A stretch of 64,000 nucleotides of DNA from Calonectria ilicicola. Taxonomy: Eukaryota; Ascomycota; Sordariomycetes; Hypocreales; Nectriaceae. The notes under the pieces were generated by a model that worked only from the letters and a program-made list of their open reading frames with translations, was not told the DNA's origin and made no database searches. Where the stretch lies: NCBI GenBank assembly GCA_020809705.1, contig CP085833.1, positions 310,001 to 374,000 on the forward strand, in the 5' to 3' direction. A program made the position numbers and the translations under genes. How positions within the stretch are numbered: the stretch's first letter is position 1; each line of letters opens with the position of its first letter. Positions 1 to 64,000 of the stretch are shown piece by piece.

Positions 1-436
1 TATGAGCCTGGGGCTCATTTATTCTTGGTTGACCGTAAGAAGGAGCTGATCAAGGTAAAAGGAAACCAGGTGGCACCCGCAGAATTGGAAGCACTACTTC
101 TTGAACGTCCAGACCTAGTGGATGTCGGGGTAGTTGGAGTGACAATCAAGGGAGAAGAACTTCCACGAGCATACGTTGTGCGCGCTCCCGGCTCAAAAGC
201 CTCGGAAGAAGAGGTTGCAGAGTGGGTGGCACAGCAGGTCGTGAAGCACAAGCGGCTCAAAGGCGGCGTTGCCTTTGTTGATGCAATTCCCAAAAACCCG
301 GTAAGTCCAATTTCTTCAAAGCTCCGCGTGCAAGACTAATGAACTGCAGTCTGGCAAGATTTTGCGCAAAGTGCTCCGAGAGAAGGCGAAGCAGGAGGTT
401 GGTGATCGAAGCCCAAGTACGTCAAAGTTGTCGTGA
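1..436 (+). CDS. Acyl-CoA synthetase / 4-coumarate-CoA ligase-like (ANL superfamily), 3' end only
   Basis: Partial gene; the 5' part lies outside the window. Frame 1 is open from base 1 and reads the C-terminal lid domain of ANL adenylating enzymes: DRKKELIKVKGNQVAPAELE (the A8 hinge region) followed by the A10 motif PKNP/SGKILRK, whose lysine contacts the adenylate in this family. An intron at 301-349 (GTAAGT...ACTAATG...CAG) falls exactly between PKNP and SGKILRK. Exon 350-436 ends with TGA. Members ligate CoA to aromatic or fatty carboxylates using ATP. The last residues are S-K-L-S, so a peroxisomal SKL tripeptide is present but displaced by one residue from the terminus. The exact substrate cannot be told from this fragment. 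Confidence 0.9.
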
Positions 437-1713
437 CGTAGCGGCGAGGTAAACGGCGCCCATGTATAAGCGCAGCGCTAGTTTGGTATACATTCCTTTG
501 AAAAGAAATGAATCAAAAGCAAATGGATACGTATTGAAGCCGAATCGATGAATCGAACTGCAGATTGACCGTCTTTCCATCCCCAAAATTTTATGAGACA
601 GTTGAGCAGTGCCGTTGGACTTCAAAGCGGAGACATCAATCCGTCAAATGGTCCATCGCTGCTCACCGGAAGTCCGTATCTTCAGAAGGCGTGCGCTAAT
701 ATGAGACCCTGCGGGTTTGTGTAACTACCGTGTTGACGCGTTAGCCACAATGATGCTTTTTGCGCGTTTCCAGGCCCCTTGTTACTCTTTTGCCCCGCCT
801 CGTTTAGATTTGGGATCTGTCATTGATGGCCTGCTTGGGAGTGAAGGTTTGTGGCGTTTAATAAAATAATGTCTCATATTAGTTGATGCTAAACGGAAAA
901 GGCAAACCTTCCGACACCAGCACAATCTGCAGGGGATTCATCAGTTTTCATCCGTCGACCATTGAATAATCCAAGTGGGATCCTGGGTGAAACCGAGCAA
1001 GTCATCGCCTTCATCAATCATCATCCCTGGCTAGTCAATGTGCTACCCGACCCCAGTATGATGGGGTAATCGGTCGCTAGGCCTCGAGAAACTCAGCGCT
1101 AACTGATTCTGGGTACAACTTTAGCCTCTTTTAGCATTTACACTGACGCTTTCAGAGTTCACATGACTCAGTTGCAACACTTTGATGATCTCATTCTAGA
1201 CCATTGGATCATATCAGCTCTACAAGTGTGCGGGGCAGGTGGCGGGAATGCCACCGGCAATGAACGGCAGAGTAGTGCAGGTCGTTTATTGATATCTGTG
1301 GATTAGGTATGGATCCGGAACCTCAGCTGTGTCCAGATTGAGGCCCCCGAGTCGGCCCAACGGCTTCACTCTTTCGCCAAAGTTCATCACCATTTTCGCA
1401 CCATTTGACATTGACAATCTGGCATTTCTCTCTCGTACTCGACGACCGTATGCTCGCAACACTGAACACCTACACCGTTCGCGAAAGCCATTCAACGCGT
1501 CCCTCCACTCCGCTTCTCAATCATCTGTCTCGGGATACCGACCCGACGAAGCCATTCTGCACATCCAACGATAATACGAAAAGTACAGCCAAAGAGCCAA
1601 GTTTCGGTTCAGGCATTGGAAAGATTGGGCCCAATTATCGCATATCAACCGTCTAAATCTACGTCTTCCTCGGTCGTATCGCTCGGATCGAGGCCACTCA
1701 AGGTGCAACTGAG
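437..1713. other. Gene-free stretch between the ligase and the PTH11-like gene
   Basis: No open frame here has recognisable protein character; the small frames around 1286-1708 overlap one another on both strands. It presumably holds the 3' UTR of the ligase and the promoter of the downstream membrane protein. I see no tRNA, repeat or transposon signature. Confidence 0.5.
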
Positions 1714-3125
1714 GTGCATGAGATGGCCATCGACGAAGAAGGTGTTTGGTTTATTGCCACCACTTGGGCGTTAACATTTCTTGTGTCTTTGTTTGTTATT
1801 ATAAGGCTGTATGCCCGTGTGATTCTAACATCATGGCTGGGTTGGGATGATTATGCGTACATGTTGGCATTCGTAAGTCAAATCAAGTCATTTTCGGATG
1901 CCACATCTTGTGCGGTCCATCAAGAGCTGACTGCTCGATGAAGGTCTTCCTCGTTTTATTCTCTATTATCATGACGATATCGTCGCATTATGGATTTGGA
2001 CAGAGGGACATACCCAATCTCGACGATAAAGCCAATGCGCACTTCTATGAAGGGATTGGTATCAATCTCATTTCCAGTGGAATGATTGTGGCCAAATGCT
2101 CTCTTGGGTTTTTCCTTTTAAGAATCGTTCAGGAGCCATGGCAAAAGGTATCAATATGGGCTGTCAACTTATTGCTTATAGCAGCATCAGTTGCCTGCTG
2201 CATTGTTTACTGGACCCAATGTTCACCAGTTACCTTAATTTGGGATGATCGAGTAAAGGGCAAATGTCCAATCCCATTTGTCCCAGCCGCATTTGCCGTG
2301 ACATGTAAGTATCTCGGCTCCCTGTTCTTCAATTATCTATGGCACCGATTACTAAAAATACCGTTCTATTCAGCCGTATGCGTAGTTGCAGATTTCTTTT
2401 TCGCAGTATTTCCATGGGTGGTACTCTGGAAGGTTAAGATGAACAAAAAAGATAAGACGCTGATTTTAACGAGTCTGAGTGTCGGTGTAATGTAGGTCTT
2501 CTGACTCATCATCAAACTCCCTTTTCAGGTCTAGAAATCTTAACAAAGATATTTACTTCAGAGCTGGTGTATTCGGGATAAAACGGACGACCGAAATTGG
2601 AAAACTCGCGGATCGAAATTACTTCCTAAGTATTCCATCCTACTCACCTACCTAAACAACATTATGACATATAGCGAAAAGGATGCTAATTCAAGTTTTC
2701 TGAGTCTAGCGGCCACGGTACCAGCCGCAATCTGGTCCGTTGCTGAAATAGTCGTCACCATGATTTGTATTGGTGTCCCTGTATGTTTGCCTTTCTTCAG
2801 AATGGTTCATGGCAAATGGACTACGAAAGACCCCAACAGTGTCAACGACAATATCAGTAGTGTCCGCCTGCAACATAAAGAAAGGTTAAAGTCATCAGAG
2901 GAGGCGAGGGACGATTGCGGCGAGCATGGCTCTTCAGGGATGTCGAGTGGAGCACGTAACCGCCCAGTCGCATGGGACGACCTGGACAATATTTCCGATT
3001 TTGGGGAACATGATGAGGAGATGTTCAAGACAAGCAGCCATGAACACCAAACAGAAAAAGAAAGTACATTACAGACTGATAGTGTCCGAAAATCGGACTC
3101 GTCAAGTAGTAATTCTGGGGTATGA
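1714..3125 (+). CDS. PTH11-like / fungal rhodopsin-domain seven-transmembrane protein
   Basis: Five exons: 1714-1872, 1944-2304, 2374-2491, 2562-2629 and 2710-3125, giving 373 residues. The protein has the fungal rhodopsin-domain pattern: helix 1 followed by RLYARVILTSWLGWDDYAYM, repeated hydrophobic helices, a Trp-rich loop (WTQCSPVTLIWDD), then the GVFGIKRTTEIGKL and AAIWSVAEIVVTMICIGVPV segments that typify the last helices. The cytoplasmic tail (about 110 residues) is polar, Ser/Asp/Glu-rich and low-complexity. Such proteins sit in the plasma membrane and are presumed G-protein-coupled sensors; ligand unknown. The start may be the Met three codons later (1723). The fourth intron needs acceptor 2709 (branch GCTAAT) to stay in frame; the nearer AG at 2674 would give a stop. 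Confidence 0.85.
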
Positions 3126-3278
3126 CTTGGTGGTCAACATGTGGAGGATCAGCGACGCATTTGTTTTATTAGCATTTCCATTTCCATATTTTGTTCAAGT
3201 TAGAAAGCAAGCGAACATAGCAGCAAACTACTTGGTATTTTCTGTATTCAAGCCAGGATTAACAAGAAATCATTCTTC

Positions 3279-5357
3279 CTAAAGTCTCAGAAAATCGTTC
3301 CAATACTCCCAGTCCAAAACACCGCCTTGAACACCAAAATCGTCAGGTCCCTCCGTTTGTAAAGCAAACGGCAATTCTCTGCTCTTTTCGTCTGTATTCG
3401 TCCTCTTCTCGGAAATCGACTGAATGAAGCTCGGGGTAAGCTGTGAGTCGAGATTCTGGTAACTACAAGCCAGCTCCTTTCTGCGTGTCTCCCAGGCCTC
3501 GAGTACCAAGCTTCCGAGCGCAGAAAAGAAGCTACTTTCGTTGTTCTCAATCAACTCGGCGTGATTCACGTAAAGATTCTGAATCAAACTCCAGGCCAAG
3601 TCCACTTTATCACCCGAGGAACGCACTCGGAGTTCACTGATGACATAAATGTAGGCGTCCATCTGAGACATTGTGGTGAGGTGAGTGAAGAGATGAGAGG
3701 AAAACTTGCTGGACGTGCCGATATGTACCATTTCTAGCAAGGTCAGAGCCGACTCAAATAACAGATTGTTTTCTTCCTGTGTTAGGAATACATCGCCGAC
3801 ATTAAATGTCGTGCGTCCCCGGGGATGATGGACTTTGAATCGCATGCGTGCAATGGCAAGTTTAGCCATACTCTGTGTCAGGCCGTGTAGTGGTATTCGC
3901 TTGTCACAGTTGCGAAAGTATTTCTCCGTATATATAGCCTCGAGCTCATTGATGGCTTCATCCTCCAGTTCCATTGACGCCTTTCCCTTGACAGGGCCCT
4001 GGCTAATATTCTCAAAAACCTTGGCAGCTGTGGCTGAAGATCTTAGCCAGTTGGACACTTCAAACTTCATCAAAACACACATCATTTCAGTGGGGGTGTT
4101 GTGTTCGATGGGCGGTTCCATCATATCTGGGTGCAGATCTGCGTCATTGATGTTGAGTGGGAGACGCAGATCCCCAATCTCATTAAATGCCTGCCTTACA
4201 CCGGGAATGAAAATTGCACGGGTGCGAGCATCTAATCCGAGTAACTGCCACCAAAGACGAATGCGCATTTCCTTCTCAAAAAAAGACATTGTTGGCTCGG
4301 TCTTCTCGTGATGCAGGCCCATCTTTTGGCCTAATCTTTTTGCAGCGCTAGCGAGAGTGGATGTCAACTCGGACTCTGGGTTTGCAAATAGAAACAAAAC
4401 AAATGCCTGTAAAACCTCAAAATCTCTCGTGGTTAGAAATTCGGTGGCTACGAGGGCTCGCATAGCTGCAGCTCGGTAGCGCGTCAAAAGGGAAGCCCTG
4501 CTTTCCCCAAATGAAGATTGGCAATCTTTTGACGACATGGAAGTAACAGCCAGGGTGTAAACAGCAAACAAGGTAGCTGAGAGTGGTTTTGGAATGCTGG
4601 CAGGGTCCCAACTCGCTTCCATGATGCGTTGTTGCAAAGTTGGCACATGGACAATCTTGAGCAATGGGTTGACGTTATCGACAAAAGTTTGCCATAACCG
4701 GAACATTTGCCTCGGCTCCGGGTGCAGCTCGTGGAGCGGAGACTCTGTGCTGGAGAAGACGACCTCGAGTGATGGTGTTGGGTGAAGACAGGGGTCTTCA
4801 ATATGGCGAAGGCTCTGGATGGGAGGATGTTTGAGCTGTTGCAACTAGTTAGACAACTTGTCGGTGAATGATCTGGAATAAAAAGAGACAAACCTCGGGA
4901 CTCAAATTCGACCACAGGCAGCTGAAACAAAGGTTAGGTATTAATTTCACAAGATGATTGGTCTGGTATCTCACCGTTCTTTGGCTCCCGTCGTCGTCTT
5001 TGAGCGGCGAACCTGGAGCGTTGGGTGCTGATTCAGGCGCGTTTCCGGTAGAGGGCTTGGCGAGGTACTCTCTTTTGGCGGAGTCTCTAATCCAGAGGGA
5101 ATCCATGCGTTAGAAAAGGGAGTGAAGTCAACATTGTGTTTTCGCATTAAATCTTCGTAGGCAGTGAGGCGCTCAAGCAGGTCATCCTCGGCAGCCCTCT
5201 TGCGAGGTCGAGTTGGCGCTGGGGCTTCGTAGGAGCACTGGGCCTGAGCCTTGATACAATTGGAACAAGGCTCGGCTTTGTCGCATTTAACCTTGCGTCG
5301 AGCGCAAATCAAACATGCATTCTTGCGTCGCCCATCTGTGGTGAATTGTGGTGTCAT
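3279..5357 (-). CDS. Zn2Cys6 transcription factor with fungal MHR domain (TF1)
   Basis: Three exons on the minus strand: 5357-4975, 4921-4894 (only 28 bp) and 4844-3279, coding 658 residues. The N-terminus carries a complete binuclear zinc cluster, cysteines at 15, 18, 25, 31, 34 and 41 (CLICARRKVKCDK...PCSNCIKAQAQC), followed by a basic linker RPRKRA and a short heptad stretch. The large third exon has the fungal-specific TF homology region, for example MRIRLWWQLLGLDARTRA near its middle. It is nuclear and sequence-specific. The Met at 5357 is chosen because it precedes the finger directly; a longer frame begins at 5480. It is divergent from the MFS pump starting at 5751, with a 393-bp shared promoter, so it is a likely local regulator of that pump. 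Confidence 0.9.
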
Positions 5358-5750
5358 GGCGATAACTGGGTGTCGGTCAAATGCGCTTGGAGGGATTGAC
5401 GCGCCTCCCTGGCAATCTTGTCCACGAGAGAACAAAAGAGTCGGACGGGGACTTCGGACTCTCGGGGCCTCGGATCCCAAAGAGGTCTAGCGTTAATTCG
5501 GTGTCGCCTAGTAGAATAGACATACCCAATTGCCTCTAACCTGATATGGATCTCTCGGGCCCGAGATCGACTCGGCGAAGACGTTCCGACCTGCAAAAGC
5601 AACCGACACTTGACTCGACTGATCTATTTAATAAATCATATTCCTCTATCTCGGTATCGAAATCATCAATATCACAGTCACCTTTAGCATTCAATTCCTT
5701 TATCACACTTCCCTCACCGTCACTACCTCAACTTCTTCCCAGTCCTTGCC
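5358..5750. promoter_or_regulatory. Bidirectional promoter between TF1 and the MFS pump, rich in CGG triplets
   Basis: This 393-bp divergent intergenic region carries many CGG half-sites of the kind Zn2Cys6 proteins bind: CGGAC at 5441 and 5454, TCGG at 5461 and 5469, and TCTCGGGCCCGAGA at 5553-5566, a perfect 14-bp palindrome with back-to-back CGG/CCG. More TCGG follow at 5572 and 5651. Binding by TF1 is inference from the divergent layout. Confidence 0.5.
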
Positions 5751-7768
5751 ATGATCTTCAAAAAGACGGCAAACGCAGAAGCCGCTGGCCTATCTTCGGA
5801 ATCCCCTGAGACAATGGACACTTTCAAGTCGCTCTCTACTACTGTGGGACTCGAAGAAAAAGACGAGAGAAATCCTGCAACCGCCCCCGCTGCCGAAGCC
5901 GAGAAGGCTACGTATCCATCTGGGCTAAAGCTCGGTTTGCTTATCACGTCTGTGTTTGTGAGCATGTTTCTGGTCCAAGTGGTAGGTAAATCTGTTCTTT
6001 AGTCTATAATATCAAGAACTAACTTGGCAGTAGGACCGCTTAATTATCACCACTGCCATCCCGCAAATCACCAATGATTTCAACTCAGTCACCGACATTG
6101 GTTGGTATGGCTCTGCATACTTTTTGACCACATGCGCTTTCCAGCTACTATTTGGCAAAATTTATACCCTTTTCAACATCAAGGCTACTTTTCTAATCTC
6201 GGTTTTTATTTTCGAAGTTGGTTCAGCTGTGTGCGGAGCAGCACCAAACTCAATTGCATTCATCATTGGCCGAGCCATCGCAGGTTTAGGGTCAGCAGGA
6301 ATCTACAGCGGTGTGGTAAGTTGCAAATACGGTTTTTATCTCGCTTCTTTTACAGGATTTAGTAGTCTTTTCTGTGCAGAAATCTATTTACTAACTCATA
6401 ACGCTTCCGTCTTAGATTGTCGTTATCATGCACTCCGTCCCACTCCACAAACGCCCAGTCTACCAAGGCATGTTCGGTGCAGTCTTCGGCATATCTTCAG
6501 TTGTTGGGCCACTTCTTGGAGGAGTATTCACTTCAAAGATCAGTTGGAGATGGTGTTTTTACATCAATCTCCCTCTAGGTGGTGTGGCTGCGGTAGTAGT
6601 CCTTCTTCTGCTCAACATTGCAAACAAAGACTCTTCAAAGATCCCCACAAAGTCCAAGCTGAAGCAACTGGATATATATGGCACCTGTTTTATCATACCT
6701 GGAAGTGTTTGCGTCATTTTGGCGCTCCAATGGGGAGGCTTGACATATGCTGTAAGTTTAAATCCTCCAACAGCGACTTAATAACGATACCAAATATTTA
6801 TTAGTGGAATAACGGTCGTATCATTGCCCTTCTTGTTCTAGGTGGCATTCTTCTGATTGGATTCGCCCTCGTGCAAATCTTCTTACCCAAAACCGCTACT
6901 ATTGCCCCAAGAATCTTTATGCAGCGCAGCATCGTGGCTGGAGCATTCTCATCACTATGCATGGGTGCTCAAATGAATATCTTTGGTAAGCTTACACCAC
7001 TCAGAATGATATTATGACGGTTACTCATGCAACGTAGTCTATTATTTGCCAGTCTGGTTTCAAGCTATTCAGGGTGTATCGGCCCTTGACTCCGCCTTTC
7101 GTTTGCTCCCTCTGATTTTTGCCATGGTCGTATCTTCTATCCTAACAGGAGCTTTTGTTCGTCGCGTTGGATACTATACACCACCCATGATTGTGGGAAT
7201 CTGTCTTATGAGCACTGGCGGTGGGTTATTGAACACCCTGCAAATCGACACTCCAAAAGCCAATTGGATCGGCTACCAAATCCTTTACGGCTGGGGTCTT
7301 GGATGTGTGTCCCAAGCCCCAAATCTAGCTGCGCAAACGGTTCTGCCAAAGCGTGACGTGCCTATTGGCACTTCTCTAATGTTCTTCTCTCAGCTGATGG
7401 GAGGTGCCATCTTCATCTCTATTGGCCAAAATGTCCTGAACAACCAGCTTTTTCAGCGCCTATCGTCACTGCCTGGATTCACCCCCGAAATGATCGAGGA
7501 CAGCGGTGCCACATCATTGACGAATATACCTGCATCAATTAAACCGGCCGTCATGGTCGCTTACAATGAATCACTTCGGCGTGTGTTCATGGTGGGACTG
7601 GTCTTAGCTTGCGTCAGTATTCTCGGAGCATTGGCCATGGAATGGCGAAGCGTGAAAGAAAACATGAATTTGAAGAATGAGAAAACCAAAAATACACGTG
7701 AAGACTGTGAGGCTGGTTTGAATTCAGGAGGCAGCGAGGGGTCGGAGAAGAAGTCCATGTCGACTTAG
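5751..7768 (+). CDS. MFS drug:H+ antiporter, DHA2 (14-TMS) type
   Basis: Five exons: 5751-5981, 6034-6315, 6416-6751, 6805-6985 and 7038-7768; 586 residues. After an acidic N-terminal tail the first helix leads into [18 protein letters not shown] and then [20 protein letters not shown], the DHA2 motif A/D1 region. Helix 5 carries the antiporter motif as [11 protein letters not shown]...[10 protein letters not shown], and [14 protein letters not shown] is the usual loop 6 signature. The C-terminal tail is Lys/Glu-rich and cytoplasmic. Relatives export antifungals or secondary metabolites across the plasma membrane. The divergent Zn2Cys6 gene upstream and the PDR pump downstream suggest a resistance or efflux module. 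No substrate can be inferred from sequence. Confidence 0.9.
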
Positions 7769-7966
7769 ACTTTTTGCGCCCTAGCATACCAGCTAAGTTC
7801 CATGAGAGATTGATAAAATTCGAAGGACTAAAAGAAATGTAATACAAACTGCTGGAACAAAATAATCAAACCCACCATCTATTTTATTAACGGGTTTCTT
7901 CCTATAAAATAATATATCTAAATTACAACCTGAGAAAGAAAGATGTGTCTATAATCTAAATTCTAC

Positions 7967-10900
7967 CTATTTTGATGACTTTCGGTTCTTCGGTACCCGC
8001 GCCAGCCAGTACAAGAAGAAGGCGACGGAAATGTTGAAAATGCAGTACACCCAGAGAAGCCCAAAGTTTCTCCATCGATGGTCAAAGCTTACATTTACGT
8101 TGGCCAGGAATGTATTGGTGTCTGACATGGAGCAGTACAAGCATTGCTCGTTACTTCCAGATGTGTCCGGGTTCACGAGGTAGCCACCAGTGGAATCGAT
8201 ATATGGCTTCATGTACTCTCCGCAAGTCGATCCGTTCGGCGCGGAGAATCGAACAAATTCATTCTGATCGCAAGTCACAAACGTATTTGCAAGCGACGTG
8301 CCGAGAAAGCCCTCTATGACGTAGGTGAAGGGGTTGACTCGGTACATGAAGATCCAGAATCCAGGCATTTGCTTGGGACCGGAAAGGACACTATTATGAA
8401 TCATGTCAGCAATTTCTTCTAACTATAGGAAGATCACTCCAAGATGATGGACATACCCGCAAAACGTAAACATCATGATGAGGAACAAGTTCATGACAGC
8501 TCCGGCAATTTCAGCAGTCTCGATTCCGGCGATGAGCATATGGGCATATGAACTAGCGAACATGAGGAAAACCCAAACTTGTAGCATCATGGTGATTCCT
8601 CTGGAGTCAACCGCGTCGGTGGGACGCGCATTGCGATACAAACCGATGGGGAAGTACCAGCAGACGAAGCAAAGCACAGACATGAGCTATACTAGATGTC
8701 AGCAATTACCAACTTTTAAATCCTGTAAATGATTTTGAACATACCGAATTCCATGCAATCTCAACCAGAATATTCGCAATCAGGAAAGCTTGCCATGAAT
8801 ATGCCTTGGAAGGTCGCTCTCTGGCCTCGTACAATGTTCGCTGGTCAACGAACATGGGGAAAATCTGATGGACGATTTGACCAAAGATGGCAAGGAACAT
8901 GAACACACCAAACATTTGGTTGTTGAGACCAGTTTGTGTGTTCTTTGCGTTCAAGAATGAAAGACCAATGAAGAGAGCCTAAATAACAACAGAGGTTAGT
9001 CGTAGGAAATAAAATCGGGCAGGTATCCAAATACTCACAGCACCAGCAGACAGAACGACCTTGGAATAAATGTATCCAGGGCTACGCCAGTATTGTTGAA
9101 ATACACGCTTTGCAACCTGCCCAAACTGCTGAGTGAAAGGCGCGGCAAACTCATTGTAGCTCGAAGGGTCAGTGTTATCAACTTCAGCTGCCGCCGGTGC
9201 AGCACGTCCACCCAGTTTCCTGAGCTCTTCTTGAACATCCAGATACTCAGGGGAGTTCTTCCATGCGGCGGGCCAGTCAATCTCCGTGTGACTTCCAGGA
9301 GCAGCGCCGATAGCGTGCAACATGTATTCTGCGGGATTGTCCTCAGGTGGGCATGGGGGGCCTCCATTACGAGTAAAGTAATCGACCAGGGTTTTGGAGT
9401 TCTTTCCAATCTCACCAAAGTAGATGGTCTTTCCCTTTGACAGTAGCAACAGGCGGTCGAAACGCTGGAAGAGCATGGCAGAAGGCTGGTGAATGGTGCA
9501 GAGGATAGCTTGGCCGTTCTGTGTCAACTTCTCCATCAGGTTGCAGATGGACCACGAGGTCTGACTATCAAGACCAGATGTGGGTTCGTCAAGGAAGAGC
9601 AACAACTGTGGACGGGCAGCCAGCTCAACACCGATAGTGCACCTCTTACGCTGTTCGACATTCAGACCTTCGCCTGGAACACCAATAATGGCGTCAGAGT
9701 ATTCTTGCATATCCAACAGGTCAATCACAGTATCAACATATGCCAGTTTTTCTTCCTTGGTATAGCGGTCGGATTGGCGAAGAAGGGCACTGAAGTTCAA
9801 TGCCTCACGGACAGTTGTGGTGTGAAGGTGAAGGTCTTGCTGTTGCACATAGCCAGTCTTGCGCTGGAAGGATTGATCACGCATTTTTCCGTCAACAAGC
9901 ATGTCGCCAGTAACCACACCCATGGTAACACGGCTTGCTAGAACATCAAGCAAAGTAGTCTTTCCGGCTCCAGAAGCACCCTAAAATACTGTTAATATTG
10001 AATCCATGTAACTATGCGAAACGCACGCTACTTACCATCAAAGCGGTCAATGTACCTGGTTTAACCCAGCCATCGACGTTGTCCAAAATTCTGCGGGGCT
10101 CTCCCTTGATCTCAATATCGTAACAGACATTGTTCCAGTGGAAAATGGAAACCTGCTTCTCCATGTTTCCAGCGGGGGCAGACTGGTCCCCGGCCTTGAG
10201 CTGGGCTCGAGTTGCGCCGGCCTCGACTTGACCGCCTTCCACATCCGTTGATCCCTTCTGGAACACCTTTTTGGCAGCCTGGCGACGGAACAACAAGACC
10301 TCACCCTTTGAGCGTTCAGAAGCAACATATTCTGTGGCAACCAAGTGAATTGTAAGGAGGCCAATAACAAAAGCAACCAGAATACCAAAGTTGCGCCACT
10401 TGTGACTGACATCGTAGCTATAGGCGATCTTAATGTAGTTGGTACCATTGACGAATAGCTCGCCAGCCACAGCACCCAGAGAATTGCAAGCTCTAACACT
10501 TCCATCTCCGTAACCTGGGCCGGAAGGTACATAGGTGGTGCATTCAAATCGTTTACCCTTGAATTCGTTGATCATAAGACTCTCGAGGCCGTAAAAGATT
10601 GGGTTGACCCAACGGAACCAGCCGATCCAGTCCTGCATGTAGGCCTTCGGGATGACGAAACCAGTGTAAAGCGGGATTGCAAGGAGGAGGATCGAAGCTG
10701 GAGCGAACGCCTGAAGAATTGACTTTGAAACAGAACCGATGAATCTGAACATCATGGACATGCATAAAACCGCTAGGAAGGAAATGAGAATGAAATAAAA
10801 GTATGGACCCGCCTCTCGGTTGAGATTTCCCATAAAGTATAGCGTTGTGTTGGTGAGCAAACTGTTGACAACTTTATACGGCAGGTCCATAACAATAGAT

Positions 10901-12733
10901 GCAAGAGCCTCGGCGCTTGGATGGTACAAGGCGTAGCGGCTATGCTTTTCAATGATTTTTCGCTTAGAAAAGAGTGTGATGATTTCGAGAACGCTGCTGA
11001 AGGCGTTCATCAGCATAATGAAGAATAAGAGAATTGACCTTTTCCTTAGATCATCTGTTGTCATTCCCAAGTTGTAGAAGATACTGCTGACAATGAGAGC
11101 TTGGAACATGTTACTGAACAACATGGAGAATGTGATGCTGGGGTCTCCTTTGAGCATCGTCCAACTTCTCCAGAGACAGAGCTTCATCTGTTGAAAGTAT
11201 GACAGGGTGAAGGGCGATTGGGCGCGTTGCATGTTCGCCTGATCCTTTCTGCGCGAGGCCAAAAACTTGTCATAATTCTCTCCACCAAGGGGATGGCGCT
11301 GGTTATAGTCGGCGATTTCCTCCAGCAGGCGGGCTCGGGCAGTGCTCTGCTTCCAAGCTTGAGCAAACTCATCAGGGGACCTGGGGGTTTTGCCTTCCCA
11401 GCCGGGTCTGATCACACGCTCATCAGCGCTGGTCATTGAGGTGAGGAAGTCAGCGGTGGTTTGTTGCTCGGGGCAAATAAAACCGAGTCCTTCGAAATAA
11501 GCCCTCGCCTCAGTGGTCTTTCCAAAGAAGATCTGCCGTCCTTGATAGAGTACAAGAACTTTGTCAAAGACCTTAAAAAAAAACATTAGCAATCCGTTTC
11601 TACTGTATTCAATTCAACAAAATGGCACTCACATCATAAGCGTCCTGAGAAGCTTGGTAAATAGCAACGGCAGAAGTGCAACCCATCACATCGGCTTGGG
11701 TTCGGAGGGTGCGACAAAACTCCAGTGCATTGGCACTGTCCAATCCTCGAGTACTGTTATCCCAGCACTGAAGCGATGCATAGCTTAGAGAAGCCTCGGC
11801 AATGGTAACTCGCTTCCTTTCACCTCCACTGACACCTCGCACGAAATCGTTACCAACACGCGTGTTGATAGTGTGTGAGATACCAAGCATCGCCATGGTA
11901 ACATCACGCAAGTGTTCAGCATACTCACGGCGGCTTACTCCATCGGGGATGTTCTTAGGACATCGGGCCCGCGCTGCAAAGTAGAGGGCATCTCCCACAG
12001 TAAGGTGTGGAAAGTGGTGATCAACCTCAGCGGTGTAGATGGCTTCTCCTCGGAACTCGGTCCGCATTTTCGAAGCAGGAATTCCTTGGTAGTTCAGGGA
12101 AGAGGTTTCATCGACATACAGTCCATGAGTCTCGCCGGCAATGGTCTTGAGGAAAGTGGAGCAGCCAGAACCTGGTGGTCCAAGAACAGCCATCATCTCA
12201 CCACTGTGAAGAACACCCTCGAGGTTATGCAGGATGTCCACCTTGCGTTGGCTTGTACGCATAATCTTCTTAGCAAGAGAACCTGCTTCGAGGAAAATGT
12301 TTCCAACGCTCTTTTGAAAGTCCGTGTCCGATCCGTATCCGTGAACATTGAGGTTTTCAAATGAAACACCAGCAGTGCGAGGCGAATGTCCATCTGAGAG
12401 TCCGGCGCGCACCTCATAAAAGGCCTTGGCCCACTTTCTCGCATCAAAGTGTGGGCTTGTAGGATCAAGAGGCCCCTCGTTTTGCAGTGGGAACAAGACT
12501 CCTGGTGGGGAGTGAGAAACAGCTGTAAGCCTGCGGGCGAGATTCTGCATCTCTTGTCTGATGCTGTGGCCCTCGTCCTCAGACTGGCCCTTCTCAGATG
12601 TAGATTCCATCACGGTCGAGTCGCTATCGGGAATGGGTGTCTTTTCGCCAGCAATCGTAGGTTCGATATCGTGGAGGTCGATTCCGCTCTCCGCAATCTT
12701 CCCCAGCTCTGGGGAGTTGGTACCGCCGGGCAT
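7967..12733 (-). CDS. PDR-type full-size ABC-G multidrug transporter
   Basis: Six exons on the minus strand: 12733-11633, 11571-10036, 9980-9039, 8978-8745, 8686-8457 and 8390-7967; 1488 residues, the normal PDR length, in (NBD-TMD)x2 order. NBD1 has the degenerate PDR Walker [12 protein letters not shown] (Cys for Lys), signature VSGGERKRV and Walker [16 protein letters not shown]2 has canonical Walker [12 protein letters not shown], the degenerate signature LNVEQRKRC and Walker [14 protein letters not shown]. This asymmetry is typical of fungal CDR/PDR5 pumps with one active ATP site. Several introns sit at conserved boundaries such as before GASGAG. The family exports azoles and other hydrophobic drugs at the plasma membrane. 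It is transcribed divergently from TF2 (13556) and convergently with the MFS pump. Confidence 0.95.
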
Positions 12734-13555
12734 CGCAACAACAGATTAGGTGAGGGGACGTCGTGTCGTTCCCCTCGTCTTTGATCTAGTAAATTTGATT
12801 TCAGTGAGAAAGGTGAAGATTAAACAGTGTAAGTAAGTAAGTAATTGTGGACGATAGCAAGCAGACAAAAGAGAAGGGGAAGAGAGCGTCTTGATTAAAT
12901 GTTGGCCAAGCTGAGGGAAAGATTCCAAATTAAGCTTATATACATGGACTAAAACAGTCACTATACCCGTTGAACTTGAGTCTGCCTGATTCTGGAGCAT
13001 CCAATCAGAGGCCTGCTCCGGATGCCGTGATGTGCGAGATCGACTCGCCAACCCACATTTCCAACCCGTCCATGGTGGAGCTGGACCGACGCTACGGACT
13101 TTTCGGACCTTCGCACATTTTCGCACTTTCGCTGCTCGGCTTCTCGCGTGTGTTCAGACCAAACCTCATTTCTTGGCATGGGTCATTTTAATGCACCAAA
13201 CCCAAATTCGCTTCCCTTTTTGGGCTCGCCGGCGGTCGCTGAGACTCTCGCCTGTGCTTCTCATGGTTCCTGCTTGGGTTAGCACACAGGCCATGTCAAA
13301 TATTTTCTTTGGTCAATTAATCGATCTCTGGGGATTTGAGTTCGAGACGGGATCTGGGCTTATCCCTGTCCTCGCTCTTCAGTCTGCTCCGAATCGCGTC
13401 GGATATCGGACTACTCGCAGTCTTTATCCTCATCCAAGACCCTCTCCTCGCAATCCGGTAATCCCTTACTCTTCTTCCCCCGCTTCTTTCGGACCTAGTT
13501 CGCTGTCCTTGGCGTCCTGATTCTAGAAATCTGCGAGAGACATTTCGAGCTTCCA
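12734..13555. promoter_or_regulatory. Bidirectional promoter region between the ABC pump and TF2
   Basis: 822 bp between two divergent start codons. It contains CGGAC at 13095, 13104 (a direct repeat with a TTTT spacer), 13407 and 13490, resembling the CGGAC sites in the TF1/MFS promoter. Overlapping small frames on both strands (13032-13571) show no protein character; one on the plus strand could act as an upstream ORF for TF2. Confidence 0.45.
12935..12942 (-). promoter_or_regulatory. TATA-like box of the ABC transporter gene
   Basis: The minus strand reads TATATAAG about 200 bp upstream of the start codon at 12733, a plausible core promoter element for a strongly inducible pump. Confidence 0.5.
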
Positions 13556-15677
13556 ATGGAGGAACCCACACCGCGTCCTGCGCTCGCAGTTAGTCCAGCC
13601 CACCACCACCATCTCCGTTCCACGACACCAAGCCAGATTCCTCACTAACCCTGACTCAATCCCTGTCAGTGCAAAAGATGTAGGGCCCAAAAAGTACGCT
13701 CAAGCAAATAGTGCCTATTATCCGAGCGTATTCCCGTAACTGACGTCGCACCACTAGATCCGCTGCAACCGGGCCACGCCTCGCTGCGATCGCTGCATCG
13801 CTAGGGACGAAGAATGTGTTTATCCCACCCGCGCCAAGACGAAGCGAAAGCGAGGGGCATCCAGACTCTCTGGGTAAGTGGTGGCGCAGTTTCTGACACT
13901 CGTCTCCCACTCCAGCCCTCCAGCTAACGTCATCGACTCATCTTCTAGAAATCCAATTACTGATGAGACACTTTCCGCCATTCTGGACCGATTACAGCTA
14001 CATCTTCAGGGGCGGTCTGTTTCTATCGCATCGCCTGTTTCTCAAGAGAAGTTCTCCAGCCTCAAGGGCTTATTGCCTGAATCTCCCTGTTCGTTTGAAA
14101 CGAGCTCCTTTCTCAGCCAAGATGCTTCAACACCCGAGCCTTTCGGGACTCTGAGTGATCTAGATTCCGATTTCTCAGCCATCCTGAAAGACGCAGTGGA
14201 CCAAGTGGCCGATTTGAGAACACAAACATTCAACAAATCATTGGTTTCAGAAGCTATAAATATTCCCCCAGATTTAGCCAAGACATTGATCCGCGGTAAG
14301 CAACTCCACCTCAGTAGCTAGACCGCAATCCGCCAGTCCACTTTACTAAACCCATATCTTAGACTGCTTCAATCACATGCAACCTGGCATATTCCTAAAT
14401 ATGATCAATAGAGAGGTGATTGAGACGATCCCCGACATTATTAACCTTCCTTACATCCATATCGAACCAGTAATGGTCGTGCTCTATTACACGTTATTGT
14501 ATTTTGGGTGTGCACTTCAAACATATGATCCACACGACAAGTATCTCAAACTTACCTACCTTGGCTGTCTAAGAGCGCTTCCTGCATGGCAACGAAAGGC
14601 AACCGGATCCACCATCGATCTTATAGCCGCTCTCTTTTTGGTACCCACCCCTAATATTTAGCACCACCGACCAGTCGCTTACTGTATAGGCAAACGTTAC
14701 CAGCCAGCTCTTCGATTACGACTTGGCATGGAAGATGGCCGGTCTTGCAGGTGAATTTTGCAAAAGATTAAACTTGCACAATCTCGACAAGGAAAACCTC
14801 GGAGGCATCAACAATGCCAGAGCTGACGACGAGAGAAGATTCTTCTGGGAGCTGCTACAGATGGATCTAATGTTCCGCCTTGTTTTTGATCAACCGCCCC
14901 TCCTCACAGGTTCGGACTGGAAGGTCAATCTACCTTGGCTCAATGAAAACTCCAACTTGCCCTCGGAACTGCCTGCCATTACGTTCCTTGCTGGTTCACG
15001 CATCACATTCATCACTCTGCATTTCTTCAAGCTTCTCGAAGAGGCCAATGGTGACGCCTCACTGGATCTCATATCTAAGACTGAGTCTCTTTGTCGCGAG
15101 ATACTCCAAGTATTTGAGCACTGGCAGCTGGTAAGAGTATCCTTGCGTCATCTTAAATTTATCATTTCTAATGTCTGATTAGAATGAGCTACTCTCAACG
15201 GAACATGGCCCAAGCAATCGCTTATGGTCGCTCGGCCATGTCATTCTCACTGGGTACACGGCTATTACCTTTATGCTGCGCAAGGCGGCATCCCATGCAT
15301 CATCTTTATTCGGGAAGAAAGGCATTGACCTTTCTGACTGTCCATTAATAATCGATGCGGCACGCCACATTATCCAAGTCGCCACATGCCTTATAGATCG
15401 ACACCCGAATCCACATTCTCTCTCTGCACTTTTTGGCGCTTATCGCTGCCAAATCCCATACGCATATTTGGCCAACCACATCTACCAGGCCCCAACAATT
15501 CGTCAACATGTGGCTGATATTGAGGCACTTGAGCACCTTGCAACTCAAATGGGTATTCTTTCACGAGGTTTGCCCGATACTGTTCCATTGGTTCGGGGGA
15601 TCGAAAGAATTAATTCGGAATTACGCCAAAAGCTTACTGATGAATCATCACAAGACAATCTCCAAGAGTTGGAGTAG
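13556..15677 (+). CDS. Zn2Cys6 transcription factor with MHR domain (TF2)
   Basis: Seven exons: 13556-13588, 13670-13693, 13758-13873, 13949-14295, 14363-14640, 14690-15130 and 15183-15677; 577 residues. The zinc cluster is assembled from three exons: Cys12 and Cys15 come from a 24-bp microexon (CKRCRAQK), and Cys22, 29, 32 and 39 from the next exon (IRCNRATPRCDRCIARDEEC). A KRKR basic tail follows. Exons 5-7 encode the alpha-helical fungal TF domain, including DDERRFFWELLQMDLMFRL. The protein should be nuclear. It is divergent from the PDR pump, mirroring the TF1/MFS pair, so control of the pump is likely but inferred. The start Met at 13556 is the first in frame before the microexon. Confidence 0.88.
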
Positions 15678-16906
15678 AAGGGTGTATTTGCGAGGGATAA
15701 TAGAACCGTTTTACATGTCAACTGACCCGTGAAATAAATGTGCAACGCGCTTTTAACAGTATTCAAATGATCAAATAGGGGTTAGGAGAGCTTCTGCAAT
15801 AATACCAGGTCTCGTTAAACAACCGCTTGCAGCAGCGGTCTTCAAGGCCAAGTTTTGGGAGGGGCAACAGTAATTTTCGGCGCCAGACAAGTCAAAGCTT
15901 GCGGTAGATACCTTTAGTTGTAATGAATTAAATCAAGGATACCTATTCAACCGATTTAAAAGCGAGACTCATTCAGGATCCAGTTTGTCAGAACCGGTAG
16001 CCAGTTTCAATAATTGCTCGACCTGTATTGCCCTCAAATGAATTTACCAGAAGCGAGGGTCAAGATATCATCCATTCAGCAAGCAATTGGCTCACGCTTG
16101 AAAATTGCATCAGACGGAATCCGAGGAATCCGTAAACATGGAAAAAGCAACGCATAAATTGAGCCGTGCGCCCGCAAGTTACGAATAGTCTCGGACGTCG
16201 GAAGCCGTCGGCGCCGACCCATTACACGAGCAGCGACACCGACCAACCTATCAGAAGCCAAAGCAGTACGCCTTTACAAATATCAATGCTGAACATTTAC
16301 GCTGGGTTCACTGTGGATGACGCAGCAACTTCTACTTTCTGTCAAGGCCCAGCCGTTAGAGCATCCCAGGATTTCAAGGTGCGGGCCGATAAGACCCACG
16401 AATTATGAGCAATAAATCCAAATCCGGGTCAAAGTTTATTTAAAAGCCGAGAGTTATCGGGACTTGAAATGGAGAAAAATTTAATTGGCTTACAATCGCG
16501 AAAGCACAGAAGGGTATTCCATGAAACCATACAACAAATCGCCAACGCTTCATCAAGCGAAGTGACAAATAAATACGGATTTGAGATTTAACTGAAAGAC
16601 GTGGATCAAGGATGTCTGAACAGCTGGTAAACGGGGCCAGGGTACAAGAGGAAAAGAGAGGAAATGATATAGATATTGCAAATATTGAGCCTTCTTTATT
16701 GCTATGGGTCGATTTCTGCCCCAGCTGGTTCCCAAGTCAATCATCGGGATCGCTTGTTTCTATCAAATGCGGTTATATTCGTTCCAACATTGACTAGAAG
16801 GAGATAGATATAGGTACCAGAAAAATAATTTTAAAAAAAAAAAACATAAAAACATGCCCCAAACCAGTGTTAGCACCAAAAGAAAACAACACACGGACCA
16901 GAGACT
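15678..16906. other. Gene-free stretch between TF2 and the tRNA gene
   Basis: About 1.2 kb with no supported gene. Short frames at 16076-16797 lack protein character. A run of A at about 16832-16843 is the only low-complexity tract. Confidence 0.5.
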
Positions 16907-16911
16907 AAAAA
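16907..16911 (-). terminator. RNA polymerase III terminator of the tRNA-Cys gene
   Basis: On the minus strand five T residues lie four bases past the 3' end of the tRNA (TTTCTTTTTAG context), the usual Pol III stop signal. Confidence 0.75.
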
Positions 16912-16915
16912 GAAA

Positions 16916-17043
16916 GGACCGAACGTGGATCGAACACGTGACCTAGAGATCTGCAATCTCTCGCTGTGAAGCTTGTTAGAATCGGGGAACTCGTAATTGA
17001 GACATTGGGCCTCGACTCACCTCTACCACTGAGCTATCGATCC
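16916..17043 (-). tRNA. tRNA-Cys (GCA), interrupted by a 57-nt insert in the D-stem
   Basis: The exons are 17043-17021 (23 nt) and 16963-16916 (48 nt). Joined, they give a 71-nt cloverleaf with no mismatches: acceptor GGATCGA / TCGGTCC (one G-U), D-stem GCTC / GAGC, anticodon stem AGAGA / TCTCT around TTGCAGA (anticodon GCA), variable AGGTC, and T-arm ACGTG-TTCGATC-CACGT. Box A (TAGCTCAGTGG) and box B (GTTCGATCC) are intact. Unspliced, the base opposite G10 is G instead of C, so the D-stem is completed only when the insert is removed. There is no intron at the usual 37/38 site. Either this is a functional tRNA with an unusual intron or a recent insertion pseudogene; the intact termini and terminator favour function. 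Confidence 0.85.
16964..17020 (-). other. Spliceosomal-type intron inside tRNA-Cys (positions 24/25)
   Basis: 57 nt on the minus strand beginning GTGAGT and ending CACAG, with TCTAACAAG about 10 nt before the acceptor. These are the donor, branch point and acceptor of the mRNA introns elsewhere in this window, and the length is typical. The preceding tRNA exon ends in GAG, giving the favoured AG|GTGAGT context. Excision restores the D-stem exactly. The position is not where the tRNA splicing endonuclease cuts nuclear pre-tRNAs. Confidence 0.75.
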
Positions 17044-17861
17044 GATTCTTGGATGGAGACGAAGGCTGTTTAAACCAATTCTTACTCGTTCCCCTCTCAA
17101 GCCCAAAATCCTAAGCGAGATGTGACACGTGTTGTCTAAACACGTGATCTATGGCACATGGATCCACTCTCTCTCTCTCCTTTGATTGGTCATGTTTGTT
17201 TACGTTCCCAAAGCTGTCTGCCTCCATCACTTGGAATTAACGTGATATTTGTGTAGAATTTCGAAATAGGTACAATATAATGACTCGTGATTTCGTTGGA
17301 TGGCTAGGGAGTGGGTATAACTTTTGGGGAGAAATTATAGAGCAGGTCATTAGAAAGTTGCAAGTAAAGAGAATGAGATATATACCTATCAGATTATACA
17401 CCATCTAGGATACAATAGAAAACAATCTTTTCTTTAAAGAAAAAATTAAAGGCTATGATTTATTCAAAACCGTTTTATTTCGATATCTATAATCATAATA
17501 CTTCATCTAACATCTATTTTCGATCTCAACAGGAGTTGCGCCAAAGGTGTAGGGTAAGTCATCTGCGGAAGTGGGTCCTAGTTGATGATCAGGGTCTGAG
17601 GGAACAACGCAAGGAGGTTCAGAAAGTCCTGAGATCTTGGTATGATGCAGCCAGATAGATGCCTAGAATGATAAAAATCTGGAATAATATCATGACGTGC
17701 GATCTGAACCATCTTCTCGCGTGCCTTGTCGCTGTAACCTCTCGTTGATCAAGATTCGCGGTTCCCCACTTTTCGCGACGAATTCGCGAGCGCGTCATGG
17801 TGCAAACACTCCAACAGCGATATCCACATTCTAATAACTTTTTTGTTCCTTTTTGTTTGTA
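17044..17861. other. Gene-free stretch between the tRNA and the acyltransferase
   Basis: No supported gene. An inverted repeat CACGTGTT-gtcta-AACACGTG lies at 17126-17146, about 85 bp upstream of the tRNA start. The rest is AT-rich sequence serving as the acyltransferase 3' flank. Confidence 0.5.
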
Positions 17862-19307
17862 CTAAATCTTTAATCGTTCAGATGCCTCGGAATCGATACT
17901 CAGCGACACATCAACTCCATCCTCGGCGTCCATAACTTGTAAGCACCCATCCATCTTGGGCATGATCGCGTGAACGTAGACTGGCCGGGCTTCGAATGCA
18001 ATGTCGTAAACTTTGAGTCTCAACCAAGACGTTACAATGACGTGTTGGCTCCCGAGAAATGCCTGCCACAGTCTCTGAGGAGCGACTTCATAAGCGGCGT
18101 CATGCAAGATTGCGCCGACGGCTTCAGGCGTAAAGTGGTTCATGCAATTGCGAATACGAGTCGCGGCCTCAGTAACCGATATGTCGCCTGAGCAACTGAC
18201 ATGTGGAATAATGAGAGGCGACCCGACAAACGTATCTGGTAGTGGAGGATTCACCCTGCTTCGCGCGCCTAGCGTGAGGTTGAGATACGACGTGGTGTAG
18301 CCTCTTGCTCGGTTGATGGCAACCCAGAAATATCCGAGCAGCGCATCCAAACGAGAGACACTGCCTGCAGCCTCTTTGAGCTCTAGTAGTTGAGTGTTGG
18401 TGAAATGAATAAGAAGTTGCTTCACCGGCCGAGTCATGTCCCAAGTTGGCCATGGGGCTGGCGATGCTGGAGACTGCAATGCCGTCGCAAGCAGATCTTT
18501 ATCTTTGGGCTTGGAGCTTTCTGAGGTTGGAATCATTGCTTGAGGATATCCAGGAGCCGAGTAGGCCCACCAATCAAACCGATGGAGCGGCAATGACCTT
18601 GCTATTCGGACGATTTCGGGGTCAGCGACCGTATCGATGTTTCCGGATGCATGGCTGTCAAGCTGGAGCGGGTCAAAAAGCGGTGGCTCAGGGACATTGC
18701 CATGAAAGAATGCCATCCAGCACCGCATGAAATGTACCAACGTGTGTGCATCTGCAAGGGGATGTGCCAATTTTACCGAAATGGCATAACCGTCGTCCAG
18801 GAAGGTCACTTGGACCAACATACTGGAAAGACCATTGCATTGATCAAGATCGTGCAACGCCAGCGGAGTCGATGAGGATAGCTTGGACTGTGGAAATTGG
18901 CTCGTATCAACCATGTCTTTCTTCTCTGGAACGATGGATACGACTTGTTGATGCAATCGGATTGCTGTCCACTTAACGCCTGGATCCGAGTCGGCACCAT
19001 AGACAATCATGGGACGGTTGAAGCGGCCTGTATGGCCTCCCTCTGGATCGAGAGGCGCCCATTTTAGTTGGCCTGCCCATTGTGGGAATAGTCCCAGCGA
19101 ATCGACGAATGAACCTTTGAGGCGCCCTAGGAGAGTATCGTCTGTTGGATGGCCAAAGACCCAGATGGCCCCAGTGGGCGTGAAGCGGACAACGGTACCA
19201 TCAAGGATAGATAACGGAGTTGAAACCGGCTGCGGGGGGCGAGTTTTTGGAAATAGCTGAGCGGAATCTAGGACTTGTGGTTCCTGAGAATTATCCATCG
19301 TGATCAT
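17862..19307 (-). CDS. BAHD-like acyl-CoA-dependent acyltransferase (transferase family)
   Basis: Single-exon gene of 481 residues, the usual size for the family. It has the catalytic HxxxD motif as HPLAD (His182, Asp186), with preceding YAISVKLAH as in trichothecene acetyltransferase-like and plant BAHD enzymes. The second family motif DFGWG is not preserved; the equivalent region reads VYDIAFEARPVYVHA, which is common in fungal members. A conserved central segment TLGARSRVNPPLPDTFVGSP is the analogue of the acyl-CoA channel segment. Such enzymes acylate hydroxyl or amino groups of secondary metabolites in the cytosol. It stands alone, with no backbone synthase nearby, so its substrate is unknown. 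Start at 19307 or three codons later at 19298. Confidence 0.88.
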   Translation of the reverse strand: MITMDNSQEPQVLDSAQLFPKTRPPQPVSTPLSILDGTVVRFTPTGAIWVFGHPTDDTLLGRLKGSFVDSLGLFPQWAGQLKWAPLDPEGGHTGRFNRPMIVYGADSDPGVKWTAIRLHQQVVSIVPEKKDMVDTSQFPQSKLSSSTPLALHDLDQCNGLSSMLVQVTFLDDGYAISVKLAHPLADAHTLVHFMRCWMAFFHGNVPEPPLFDPLQLDSHASGNIDTVADPEIVRIARSLPLHRFDWWAYSAPGYPQAMIPTSESSKPKDKDLLATALQSPASPAPWPTWDMTRPVKQLLIHFTNTQLLELKEAAGSVSRLDALLGYFWVAINRARGYTTSYLNLTLGARSRVNPPLPDTFVGSPLIIPHVSCSGDISVTEAATRIRNCMNHFTPEAVGAILHDAAYEVAPQRLWQAFLGSQHVIVTSWLRLKVYDIAFEARPVYVHAIMPKMDGCLQVMDAEDGVDVSLSIDSEASERLKI

Positions 19308-21586
19308 TATTGGACACTGTGTCTCCTTTCCATCGTGTTGCTTGGGGTAGTGCTGGTTGCTTCTCCAATCCCAGAATCATCAAAATGATGGTTACGATGT
19401 GAAGGAATGGTTTTATTATAGCGATGATATTCTTGACTATGAATATGGCTTTAGCCTGAATAATTGCGCCGTGATTCATCACGACCTTCCCAATGCGGAC
19501 TGATTCATTTCGACTCATCGTGAGTCCCTGAAAAAGTGGAGCTACACCCGCAACATTATCAAAGATGTCGCCTCAGTTGCAACATTATTTGAATCGGCTG
19601 GAATAAATACGACTTTTCGGGGATCGAGACTTCCTGATATAGAGCACTTCTTTTCCATTTTTCGTTGTTGACCTGCAAAAGATATGAATAATTGTTCTCA
19701 ATTGAGAGGCGATGACATGATTGTGGGTGCGAAGCTCTCGACAAACACAATGGCCTTGAATATAAAGGCCGAAATTTGCTACATGCTTGAAAATACTTGT
19801 AACTAAGGCTGTAATGATTAAATCGCGTTTCTGTAGTCGTTTAGTTCAGAGATGCTATTTTGAATGTTCTGCTTGACTTATAATTAAGGTTAAATCTCCC
19901 CAGAGTATGTACCCCTTTGTTTTATTCTAGTCATGTACTATCAAGTACCAGCTACATTCTCAATTCATTTATCTTGGGGTCATTCAATGAATTAAAAGCA
20001 AACTGTAGCAAATTGGTTGTTTTTTTCGGTCAGGCTAAACTGTAACAAAAGCCAAAATTATTTGATGGATTTCCCATTTCCCGACCCAAATTTCTAGCGA
20101 AAGGTGCTTCATAAACAACCCATATGCTTGATCAAATGATGGTATTTGTCTTGAGGGTTCGAATGCTAGCTCTTCGTGATGGTTGCAGTAAATGGGTTGG
20201 GGGGTTAGGGTGCCCTGGAGCTCACACGTCGATTTCCATGATCAGTAATCTAAGAAAACCGAACTCCAAATACGCAAGAGTCGTAAATATTTGTGCAGTT
20301 GGATTTCCGCAGGGTCGCTCGCCCGCTTTCCTTAGTGATAATCATGTCGTGCGCGAACTAGTCAGTGCGCACCTGCTGCATTGCGGCTTTGTTGAAATGT
20401 ATGCATGTGAGAATATTTCAACGAACCTGGCTCTCTGATTGAAGGATTTGGTTCGGTTTAATTCTAGATCGAACGCTATGCTGTGGAATTACAGATTTCC
20501 CTCATAATCGACTGCTTTGCCTTTTTGCCTTACTTAGTTGTGGCTTATTTGGGGTTGCCTAATCTCACACACTACCCAATGAGGACCATTAACTCACACT
20601 GTAAGTGGAGAATTAGGTAGGGGCTGTGCTGTTGAAACGAGGCTCCTTGACTTTGCATGTCGCGCTAAAAAAATGGATCAAGGCTTGCTCTCAGAGAGGG
20701 GTAATTGTATGGTGCTGACCGCCAGGGCGCATTTGCGCCGTTCATTTCGCGATTCTCCTCGAATATAAAAGACTTCCGTCCGCCACTTTCTTGGGAAATT
20801 TTCAGTCATTAAAATTGGAATTGTTTTTACTTTATTTCTGTCTTCACGTTTTCGGCTGCAGCATACGATCAAGACTGTAAGGGCTCAATCGTGTTGGTGT
20901 AGCCATAAAACTGGGTGTCTTGGGAGGTGGAGCTGGTTGTCTTATGCTGGGGACGTTTTAGGTAAGTTGTTTTGGAATGTCCTATAATAGGAGACAAATT
21001 AACATACGGGTAGATTTGGCCAGGTAAAAATCTATTGCTGAGCAGCTTTGGAGTCTTCATAGCTACACCACTAGTTCGAATGAGTCTATAATCAACATTT
21101 ATCGCCCTTTGCACTCGTTGATGCTGGATCGGATACAAAACGTGAACCTCCATCCTTACATTTACCTAACAAACTGGGGCATTGAACAAGCCATACATTT
21201 TACAAGTACTTTTCTTTTTAACCTGGCAAGCTATTGGATTCTATTAACAGCTAACGCGAAAAGGGGAGATCGGATTTAGATCGTGGCGACTGACTAACGT
21301 GAGAGGTAAGGATCATCAGCACCACCCACAGATAAGATATCAATCACCGAAATGTATACTAGATAATTGAGCAGCAACAGGTTCGAACTAGCTACAGTAT
21401 TTACGACTATACAAATGAGCGATTGCACACGAACGAACGTATAAGTGAGCGAACAGATAAACGAGCCACTATGCACCCAAGCAACCTTACAAATGAAAAA
21501 CCCCGTAAACGAGCGACTGTACAAAGAAAAACCCATCTGCACGAGCGACTTTTTAATATTTAAACATATGAGCCTGTGAACTTTGA
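19308..21586. other. 2.3-kb gene-free stretch
   Basis: No gene can be supported; frames such as 20124-20438 (+) and 20869-21153 (-) show no family resemblance. At 21417-21552, just beyond the 3' end of the next gene, five degenerate copies of a GAGCGACT-like word occur in about 130 bp. Confidence 0.45.
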
Positions 21587-22349
21587 TCACTCTAGGGATG
21601 GCGTGGGAGAATCTGCTTGATCCGAATCCGACGGCTCGCGAAGCTGAGATTCGGCGTAGCTAACAAGCTCAGCCGCATAGAGATGGAAGTAGATATCATC
21701 GCTACTTGGAGACGTTTCTTGAGTGAATGGCGAAGATTGTTGTGACTCTGGCCACGGAGTTTCGTTTTGGGAGACCCGAGATGCCTTCTTTGACTTGGCA
21801 TGCCTGTCAATAATTTCTGAAAGGCACCCGACAAATCCCCTGGTATCGTAGTGTGGGTTGCTGGGGCGATATAATTTGGGGAAAACAATATCCCAGATGA
21901 GGTTCCAAGCTGTTGCCTCATCGCCAGGTCTTTTTTGCCTCCCTTTAAGTTCTACCATCTGCTCCTCAGTAGCGTAGGGCAACTTTACATGTTGAATGTC
22001 ACATGACGGCAGTTGATGTTTCTGGTATTCCTCGAACCCGTCAATGATGTTGGTGCAGGTACGACAATAAAGTTCTGAAGTATGGCTTCTTGAGATATGC
22101 AGTGGTACATCGGAAACCCGTTTGCAGGCGAAACTAGCGCACTCCCAAAAAATGATGGGATTGAACTTGTAGTAAGGACACGCCCAGTCTTTTTCCGTTG
22201 CAACATGTCGTTTTCTTCTGGGGCATTGCTTCTGTTTCATGTAGGTTAGTAACACTGGTTGCAATACAGTGCTACTGGGAGGGCCTTACCTCAGAATCCT
22301 CAGCGTTAGCCTTGCGCTTGGCCTGGCCCACAGAAGTTTGAGAAACCAT
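21587..22349 (-). CDS. Fungal C2H2-type zinc-finger protein, ACPYYK..C..C..H..RxH class
   Basis: Two exons on the minus strand: 22349-22290 (20 codons, MVSQTSVGQAKRKANAEDSE) and 22231-21587; 234 residues. The core reads WACPYYKFNPIIFWECASF...HISRSHTSELYCRTC, then a His/Cys pair and a WNLIWDIVFPKLYRPSNPHYD segment. This arrangement is shared by a large family of small ascomycete proteins with an atypical C2H2 module followed by an IW-LFP motif and a Ser-rich tail. Function is unknown; nuclear regulation is often presumed from the fingers. The intron (GTAAGG...ACTAACC...ACAG) joins the frames cleanly. It stands alone in an otherwise empty region. Confidence 0.8.
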
Positions 22350-24730
22350 GGTATTGATGTTTTGAGTTCAACCTTGTAAATGATGTTTCGAGATTGATTC
22401 TTAAGGGACAATTGGGTTTGAGGGTCTGACTATATACACTTGGACGAATGCCTTGAATGGTATCGTTCAGATGAACATTTTATATCAGTCGTGCAGTTCT
22501 CTTTGGAAACACATTCGTGGACTCGACATTGTAAATGAAAAATTGCTTTGTCGGGGACACAAATGAGTACACACGTTCATATCACGACTGCTTTGCGGGC
22601 GCCAATCGATAGTAAGAAAAGCTGCTTGCATCGCTTGCAGAAACGAAAAAGGTCAAAGAGCTAAGAGTCCACAATTGAGAGAGAGCTGCAGCAGTGCCTG
22701 ATTGGAGCAAGCACAAGTTAGAAGGTTGTAAACAAGCTTAGTTCCGATTCACCGGACACACACAGATTATCACTGTCAAAAAGTTAAAATATGACATGTT
22801 GGTTGCATGAAATAAATGTGTACATAAAGGTGAATTCGGATGTCGGCTGGCCAAGAGAGGTATAGCAGAAAGAGAGAAGCGGCATGCAAATTCCATGTGA
22901 AGCTAGGAGGTCCAATTCAGTCCTGAAACACAAAATAAAGTACGCTAGTCAATCACTCAGTCAACTAGCACCACCAGTGGGGATTTGGGGACCACTGTTC
23001 GTTACCCCAGGCTTTGCAGATGTTCGGGCCAAACTAGCCGCAAAGCCCGCTAAATAAGAGACGGCACATGCTGTAAGTGAATGCGCATGCTGTACTCTAG
23101 TAATGGGACGCGCATCTGCAAATGCTGGCCAAATTCGCTACGGATGCACCTGGGATGGAGACCAACTGCACAAGAGTGGCATTGCCGAATCGTGACACAA
23201 TCACGGGCTAGATCAGTACAATCTTCAGGTCAAAAATTCCACAATGGCAACTGAATCACACTATCGAAAAATCCTATAGCGTCACTTTTGTCTGTGTACG
23301 TAGCCTGAGATTTCCGTGGTGCATGAAGTGTGGCTTAAAAGTGCAATTTCAGGAGCCTCCCGCTCGTATTGTGTATCCACGGAATCTATATACACAGAAT
23401 CCGTCTACACATTAACTACCCTTCCACCCACAGGTGCCATCCACAAAAACCCCGGCACAGCTGCCCGGGCCGCACCCCGCAGATCGTTGCTGACGCTTGG
23501 CGGCCCGCGGTGACCCCCCCTCACCCCACGATTGAGCATCATCTAGTAACACGATTGGGGAGACGCCAGCTACGGCTTTTTTTTTTTTTTTTTGCGGTGA
23601 TGAATCTGGGGAGTCGAAGCTGCGAGAGCGTTTTTCTACATTGAAGTGGCTTGGATGCTAGAGCGAGTATATTTGATTGCCACACGTGTGACCGCTGAGA
23701 ATCTGACAGGCCTGTCCGTGGTACCTGGACTAGCCAACCGTGGTTTGTTGACATCAGACAAGCCGCTAAAGCCCAACTAGCCCGTCTCACCCACCATTCA
23801 GGTGCGACCTTGGCGTCTAAGCCTGCCCGCCACTGCTTGCTGCTGAGGATTTGCAGATTGCAAGGGTGGCCGGCACCCTAGAGTAAGCAGCACTGGGCGG
23901 GCATGTGCTGGGGACGAGCCCCCCATACGGTTTGATCCATCTGCATTAATCCCGACTGCTGGAAAAAGTGCGTCATTCTCCCGCAACACGTTTTGCCCCG
24001 CAAAATCACAAAACACGTTATTACTTGAGCTAAGACGATCACTATTGACATTGTTGATTATGATTATTTGTTTACGGAAATTAAATTGGATTTTCATTCA
24101 CTGGAGCGATTCAAAATGAATGGCGCTTGAAACTGGGACGAGTCGAGTAGATTGTGACCTCTGCCGCTCGAACAATCGGCCGAAAGTATAGGATTCTAGT
24201 GGGAACCACATTGGGATGCACATCAACCCATTGAACATATGAGAGAATGCAAAACTTTATTACATCCTTCATTGACTGACTCTATGAGGGCCAATCATCA
24301 ACCACCAAGCTGAGAACCACAATGGAATATTTGGCCCGGCTTGACAACAACTGCATTCTCGGACAAGCGTGAGCAAGAAAAGGTGTAATCGCATCCCTCG
24401 CCGACGTAAATCAGATGAATCTATCAAGATTATACACAATTGAAAATGAGCTAAATCCCCCCCTGTTGGAACCACAAAGATTGCCACATTTGTGCACTAA
24501 AAAGTTGCGCCTGTGGACCTGCCAAATCTAATAAAAAAAAAAACCAAATAGGGGCTCGGTCCAGAGGAAGCTCCAAAGAAAGCCACAACGGTGGCAGATA
24601 CAACTAAGTTTGGCCATGATTCGCCCGACCAAGATACAATCAACTTGACCGCTACTTCACATGTTTACTCTAAACTAAGTTACTCAATCCAATCACTCAA
24701 TATCTTCATTTCATAGTATGCAACATGTTA
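22350..24730. other. 2.4-kb gene-free stretch with a GC-rich patch and a poly-T tract
   Basis: No supported gene. A GC-rich patch lies at about 23440-23530, T17 at 23577-23593, and a loose imperfect inverted repeat (GCCTGCCCGCC near 23820 against GGGCGGGCATG near 23896). This could be remains of an old insertion, but nothing is identifiable. Confidence 0.4.
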
Positions 24731-25986
24731 TCATAACTTGACCTTTTTACCAATTAATACTCCCTCCATAATAGGCCTTTGAGCATCTTGCCGCATTTCG
24801 CAGAATGCCCTGATTGAAATAACGCCATAGCCATCTCGAGGCATTGCCAGGCAATACAAAATATCCTGCATCTTGTCTTTATCTCTGAACCGCTCTGCTT
24901 GGTCTGGTGTCATATTTGTTGGGCATATGTCAATACAAAGGCCGCAATACCTGCAGCTATAGGTGTCACAAATGTGGTACCGGATTTGTGACACGTCCAA
25001 GCACTCCTTGTGTTTTCCAATGGAGCCTGTGTATACAAAGATTCGATTGCCACGCCAAGCGTAGAGAAGTTATACTCACGGGAATGAGCCGTCGGGTTAG
25101 TCTCAGAACTATTCCCCAAGCCATCCGTAGCATGAATGCAAAAGACGTTGCTAAGTCTAGCAGAGAATGCTGGTACATGATGAGCCACGCTATTGGAATC
25201 CGTTACAAACATTAGAATGTTATTTGCATGTGCTTGGTCGATGGCCTTATAGTCTCACCACAGAAGCCAAATGACATAATCACAATGTCAACTCCCCACT
25301 TAGTTACTCCATGGGTAATTGCCTGTAGCTATTATTAGTTCGGGATCTCGCGGATTATTCTTTCGTATGCCTTTTGATGTGCGTTCATAACATTGTACGC
25401 ATGTCGACACCTACAATTTTATGAATCACTAAGCTTATTTTTCAATCTACCTTAGCCTTGAGATAGAGCAACCAGACAAGACTAAACGTAAATGAATGAA
25501 TGATAACTTACATAGCTTCATCAAAACCTTTATCGGGAGTCTCGTCGTCAAAATAGGTAAGGACCTTTTTAGGGGGATGCAAAAGTTCGGTGGAGTAGCG
25601 TTTGTATAGACTTCTTGTGGAGTTTGGCTTAGGTAAAGACCTTAGTCGATGGTTCTATATGAGAGGAGGCTCAAAAATTGCATTCTTTTTCAGTTGCGAC
25701 TCTTCGGATATCGAACCAGAATGCTTCCGTTTCATACTCTCAGAGTTGACCCCTCGCACGAAATTTTTGATGATGCTTTTATAAATTAATCCCCTTGCCG
25801 CCAAATTATCGTTTGTTCCTTTATCTAAATCTCTGCATTCTGGAAAGTGAATCGATAATAATAAGCACTTCTGTACAGTATCTAAGTAGTAAGGGCTACC
25901 CTCAGCGTTCCGGGCCGCTTCAACGAATGCACAAAGTGGGCCCAGTTGGAAGGTTGTCTTTGCTCTCTTGGTAGACTTGCAGTTTT
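24731..25986 (-). pseudogene. Decayed subtilisin-like (S8) peptidase with upstream DUF7580-like remnant
   Basis: Reading the minus strand from 25986, a frame of about 100 codons (LGPLCAFVEAARN...YYLDTVQKCLLLSIHF) resembles the end of the domain that precedes S8 domains in fungal proteins, then meets a stop near 25656. Further on, QAITHGVTKWGVDIVIMSFG (about 25320-25260) is an S8 core strand, followed after a frameshift by KAIDQAHANNILMFVTDSNS, then VFCIHATDGLGNSSETNP, and KSGTTFVTPIAAGIAA. A second frameshift near 24915 leads to the C-terminal MTPDQAERFRDKDKMQDILY. The catalytic serine position (GTSxATP in active enzymes) is threonine here. No intact start or catalytic Asp/His block is visible. 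It is a disabled relic, not a working protease. Confidence 0.75.
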
Positions 25987-26191
25987 ATTATCTCGTGTGG
26001 AGACTAGTTATGGCAGGCCTCAATGGCCTCATCGGCCTCAATACGTTGCCACAGCCCCATAGCCAATTAGGGCTTAACCTAGCTATAAAACACATAGTTG
26101 TTTCCTGCTCTTTATTTCATAGGAAATCAAGGCTTTTTCAATCTCTTGTTATGACCCAATGACCAAAGTGTGATGTGCATTACTTCTCACA

Positions 26192-27307
26192 TTGCGTCTA
26201 ATTTCAACCGACACATCTATGGATTCTTCAGACATCAACCGCAGCACATATTCAACCGCTGATCTTGACTCATCATGGATAGAGTTGAGCGATGAGGACC
26301 CCATTTTCAGCAATGACGTTCAAGAAAACCGGCTAATCGACGAAGATGATGAGATGAATGCTTTTGATTTCCTCTCCCAGAGTATAGTACCAGACTGCGA
26401 ATGGGAAGTTTCCCGGCAGGATGTTTCTATATATGACTTGGACACAAGTGCTGAGGATGGATTCTTGCAGGGTATCATGGATTCTGGACTTTTTAAATCA
26501 ATTTTAAAACCACAGCAAGAACAAAATAATAGTTCTAATGGCAAATTGGGAGCTTTTATCCCTTCCATTAATTCCCAAGGCACCCATGTTGTTGGCGTAT
26601 CAACTAATGATGGCACCAACATCAAGCCTTTCACGACAGACGAATCAAATCGAGCTAGTTACAACCAGGAAAATCAAGATATTCCTTTCAAAGATGCCTT
26701 GGCGGACGCCAAAATACGAGAATTCAAGGATGCTGCGACCCCCCAGAAGCACCTCGAGGCCGAGGAAGCTGAAGAGGCTGAGCACCAGCGTCCGTTCGTT
26801 TGTGTCTTTAACTTTGCCGGGTGCCCTGACGCATTTGCCACCAAGAATGAATGGAAGCACCATGTTTCGGCCCAGCACATGAACTTCACCTTTTGGCTTT
26901 GCACAACTGGTAAATGCGGAGAGGTGGACTGCAATGGACTCAATGGCGGGGTTCTTGGTCGACCCTTTAGACGCAAGGATCTGTATACGCAACACCTCCG
27001 TCGTATGCACAAAGGGGATCCTGCTATTAGTGGTGAGAAGGAGCTGCAGGACGAGGCACCCAAACAGCGATGCGAGCTGCCTCAATACATGAAGTGCCCT
27101 GCCCAATACTGCCACCAGGATTTCCATGGCCCAAAGGCATGGGATGAGCGAATGGAGCATGTGGCATGCCACCTCGATGCTGTGGCCAATGGCGCTGAGC
27201 CCCCTGTAGAGTTTGGGGGGCCGCATGATGAAACCTTGATTGAATGGGCTTCTAGCAAGGATGCTCAGGTCATTATGTGGAGAATGGGTCGATGGGAATG
27301 CTGCTAG
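26192..27307 (+). CDS. C2H2 zinc-finger domain protein
   Basis: Single-exon frame of 371 residues. The N-terminal 190 residues are acidic and low-complexity (Asp/Ser/Glu-rich, possibly an activation region). A Glu/Ala run precedes three finger-like units: PFVCVFNFAGCPDAFATKNEWKHHVSAQH, a Cys-containing segment ending GRPFRRKDLYTQHLRRMH, and CPAQYCHQDFHGPKAWDERMEHVACHL. The C-terminus IMWRMGRWECC is a short basic and aromatic tail. This three-finger pattern recurs in ascomycete C2H2 proteins of unknown target. A second Met (26216) may be the real start. Upstream lies the decayed S8 gene on the other strand. Confidence 0.82.
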   Translation: MRLISTDTSMDSSDINRSTYSTADLDSSWIELSDEDPIFSNDVQENRLIDEDDEMNAFDFLSQSIVPDCEWEVSRQDVSIYDLDTSAEDGFLQGIMDSGLFKSILKPQQEQNNSSNGKLGAFIPSINSQGTHVVGVSTNDGTNIKPFTTDESNRASYNQENQDIPFKDALADAKIREFKDAATPQKHLEAEEAEEAEHQRPFVCVFNFAGCPDAFATKNEWKHHVSAQHMNFTFWLCTTGKCGEVDCNGLNGGVLGRPFRRKDLYTQHLRRMHKGDPAISGEKELQDEAPKQRCELPQYMKCPAQYCHQDFHGPKAWDERMEHVACHLDAVANGAEPPVEFGGPHDETLIEWASSKDAQVIMWRMGRWECC

Positions 27308-27956
27308 CCATTGAAGAGCGTTTAGGTTGATGTGATGAAACTGACGCGTGCCGAGTGGGTGAAGCCGGGGGAGAGGTGTGCATAATGGATGGTTCCTCAA
27401 GATGCTAGTAGGCATGGAGATGTATGCCGCTGCTATTAGGTAGTCCTTTCCCGGCCGGAGAGAGTTAGTTTTCATGTGCTGTGTTACGAAAAGTTTATTA
27501 ATTTCTACCTTACCTGTTCGTCAACTTGAGTGATACAGTTGCTACAAGATCACGTTGAATCCAGGGGGATGCAAGCCAAGTGTTACAGCCACATGGCTGT
27601 AACAAAAGCTGTTTCATGGGACAGAATTGGTAGATATGGCGCTTGCATTTTGAACATAGATGAATAAATGAATGCAGGACAGATTTCCTGCAATTTTCAT
27701 GTAGTAGTAGACTTAGTAGTAACTAAAAAGTCACACAAGAGGTTGTTTAAATTTTAATCTAAAACGTGGGCCAGATTCGAACCAGCAGCATATGGCTTGC
27801 TAATTGACAATGATGAATTTTGATCATGCCATAAGCGCAGTATATCGCAGTCATCAAGGGTTTTCATGTACAGACAGAAGAAAGACACTCCTGCCAACCA
27901 GTTGCATTGGATTTAGCTTTTGTGTAAACGCTGTCTATCCCTGTTTCACTTCAAGA
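27308..27956. other. Gene-free stretch with a possible tRNA fragment
   Basis: 650 bp with no protein gene. The minus strand around 27767-27800 contains CTGGTTCGAATCTGG, a T-arm-like piece with a box B match, but no D-arm or matching acceptor stem. I do not call a tRNA. Confidence 0.4.
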
Positions 27957-29283
27957 TCAATTCCCAGCCAAAGCCTGCTGGGCTGCGGAGAATCTCTCGC
28001 CCGTTGGCTTGGCTGAGTTTATAATCTCTCGCAATTCCTTCTTCTCCTCTTCTGAAAATTCAATCTCTCTCGAAGACCAATTCTCTTCCAGACGAAGGGG
28101 CTTGGTTGTGCCGGGTATGGCAATCAGGCCTTGTGCGGCGACCCAGGCTAGTGCAACCTGTGCCAAGGTGCATCCTTTTCGCGCTGCAATCTTTTTGATC
28201 TCCTCCACTATGGCGCGGTTCTTATAAAAGTTGTCTCCTTGAAATTTTGGTACTGTGACATGATCAATATTATGTACCTCTGGGTTGAGCGAATTGCCTT
28301 GGGCGTACCTGTTCGGCGGAAATCACCCAGCGAAAAGTCATCCGGGGTCTTGTAAGGGAAGTTGTCGACTAACCACCCATATCCCAGTGGACTAAATGCC
28401 ACAAAGGCTATGTCGAGTTCCTTTGCCGTGTCGATCAAACCATCAGACTCGTAGATCGTTTCGAATGCCGAATATTCCGCCTGGATAGCATCGATTTGGG
28501 CAACTAAGCGTGACGTTAGTGGTATGTTCCGATGCAATAAGTAAAAAGGGAAAAGACGATACTTACTTGAGTTTGCTGCTCGAAGTGTTGCAGCCGAGCA
28601 TTCAGAGAGGCCGATATACTTGGTTTTTCCAGCTCGCCGAATCTCATCAAGAGCTGGAATAGACTCCTCAAGAGGCGTGTCTAAAGATGTATCAGTGCTA
28701 AGGTCCAAAGGATTTGAACGACTTCATACTTGGGTCGATTCTGTGGAGGTAGTACAGATCCGGGGTGAAACAAAGCCTTTCAATGGTGCCATCGATGTAC
28801 TTTTTGATGTGAGAGGCTGAGTTGGTCACCTTTCCGGTTCCGTCAACATATTGTTTCATTTGAGAGTTTGACGAAGTCTCTTGCTCGTCGCCAAACACGT
28901 CGAAGCCGCATTTTGAAGCAACTGATTGGAGATTAGATTAGCTTGATATTTTGGCCCTACCATTTTGCCAATTTATACTCACTGAAAACCTTGGATCGAA
29001 CATCATGCTTTCGGATAAAGTCTCCGAGTATTTTTTCATTGACACCTGCTCCATAAACCACCTTTATGCCAGGTTTCAGCCTATACACGGCTTTCAAAAT
29101 AAGTTGACGAATAATTGAACGTACAGCAGTATCCCAAAATGTACATCCCAACTCAATTGCTTTCAGTAGAACCGGCTCAGCCTCCTCGTAGCTAAGGTTA
29201 TTACCTAGCGCAAAGCTGATGCCCATTGCACCAAATCCAGGAGACGGCACCTGTATGTCGCGGAAACGGAGAATTTTGACCAT
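27957..29283 (-). CDS. Aldo/keto reductase (AKR, yakc-like NADP-dependent)
   Basis: Six exons on the minus strand: 29283-29125, 29061-28983, 28921-28730, 28680-28567, 28503-28309 and 28252-27957; 344 residues, normal for single-domain AKRs. The TIM-barrel catalytic tetrad is complete: Asp51 (FWDTA), Tyr56 (VVYGAG), Lys83 (IASKCG) and His139 (LYYLHRIDP). [12 protein letters not shown] and [14 protein letters not shown] are the usual cofactor-binding strands 6 and 8. It reduces aldehydes or ketones with NADPH in the cytosol. The last conserved block [12 protein letters not shown] confirms a full C-terminus. A longer in-frame start at 29367 exists but the extension is not typical of the family. 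It stands alone, with no clear pathway partner. Confidence 0.9.
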
Positions 29284-31094
29284 TTTGTTCTCTTCTGGGG
29301 GCACGGAGCAGTATCGAGTGACGAGATTGCGGTAAGAAGAAGACTTTGGATACTGCAGGATGGACACATGTTGGCTATTTATCTCTTCATCGAGACAGTG
29401 TGAGTCGTTTTCAGCGAACGTTGTGCATCGACATATCCCACATGCACGGTGATCTCGGGATTAGGTAACGAATGGGAATTTAAATCGTCATCCACAAAGA
29501 CGGGCCGTTTGTCGATTGAGCTCTATGCAGAACGGGGTCGGTTCAGTTTCCGGTGTCAGTGCCGTTGCGGATCCGCTATAATTAATGGACCACATGGAGA
29601 TATTCCTGGAATCTACGAAGGATCGAAAAGGAGTGTCCGAGCGCATTGGCCGATTTCTGCATCATAGATGGCTTATTAATGTCAGCAGGCTGCATTAGCA
29701 GGAGATGACAACACCCAATAACAATGCATAAATTAAGGTGTGTTCCACCCAAAGCGACACCCAAGATAAGTTGCCTGATTCTCGGTGCTGGGCATTGTTG
29801 CTTTCTGGTCTGAACTGGAAGATGTAATCAATCCATCTCAACATATTATTAAAAAGAAATATCTGTCATGGTCTTAAATACATCCTCGGAGCAATAAGGA
29901 AACACCGGCCCCAGAGCTGTGCCGCACAGTTGATTCACGGTGGCCACAATCAAGTTAATTGTGACCTACAGAAGACTCAGGCCAAAGATTGCGAAGCAGT
30001 ACGTGATTGCAACAGTACCTACACCTTAGTTGATTAATTATTTCGAGATTGCACATGTATTTCCGGGGGGAATAAATGACTCAATCCACACACGAGCTAG
30101 TGTACAACAAACGGCAGACAGTCACCAACCTATCCTATCCGGCTCATGCAACGAGATGGGAAATACAATAATATCTGAGCAAAGATTTTATCACGATTAT
30201 GGGGCCGAGAGGAGTTTTAATAACATCCAAAGAATCTCATGGGTTCACATTTGCATGCATAGCTAAAGCAATCTATGGTGTATGTGATTTGACGCGAGAG
30301 ACGCGATTGATGACTCCCATCGTCCACAGCTGTATACATTAAAATCATCACCACCCCGGATGTACCCCCTGATGCCCTATGACCTCACGATGTCGGCTCA
30401 CTTAAGAAGCACCTGGAGGAGGAGCATTTGAGCCAGGAGCAGCCTGTACTTCGCAGTGGGACAGAGGTTCTCGAAACAACTGTGCAATAAAATAACGGAA
30501 AAGAATTGCCGCTCTCTACCCTCATGAGTAGTAACTACGGCTATCCGGCATATCTATTCGCGAATTTAGCCTGTAATTACTCGTCCCGGTGCCTGGGTTA
30601 GACCATCCAAGGCTAGTTAGCGCCGATACAGATCGATCGGTCGAGGTAGCGCGCATACCACACCTCTAACCCGGGACTTGCATGCCGCAACCGTCTCCTG
30701 AGCTCCTGAAATCTGAAATGGCTCGATAATAGTCGCCTCCTTGATCTCTTCACTGAGTTAGTTGTACAAAATAATGCTGCCCAGCGAAGATTAGTGCTGC
30801 GCGATACTGAAAGCTAGGCTGGTTGAAGCAAAAGGCTAACCTTAGAGAGGGAGGAAATGAGAAATTCGAATTTAGAGCTAAAGGGATCATCTACAGAGCA
30901 TAATGGCTCACCATGTGTCTCCCAAACATTGAAATACACTGTAGCCGCCATGAATCACCTCCATTTGGGTATGTTAATGTGAGCTATTGTTTGCAGGCAT
31001 CGCATTGCCGTCCACTCTTTTAGACAGCCCATAGTTTGGCGAAAGTGTAGCAAAATCATCATACATTTTGTATTATATGCTTTCTTTTTTCATC
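29284..31094. other. 1.8-kb gene-free stretch
   Basis: Only short, non-protein-like frames on both strands. No repeats or RNA genes recognised. It should contain the promoters of the reductase (minus) and of the secreted protein (plus). Confidence 0.45.
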
Positions 31095-32439
31095 ATGCAG
31101 TTCCCTGTCATTCTTTCGATTCTGGTTGCAGCGCGAGCAGCAGTTGCCACGCCTTGTCGACCTGCACCTTCATGCAACCCCGATGCTTGTCTGAGTGGTC
31201 AGTTCCCTCCTTCTGTCTTGGCGATAGCCAGTGTTCTGACAATAGAAAGATCTTTTACTCAATCCACTTGTTGCAAAAGATGACTGTCGTTCTAATCTCC
31301 TCGCGACTGTATCTCCCACAGTCTCGTAAGTAACCCCGGCTTCTCTGTTGTATAGAAATTAATGTTGAATGTCACACAGCGTTGTATACGAGACAATAAC
31401 TGCCACATTTATTTCGACTGACCTATTATCTATCACGGCTACCGATACTACCTTTGTCGAAGCAACCAACATTGTGAGCGAGGTAGAGACGGATGTTGTT
31501 GACTACACTACAACTATTGTGCAAAGCGACATCCAGACTACCACTGAAGAAGCTGTTGTCACAGTCACAGAATCGAATTCTAGCCCTTCGAAGCGCGACT
31601 TTGCTGTGCAACTCCCAAAGGGCGCGCCCGGCTGCACTGTCGACGCTCAATACATTTCGGCTTGTTCTTGCCTTGGCATTTTCCCAGTTACTCCGACACC
31701 TACCGCGTCTCTCTCAACCAGCTACATTACAGCCATCGCCACTGAATCTGCCGACGTCATATCCACTACTGTTCAGACCGTTCCATTCACAGTAACTACT
31801 TCCACTGCTATTGTGACTGAGACCTTCTCGACAGAGATCGTGTCCCAGCCTATTGAAACTGTGACAAACGTGGTCACATACTCAACTGAGACTATCGTTT
31901 CCACGAGCACGGATAGCGTTCCAGCATCTACCCCTACCTTACGCTTCCAACTACAAGCCTCCGGTAGCGGAGACCCGACGCTCGATGGTGGGATGGGATA
32001 TGGACAGGCTGAGTCATTTCGGGGCAGTACTACGGTCTATTATACTGATTTTGGTCCTGACGCCACCCTAGCTCAACAATTTGGCTACGTGGTCACTGGT
32101 AATGAGTGGAATCAGTTGATCCAGGTCACCGGGCCTGGGCAGAGCGCGGGTGAAGGAATGTATTATTCCACCTTCGGGGGTGCCGCGCCTGCATCCTACG
32201 TCAATATCTGCTCCGAATCCTTTGCCGCCAGCCAAGGTGGAACAGCAACGCAATGCAAACTTGATAATAACAACTACCTACAATGCCAATGGGATAGTCC
32301 TGATAACCTTGCCGATTTTTGGACGTGCAGAGGTCGGCTTAATCTTGTTCGGCCGGGTTACGACTTTACAGGCGCATGCGAAGATGCCAGCACATCTTAC
32401 AAGATCAGTATCCAAGCAATCAACATTGTGCAACCATAG
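31095..32439 (+). CDS. Secreted Thr/Ser/Val-rich cell-surface-like protein
   Basis: Three exons: 31095-31197, 31280-31325 and 31380-32439; 402 residues. It begins with a signal peptide (MQFPVILSILVAARAAVA) followed by a Cys-containing N-terminal module (CRPAPSCNPDACLSDDCRSN). Next comes a Thr/Val/Ser-rich stretch, a dibasic Lys-Arg site in SPSKRDFAV that kexin could cut, a short Cys patch (ISACSCLG), a second Thr/Val/Ser repeat region (ETVTNVVTYSTETIVSTS), and a globular C-terminal half with five further cysteines. The pattern fits a glycosylated wall or secreted protein of a fungal-specific family of unknown function. An upstream in-frame Met at 31068 would lengthen the signal region. Confidence 0.75.
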
Positions 32440-33487
32440 GGTATTAACTAGCCAGCTGGATTCGTTTCATCACGTGTCATATTTTTATTTATTTGGACAT
32501 GTTTGCCTGTATCATCGTAGTAGTTCAGGCACCCTCAAAGGGCACATTCAACCTAGCTTCTTCATTCTTCGTCATACATTAATACAATCTATTTCTTGCC
32601 GCAATAGGTTTCCGGCTCTTTGTGCACCCAAAAAGATCCATTTCCAGATGATCGTAAAGAATTGGGATGAGAACAATAACTCCTGCAATTTTGCTTCAAC
32701 GAGTCAATTAAAGGCAACCGAGGTATATCGGAAGCTGGTAATAATGGCCACTTTTTGCAGTTCAATTAATAACCAACCTATTTAGCCGCGCGTGTAAAGT
32801 GTACCTATACACTCATTCCTGCATAGACTCGGCACTAAGTAGCTGGTGGCAACTTACAATTAGTAAGCGGTAAGAATGGAATGTCGAGGCATTTAAGTTA
32901 CCCCATATTGCCTGAATGGGACGTGATGAAATGTCCCCAGGTCGGCCGTGCTTGGCATCACAGTGTAGCGAGATTAAGTCCGTGGGCTAATGACAAGGGT
33001 CGAGTATCATCTTGGCGCATGCCCTCTAGAAAGGTGTGGTGAATAATGTCTCACATGAATCCTCAAGCGGCGAACAATTACTCCAAAAACCAGAGTGCGC
33101 TAAATGGCAGTGAGACATGACATGGTTTTCGACACCTCCATCGCGTTTAGTGGCTTGAAGCCAGGTGCGCCTTTGTGGCAAATGGCTGGCATGGTAGCAT
33201 CCAGACATTGCTAAATTTGGAGGCGTAGAAACCTTGCTGGTGCTAAGCCGATTTCCGTCGCGAGAACGAGCACAGCGAGAATATAAATTACTCTAGAGTC
33301 TCACTCTCAGGGCGCGTGCGGCTTGCCGGAATGCCCCCTGATGCAAGTTCAAAGTTATCGCCGGCTGAGCCAGGGTTTGTATTGACTTCGAATCAACCAC
33401 TAGGCGGATGGCGAGCCAGCAACGCCATCGTTACGTTGCGACTCCACGGCCGCTCGACTGTCTCTAGGCGATGATTCAGCACCGCTC
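32440..33487. other. 1-kb gene-free stretch
   Basis: Frames at 32150-32785 are a shadow and downstream read-through of the preceding gene. Nothing else supportable is seen before the next membrane protein. Confidence 0.45.
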
Positions 33488-34887
33488 ATGGATACTCGAA
33501 GGCCCAGGGCCAACGCCATTATTGGTAGGGTTTATCGAGTAGCGCGTCCAGGCCATTTACTAACTCTGGCTCCTGAAATGTATGCAGGTTGTAGGAGGCA
33601 CTCTTCTCACCATTTCCGCAATACTTATATTTGCGCGACTGTATCTACGTCTCAAAATTCAGAGGCAAAGATTAATTCGCAGTGATTATCTAATGATAGC
33701 ATCATGGCCATTTGCGTGCGCATCCTACGGTCTTTGCGCCGCCCTTGCTGGGCTGGGCGCGCTCTCGCCAGGCGTGATGACAGACTTTACCGGATTTCAT
33801 GGCAGCGCTCATCAGGCGCATGTGGCCCGCAAGGTGAGCGGTTCCTCGAAAGCATCCCATTAATGCTGCATTGATATTGACCCAAATAGGTCTTTTGGTT
33901 CATCAACATTCCCACATTCACCGCATTCAATTTCTGCAAAGCCACTCTTCTGGCTTTGTACTTTGAAATATTTCCCATCTTCATGACGAAGAGAAGGATA
34001 TTTTTAAAAGTAACGACAGGTTACGTTATCCTCGCATATTTGGCGAGCTTGTTGACGGTCCTGTTCTTCTGCCGACCAATCCAATCTTACTGGTATGACC
34101 TCGAACTCGCTGATCCCCATCATCACTGATATCATCTAACACTCTAAACCGGAACAGGCAGGCGCCTTCTAAATCTTGCCCTCATTCCGCGAATAAGATA
34201 CTCTATATAACTGCTTGGTCTCTTCATTTTATTGGCGAACTTCTTGGTAAGTTAGAGACAGGGGAACTTTTTTTTTTTTATTTTTTATAAATCGCTAACC
34301 TTGCACGTTGTAGTTTTTATTCTGCCTTGGACCGTTATCCCCGGCTTAAATGTTCGAAAAGCCTTGAAAATTGGAGTCTATTGCACATTTTTATTTGGCC
34401 TTATTACCATTCTGTTCTCTCTCCTGCGCTTCACTTTAACCTTTAAAGGGGAGAGTAAAGAACGTTCTGTGCCAACAAGTACAGTGTGTACGTTTACCCT
34501 CCAGTATCGCCAAATTGATCTCCATTCTAACCAAATCGCTCCAATTTAGTCCTGTGGCTTGTTCTAGAATGCCATTTGAGTGTTATTGTTGCGTGCATCC
34601 CATCATTACGGCCGTATCTTGGGCTTTTTGAAAAGAAAGCACAAGATCAAAGTGGAGGCAAAAATCAAGACTCCCAAGAAAGGTTACACACGATCGGGTC
34701 TAGGCCTATTAAGCCGAAGAAATTTGGGTTATTTAATACGACATCCATAGACAATGCTGATGAGGTTGTTTCCAATTTCTCTATTGACGATAGAAATAAT
34801 AGAGACGGCGATGCTGGCTTAGGAGAGTCAGAGATAGCAGTACTTGCTGCACAAAAAGATCAGTTAGAGCTACAGGCAGTGTCGTGA
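33488..34887 (+). CDS. PTH11-like / fungal rhodopsin-domain membrane protein
   Basis: Six exons: 33488-33524, 33595-33833, 33890-34092, 34158-34246, 34314-34487 and 34550-34887; 359 residues. Helix 1 is GGTLLTISAILIFARLYLRL, followed by RSDYLMIASWPFACASYGL as in the DD-Y motif of this family. Then come the FINIPTFTAFNFCKATLLALYF and FFCRPIQSYW segments and the Trp-Thr loop FILPWTVIPGLNVRKALKIG, and a last helix preceded by WLVLECHLSVIVACIPSLRP. The roughly 95-residue tail is charged and cytoplasmic. It is a presumed plasma-membrane sensor. It shares the family with the gene at 1714 but is not a close duplicate. The first exon is only 12 codons and its start is the least certain part. Confidence 0.8.
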
Positions 34888-35350
34888 TGAAATTACCAAG
34901 AAAAAATTGATTCGGTCATAAAACTAAGCTTAATTTTATGTGACCGTTCTGAATCTCACGTTCTTATGTGCGTGAAGACAAGAACCTGAGAGTAGCGCCA
35001 TAAGACAACCGTTGGAGAAATCGCGAAACAAGCTAAATACGAACCCAAAATCATCTCCCTAAGCAGTGCGAAGGCTTTTCAAGGTAATCAAATGCAAGGA
35101 TTCTTGATTTATCAAACAATAGCGATCGTAGAATGCATATTTAAAAATAAACACGATATTGTATTGCAAGTAAATGGACAAAGACTAAACATAACACGAC
35201 TTTCTGCGTATCCGATTTCGCTGCTAATTCATTCATGGTACTAATACCGAACCATCCTATACCGAGGATAAAAGTATCCTATTTCCCAGGTTAGAAACCA
35301 TCTGTTTGTTGTGACCGTTCCTGGCTCCAAAATGGAGAGGAAGTTGGAAT
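34888..35350. other. Convergent 3' flanks
   Basis: 463 bp between two convergent genes. It holds only AT-rich 3' UTR-like sequence. Confidence 0.5.
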
Positions 35351-36405
35351 TTAGGCCCGGAAAGTAGTTCCCTTGTTGTCCTTTGCAGGACGGACAGGGG
35401 CATTGCGAGCCTGGGGACCCTTCTGCTTGGGCTCCTTAGGAGCAGGAGCATCACGAGCATGAGGGCCCTTCTTCTTAGGCTCTTCAGCCTTGCGGGCGTC
35501 GCGGGCCTCGGGTCCCTTCTTCTTAGGCTCTTCAGGCTTAGGGGCATCGCGAGCGTGAGGAGCATTTTCCTTGGGCTCCTTGGGCTCTTCGGTCTTAGGG
35601 GCGTCACGGGCCTGAGGTCCCTTGTCCTCTGGCTTCTTGGGGGCAGGGGCGTCTCGAGCGTGAGGAGCATTCTGCTTGGGCTCCTTAGGCTCTTCAGTCT
35701 TGGGGGCGTTGCGAGCGTGAGGTCCCTTCTTCTTGGGCTCTTCAGCCTTGGGGGCATCACGGGCGTGGGGGGTCTTCTCCTTGGGCTCTTCGGGCTTAGG
35801 AGCATCGCGGGCATGGGGACCCTTCTTCTTAGGCTCCTCGGCCTTAGGCGCGTCACGAGTTTCGGGTCCCTTCTTCTTGGGCTCTTCGGGTTTGGGGGCA
35901 CCACGAGCGTGAGGTCCCTTCTTCTTGGGGTCCTTCACAGGGGCGTCACGAGCCTTGGGGCCCTTCTCCTTAGGCTCCTCAGGCTTGGGAGCATCTCGAG
36001 CATGAGGTCCCTTCTCTTCAGGCTCCTTGGTAGCTGGCGCACCTCGAGCATGAGGCCCCTTTTTCTTGGGGTCTTTGGCAGGGGCATCTCGTGCATGGGG
36101 ACCCTTCTGCTTGGGATCCTTTTCAGGAGCAGCTCGAGCCTGGGGAACTCCCTTGGGGTCCTTAACAGGAGGAGTAGTGGCATCTCGGGCATGGTGGGCT
36201 TCTTTAGGGTCTTCGACCTGAGGAACAGGAGCATTTCGTGCCTGGACAGCAGGTGCCTTGTCGTCCTTCACAGGAGCAGAACCGCCTTTAGACGTTAGCA
36301 AATTGGGATCAAAAGAGGAATGAAATGATAGAACATACCAATAGCTCGGGCGCTGGCGGAAGTTGTGCAAAGAGCGACGATAACGGTACCAAAGTTGACA
36401 CGCAT
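35351..36405 (-). CDS. Secreted tandem-repeat protein (ARDAP repeats)
   Basis: Two exons on the minus strand: 36405-36339 and 36285-35351; 333 residues. Exon 1 encodes a signal peptide (MRVNFGTVIVALCTTSASARA). The mature part is almost entirely about 18 imperfect repeats of 15-19 residues, consensus ARDAPKPEEPKKKGPH, with variants in the Lys/Glu/Pro half and a constant A-R-(D/N/G)-A-P head. There is no cysteine, tyrosine or tryptophan in the repeats, so it is intrinsically disordered, highly charged and extracellular. Lys-Lys occurs in many units, but no Lys-Arg, the preferred kexin site. The opposite strand is also open for 279 codons because of the repeat composition; signal peptide and intron support this strand. 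Function unknown: wall or matrix protein, or repeat peptide precursor. Confidence 0.8.
35410..36240 (-). repeat. Coding minisatellite of about 45-57-bp units
   Basis: About 18 in-frame units of mostly 45-48 bp, some 57 bp, encode the ARDAP repeat. On the plus strand each unit shows GGGGCRTCDCGRGC followed by RTGAGGWCCCTTCTTCTTGG-like text. Units differ by point changes and by whole-codon insertions that keep the frame, as in a protein repeat under selection. Confidence 0.8.
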
Positions 36406-36545
36406 TTTGGTGGATTTCTAGAGACTCTTGTAAGAGGATGAAGTTGGTGATTTGAGTGTAAAAATCGATGAGTAGAGAAGTAAGATGATGATGTAATTGA
36501 TGACTGTGTGTAGAATTTTTGTTTTCCAGAGCAGAGTATGCTCTC

Positions 36546-36551
36546 TTTATA
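36546..36551 (-). promoter_or_regulatory. TATA box of the tandem-repeat protein gene
   Basis: The minus strand reads GGTATAAAGAGAGC about 140 bp before the start codon at 36405. Confidence 0.5.
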
Positions 36552-38441
36552 CCTATGGATCGTCACTGTATCTACCTGTTCAAGAAGAGGGAACTGTTAT
36601 TGACGCCAAGTCATAGCACACGATGATGTGATTGTTGGTTTCTGAGCAATGCATCATGGCGCAGCCAGACATTGAACTTGCTGGATCCTGGGGAAAATGA
36701 TGATGGGCATTTTACGCCTTGAATGTGGGGAAGAGGTACGTACGTGTGCATTGACACGGTTAAGCCAGCACATAGCTTATTCGAGGCGCCGTGTATCACC
36801 AACTTTCCAACAGATATCTTCGTTTTTTCCAGTGTCCATCCACCATGAGAGTTTTTTATTTTTGTTTTTGTTTCTCTTCAATCTTCTAAATGCCATTGTA
36901 TTCAGTAAATTTGTAGAATAATCTTCCATGGAAACAACAAAGCGAGATCCAATTCTCACACGAAGAGATTCGACTGTCGATCATCAGCCCTCTGATGTCC
37001 AAATTAGCTAATGACCCCAGTAGCCTTCCGGATGAAAGAGACCATGGCAGACTTCTCCATATTCCACAGGAGGTATGCACGTTGGCATTGTTGATTGGTC
37101 GTTAATTATGGCTGAATTACGAATATTCATCATGGCTCAGCCAATTTTCGCATTCAGCATGGGCCATTTTTTCGACGATCTTGCCACAATGGAACTAGCC
37201 CGAGCACATTACCCGCCCAACAGCTGACGCGGACACATGCGAATGAAGTTTCATCATTTGTTTCTTGCTTCACGTCTGGGATCTATCATATTGGATCTGC
37301 GCCAGTCTATAGAGCAAGTGCTTGTAGTAGGACGCGCATCCAAGCCCCGATTGACTGATGCTATTTTGGCCATCAAGGCGTTAGCTAGCGTGACGACAGT
37401 CCACGCAATTGAACATGATTACGCGGGAATCGGCCATAGCTTCCATTAGCACCGGCAAAGGCGTTGAACGACACCCGAATCCACCTTTTGGCGTAATTTC
37501 AGCCTTGGTTCTGGGGCTTGGATCACTCAATCCACTGGGCGGCCCACGGGTCAAGGCTCGATCTGGTGCCGGAACATTTGGACCTTTGCCGCGTCTTCGG
37601 CTGCTTGGATCCGACAATTGTGGAAGTACGCGTCGCCTCCGTGATGCAGATGCCATTGGCGGCCTGCCTCTCAAAGCAGGCAACCCCAGCCCAGATGTAG
37701 TCGCCTCATCCACCAGCCGTAAGTTCCGCCGGCAATTGCATGCCGATTGACCGAGACGTCATCGGTAGACAGAATGGAATTCCATTCAGGGGTACACTCA
37801 TCATGTAGGGCATTTTTGTGGGAATGCCTGTTCCGAGACTGGTGGGCGAAGACAAGAGGCTGAGGTGAACGGCTACAGAGGGGGGTACAGCGGACCACCA
37901 AAGGGGCTCTAGGGTAAGAAAGATCAAATTAAATCAAAAGATACAGACGAAATTCTTTTGCTTGAAATTTAATTTAGCTTTTAATAAATACGACGATGAA
38001 AAGTAGAGCAGTAAGAAAGAGAATTTGTGTACAAAATGAGTGACAGGCTGCAACTTACAAAGGGGTGCGAACCGCTTTGAGTGCTGGACCTGATGCGACA
38101 ACATGATTTAATGAATAGGAAAAAAATTGATCGATCGTTAAGCGTGTGATGAAAGGATCACTTTTATCTTCAGCTGTAAACCTGACCCGAGGGTAGGGGC
38201 CCACATTATCCAACAGGCCAAAGTCACCAACAAACTGGTACAAGTATGAAAGCAGCTCTCTTGTGGATTGATCACTGCATAAATAAATGCGGAATTATGT
38301 AAAGTGAGATTGGATAAGAGGTCATTTATTTTCATATGCACCTATGGAAGCTATTGATATACCCCAGTTATGAGATAAGACATGACACTCAAGCCAGGCC
38401 CCGTCCCTCGCTTGTTTCTACTCAGGTAACCGTGCGTATGC

Positions 38442-38480
38442 GAGCACTAAGCATTATTATCCATGGATAATTTAGTGCTC
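38442..38480. repeat. Nested palindrome
   Basis: Arms GAGCACTAA (38442-38450) and TTAGTGCTC (38472-38480) enclose a perfect 16-bp palindrome ATTATCCATGGATAAT (38456-38471) with a 5-nt asymmetry. It could form a cruciform or be the end of a small mobile element. Confidence 0.6.
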
Positions 38481-40720
38481 GGAGGTTTCCCCTAGTCACG
38501 GCTATCAAGCGAGCAGGTACCGAGTGCGGGTCGTGCCGTGTGGGTCGCAACATCGCGTTGGTTCTCAACCAAAACTAGCATCCATGATTGGATCAAGGTA
38601 TTGATTATATAAATAAGCCCAGCTTGGTATAATGAGAGGCTTAGCGATCTAATCCGTTACTGAACCCTGGAAAACTTTGCATACAGAACCGGGATAATAA
38701 ACCGTGCTCGGTTATATGATGGGAAGTCATTCTGTCTCTTAGGTGCCCTTTCTTTTAGATGGCTCTGGCTCCATGAAATTGCCCTGAAAGCGAGCTATGT
38801 TGACAGTATACGATATCTTGTCACATTTAGGATCCGGACCCCAAAGTTGTTGGGCAGATCTTACCCAGGTCACAATTCCGGAGTAGCCGGTCTGACCAAC
38901 GCAGCAATGAACACGTGAACTCGACCGTAATTGGCCCCAAAACACTAAATACAGCCAGTCAGCCAGCCATGGTCATCCATCTTGTTTACCAATCTGGCCC
39001 CAACGGGCCGTGCCGTGGCCCCCTATTGCATCAAGCTATGTAGGTTGTCGATCCCGACGGCGGCCAGGGCCCCTGACAGGAGTAACTTCAATATTACAAG
39101 GGTTCAATACGAACAGACCCTCCATAAGAACGGTACTTAATTCAATGTAATCTCTGATTATTCCAGCTAATCATAAGTGTCTGAAAGTACGAAAATCGCG
39201 TGTATGATTGCATTCCTGGATGATGCCAAGCCCAGAACATGTAAAGCAGAAAGGCCAAGACGGACGGACTATTGGACACTGGCCCACGGTTCTGAAGGAT
39301 TCGCTTGTTTTCCACATGCTCGCTAGAGATGACTGATATTGTAATGGCGTAATTGCTAGCGACAAATGGTGCAAAACCTGGGCTGGCTGGACGCGAATCT
39401 TTTGCACATTCTTTGCCATTATTGAATATACTAAGGGCGCATCTCGCGGTCTAGATTGTGCCAAGGCGAAATGTCCAAGTGACTGCTGGGAATGTCTCTC
39501 CTCGTGTTGAAACTATTGAAGCCATTCTGCACTAGTCACCTTTACCTTACCAGGGTTTGACAAACGTAGTTTAGCTGTTCAGCCGTTTGCTGACGTCCCA
39601 CTGTTTGAGGCTTGTGAAATGGACGTTATTGGCCGCTTGCCGACGCCACTATAAGTCCTATCAGATTAAAGCTAGGCGGCTGCCTCTCCCCTCTTGAGCC
39701 AAAAAGCCACTTTTAGGCGTCACACATCGTCTTTAATGGTGGCTGTCTGAAGGATTAGTTTGGGGACGGATTGGAAGCTGGATGGCGGTAAGCTTGGATC
39801 CATCGGGCGCAAGAACTACTGTCTCCCTCGAAGGAGGGTACGAGCTTGAACTCACACTTCCTGATAGGATAAAATTCTAATCCGAGGAAGACATCAAATA
39901 AATTTATCACTGAGAAGCCAGCTGCCGCGAAGCCCGAGTTTGGTCGTTACACCATAAATTGAAACCCAGAACATCCATTCCAGCTCAATTGTGGTTAATT
40001 GGTGGCATTCATTGTGCAGTTTCAATGCTCTCTGTAGGGTATGAAACGTCTAGCTCCAAGCTGTGTAGCCAGCCACGATCGCGATACTTGATTGACCCTC
40101 CTCATATCCCGACCAAAACAAAGTATTCCAAGCCTCAATCACGGCGACGCTATCCCCATTCGCAGGACTGCGCGAGACACCAGCCAGCCACGTGCCAGCC
40201 CTCCAAGCAATGTCCATCAGCTCCCCACCCGCTCCGGTGCCTTGACCACATCAGATGAACTAGCGCCTCGACCTTGTCGCGGCCCGCCCGATCCAGACCA
40301 ATCCGGTATGCACTATGGTAGCGCCACAAGCGGATGGCGGGGATAGCGACTGAAACAGCGTGCGCCTGGGCTGTCAATAGTTTGCGCAGCGAATGGCTTA
40401 ACGAATGTGGGCTGATCTCCGTTGCTCGAACCTCAATCAGGACCACTATGGCTTGTCACACAGCAAGGACTCCGTCAGCTACAGCACTGCCATAGGGATC
40501 TACCGGCGTCCCCTCGTCTATGTTTGCTCTTGGCAGCGCCAGTAAGTCAGCCACAGGCACCCCCAGCTTGTGGCTAGCAGAGACATGCAGGGCACTATCG
40601 AATAGACATTCCAAGTACGGAAACCCAATGGTGGGAGTGTGGTGTTTAGCATCTCATACACCAGCTGGCCACGTTCAGGCAAAGTATAGAGAAAGGGGAT
40701 ATCTGAAGCGAGTTGCAAGC

Positions 40721-40728
40721 TATATAAG
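40721..40728 (+). promoter_or_regulatory. TATA box of the beta-domain/coiled-coil gene
   Basis: TATATAAG lies 175 bp before the start codon at 40896. It is followed by a CT/CA-rich leader (TCATCACTTTCTTACTTCAC-like), the pattern of a highly expressed fungal gene. Confidence 0.6.
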
Positions 40729-40895
40729 ACTCGTCGCCGTCTCGATATTTTGGTACTCATCATTCACATCACAATCATCACTTTCTTACTTCACTCTTCA
40801 ATAATCACTCTACAATAATACTCTCACATCCATCACTCATCTCGACAATTTTACAACTGCACATAATTTGATTCCCATCTTCCCAACTAGCCACA

Positions 40896-42655
40896 ATGTT
40901 TGTTTACATCGGCAAGCTCACATGGGAAAGCCCAAAGATCGAGGATGAGACTTTTGTCATCGCTCTGCCCAATGGCGCCGCCCGTGTGGGTGATACTGCC
41001 TACCTCTTCACCCAGTACACAAACGGTTCTCGAGGTGTCAAGAACTCCAACTGGTTCCAGAACCTCGTCATTGAGAAGGTGACCAAGAACAAGAGCAGCG
41101 GCGAAGACACATTTTCCTTCAAGCACCACACTCACTCTTATGAGATCAAGTCTCAGGACCACTATGGCAAACTCAATGCTACAATCTCAAAGGGCCACTC
41201 CAAGACCTCTACTTCCCTTAAGCGCATCTACGAGCCTCACGGTGAGGAGCATGCTGACACCGTTCGTGTCTGGACTGGAAAGTTTGACTGGCTCCACTTT
41301 GCAAAGAACGAGCTGGCCATCTTCATTGCTCCTGAGGGCCTTGGCGAGGGTAGACCCATCGTATCCGTTTGGCAGTACACCGAAGACTCTGCAGGGAAGA
41401 AGAAGGACCCCTCTTCCCGTGTTGGAGTTCAGAAGCTAGAGTCGGGAGCAGCCAAGGGAACTGTCAAGTTCTCTTACCACTCATACTATGACATCACTTG
41501 CACCTGGGACCAGGCTACTGACCGCCTTGCTGTCCAGATGAGTGAGAATGGAGGAGCGAAGGTCGATGTTGGCAACATGATTATGTCGGCTAAGATTGAG
41601 CGTGCCTCTCCCACAACCTCTGCACAGTAAGTTTGACTTTTCCCAGCCTTTTTCTTCCGAGGATAGATTGCTAATATTTACTCACGCAGCTCCTTCTACC
41701 CACCTGAGCCCACCCCCAAGAAGCAGGAATTTGAAGTCCGCCTCCCTCAGGTGGAGGATTCTCTTCCTCGCATCCTGGCTCCTATGCCTTTCCCCAAGGG
41801 TATCGTTGAAACCTTGACACATGCAGCTGCCTATGTCGATCAGGCTGGCTATCTTGCCAAGTATGCCCAAGATGTAAGAAATTACCATATGCCGAATTGG
41901 AAGACATAGCTAACACTCTAAAGCGATTCACTGCTCTTGACGGCGATTTCCAGAAGCGAGGTGCAGAGCTCGCTGCTGCCAACAAGGCGAATGCAGAGTT
42001 GAAGGACGACGTCAAGAAGCTGACGGCCGAACTTCTTGCTGAGAAGAACAGCATTGAGAAGCTGAAGAAGCTGCTAGAAGCGAGCCATGCTGAAGCGAAG
42101 AAGGAGAGAGAGGAATTCCAGGCCAAGGTTGACAAGTTCACGGCGGAAATCGCTGAGGATGCCAAGGAGGACATGATCCGACTTGATAAGTTTAACATGG
42201 TCAGCAGCCAACTCTTGGCCGCTACCGCTGAGATTGGTACCCTGAAGACTAAATTGCACGACGAAGAGCTCAAGTCCAAGGGGCAAGAGGCCGAGCTAGA
42301 GAAGAGGTCTAAGACGATTACAGCCCATGAGGGCAAGATCCATGGCCTTGAGTCCGACCTGGCGGTAAAGAAGGGCGAGAACACGAAGCTAAGTGAAGAA
42401 AAGGCAGCACTCCAGACTGCAAAGGACCAGGTGGACACCAACTACGCTGCTCTTACCAAGAAGTCTGCGAAGACCGAGGAGAAGCTTAAGGAGCATGAGG
42501 TGGCGCTTGACGAGAAGGAAGATGAGCTCGTGGCCGCTGTGAAGAAGAAGGCAGAGGCTCTCACTGAGTCGATTGCTTTCGAGCAGAAGTATCTCAAGTT
42601 CTACAGTTTGTGGCATGACCTCAAGGACAAGCTGGATGCCATTGAGAGTGCCTGA
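40896..42655 (+). CDS. Protein with two tandem beta-domains and a long C-terminal coiled coil
   Basis: Three exons: 40896-41626, 41690-41873 and 41924-42655; 548 residues. The first roughly 240 residues are two copies of one domain. Copy 1 has YIGKLTWESPKIEDETFVIA...FSFKHHTHSYEI and copy 2 has WTGKFDWLHFAKNELAIFIA...VKFSYHSYYDIT, sharing G-K-aromatic-x-W, the alternating hydrophobic strand and the H-x-Y-x-I ending. A Pro-rich linker (SFYPPEPTPKKQ) leads to about 240 residues of Lys/Glu/Ala/Leu heptads, clearly a coiled coil. There is no signal peptide or membrane helix, so it is probably cytosolic and oligomeric. No family name is recognised. The TATA box and pyrimidine-rich leader suggest high or inducible expression. 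Confidence 0.85.
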
Positions 42656-43157
42656 GGGGGCGCGGCGGTCCCACGAGTCCTACCAGAAAAGCATGGATGG
42701 TCTGTCATGCAAAAATTCTCTGCATACTTGTGGAGTGCCGTCACCTTTGGAATGGCTTCGTGGATAATGAGTAGGAGAGGTTGAAGCCATTGAAGTTATC
42801 TAATGTAGGAGAAGTAATGAGAGGGCTTAGGAATCAATCAAATTGCAGTTTTCTATTTTTTAACCATCATTTTCGAATTCTTTTTTTTTTTTTTTTTTTT
42901 TTTGCTTGTGAATAAATTCGAAATGACTAACGACCCTAAGGTGACCTTGTAAAAAGTGGCATGAGCAATCAGATACCACTTGCCTTGTTCACGGCTTTAT
43001 GGCTAGCATTTGTGGCTAGCATCATGTGGAGAAGTCGCGGAGTGTTCCAAAGAAGCTACTTAATCTGGGGGAAAGAGCCAGATGGCCCATTGCTTGTACC
43101 ACAAACATGTGGATCTAATCGTAGATTGGCGATTTAATCTCAGAATTGTTAGATGGA

Positions 43158-43165
43158 GGAGCTCC
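43158..43165. promoter_or_regulatory. GGAGCTCC palindrome, copy 1
   Basis: It lies 237 bp upstream of the beta-hydroxyacid dehydrogenase start, in context TGGAGGAGCTCCCC. One of seven intergenic copies in the 43-57 kb region. Confidence 0.5.
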
Positions 43166-43204
43166 CCAAGATCGGTTACGATCCGAAGGCACATGTGGTG
43201 GTGT

Positions 43205-43212
43205 GGAGCTCC
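43205..43212. promoter_or_regulatory. GGAGCTCC palindrome, copy 2
   Basis: It lies 190 bp upstream of the dehydrogenase start, in context GTGGAGCTCCGC, and forms a pair with copy 1 (47 bp apart). Confidence 0.5.
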
Positions 43213-43401
43213 GCAAACGCGGGGCCAACTGGGGCGGACAGGTTTGTATGTGGAGCAAGGAAAGGCGATTCAAAAGAGCCAGCAATGGCTGGCTGTATCA
43301 AAAAAGGAACAAGATAAAAAGACAGATCCAGAGAAGGGATATACTCTTTACCATACGAATTAATCAACTAAGACCATCCTACTACATCACCAACACAAAA
43401 A

Positions 43402-44473
43402 ATGGCGCACCCACAGCTTGGTTGGATTGGACTCGGGTCCATGGGCATTGGCATGTCCAAACAGCTTCAAAAGCACCTGGCTGCAGTGGGCGCGCCGTGT
43501 CTATTATACACCAACCGCACCATGTCGCGCGGCCAGGCGCTGAAGGAGTGGGGTGGAATTCCCATTGACACAGTGGGCGAGGTTGCGAAAAAGTCGGACA
43601 TTATTTTCTCTTGCGTATGTCGATCACTGCAAGGGTGAGATTGATTGAATGGTAAAAATTAACATGTGGCTTAGGTGAGTAACGATCAAGTGTTACAAGA
43701 GGTTACCCAAGAGATTATCGCATCCGGCAGCTTAGCGGGCAAGGTGTATGTGGATTGCTCAACTGTGCACCCAGACACCTCGGTGACTGTAGCTAAGCAA
43801 ATTGCTGAAGCCGGCGGTGAATTTGTCGCAGGTAGGAAGAATTGTCCAATGGGGCATTTTAGCAAAGCTAACTTGTGTGTTTCTCTTAGCACCCGTGTTT
43901 GGCGCATCTCCCATGGCGGCAGCAGGGAAGCTCATCTTTGTGACGGCTGGTCCATCATCTGCAACCGCCAGAATCGCCCCGTATCTCGAGGGTGTCATGG
44001 GCAGGTCTGTCATCTCGATGGGTGAGGATGTGTCCAAGTCGGCGCTTCTCAAAATCGCTGGCAACATTTGCGTCATTTCATTCGTCGAGGTTATTTCAGA
44101 AGCCCACGTCTTTGCTGAAAAGACTGGGCTGGGCTCCGAGGTGCTTGAGAAGATGATTTCCGACATGTTTGGCCCTGTACTCGAAAGTTACTCCAAGCGT
44201 GTCACTACTGGCCTCTACGCGCCAGCACCCACTGAAAAAGCTGGTTTTGATGTGCAGCTCGCTATAAAGGATGCGAAACACGCGCTAAACTGCGCCAAGG
44301 CGGCGGGGACGCGATTGGAAGTCAGTGAGCTCGCATTGAAGCACATGGAGACAGCCAGACAGCTACAGCCCGAACGACCATTGGATAGCAGCTCCATGTA
44401 TGGAGCGATTAGGGATGAGGCTGGGTTAGACTTTTTTACAGAGGTGTGCAAGACCAGGGATAGCAAGCAATGA
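43402..44473 (+). CDS. NAD(P)-dependent beta-hydroxyacid dehydrogenase (HIBADH / glyoxylate reductase-like)
   Basis: Three exons: 43402-43614, 43675-43831 and 43890-44473; 317 residues, the family's usual length. The N-terminal Rossmann motif is GWIGLGSMGIGM (Gly10, 12 and 15). The substrate loop is DCSTVHPDTS, and the catalytic region LLKIAGN gives Lys178 with Asn182, matching the K-x(3)-N catalytic signature. The C-terminal all-helical domain is complete (AIKDAKHALNCAKAAG). The family includes 3-hydroxyisobutyrate dehydrogenase, tartronate semialdehyde reductase and glyoxylate/succinic semialdehyde reductases; sequence alone does not separate them. In this cluster, which contains an aldolase that could make glyoxylate, glyoxylate reductase is a reasonable guess. 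Two GGAGCTCC sites lie in its promoter. Confidence 0.9.
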
Positions 44474-45142
44474 CAAGAACATCGTGATGATGATGGCGGG
44501 ACGGGACGCGACTGACAGGGCTTGCAAGCCCGTAATACCGGATGAGTAGGTGGCGGAATTTTACTGGCTAGACAGGACATGTTTTTGCAGGGACCGTAGC
44601 GACATGGTAGGCGTACGATTGAAGTTGGTTTAACTAAATTACCGCCTCTGAAAATAAATTAACATTTTGCACAATTTGTTCTGTATCCATGGTTACCCAA
44701 ATTCCTGGTCCGACTCTCAATCGGAAGCGGGGCTCGCAATCCAGGTCTGTCACAATTCATCATATGCTCTAAACAGGGAGAGACCGGAAATGGTCCGGGT
44801 TCACAGCTGAAGCCGGGGTTTGTTTCGGGCCAAATGGGAGGGAGGCGAAGTTGGAAACTTGGTCAAAGGAATTTGCCGTAGGTGTTACCGCTGCGTACGT
44901 TCAGCGTAAGCATCACTTTGAATGGTGGGGTTGCAGTGGCCGTGGTTGCGGTTGGCGGGTTGGCCACACTGCGCTCGCCCGTGACGAATGAGCGGAGGGG
45001 GGGAATTGGTGTCTTCCTTGGAATTGGCTTGCCCCAATACCTGGGCAGACCAGCAGTTAGTGATGGTGGTCATACTGCCAATGAAGAATGGAATGTTACA
45101 TACCACATGACGCTGGCCGTGGTCATGAGATGGATGCGGATG

Positions 45143-45388
45143 CTACTTGCGAGATGGCCGAGGCTCTTCCGGGAATACCCATTTCTGTTGATAGGTAGCT
45201 CCCAGCTGGGAGGCATCCATGTCCAAGACGATGTTGATGCTGCTGCCTTCGCGGAGGGAAACACGCTCCATCTGATGGTCCACGTTTGGTAACTCTGGTG
45301 AATTGGCGACTGGGGGCCATTTGATGCCCAATTCCGCCGGGGTACGAATGCCAACAAAATATCGCCGGGGAAACCTTTCTGGTAGCAT
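45143..45388 (-). CDS. Doubtful small hypothetical protein
   Basis: An 81-codon frame with unbiased, protein-like composition (RRYFVGIRTPAELGIKWPP..., NIVLDMDASQLGATYQQKW). A good intron-like element (GTATGT...CACTAAC...GCCCAG, about 45100-45040 on this strand) lies just downstream, so a longer spliced gene is possible. No family is recognised, and overlapping frames on the other strand are equally long. Treat it as a candidate only. Confidence 0.2.
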   Translation of the reverse strand: MLPERFPRRYFVGIRTPAELGIKWPPVANSPELPNVDHQMERVSLREGSSINIVLDMDASQLGATYQQKWVFPEEPRPSRK

Positions 45389-46476
45389 GCTGACGAGAGC
45401 TTTGGAATTCAGTAACTGATGACAAACGTTTGTTTTCGAGAGGAGTGTTGATGGTATGAAGGATGGAGCGGAGAGGTTAGAGTCGGACGGAAGATATTAG
45501 GTTCGACACTAGGATACAAGGTTGGCGGCACAAAAAAATATGGAAGCAGAGGGAAGAAAGGAGAAGAGCCGAAGCAGCTTAACAATTGAATTTTGGTTGT
45601 GTTACCGGATGCATGGGTGCGCTGCCAAGCTGACATAGTTTACGTTTGGATGGCTTGTCAGGTGACCTTGAGATGAATAGCATGTAACTCAAAGCGTAAG
45701 CTTTGTCTTGATCTGATAAAAGAATTGTTCATCATGAAGATATATTCCGATTGTATATACTATTATTGAACCCAGCTGCCTTTGTCTACTCATTTGCTTG
45801 TTGCACTTCCAGTAATATTTGTTTAGGTATAATGTCATTCGCCTACCGCTCGCCTGTCCCTGCTTATAATGTATAGAATATTATCTAAAAGTAACATATT
45901 GACACATATAGACTTGTGATGGAAAAAGTAGCAATCAGGGGAAAGCAATCAGCTATTGATTGGGTCGCAATTCAAGGGGAACGGAAAGTCATCACTAGCT
46001 TACATTCAAACCACACTTTGTTTGAATGGCACTCATGTATTTTCTAGCTATCTTTACACCTTCTAGCCTACGAATTGCATGCGATGCCATATATACGAAT
46101 AAATGGACGTTAATTGCTCGCTGAGGGGGGAATACGCGTAAGCTGTTGTTTGGTTGCCTGTCTGTCAACCGGGGTGATGGAATGGAGTAGTCAAGCTCAC
46201 TGGGAGTTGGCGAATGGGTGCTGTGGGCCACCTAAAATACAGGGCCTGAGGTACCCCGCGTCGCTAAGTCTACCCACCCATCATCACTGAGTCCTTCATT
46301 CTGACGGCCCCAGTCTTTGCTGCGCACGGCGGATGTAATTTGTTGGCCAATAGGCTCATTGCAGTACAAATAAGATGATAAGAGGAAATAATATATGGAC
46401 CAGATCTATTGTTTAGATCGCAGTGAGGGGCTCACTGTGGCTGCAGCGTAACGATATCTCGCGGGTTCCATCAGGC

Positions 46477-46484
46477 GGAGCTCC
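46477..46484. promoter_or_regulatory. GGAGCTCC palindrome, copy 3
   Basis: It lies 215 bp upstream of the GST-like start, in context AGGCGGAGCTCCTCCAGC, followed at once by a partial second site (CAGCTCCTCCG). Confidence 0.5.
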
Positions 46485-46621
46485 TCCAGCAGCTCCTCCG
46501 CCCGCGTCTAGTGAATGCTCCATGCAAAATGGCTGCCCAACAATGAGATAAATACGCCTTGAAGTCGCGTATAGTCAATGGGCTTTCCTTCAATTTATAG
46601 AATAAAACAATTCGAACCCAT

Positions 46622-46629
46622 TATATATA
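46622..46629 (+). promoter_or_regulatory. TATA box of the GST-like gene
   Basis: TATATATA lies 70 bp upstream of the start codon at 46699. Confidence 0.5.
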
Positions 46630-46698
46630 TTTTTCTGCACTCTATCTTTTTTTTTCTCGGACAACTCAAGTTTTGCAATAGACAATCACATCACAATC

Positions 46699-47650
46699 AT
46701 GTCTACTCAGTGAGTACACCAACAAGACCAAAGGTTCATCGTCGCTTATTCCTCTAGATCAAAGTTCAAGCTATACTGGTACCCCAAGGCGCCTCGTGCG
46801 ACCATGTGCCTGTATATTGCAGAATACAACAAGTAAATCTCCCCACCGCTGAAATCGAACCAGCTTCGTTGCTAACAGCCTCCTAGGCTAGATGTTGAGT
46901 ACATTGAAGCATGGCCCATCAAGGTTGACGCTAGCAAGGGTGGCGTTGGAGAGGAGTATCTCTCCAAGTTTCCCACTGGCAAGGTCCCTGCTTTAGAGGG
47001 CCCGAATGGCTTCACTCTTTTTGAGTGCGTTCCCGTTTCTGTCTACCGTAAGTGTCTTTGTATTTTGCATGAGCCTCATTGAGGAACACCGCTGACTCAA
47101 GTCATAATAGTGGCCAAGCAGGACCCCAAAACCACACTACTAGGCTCTACCCTCGAGGAGGAAGCCACCATTCTAAAGTAAGTTATTTGTTGCTCATGGC
47201 GCACCGTCTTGTCTGCTGCATATGCAAATGCTCACCTAATGCAACAATAGATGGGCCTCGTTTGCCAACAGCGAACTTCTCCCTCCCATCATGGCCTGGA
47301 TCAACCCAGTGATTGGCAAGGCGCCATCATCACCCGAGATTCTTGCCACTGTAGAGAAGAACAGCGAAGGCATGGTTAGTGTTGTCGAGAAGGCTCTACA
47401 AGGGAAGAAGTTCCTGGTCGGCGACATTCTTACTATTGCAGACCTGTTTGTTGTGGCCGCCATTGCTCGAGGCTACCAATTTGTGAGTACACAGTGAATA
47501 TTTAGCTCAGAGCAAGGACTGACCAGAAATTAGGTGTTTAAGAAGACGTGGGCTGCTAACCACCCCGCCATCCACGAATGGTACATGAGGTTGAAGAGTG
47601 ATGAAATCTGGAAAAAGATTGATGGCGAGCCCTACGTTCTGGACGATTAA
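46699..47650 (+). CDS. Glutathione S-transferase-like protein (EF1B-gamma-like GST fold)
   Basis: Six exons: 46699-46709 (11 bp), 46758-46832, 46887-47047, 47111-47177, 47251-47482 and 47534-47650; 220 residues. The N-terminal thioredoxin-like half has KLYWYPKAPRATMCLYIAEY and the cis-proline loop SKFPTGKVPALEG. The usual glutathione-binding Glu-Ser is Glu-Cys here (LFECVPVSVYLA). The C-terminal helical domain contains the N-capping motif FLVGDILTIADLFVVAAI and the WYMRLKSDEIW end typical of EF1B-gamma-type GSTs, but the EF1G C-terminal domain is absent. The role may be conjugation, thiol isomerisation or a structural part. Its placement with the shared promoter motif ties it to the cluster. 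The very short first exon follows the ATG of the leader. Confidence 0.85.
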
Positions 47651-48377
47651 GAATAGAATTTATTATAAAATAGCGAATAGATGATACAATATGAAATTTT
47701 AGCTCATTATTGATTACGACATGTTTGTGCTGCACATCCATCTTTCCCTTGGTACATGAGTGCGTAAAGGCGAAGCCAACAGGCTCGTCGCTAAAATTAT
47801 GGTCCAAAAAAATAAGAACACCCCGCTCTCGCCACCCACAGAGCACTTCGATCGCGTAACCCGAAAGATGCACAGCTTTTTTTTTTTAGAAAGCAATCGA
47901 ATTGGATAATAAAGTTATCTCAAATAGACTCTTAATTTTGCATTGGGATATTTTAGATCAAACCTTGAGCGTGATGTATTGCGGTGTGATTAAGGGATGG
48001 TGGGTGAGCCTATCAACTTACTAATCTGATGAGGTGTAAATACCATTTCGATCACTTTCCCATCGACCTCGTTATTTTACAAATCCTCTACGTGAGAGAG
48101 CAACCATAAGATTTGGTTTCAAATTATGATAGACATGTTAATTGAGGTTGAAGGGAATATTTAAATTGAGAACAATAAATGAAGTGAAAAATGGTAAATG
48201 AAGTCATTTTATAGCAATATTAGAGACTCTAGGGTATTTCACAAAAAATTAGAATGTAGACTCAAGGCAGGCGCGCTAGGGACGTTGATACAACAACTAA
48301 AAAAGCCCTTGACTTGAGATAGTCTTTGATGGTGAATAAAAGTCTAATCGTATTTATTTTATTGCTAAACCTCTAAA
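47651..48377. other. Convergent 3' flanks, AT-rich
   Basis: 727 bp between the convergent GST-like and aldolase genes. The reverse-strand frame at 47556-47873 overlaps the GST exon and is a shadow. Nothing else is supported. Confidence 0.5.
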
Positions 48378-49363
48378 TTATAGCGAGTTCTCAAACTCTA
48401 CTAAGCTTCTCAAAATTGTATCCCTGTCGCCCTCGAATTTCGCGCTGCTCACGAGCGTCAGAGGTCGACGGCTCCTTCCTGCACCATAACCGTAGTATCT
48501 ATCTAGGGCTGCCTTCAACCCGGCCACTCCCAGTTGCACCAAGGCCCAATCTGCCTGGCTAAGACGCGTCTGGAGCTCTTGGGCCTCCTTTAGTTTGCCC
48601 TCATCGTAAAGTTTGAGGAGATGAACGTGGACTGCAGGCACAAGATTTGCGGCCGCAGCAATCACACCATTTGAGCCGGCAACAAGGCCGTGGAGGAAAA
48701 AGTCAGACTTTCCAGCGAAAGCGGCGAATGGCTGCTTGACTCTTGGGTCGTGAGCGACGCGCTGCAGCTTGCCAAGGTTGCCGCATGTGAGTTTGCAGCC
48801 GACAATGTTGGCGTTGGCGGCGGACAGCTCAGCGATCATGTCTGAGTCAAGGTCGATGCCGGAGGTGACGGCAGGGAAGTTGTAGAGCAGAATGGGAATG
48901 GGGGATTCCTTTGCGACATCATCAAAAAAGTTGAAGATAACTGGTTTCTGCATGGCTCCGGCTGATAACATGGTTAGCACTGAAACAGGGCAAAATAGCA
49001 CGCGTACTCACTCCAGTAGCTGGGCGACAAGACCAGGGCAAAGTCGGCACCAGACTCCTTGGCCTCTTGACATAATTGAACAGTCTCTCGTGTGCTCTGG
49101 GCACCACAGCCAGCGATGATTACAGCACCTGGGATTCCCTCTGTTTCCAAGACAGAACGAGCTGTCTTGATGACTTCCTGTCGCTCGGCGTGCGACAGGT
49201 GTGGTGCCTCTCCATTGGAGCCCTGGATGACGAGCCCAGCGACACCGGCCTTTGCGAGACGTGTAACATGGGTCTTTAGCGCCCCCAAGTCAAGGGTTTC
49301 GTCTTCATTGAAGAAGGCGACCACTGGGGCGTAAACGCCGCGAGGAGGACAGGTAGGGGCCAT
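48378..49363 (-). CDS. DHDPS-family class I aldolase (4-hydroxy-2-oxoglutarate aldolase-like)
   Basis: Two exons on the minus strand: 49363-49012 and 48961-48378; 311 residues. It starts RGVYAPVVAFFNEDETLDL and has the family signature GLVIQGSNGEAPHLSHAERQ. Tyr144 (ILLYNFPA) and the Schiff-base Lys174 (VGCKLTCGN) are the catalytic pair of the NAL/DHDPS superfamily. Fungal relatives include L-threo-3-deoxy-hexulosonate aldolase of galacturonate breakdown and HOGA-type 4-hydroxy-2-oxoglutarate aldolases. It is divergent from an aspartate-type aminotransferase with 342 bp between starts. That pairing favours an amino-acid-derived 2-keto acid as substrate, hence HOGA-like, but this is inference. 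The galacturonate alternative cannot be excluded. Confidence 0.88.
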
Positions 49364-49705
49364 TATGACTGTGTTTTCTTCTCGATGAATGAGATATTAA
49401 TTTTAAATGTATAATTTTTTTTTCTTCATCGGCTTTGCACTCTTTTATTTTGACCTCTTTTCTATTCAGTTTTCGTGATCCACCAAGAGCATGCTGTCTA
49501 GCGTCGGTAATGGAGCCGTGGTGGTGCTCCACAGGTCGGAAAGCTGCTCGGAAGCTAGCCGAAGGGTCAAGATGACGATAGCTTCGGCCGGTTACTAACC
49601 GTCATTTATAGATGGAGAGCCTTTATTGGCTTTAATATCGGAGGATTAGAAGGTTTTGAATTGCGGATTTCTGGATTCATTCACTCTGGTTCTGTTGCCG
49701 TAACT
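49364..49705. promoter_or_regulatory. Bidirectional promoter, aldolase / aminotransferase
   Basis: 342 bp between divergent start codons. At 49512-49530 there is a spaced variant of the cluster palindrome, GGAGC-N9-GCTCC, midway between the two genes. Confidence 0.45.
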
Positions 49706-51074
49706 ATGGATGCCACTCAGTCAAGCTCAGTCTTTGCCAAAGCCGCGTTCATTCCTCCGGACAGCATCTTTGATGTTACTCGGAGATATGTGGCCGACCA
49801 GTTTCAAGATAAGGTCAACCTGGGCCAGGGAACTTATCGCGATGAAAATGGCCAACCGTGGGTGTTGCCGTCGGTTCGAATGGCAAAGGAACTCTTGTTA
49901 GAAGCGGGGCACGAATATTTACCGATTGCGGGCTTAGCTGGGTTCCGCGAGGCAGCGGTTGATCTGGTCTTTCATGGCACAAACGCCCTTGCAGAAGGCA
50001 GAGTACGTTTAAAATAGAGACTTCTTGGGGGGCAATTATTAATCTTGAAATAGGTGGCATCTTGTCAATCTGTCTCTGGCACAGGTGCACTTCTTCTCGC
50101 CGGGCTCACGCTGAAAAAAGCCCAATGTGGCGTGAAGACGGTTTACATCACAGACCCAACTTGGTCAAACCACGATCTATTATTTGCTGATCTCGGTTTC
50201 AAAGTCAAGACTTTGCCGTACTACAAGAATGGCTCCTTTGATTTTGAGAGTTATTTGGCCGCGCTGCAGGCCGCTGATGATCACTCTGCGTTGGTGATGC
50301 ACGCCTGCGCCCACAACCCGACAGGCTGTGACCCGTCGCGCGACCAGTGGAAGAGCATCGCGGCTGTGGTCAAGGAGAAGAACATCTTTCCCATTTTCGA
50401 CTCTGCGTATCTGGGCTTCAACTCTGGATCCGTCGACGAAGATGCATGGGCCATTCGATACTTTGTAGAGGATCTGAAGCTGGAAACATGCGTCTGCATG
50501 TCCTTTGCGAAGAGCATGGGGTTGTACGGAGAACGCGTCGGGCTCACTGCCATGGTCGCGAGCTCAGCGGATGGAGCGCGCACTGTCGGGTCCATCCTTG
50601 CAAATTCACAGCGGGCGACAATCTCCAACCCCCCTGTCTACGGCGCCCGAATCGCAGGGACCGTCCTCTCTACTCCAGAGATCGCGGCGCAATGGAAGAC
50701 TGACCTGGTAACCATGTCTTCACGCATTGCATCCATGCGCCAAAAGCTCTTTGACGAGCTTCAAAAGCTTAACGCCCCAGGAGACTGGTCTCATCTAGTC
50801 AAGCAGACGGGCATGTTTGGGTATTTGGGCATTTCTTCCGCTCAAATCTCCCACCTGGAAGGTATGTGCAGTACAATTCATTTTTCCGCATGCAGTGATT
50901 GAGAAGATCAACTCCTGGCTCTTGGAATATTATTTGAAGCTAACGGATTGATCGATAGATAAATACCACATCTACATGGCCGAGACGTCTCGCATCTCGA
51001 TTGCGGGGTTGAATGACGGAAATGTTGAGTACGTAGCTAAAGCTCTTGATGAAGCTGTTCGTAATGTTGTGTAA
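49706..51074 (+). CDS. Aspartate-type aminotransferase (class I PLP enzyme)
   Basis: Three exons: 49706-50002, 50054-50861 and 50959-51074; 406 residues. The first part is PPDSIFDVTRRY...VNLGQGTYRDENGQPWVLP, as in AspAT. SVSGTGAL binds the PLP phosphate, CAHNPTGCDP and DSAYLGF hold the PLP ring and carboxylate contacts, and Lys252 in MSFAKSMGLYGERVG forms the Schiff base. The end is YMAETSRISIAGLN, with the C-terminal substrate-binding arginine region. AspAT-like enzymes exchange amino groups between aspartate or glutamate analogues and 2-oxoacids; animal AspAT accepts 4-hydroxyglutamate. A longer in-frame start at 49661 adds 15 residues and could be a targeting extension. It is divergent from the aldolase, so the two probably act in sequence. 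Confidence 0.9.
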
Positions 51075-51397
51075 TACCGCAATTAAATAAATTCAAATTT
51101 ATAAAATCTGAAAATCTCTTTACACGTGAATTGTAATACCCTAAAGCAGAAATGAATCCCAAAAGTGAGTGTATTCGCACGACGATTCCGAGAAGTGTTA
51201 ACTAAGCACGCGCGAGAAGCACGTCATGTCGCGTGCCAATAACATGGGCAGTAACTTGCATCTTCTTACCCCAATAAGAATAATTTCATAACTAAATCGA
51301 TGCTATTACTTAATATTTTGGACGCGCTAGAACTCCTCTTGTCATTGACGCTCAAATGCCGGTGCCATTCTCCCTGTCCGCCAAGTTGTGTGGAGGT

Positions 51398-51405
51398 GGA
51401 GCTCC
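51398..51405. promoter_or_regulatory. GGAGCTCC palindrome, copy 4
   Basis: Context GGTGGAGCTCCATTG, 447 bp upstream of the 5-oxoprolinase start. Confidence 0.5.
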
Positions 51406-51581
51406 ATTGTGGAGTGCAGTGTCGACGCGCCATGCCCAAAATGTCTGGTTTTGCTTATCGAGCTTCACTCAGCCAGTATTCCAGAGATAACCAGATTGAG
51501 ATTCGGCCTGGAACCGATTGGCCTCGCGTCCCAGAGAAATGGCGCCCTCTGGAAGCGATGCGATACAGGGAGCGTCACTGC

Positions 51582-51589
51582 GGAGCTCC
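51582..51589. promoter_or_regulatory. GGAGCTCC palindrome, copy 5
   Basis: Extended 10-bp palindrome CGGAGCTCCG (51581-51590), 263 bp upstream of the 5-oxoprolinase start. Confidence 0.5.
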
Positions 51590-51851
51590 GATTTCTCCAC
51601 CAGGTCTCCTCCTCACACAATGAGCGGCTCTGATTCATCGGTGGCGGAGGAGCCCCGGGGTCGATACATGCGACTTTCGGAGCTCAGAACTAGATTCGTG
51701 CCGGTTGCAGATGTGATTATCGCCCAGGTTAAATCACCCTGGTGTCGCACTGCATTTCCAGCAAACCCTGCGCCCTTTTCCACTTCCTCTGATCCTGGAT
51801 GAAGAACCAGTCCCTTTGATACCTATACTCAATCCATATCCTCATATCATC

Positions 51852-54800
51852 ATGGGTTCTCTTCCAGATCGCTCAAATGGCATCCGCATCTCGATTGATA
51901 GAGGCGGCACATTTACTGACGTAAGACATTTTCTCATCCAGTCGGTTCAGTGTTAATTATCTCTGCAGTGTGTCGCCACCGTACCTGGTCAAAATGATAT
52001 TCTCATCAAGCTCCTCTCTGTAGATCCTGCCAACTATGCAGATGCTCCTGTGGAAGCTATTCGAAGAGTGTTGGAGAAGGCGACTGGAAAACCTTATCCC
52101 AGAGGGCAAAAGATTTCCCTTAATGGCGTTGGTAAGTAATCTGTTTCAGCATTAATTGCACAACGCTGATATGGATAGAATCTATTCGCATGGGAACAAC
52201 TGTGGCCACAAATGCTCTCCTCGAAAGGAAGGGAGAGAGAACCGCTTTTGTGGTGACAAAAGGCCTAAAGGTAGGGACAAAGCGCTAGAATTGGCCTTCA
52301 GATGTACTAACCCGATTGTAGGACCTTCTTCACATTGGCAACCAGTCAAGACCAAAGCTTTTTGACATGACAATTAACAAGCCTGAGGCATTATATTCAA
52401 AAATTATTGAAGTTAATGAGCGTGTTACTCTGGAGTCTTGGACAGAGAGCAAGGTCCCAATCCCAGTCGATATTTCCTCAGATGAGGCCCTTGTGGAGGG
52501 TGTTACTGGTGAAGCTGTGAGAGTATTGGAGCGTCTAGGTAAGATGAAGGGAAGGGAGAAATGGAGAGTCACATCGTATGCTAATATTTTATAGATCTTG
52601 AGTCTACCAGGAAATCACTCCAAGAGGCTTACGATGAGGGTTACCGCTCGGTCGCCGTCTGTCTCATGCACAGCTTCACTTTTAGGGATCACGAGCTGGC
52701 AGTGGGGCAACTGGCAGAATCAATCGGGTTCACACACATTTCTCTTAGTGCCGAGCTGTCTCCCGTGGTTAAGATTGTCCCTCGTGGTCACTCATCTACA
52801 GCGGATGCCTATCTCACTCCAGAAATTAAGCGTTACATTAAGGGCTTCGAATCGGGATTCGAGGACCTAAGAACGAGTGGCTGTCGCTGCGAGTTTATGC
52901 AGAGCGATGGTGGCCTTGTAGAGTTTTCTCGCCTCTCCGGCTTGAGGTCGATCCTTTCCGGCCCTGCTGGCGGTGTGGTCGGATACGCAAGAACTTGCTT
53001 TGACCAACAGGAGGGCACTCCAGTTATCGGATTCGACATGGGTGGCACAAGTACAGATGTATCAAGGTATTTATCGCCCCCTTCATATTTAGTCGATGCA
53101 TTCGTTAACCCTTCTTTTCAGATATGCTGGAGAATTTGAGCAGGTATTCGAGACCACTACTGCCGGTATTGTCGTCCAGAGCCCTCAACTGGACATCAAC
53201 ACTGTCGCTGCTGGAGGTGGAAGTATCCTTTCCTGGCAAAGTGGCATGTTTAAGGTCGGACCTGAGAGCGCTTCAGCACACCCAGGTCCTGCGGCATATA
53301 GAAAGGGTGGACCTCTGACAGTCACCGATGCCAACCTGATCCTTGGCCGCCTTCGCCCAGAGTACTTCCCTCATATTTTTGGCCCCAATGAGGACCTTCC
53401 TCTAGATATTGAGGCCAGTCGCCGTCTATTTAGCGAACTCACTGAAGAAATCAACAAGGAATTAGACGACAAGTTGACAATGGAAGAGGTGGCAATTGGC
53501 TTCCTGGACGTTGCTAACGAGGCCATGTGCCGTCCTATTCGTACCCTCACTGAGGCCAAGGGTTATGATGCTGGTCTTCACAACCTGGCCTCCTTCGGTG
53601 GTGCAGGTGGACAACACGCATGCGATATCGCAAACACGCTAGGAATTTCGCGCATCCTCATTCACAAATATTCGTCACTTCTGTCAGCGCACGGCATGTC
53701 ACTCGCAGATGTCGTTCACGAAGAGCGCAGCCCTTCTGCAGCTACTTATTGCGCCGAAAATATGACGACGTTCTCCGAGGAGCTAGATAAGCTTCAGGAT
53801 CAAGCTGAAGATGCTCTTTTGATGCAGCGTATTGCAAAGTCACGCATTGTGTCAGAAAGATATCTCAACATGCGATACCACGGAAGCGACACAGCTCTGA
53901 TGATCCAGGACAAGCCTGGAACAGGAGGCTTCCTGGCCGAGTTTGAGAAGGCTCACCAGAGCCAATTCGGATTCTTGCCCGTTGGACGTGATGTCATCGT
54001 CGAGGACTGCCGAGTGCGCTCAATCGGCCAAAGCAACCATGACTTCTCTAAGCCATGGCCCGCTGAATTGGCATCTTCAGAGCCTGTCTGGACTTCCAAG
54101 GCTCATATCACCAAGGATGTATACTTTAAGGGTCTTGGCTGGAGCACAACCCCTGTTTATCTTCTTGGAGAGCTGAGCCCTCACTCCAAGATCCAGGGTC
54201 CTGCTTTGGTCATCGATGATAAGCAAACTATTGTGGTTGTGCCCCAAGCGACGGCGACGATCCTCTCCGACACAGTCGTGATTGATGTTCAAGTTGGAAC
54301 CAAAGCTACACTATCGTCTACCCAAGCAAACCCTATCCAGTTATCCATTTTCGGTCACCGTTTTATGGGAGTAGCTGAACAAATGGGTCGTGCTCTTCAG
54401 AAGACAAGTGTCAGCACAAATATCAAGGAACGCCTGGACTTTTCTTGTACCGTATTTTCTCCTGATGGAGGGCTTGTGGCTAATGCGCCTCATGTTCCGG
54501 CAATGGTGAGTTATTAGCCAACGGGATTTATTACATTAAGGTATGCTAAAGAATGGATAGATTGGAAGTATGGCGTTTGCCGTAAAGTGGCAAATTGATC
54601 ACTGGGGAAAAGATCTCCGCCCAGGCGATGTGATTCTTTCCAACGCACCAGGTAAGATTTTGCAATAAAATTACGCAATACTTGAATTAACAAATGTTAC
54701 AGATTGTGGTGGCACCCACTTGCCAGATTTGACTGTCATCACCCCAGTCTTTAATGCCGAAGGAACAGATATTATCTTTTGGACGGCATCCCGAGGCCAC

Positions 54801-56268
54801 CATGCTGATGTAAGAGCTGATCTAAAACATCATTTAGGTGAATAATACTGATTGTAACTAGATTGGCGGTATTCTGCCAGGCAGCATGCCTCCCAACTCG
54901 AAGGAGTTGTGGGAGGAGGGTGCAGTCATCAAATCGTTCAAGGTTGTGGAAGGAGGCAAATTTAAGGAGGAAGAACTCACTGAGCTCCTTATGGCACCTG
55001 CAAAGTCACCTGGTTGCCAAGGTACTCGCTGCTTAAGAGACAACATTTCTGATATCAAGGCGCAAGCTGCAGCAAATCACCGCGGTAGCCAACTGATTCA
55101 TGGCCTTATCGAAGATTACGGCCTTGAGGTCGTGCAATTCTACAGTAAGTTTCTCCCAAGCTCGCCTGAGGTCTTGAGCTAACACCAATACAGTGGACGA
55201 GATTCAAGGCGCTGCTGAGCGAGCAGTTAGAGACATGTTGAGGACCATCTACAAAACAACTGAGGGCAAGCCGCTGGAAGCAGTTGATTACATGGATGAT
55301 GGTACGCCCATCAAGCTTAAAGTTAGCATCAATGAGGCCACCGGCGGTGCTGTCTTCGACTTTGAAGGCACGGGACCAGAAGCTTATGGTAAGATTCCCC
55401 AATATGCATATTTTCACCCCAAATCAAATTACTAACATAATCAGGAAACTGGAACGCGCCCATTGCCATCTGCAATTCGTCTATTATTTTCGCGCTTCGT
55501 TGCATGGTCAACATGGAAATTCCTCTAAACCAAGGCGCCATTCGACCAATTGATGTCCGCATTCCGGAAGCCTCCTTGTTGCGCCCGTCCGAGGACGCTG
55601 CCGTCTGTGCAGGCAACGTCTTGACCTCGCAGCGAATCGTGGATGTAATTTTCAAGGCTTTTAAGGCTGCTGCCGCCAGTCAAGGTTGTATGAACAACTT
55701 GACTTTCGGTACTGATGATGCCGAAAATGGCTTCGGCTACTACGAGACCATCTGCGGTGGCTCCGGTGGCGGTCCCACGTGGGACGGAACCAGTGGCGTG
55801 CACACAAACATGACAAATACCAGAATCACAGATCCAGAAATTCTGGAGAGAAGATATCCCGTAATTCTGCGACAGTTCTGTTTGCGAGAAGGCAGTGGTG
55901 GTGCTGGTGCTCATCCTGGTGGAGAAGGTATCATCCGCGAGCTGGAATTCTCCATTCCAACCAAGGTATCCATTCTCAGTGAGCGACGCACATTTGCACC
56001 ATATGGACTTGAAGGAGGTGAAGATGGTGAGAGGGGCCAAAATCTTTGGATCAAGAACAATGGCCGAGTGATCAACTTGGGTGGCAAAAACACAGCAATG
56101 ATGGGAGCTGGAGACCGAATCGTAGTGAAGTCTCCCGGTGGAGGTGGATGGGGCTCCCCCACGGCTTCATTACCGCAGGTAGCTGTGGATAGTGCTACTA
56201 AGCACAAGTTTGTGGGTGTTGCTAATGGCACAGTCGATATGATTCAGTCAATGGGGGAATCTGCATAA
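51852..56268 (+). CDS. 5-oxoprolinase / hydantoinase A-B fusion (ATP-dependent)
   Basis: Eleven exons: 51852-51920, 51969-52131, 52179-52270, 52322-52538, 52595-53066, 53122-54505, 54561-54651, 54703-54809, 54862-55144, 55194-55388 and 55445-56268; 1298 residues, matching full-length eukaryotic OPLA. Domain order is Hydant_A_N ([13 protein letters not shown], ATPase phosphate loop), Hydantoinase_A (second phosphate motif [24 protein letters not shown]) and Hydantoinase_B from about residue 800 ([30 protein letters not shown], the glycine-rich [11 protein letters not shown] and the C-terminal [11 protein letters not shown]). It hydrolyses the lactam of 5-oxo-L-proline to glutamate with ATP in the cytosol. 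Being inside a cluster with a dioxygenase and transporter, it may act on a substituted oxoproline. Two or three cluster motifs lie upstream. Confidence 0.95.
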
Positions 56269-56934
56269 TCTAGATCGTTTAGATAAGAAGAATTCTTGGT
56301 AATTTTGAATAAGCATTGTTTTCATAAGAGTATCATTACCCAGTCTAATGCATATAATACCTGAACATTATGAACATAAATTGCTTTATGCAAGAACAGC
56401 TTCCACTCTCAAACTACGGGGAATGCATACCGGATGCAGATGACCCGAACCGCATCTAATCAAGGGTCAGGGATTATTTTAAACATCATGTGGCACATGC
56501 CCGGGAGGATTCCCAAGTTAACCCCGATTCTCCGCATGCTCTGACCAGGATTAGAATGGGGCAGTCTGCTGAGATGGATGTGCACCTGCACCGCCTGCCC
56601 GAGTATCCGACCCATGTTGGTGTTCCAATGCAGCATCCGGGGGATCTGGAGGAAACCAGTGATCCGAGCTTGAAAATTAGGAAGAATAGAATCATAGAAT
56701 GGTCTGAATTGCATTGACTGAATTCTGTAATGGCCATGAACCAGGACAGGAGGAGCACAATAGCACTTTGACATGTGCATGGCCCTGCCTGTTCACGCTC
56801 TCCTTGAGATCTTGGAAAAGAGCACTATGAATTTGCATGATGCTCACGCTTGTTACAGGTCGCATTTCTCGTGCATTTAGAGCAGCCAATTTAGTTGCTG
56901 CATTGTTTGGGTCTCTGTTTAGAGCACATTTAGA

Positions 56935-56942
56935 GGAGCTCC
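56935..56942. promoter_or_regulatory. GGAGCTCC palindrome, copy 6
   Basis: Extended palindrome AGGAGCTCCT, 327 bp upstream of the dioxygenase start. Confidence 0.5.
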
Positions 56943-56970
56943 TAGTTGCAGTTCGCCACCTGACCCAGGA

Positions 56971-56978
56971 GGAGCTCC
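56971..56978. promoter_or_regulatory. GGAGCTCC palindrome, copy 7
   Basis: Context CAGGAGGAGCTCCGCGCTCC, 36 bp after copy 6 and 291 bp upstream of the dioxygenase start. Confidence 0.5.
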
Positions 56979-57268
56979 GCGCTCCATCTATTAGCGCGGA
57001 TCAAGGCACTGCAGATGCTCCTCCCAGTCCTAGGGCGTCCACCACTGCCGCGGCGGAATGGACTCGTCTGACAGCACCGATCTTGGTCTTTGAGGCCAGC
57101 CTCAGATCCTCGGAATCAGCGAAGTCGGCCCCTCGACGTCAGATATAATTATCGCCATTTCTGGTTCTAGTCCAAGCGTCTATTCCCCATCCACACCATC
57201 ACCATCAATCAACACTACAATTGTAGTCTCTGAATCACACACATTGTTAGCCAAAGAAATATTTCATC

Positions 57269-58670
57269 ATGGTTGCCGATATCAATATCCTCCCGGCATA
57301 CAAAACGCCCCCTCCCACGAAAGAGGACCGTGAGTAGCCATTTGTGTTTACATATCCGACTTTTCTCTGACGCAATGCCCAGTTGACTATGTGGATCTGG
57401 TCAACATTGACCTTTCCAAATTTGATGATCCCGTCGGCCGCAAAGAGCTCGCCAAGGACCTTTACGAAGCAGCCACCGGATATGGATTCCTTACACTAAC
57501 AAACCATGGCATTTCTGATGAGACGTATCAGCGCCAGATGCGGATTTCCAACGCCATGATGACCTTGTCTCCTGAAGAGAAGGCCCCCTACGAGGGTAAG
57601 TGGCCACAACCGAGATTCAGTTCATCCACTGACCTCCCTAGTTACACCCGAAGAGGATGCCCGTGGTCTTTACGTTGGATACAAGCCAGCTGGCCCATTG
57701 GGCCACAAGGGTGGCTTCCCAAAGGCCCTTGACCACTACAATATTCTGGTTCACGACCCAAAGAACCGTCCCCACCCCGAGATTATGCGCCCCTTCCTCG
57801 AAGAGACCAATGAAGTTATGCACTTCATTCGAACCAATATTCTATCCAAGCTGCTCCAGCTTGTGGCCATGATCCTCGAGGTTCCTGAGGAGGCTGTCCT
57901 ATCTACTCACGCCCCTGGCGGATCCAAGACCGAGTACATCCGCTACGTGAGTTCATTCCATGTGAACAAGTGTAGTCCAAATCAAACTGACTGCTTTGTA
58001 GATGATGTGTGAGCCTCGATCTCAGGAAGAGAGTGACAAGTACCGCGATATTTTCCTGTCTGGTCACACTGGTGAGTCCTTTATCTCCCCCATCCCTTTT
58101 GAGGGACCGCATAATGTCTTTCATTTCCGCTAATCAAACAACTCTTCAGACTGGGGTACTTGGACATTCCTTTTCAGCCAGCCAATTGCGGCTTTGCAGG
58201 TTCTTTGCCACCACACCGGCTCGTACAGATGGGTCAAGCACCAGCCTCATGGTCTTGTTGTGAACTTTGGTGAGGCCCTAGAACGCCTTACTGGTGGACT
58301 TTTCAAGGCCACTGTCCACCGTGTAGTCCAGCCTCCTGTTGACCAGCGTCACCTCCGCCGCATTGGTGTCATCTACTTTTCTCGACCTGCTGATGAGCGA
58401 GAGCTCGTTCCCATTGAGAACTCGCCTCTTCTTGAGCGCATGGGTGCGGATAAGCCAATGGATGACAGAGTGTTTTGCATGGCAGACTACCTGGATGCCA
58501 GAAAGCATGGCTGGAAGAGGTACGAGTTTGACATCGACAAGCCCAGAGACACTGCCAAGCACGCCGACTTCTTTGATGGCGAGTACCCCGATCCCGAGGG
58601 CCACAAGAGCCTGGGCAAGTTCGATAACGTGCCGAGAGTTGTGTATGAGATCCCTACTGTCAAGACTTAA
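57269..58670 (+). CDS. Fe(II)/2-oxoglutarate-dependent dioxygenase (isopenicillin N synthase-like)
   Basis: Five exons: 57269-57329, 57383-57595, 57642-57946, 58002-58071 and 58150-58670; 389 residues. The N-terminal DIOX_N region has YGFLTLTNHGIS. The jelly-roll core has the iron triad His215, Asp217 (SGHTDWGTWT) and His273 (KATVHRVVQ), followed by RRIGVIYFSRP where the family's 2OG-binding Arg lies. A long C-terminal extension (DARKHGWKRYEFDIDKPRD) is common in fungal members. Such enzymes hydroxylate, desaturate or cyclise small molecules using 2-oxoglutarate and O2. In this cluster a hydroxylation of an oxoproline-type compound upstream of ring opening would fit, but the substrate is not visible in the sequence. 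Confidence 0.92.
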
Positions 58671-59787
58671 AAAGAGTCATCATCTTGTATCACGCCTGAA
58701 TTTTCGGGTGTTTTATGTATCTCTCGGGAATTAGCTAGCCCTTGGTTTGGGCGGCCTGGGAGTTTATGCCTGGCTTGATGTTAAAAGAATGCAATCACAC
58801 ATAGCCATAGCCTCTCTAAAGCAAATATTTCTTTTTATTATCTGAATTTCATCCTCACCTGATTGTGACCTGTCCATGATCATGATGGTAGATTGTGTGA
58901 TTTATTTTTGGAGATGAATCGCACACCATTAATTTGGTCTGGTCTAGTTGTTCCCATCTTTGCTTATCAACTCCATCATCTTTACCTGACACTCAGGACA
59001 CGATTGACTTGCACCACCTTTCAGATCCCTCAAAGCTGAGATATGAACAATCAGTTCAATCCTCACGCGATAGTGAATTTTTCGAGTCTGACGATCCAGC
59101 ACAACTGTCATTTGCTACCGCCCGAGCTACGTAAGAATGTGGGTACCGGGTAGTTCCCCGAAAGGCTGCGACGCTATCTCGAGCAGGGATTCTCCACCGC
59201 TATCTCGCCCTTTGAAATAAGCGGGGTGATTCGTAGCCCCCCCTCGAGATATGCAGCTGGTCCTAGACGGCTTTGTGCTCGGAACGTCGGCGCTAAAGGC
59301 TGCGAGAGCGAGCAAAGGCTGGGAGGAGCGCCTCCTGGCCAGGGGCGTCCATGCGCTCTGCCAAGATGACCTGCAGCGGCTTATCACCATTGCTTTGGTA
59401 ACAATCACGGCAGCTTGGCGTGTCTAGACCACACCTCCTGTCCCCACATATTACTGCCCCAGACCTGATCAGCCAGGCTGGCGGTTGTCAATTGGTACGG
59501 GATGCAACCTCCGCAACGTTTCTGGGGTAATCGTGGGAGAGGAGCACCGCCGCCCGAGTGACACGATTCTATACAGACTATGGCCGGTTCAAGACCTGGT
59601 TGCTAACATCCCGAGGCTGCACAGGTGCATTGAACCTCCTCACGGGCAGGGTGATGGGAAAGTTATAAGTACGGTGTGCATTTCGAAACCAAGTTCGAGC
59701 ACAAGACGTGTTCCACAGGATTTCGATTCGGGACGACAGTCCTCGCCATTTTCCAACAGTAGATCGTGTCGACTCAACACCGCGAAA
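58671..59787. promoter_or_regulatory. Promoter region of the ACS-family transporter
   Basis: 1.1 kb without a supported gene. It includes a repeated CGCTATCTCG word (near 59170 and 59200) and a relaxed form of the cluster palindrome, GGAGGAGCGCCTCC, at 59322-59335. Confidence 0.4.
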
Positions 59788-61436
59788 ATGGCATTTACGC
59801 GAATGAAAGAGTATTTTAGCGGCAACCCGCGGTCTCCGCTGGAGAGGAAGCTGGTCTTTAAGCTGGATTGTTTTATCCTATCGTTTTGCTGCTTGGCCTA
59901 CTTCATGTACGTGCATTGATGGAGAGGAAACCGAGAGGCTCTGCTAACTAGGAACAGGAACTATCTTGATCGATCCAACATCACACAGGCCTATGTCTCT
60001 GGCATGAAGGAGGATCTCTCCTTCAAGGGAGCAGAGCTCACTGCCATCAACTCAATCTATCAATCCGGATATATGATGCAAGTCTTTTTCAGTAGCCAGG
60101 TTTGCCTAATGCAGCTAACACGTTGTGTAGTGGTATCGTCCCGAATACTCTGTTGCTTAGCCGACTCCGACCAAGAATATTTTTCCCAATCATGATCTGC
60201 ATTTGGGCTTCCTTCACAATGGTCACAGCTGCTGCCAAGACTCCACAGCACATCATGGCCATTCGCTTCTTCCAAGGATACTCCGAGTCTTGTGTCTTTG
60301 CCGGTACTCACCTGATCCTTGGTTCCTGGTATACCGAGGAGGAATTGGGTAAGCGCAGTGCAATCTTTACTGGATCCGGATTGGCTGGAGGCATGTTTGG
60401 CGGATTTCTTCAATCCGGTATTCATAAGTCAATGAACGGTCTCCAAGGCCTTGCGGGTTGGCGTTGGCTATTTATCGTGAGTGCTAAAGTAACGACGTGA
60501 CCATGGCTAAGACTGACCTAATAACTCAGATTGATGGTATCATCACATTTCCAGTTGCAATTTACGGCTACTTCTTGTTTCCCGACACCCCAGCTACCAC
60601 TACGGCTCCATACCTCTCAGAGGAGGAGAGAAAGCTGGCCATTGAACGCGTTCCTGTTGCTGAGGACAAGCCAATTCTGAACAAGGAGTTTGCTAGGAGC
60701 GTATTGAGCTCCTGGTACTTTTACGCATTTGGCTTCTTGTGGATCCTGGGCAACTGCTCAGAGGCCTTCAGTTCGCAGACGCTGCTGAATCTCTACATGC
60801 AGTCTCACCCGACCATCAAATACAGCGTGTACCAGATGAACAACTACCCTACCGGAGTGCAGGCCGTTGGCATCGTCTCCACACTTTTGTGGGCTACCTG
60901 GACAGATATTTATGGCAAGCGATGGATTACTGGCTACTACAATGCCATTACGGGCATTGCTAGCTCGGTCATTATTCTGGCCCCGACAACGTCGACTGCC
61001 GGCATCTTTGGGTCGTATTACTGGGCTGGATCCATCTACTGCTGCCAAGCTACGTTTTTCGCTTGGGCAAATGACACACTACGAAGCAAGCCCCCGGCCT
61101 ACAGGGCAGCTGTGATTGGAGTCATGAACTTTGGTGGAAACCTTTTCCAGGCCTGGTGGCCACTCATTTTCTACCGCGCCGATGCAGCGCCCATGTTCAA
61201 GGTCAGTGTTTCTTTTACGCACTCACACCGAGCCCAGTTGGCTAACCGGTTAATAGCGTGGCATGTACTGCATGATTGTGGTTTGCGCCTTGTTGGCTAT
61301 TTGGGTCACCGTCATGGTCTGGTATGAGAGGCGAGATAAGAAGAACATGGCCATCCTGGAGGGACAAGCTGTGGCCGATGCAGCTGTGGCCAAAGCCGTG
61401 GACGATGAGGATGTCGATGGCGGCAAGAAGGTGTAG
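59788..61436 (+). CDS. MFS transporter, anion:cation symporter (ACS, allantoate/pantothenate permease-like)
   Basis: Five exons: 59788-59906, 59958-60077, 60131-60476, 60530-61201 and 61257-61436; 478 residues. It has the family's entry motif MNYLDRSNITQAYVSGMKEDL, the GIVPNTLLLSRLRPR loop after helix 2, RFFQGYSESCVFAGTHLIL and GWRWLFIIDGIITFPVAI at the domain junction. There are twelve predicted helices, with a polar cytoplasmic tail (VAKAVDDEDVDGGKKV). Intron 2 uses a GC donor (GCAAGT, 60078-60130); only this junction keeps the frame and the conserved sequence. ACS-family members import carboxylates and amide-containing nutrients with protons. Placement suggests uptake of the cluster's substrate. 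Confidence 0.9.
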
Positions 61437-62115
61437 CAGCCATTTGTGAGAGACACCAATAGTTGACTTTATTGTAGCCGCGCTCCCCCTGCTCCAGCTC
61501 GATCGATTGATTCCGGGGTAACTGCCACCACCTCCCATTGCATCGTGACTGTTCTGAATCGTCGTGGTGGCCACTAACCATCTCGTTTGGAAAATGGGCG
61601 ATCCGTTTACCCCAGCCACGTCGCAGAGTCTCCGCTTCTTATCTGCAGAGCTATCCTTTGGGGAATCGCTCTGGGAGGAGCCCCGCCTCTCCGCATCCCA
61701 TCTTATCGAACAGGATATCGTTATCCAACCTGTTGATTGGTCTCTTCCCCGGCCATCGTGACGTTTCGTCCCCGCGCTAAGTGCCTTAGCCAATCGTAAA
61801 GGTTGCATTAGTCGCGGCATCCCTGGTGTCTTGTCCTGGCAGGGACCTGAGCCATAATCCGATTGTCTATGCCTGCTCCTCCAAAATTGATAAGCCACTG
61901 GCTCGTTAGCTGCTGTACCCCGGCTCTCCTCGCCGGGCGCGCAACACCATCCCGGCGCGTCTATCCGCCCTGGCAGGTCTCTCAACGCAGCACCCCTCAC
62001 GTTCCAAACCTGGTGCATTGTTCCGTTTTCGAGCCTGTCCACGCCCAACCTTTGACTGATAGACGCACCATAGATAGACTCCGAATAGCACGGCCTACAT
62101 TATTGTGACTTGAGA
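61437..62115. promoter_or_regulatory. Intergenic region upstream of the C2H2/MHR regulator
   Basis: 679 bp with no supported gene; overlapping frames in both directions are mirror shadows. A GGGAGGAGCCCCGCC element near 61673-61687 loosely resembles the cluster motif. Confidence 0.4.
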
Positions 62116-64000
62116 ATGTCAACCACCACCATGGAGGTCGCTTCAACCTCAGTTGCTGCATCCAGTGCCACATTGCGGCCTTTTGCATGCCCAGCCTGTT
62201 CAAGCCGGTTTACCCGCCTGGTAAGTCCATCATGACCTCATTATCGTACAAGGACTCTTTTTTTCTGATCAATTTGGAAGGAAAATCTCAACCGACATAC
62301 TCGATCCGGTAAATCTCATCACAACGCCTTGCCGTGCCGCAACGTGAACTAACACAATGTAGTCCACAGGGAGTCTAACCAGAGGCCTTTCCCATGTCCT
62401 TATTGCGATGTATCATTCTCTAGAAGGTGAGGCTTTTCAGGTATGAGACAATAATATCTCAAGACTGATCGTGGCCAAAGTGATTTGAGAAAGAGGCACA
62501 TAAAAAAGTCCCATCATCAAAAAAGGTCGACATCGCCAAAGTCACCAGCCCGGTCGGTGACTCAAAGTAATGGGGCTCCTGAAGAGGTGAGATGGTTTGG
62601 TGGGAGATTTGTTCATGGTGTTGTGCCTAATCTGCATTACAGCCGCCCGCCGACTTGTTCTCACCTAATGACATTTCATGGCTCTTTAAGCTTCCACAAT
62701 TTATTGCAGCGTACTTCGAAAAGTTCCATGCAAACTTTCCCGTTTTACATAGGCCCAGCATTGATATGGCTACTACCAAAGAACCCTTACTGCAGGCTAT
62801 TGCTTGTTTAGGAGCCGTGTACCATGACCCCGGACAAAGATTCAGTACGGCCCTGTTCGAGGCTGGAATGAAGACCCTGGATAATTATGTAAGTTATCGA
62901 CCCCTGTCAGGGACTGACAAGGTCATTTTCAGCTTCTAATCAAACTGATCACGTGCGTAGATTAAAGAGGATCGTTCTAGGTTCCGTGAGATATGGGTGA
63001 TTCAGGCCTATCTCCTCTTTGAACATTTCGCAATCTACAGCTGCCAAGAAAAATTGTTTCCAAAAGCGATCACCATACATAGAATCTTGGTCGATGCTGC
63101 AAGAGAATTCCAAATGCTTCAAGATGGCGCTGCTTTGACCACTGGCAGCCCCGATGCTTCGATGGACCATGACGAGCTTATTACAGAAGAAAGTAGGTGG
63201 AAGGCCTTTATCGACCACGAATCACAAAAGAGGCGAGTAATTGCATCTTGTGGATGGTAATACTAGTATTAACCTCATTTCAGAGTCATATTTTCGCTTT
63301 ATTATCTTGACTCTCAACTGGCAGTCAGTTGCAACATGAGGCCACTACTCTCGGCCCTTGAGCTCAAATGGGAGCTCCCTTGCCCTGATAATTTATGGGC
63401 TTCTCCGAATGCCACTGCATGGAGCCTACTTTCACATATTCAGAACTCTTCTTTCAATATGAATGAAGAGGATGATTACGAAGCTAACCCTGACCCGAGA
63501 CCAGCCCACGGAGATCTTTATGAGTGTCTTCTCCATTTAATACACCCAAACCGTGCCGTAGGGCAACCTCTTGGCCTATTGTGGTACTCACCGTTTGCTT
63601 CGCTCATTCTAATTATCCAAATGCAAATGATGATCCGCGACATGACAATGGCAAGCGTATTCTTCTGCACCAATATTACACTTGGTTCAACCAGGCACAA
63701 CCTGTATTTCAACCCCAAACCCATATCGTTTTACCTGTCACTAAAAATATCTACCTTAGTTCAATTATATCGGAAGAAAACCGTGCGCAAATATTCCAGG
63801 CCCTTCACAGCCTAGCAGGTATATTTCACGCTTCTAATTGTTGCTCTCGCTATGACTAATGCTTGCTAGATTTAATCCCAAAAATTGGAACGCTCAACAT
63901 TTTGGATGATACTGCGGGGTTTGGAGTAGATGAACCTGGCCAATCCGATAGAGTGAACAAAGCTCTTTGGCACTCGGTTTGGGTTGCGTGGCATTACACT
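62116..64000 (+). CDS. C2H2 zinc-finger transcription factor with fungal MHR domain, 3' truncated by window
   Basis: Exons seen: 62116-62220, 62281-62308, 62363-62426, 62481-62586, 62643-62888, 62961-63232, 63284 to about 63560, one from about 63656 to 63821, then from about 63891 to the window end. Two C2H2 fingers: Cys25, Cys28, His41, His46 (CPAC...RHTRSVH) and Cys56, Cys59, His72, His77 (CPYC...KRHIKKSH). Then a Ser/Pro linker and the MHR domain (FIAAYFEKFHANFPVLHRPS, ALYYLD-type RVIFSLYYLDSQLAV). The intron at 63233-63283 appears to use a GC donor. The exon boundaries at 63560-63660 are uncertain; a donor at 63561 and acceptor at 63655 keep the frame. As the only regulator in the cluster, it is the best candidate to bind the GGAGCTCC sites. 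The end of the gene is beyond the window. Confidence 0.8.

Follow-up and report, generated by a model that had tools for sequence, protein, structure and literature searches.

Candidate spliceosomal introns in the tRNA genes of a fungal genome: a split tRNA-Cys(GCA) gene and its counterparts in three further isoacceptors

The window analysed here, a stretch of 64,000 nucleotides (C9:310001-374000) from a fungal genome of 69.9 Mb in 12 contigs, contains on its minus strand (17043-16915) a tRNA-Cys(GCA) gene of two exons with a 57-nt insert between positions 24 and 25. It is very likely that this gene is intact and that the GT-AG insert splitting it is removed by the spliceosome. Introns of nuclear tRNA genes are regarded as substrates of the tRNA endonuclease. 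In this genome, the one covered by the whole survey, at least 13 tRNA genes for four isoacceptors (Cys, Phe, Pro, and Val) have GT-AG inserts of 53-57 nt, and a class of spliceosomal tRNA introns is the best reading of these genes, one that is strong on the evidence of their sequences. The preliminary description of the window locus was right in its observation, and understated. The elements of the gene are as follows.

17021..17043, minus strand: exon 1 of tRNA-Cys(GCA), positions 1-24, identical to exon 1 of two uninterrupted copies (L006 and L007)
17026..17036, minus strand: box A, TAGCTCAGTGG, unbroken within exon 1 (from the sequence)
16964..17020, minus strand: GT-AG insert of 57 nt, GTGAGT...TTCTAACAAGCTTCACAG, a predicted spliceosomal intron separating position 24 from position 25; three other tRNA-Cys loci lack it
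17015..17020, minus strand: 5' splice-site-like GTGAGT, present in 4 of 26 selected host introns
16999..17004, minus strand: hexamer TGTCTC, invariant across all five Cys introns in the alignment
16975..16979, minus strand: branch-point-like CTAAC, the commonest host branch motif (8 of 26 selected introns)
16964..16966, minus strand: 3' splice-site-like CAG; the selected host introns have CAG (11 of 26) or TAG (15 of 26), their selection having demanded YAG
16915..16963, minus strand: exon 2 of tRNA-Cys, positions 25-73 including U73 (from the sequence and a stem-pair check)
16927..16935, minus strand: box B, GTTCGATCC, unbroken within exon 2 (from the sequence)
16907..16911, minus strand: T5 run, a likely Pol III terminator (from the sequence)

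The stretches 17026..17036 and 16927..16935 are what we take to be box A and box B. With the exons joined, the acceptor, anticodon, and T stems form 16 Watson-Crick pairs and one G-U pair with no mismatches, and ARAGORN calls tRNA-Cys(gca), which bears out the earlier claim that removing the insert leaves a mismatch-free tRNA-Cys(GCA); box A, box B, and the terminator were likewise correctly described as intact. The spliced length of 71 nt and the end at 16916 given before left out the discriminator U73, and the gene ends at 16915 with a spliced length of 72 nt. The proposed junction (17021/16963) is correct, but the cut, which had been regarded as fixed to the base, has an ambiguity of one base: G is the last base of exon 1 and of the insert alike, and GT-AG is one of two possible registers for this insert. 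On the unspliced window sequence ARAGORN calls no tRNA, and Rfam at its gathering threshold reports no tRNA in the window. Elsewhere in the window, part of an aspartate aminotransferase has an 85% match in Ilyonectria and an 84% match in Thelonectria, and a transferase near the tRNA gene has at most a 51% match in any fungus among the matches listed. The fungus is probably a member of the Nectriaceae with a relationship to Ilyonectria.

The splice signals of the inserts were compared with a host set drawn from 57 window clusters of GT...YAG stretches that leave open frames joined when they are taken out, 26 of which were kept for their good 5' site and branch motif; this set was chosen by joined reading frames and consensus resemblance, not by transcripts, which weakens the comparison. 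The 26 introns have a median length of 56 nt and a median distance of 11.5 nt from the branch A to the intron end, and they score 14.1-24.3 (median 21.1) on the host-intron model. The window insert, whose predicted branch A (16976) lies 12 nt from the intron end, scores 22.0, which is reached by 0 and 1 of 20,000 shuffles in two runs. All 13 tRNA inserts score inside the host range (15.0-23.7), each score being reached by 0-1 of 20,000 shuffles, with two Val inserts close to the lower limit, at a rank of 4% among the host scores. Their lengths (53-57 nt) and the distances of their branch A from the end (11-13 nt) match the host range, and GT and AG stand at their ends in the exon-restoring register in 13 of 13 cases, with ten ending in CAG or TAG and three in AAG. 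The inserts resemble host mRNA introns in length, in the 5' site, and in the branch motif and its spacing from the 3' end, and they are unlike them in that they interrupt tRNA genes, not protein-coding genes. These features support the earlier suggestion that the gene is matured by the spliceosome or by another non-endonuclease route. A run of five T occurs in none of the 13 tRNA inserts compared with 2 of 26 host introns, which fits Pol III transcription and proves nothing.

The inserts lie at positions 20/21, 24/25, or 34/35 and not at the canonical 37/38, where Pro and Val carry separate introns. Five of the eight Cys loci found, the same set of eight coming from two DNA searches, are interrupted, all at 24/25. 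The preliminary description had proposed counting the other tRNA-Cys genes that share the insert, and there are four more with it at the same base and three that are uninterrupted. The five Cys introns (54-57 nt) have in common the initial GT.AG, the branch TAAC, the final CAG, TGTCTC, and a few single bases. We know of no splice signal TGTCTC; the hexamer could pair with GAGA of the anticodon stem. For the loci L041 and L005, it was also observed that G49-C65 is common to an uninterrupted Cys gene on contig C1 and an intron-bearing Cys copy on C6. Therefore, the presence of the intron does not track exon variants, and intron loss or gene conversion is possible.

Pro(CGG) was found by DNA search at three loci, and all three are interrupted inside the anticodon (34/35), in the order C34, GTAAGY...CTRAC...AG, GGG, and a 24-nt canonical 37/38 intron. 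Reading the whole Pro insert as a single canonical intron of 77-78 nt, from which ARAGORN obtains tRNA-Thr(cgt), was rejected on sequence grounds because the tRNA body with C73 looks like Pro, an identity that we presume, and because the GGG that completes CGG follows AG in 3/3 genes. The GT-AG intron of Phe(GAA) is found in the D loop (20/21) in 2 of the 12 loci recovered by DNA search. The remaining ten, all of which were read, combine an unbroken D loop with a canonical intron at 37/38; a 37/38 intron is missing from both GT-AG genes (L093 and L098; compared with L097, L099, L100, and L104-L109). All Val(UAC) loci found (3/3) contain two introns, one of the GT-AG kind in the D loop and a canonical one of 7 nt, and both kinds of intron thus occur in one gene in Pro and in Val. 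No uninterrupted copy of Pro(CGG) or Val(UAC) was found by DNA search of the genome, and a search of the same kind does recover uninterrupted Cys copies and Phe copies with an intact D loop. On contig C3, locus L095 and six similar places form seven near-identical tRNA-like matches. ARAGORN calls tRNA-SeC for the single match that was read, but this match has the appearance of a canonical-intron tRNA.

The pattern that led to the first Pro gene has at least 44 matches (157 for the reversed-pattern control), one Pro gene being recognised by eye among those listed. At least 131 matches (reversed control 268) were obtained with the pattern that led to the first Phe gene, and four Cys, one Pro, and one Phe gene were recognised by eye among the matches listed, which extend from C1 to the start of C8. 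Two other patterns, again judged by eye, have five Cys and two Phe genes (at least 11 matches; reversed control 6) and five Cys and three Pro genes (at least 29 matches; reversed control 24) among the matches listed. Since most genes came from patterns demanding a branch-like motif, the presence of this motif is partly selected. A pattern of box A, YTRAC, and box B with no demand for GT or AG has at least 21 matches (reversed control 18), with two Val genes among those listed and the third Val gene coming from the DNA search; the Val inserts begin with GT and end with AG although their pattern demanded neither. Four further matches of this pattern look like tRNAs with canonical introns. The 13 genes are a lower bound because the patterns covered neither a TAGT-type box A nor a branch motif with a final T, and because the pattern counts are themselves lower bounds. 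In addition, an Rfam tRNA search scored 63 of 2542 candidates, and two scans of viral contigs found nothing.

One alternative regards the inserts as one-time mRNA introns that moved into tRNA genes and stay unspliced there, so that the loci are inert and uninterrupted genes supply the tRNA. Three uninterrupted Cys copies and ten Phe genes without a D-loop insert would suit this explanation, and a copy with an insertion among many synonymous ones is usually regarded as a pseudogene, according to the part of PMC4090602 that was consulted. The state of the exons speaks against it. In the joined exons of the 13 genes, 219 of 221 pairs of the acceptor, anticodon, and T stems are formed, and the two unformed pairs are G5-A68 in Phe, where the acceptor strands are the same in ten ordinary Phe genes. 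Two of the Pro genes have C-G at pair 7-66, whose sides sit in different exons, and the third has A-T. Pairing is also preserved through changes at 49-65 in both Cys and Phe; at 4-69 in Val, a one-sided change leads to G-U. All 13 genes have retained intact stems, promoter boxes, and T5 runs, and the decay expected of an insertion pseudogene is not observed. Of five folded unspliced Cys precursors, four form the acceptor and T stems. With long introns allowed, ARAGORN gives the wrong isotype for nine of the 13 unspliced precursors and no call for the other four, and after joining, 12 of 13 are called as expected, with Val_C1 called as Lys(ttt) through another placement of its 7-nt canonical intron.

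Conservation within the families points the same way, with exons (including the canonical intron where present) remaining 93%-98% identical while the introns drift. Outside the splice signals, intron identity is 55%-75% for Cys, Pro, and Val, and 27% for Phe. The signals themselves are 93%-100% identical for Cys, Pro, and Val, and 70% identical for Phe, whose branch motifs are displaced by one base in the automatic alignment; this contrast between the signals and the rest is partly built in because the signal columns were defined by motif (GT and AG are exempt), and it is less telling in Val because Val introns are 75% alike outside the signals. Furthermore, every copy found of Pro(CGG) and Val(UAC) is interrupted, which counts against pseudogenes. 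The preliminary description had held that uninterrupted copies alongside a decayed locus would indicate an insertion pseudogene; the three uninterrupted Cys copies do exist, but the interrupted loci are not decayed, and inert copies are a highly improbable explanation of the inserts.

A second alternative, in which the tRNA splicing endonuclease cuts out the inserts as non-canonical introns and tRNA ligase seals the ends, as with introns outside 37/38 in Cyanidioschyzon merolae, nucleomorphs, and archaea, is highly improbable. Introns outside 37/38 are known and spliced in a few eukaryotes (PMC4090602, consulted in part), and the C. merolae and Guillardia theta nucleomorph genes are like those described here in having introns in the D arm and at other non-37/38 positions, with some two-intron genes, and with tRNA-Cys and tRNA-Phe included (PMC4090602 and PMC3978253, both in part). 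In these same excerpts, the introns are ascribed to the endonuclease or an unknown route, whereas the inserts found here have GT, a branch motif, and AG, and the Guillardia insertions measure 3-24 nt compared with 53-57 nt here (PMC3978253, in part). A bulge-helix-bulge test (two orientations, relaxed bulges, three helix criteria) was applied to ten inserts from Cys, Phe, and Pro, and all three criteria are satisfied by none of the eight Cys and Pro inserts and by both Phe inserts, but also by 62 and 70 of 300 shuffles of the latter. Two canonical Pro introns serving as controls satisfy 3/3 criteria and two canonical Phe introns 2/3. The bulge-helix-bulge, which the preliminary description had said would argue against the spliceosome if it stood at both junctions and came with endonuclease products, is thus absent from the Cys and Pro inserts and at chance level in Phe. 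As many Guillardia ectopic introns have no defined motif, according to the consulted part of PMC3978253, its absence is not final. The endonuclease explanation does not, however, predict GT, a branch motif, and AG at host spacing in 13 inserts. Compared with canonical 37/38 introns, the inserts are alike in interrupting a tRNA gene and needing removal, and they differ in position, in having mRNA splice signals, and, as far as Cys, Phe, and Pro are concerned, in lacking a bulge-helix-bulge above chance level.

Finally, loci inside Pol II transcripts, with ordinary mRNA introns falling by chance within tRNA-like sequence, would account for the resemblance of the inserts to ordinary host introns, but this is exceedingly improbable given that the copies are dispersed, with only 39%-41% identity in the 40 nt upstream (Cys, Pro, and Val; shuffled baseline 34%), that every insert lies inside a complete tRNA with a T5 run after each gene, and that no ORF of at least 250 aa overlaps the window locus.

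Introns of the mRNA kind are also present in both U6 snRNA genes found in the genome by a U6 search that scored 47 of 4404 candidates:

C1:6580508-6580615: U6 snRNA gene (L058)
C3:884181-884349: U6 snRNA gene (L059)

Their GTAAGT...CTAAC...CAG introns (55 and 58 nt) lie at two different places, and each holds a B-box-like GGTTCGANTCC. Schizosaccharomyces U6 genes likewise have mRNA-type introns with the B box in the intron, and reverse splicing has been proposed as the origin of U6 introns (PMC10484740, in part). The tRNA genes described here combine a GT-AG intron with predicted Pol III signals (box A, box B, and a T5 run) and are thus like Schizosaccharomyces U6 in being small Pol III-type genes with a GT...CTAAC...AG intron of the mRNA kind. 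They are unlike it in the host gene being a tRNA, in the exonic location of box B, and in the spread over four isoacceptors and several positions. The tRNA inserts have no box B, which lies in exon 2 of the tRNA genes and in the intron of both U6 genes.

From the exons, promoter boxes, and T5 run of the Cys gene, ordinary Pol III transcription is predicted, and the insert, if a spliceosomal intron, would be excised as a lariat at GTGAGT and CACAG, supplying C25 for the D-stem pair G10-C25. Maturation of Cys and Phe would likely comprise transcription by Pol III, trimming of the ends, and removal of the insert by the spliceosome, not necessarily in this order, and the products may be used in translation. 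Since the canonical 37/38 intron is present as well, the spliceosome alone is likely not enough for Pro and Val precursors, which would also need the tRNA endonuclease, and in Pro the endonuclease would probably act second, because the anticodon and G37 are complete only once the GT-AG intron has been removed. That both GT-AG Phe genes lack the canonical intron would fit a passage through endonuclease-spliced RNA. It is likely that the spliceosome is a regular tRNA-maturation machine in this fungal nucleus, on which Pro(CGG) and Val(UAC) would wholly depend. On this joint reading, the Pro anticodon would be made by the spliceosome before the endonuclease removes the second intron, and a spliceosomal intron would have replaced the endonuclease intron in two Phe genes. 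The window gene itself may be dispensable, because three uninterrupted Cys copies exist.

Among the titles and abstract openings listed in searches of the open-access literature, outside which most subscription papers and bioRxiv fall, we found no report of spliceosomal tRNA introns, and an earlier report is possible. The word stem "spliceosom" is absent from PMC4090602, PMC8450103, and PMC6379350. If a class of spliceosomal tRNA introns is confirmed, two splicing machines would share tRNA genes and, in Pro and Val, even one transcript, and the supply of two isoacceptors would hinge on pre-mRNA splicing. Standard tRNA finders would then miss real genes, as with ARAGORN, which found none in the window. 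The Phe genes, where only the two with a GT-AG intron lack the endonuclease intron, would offer a clean test of intron gain via an RNA intermediate.
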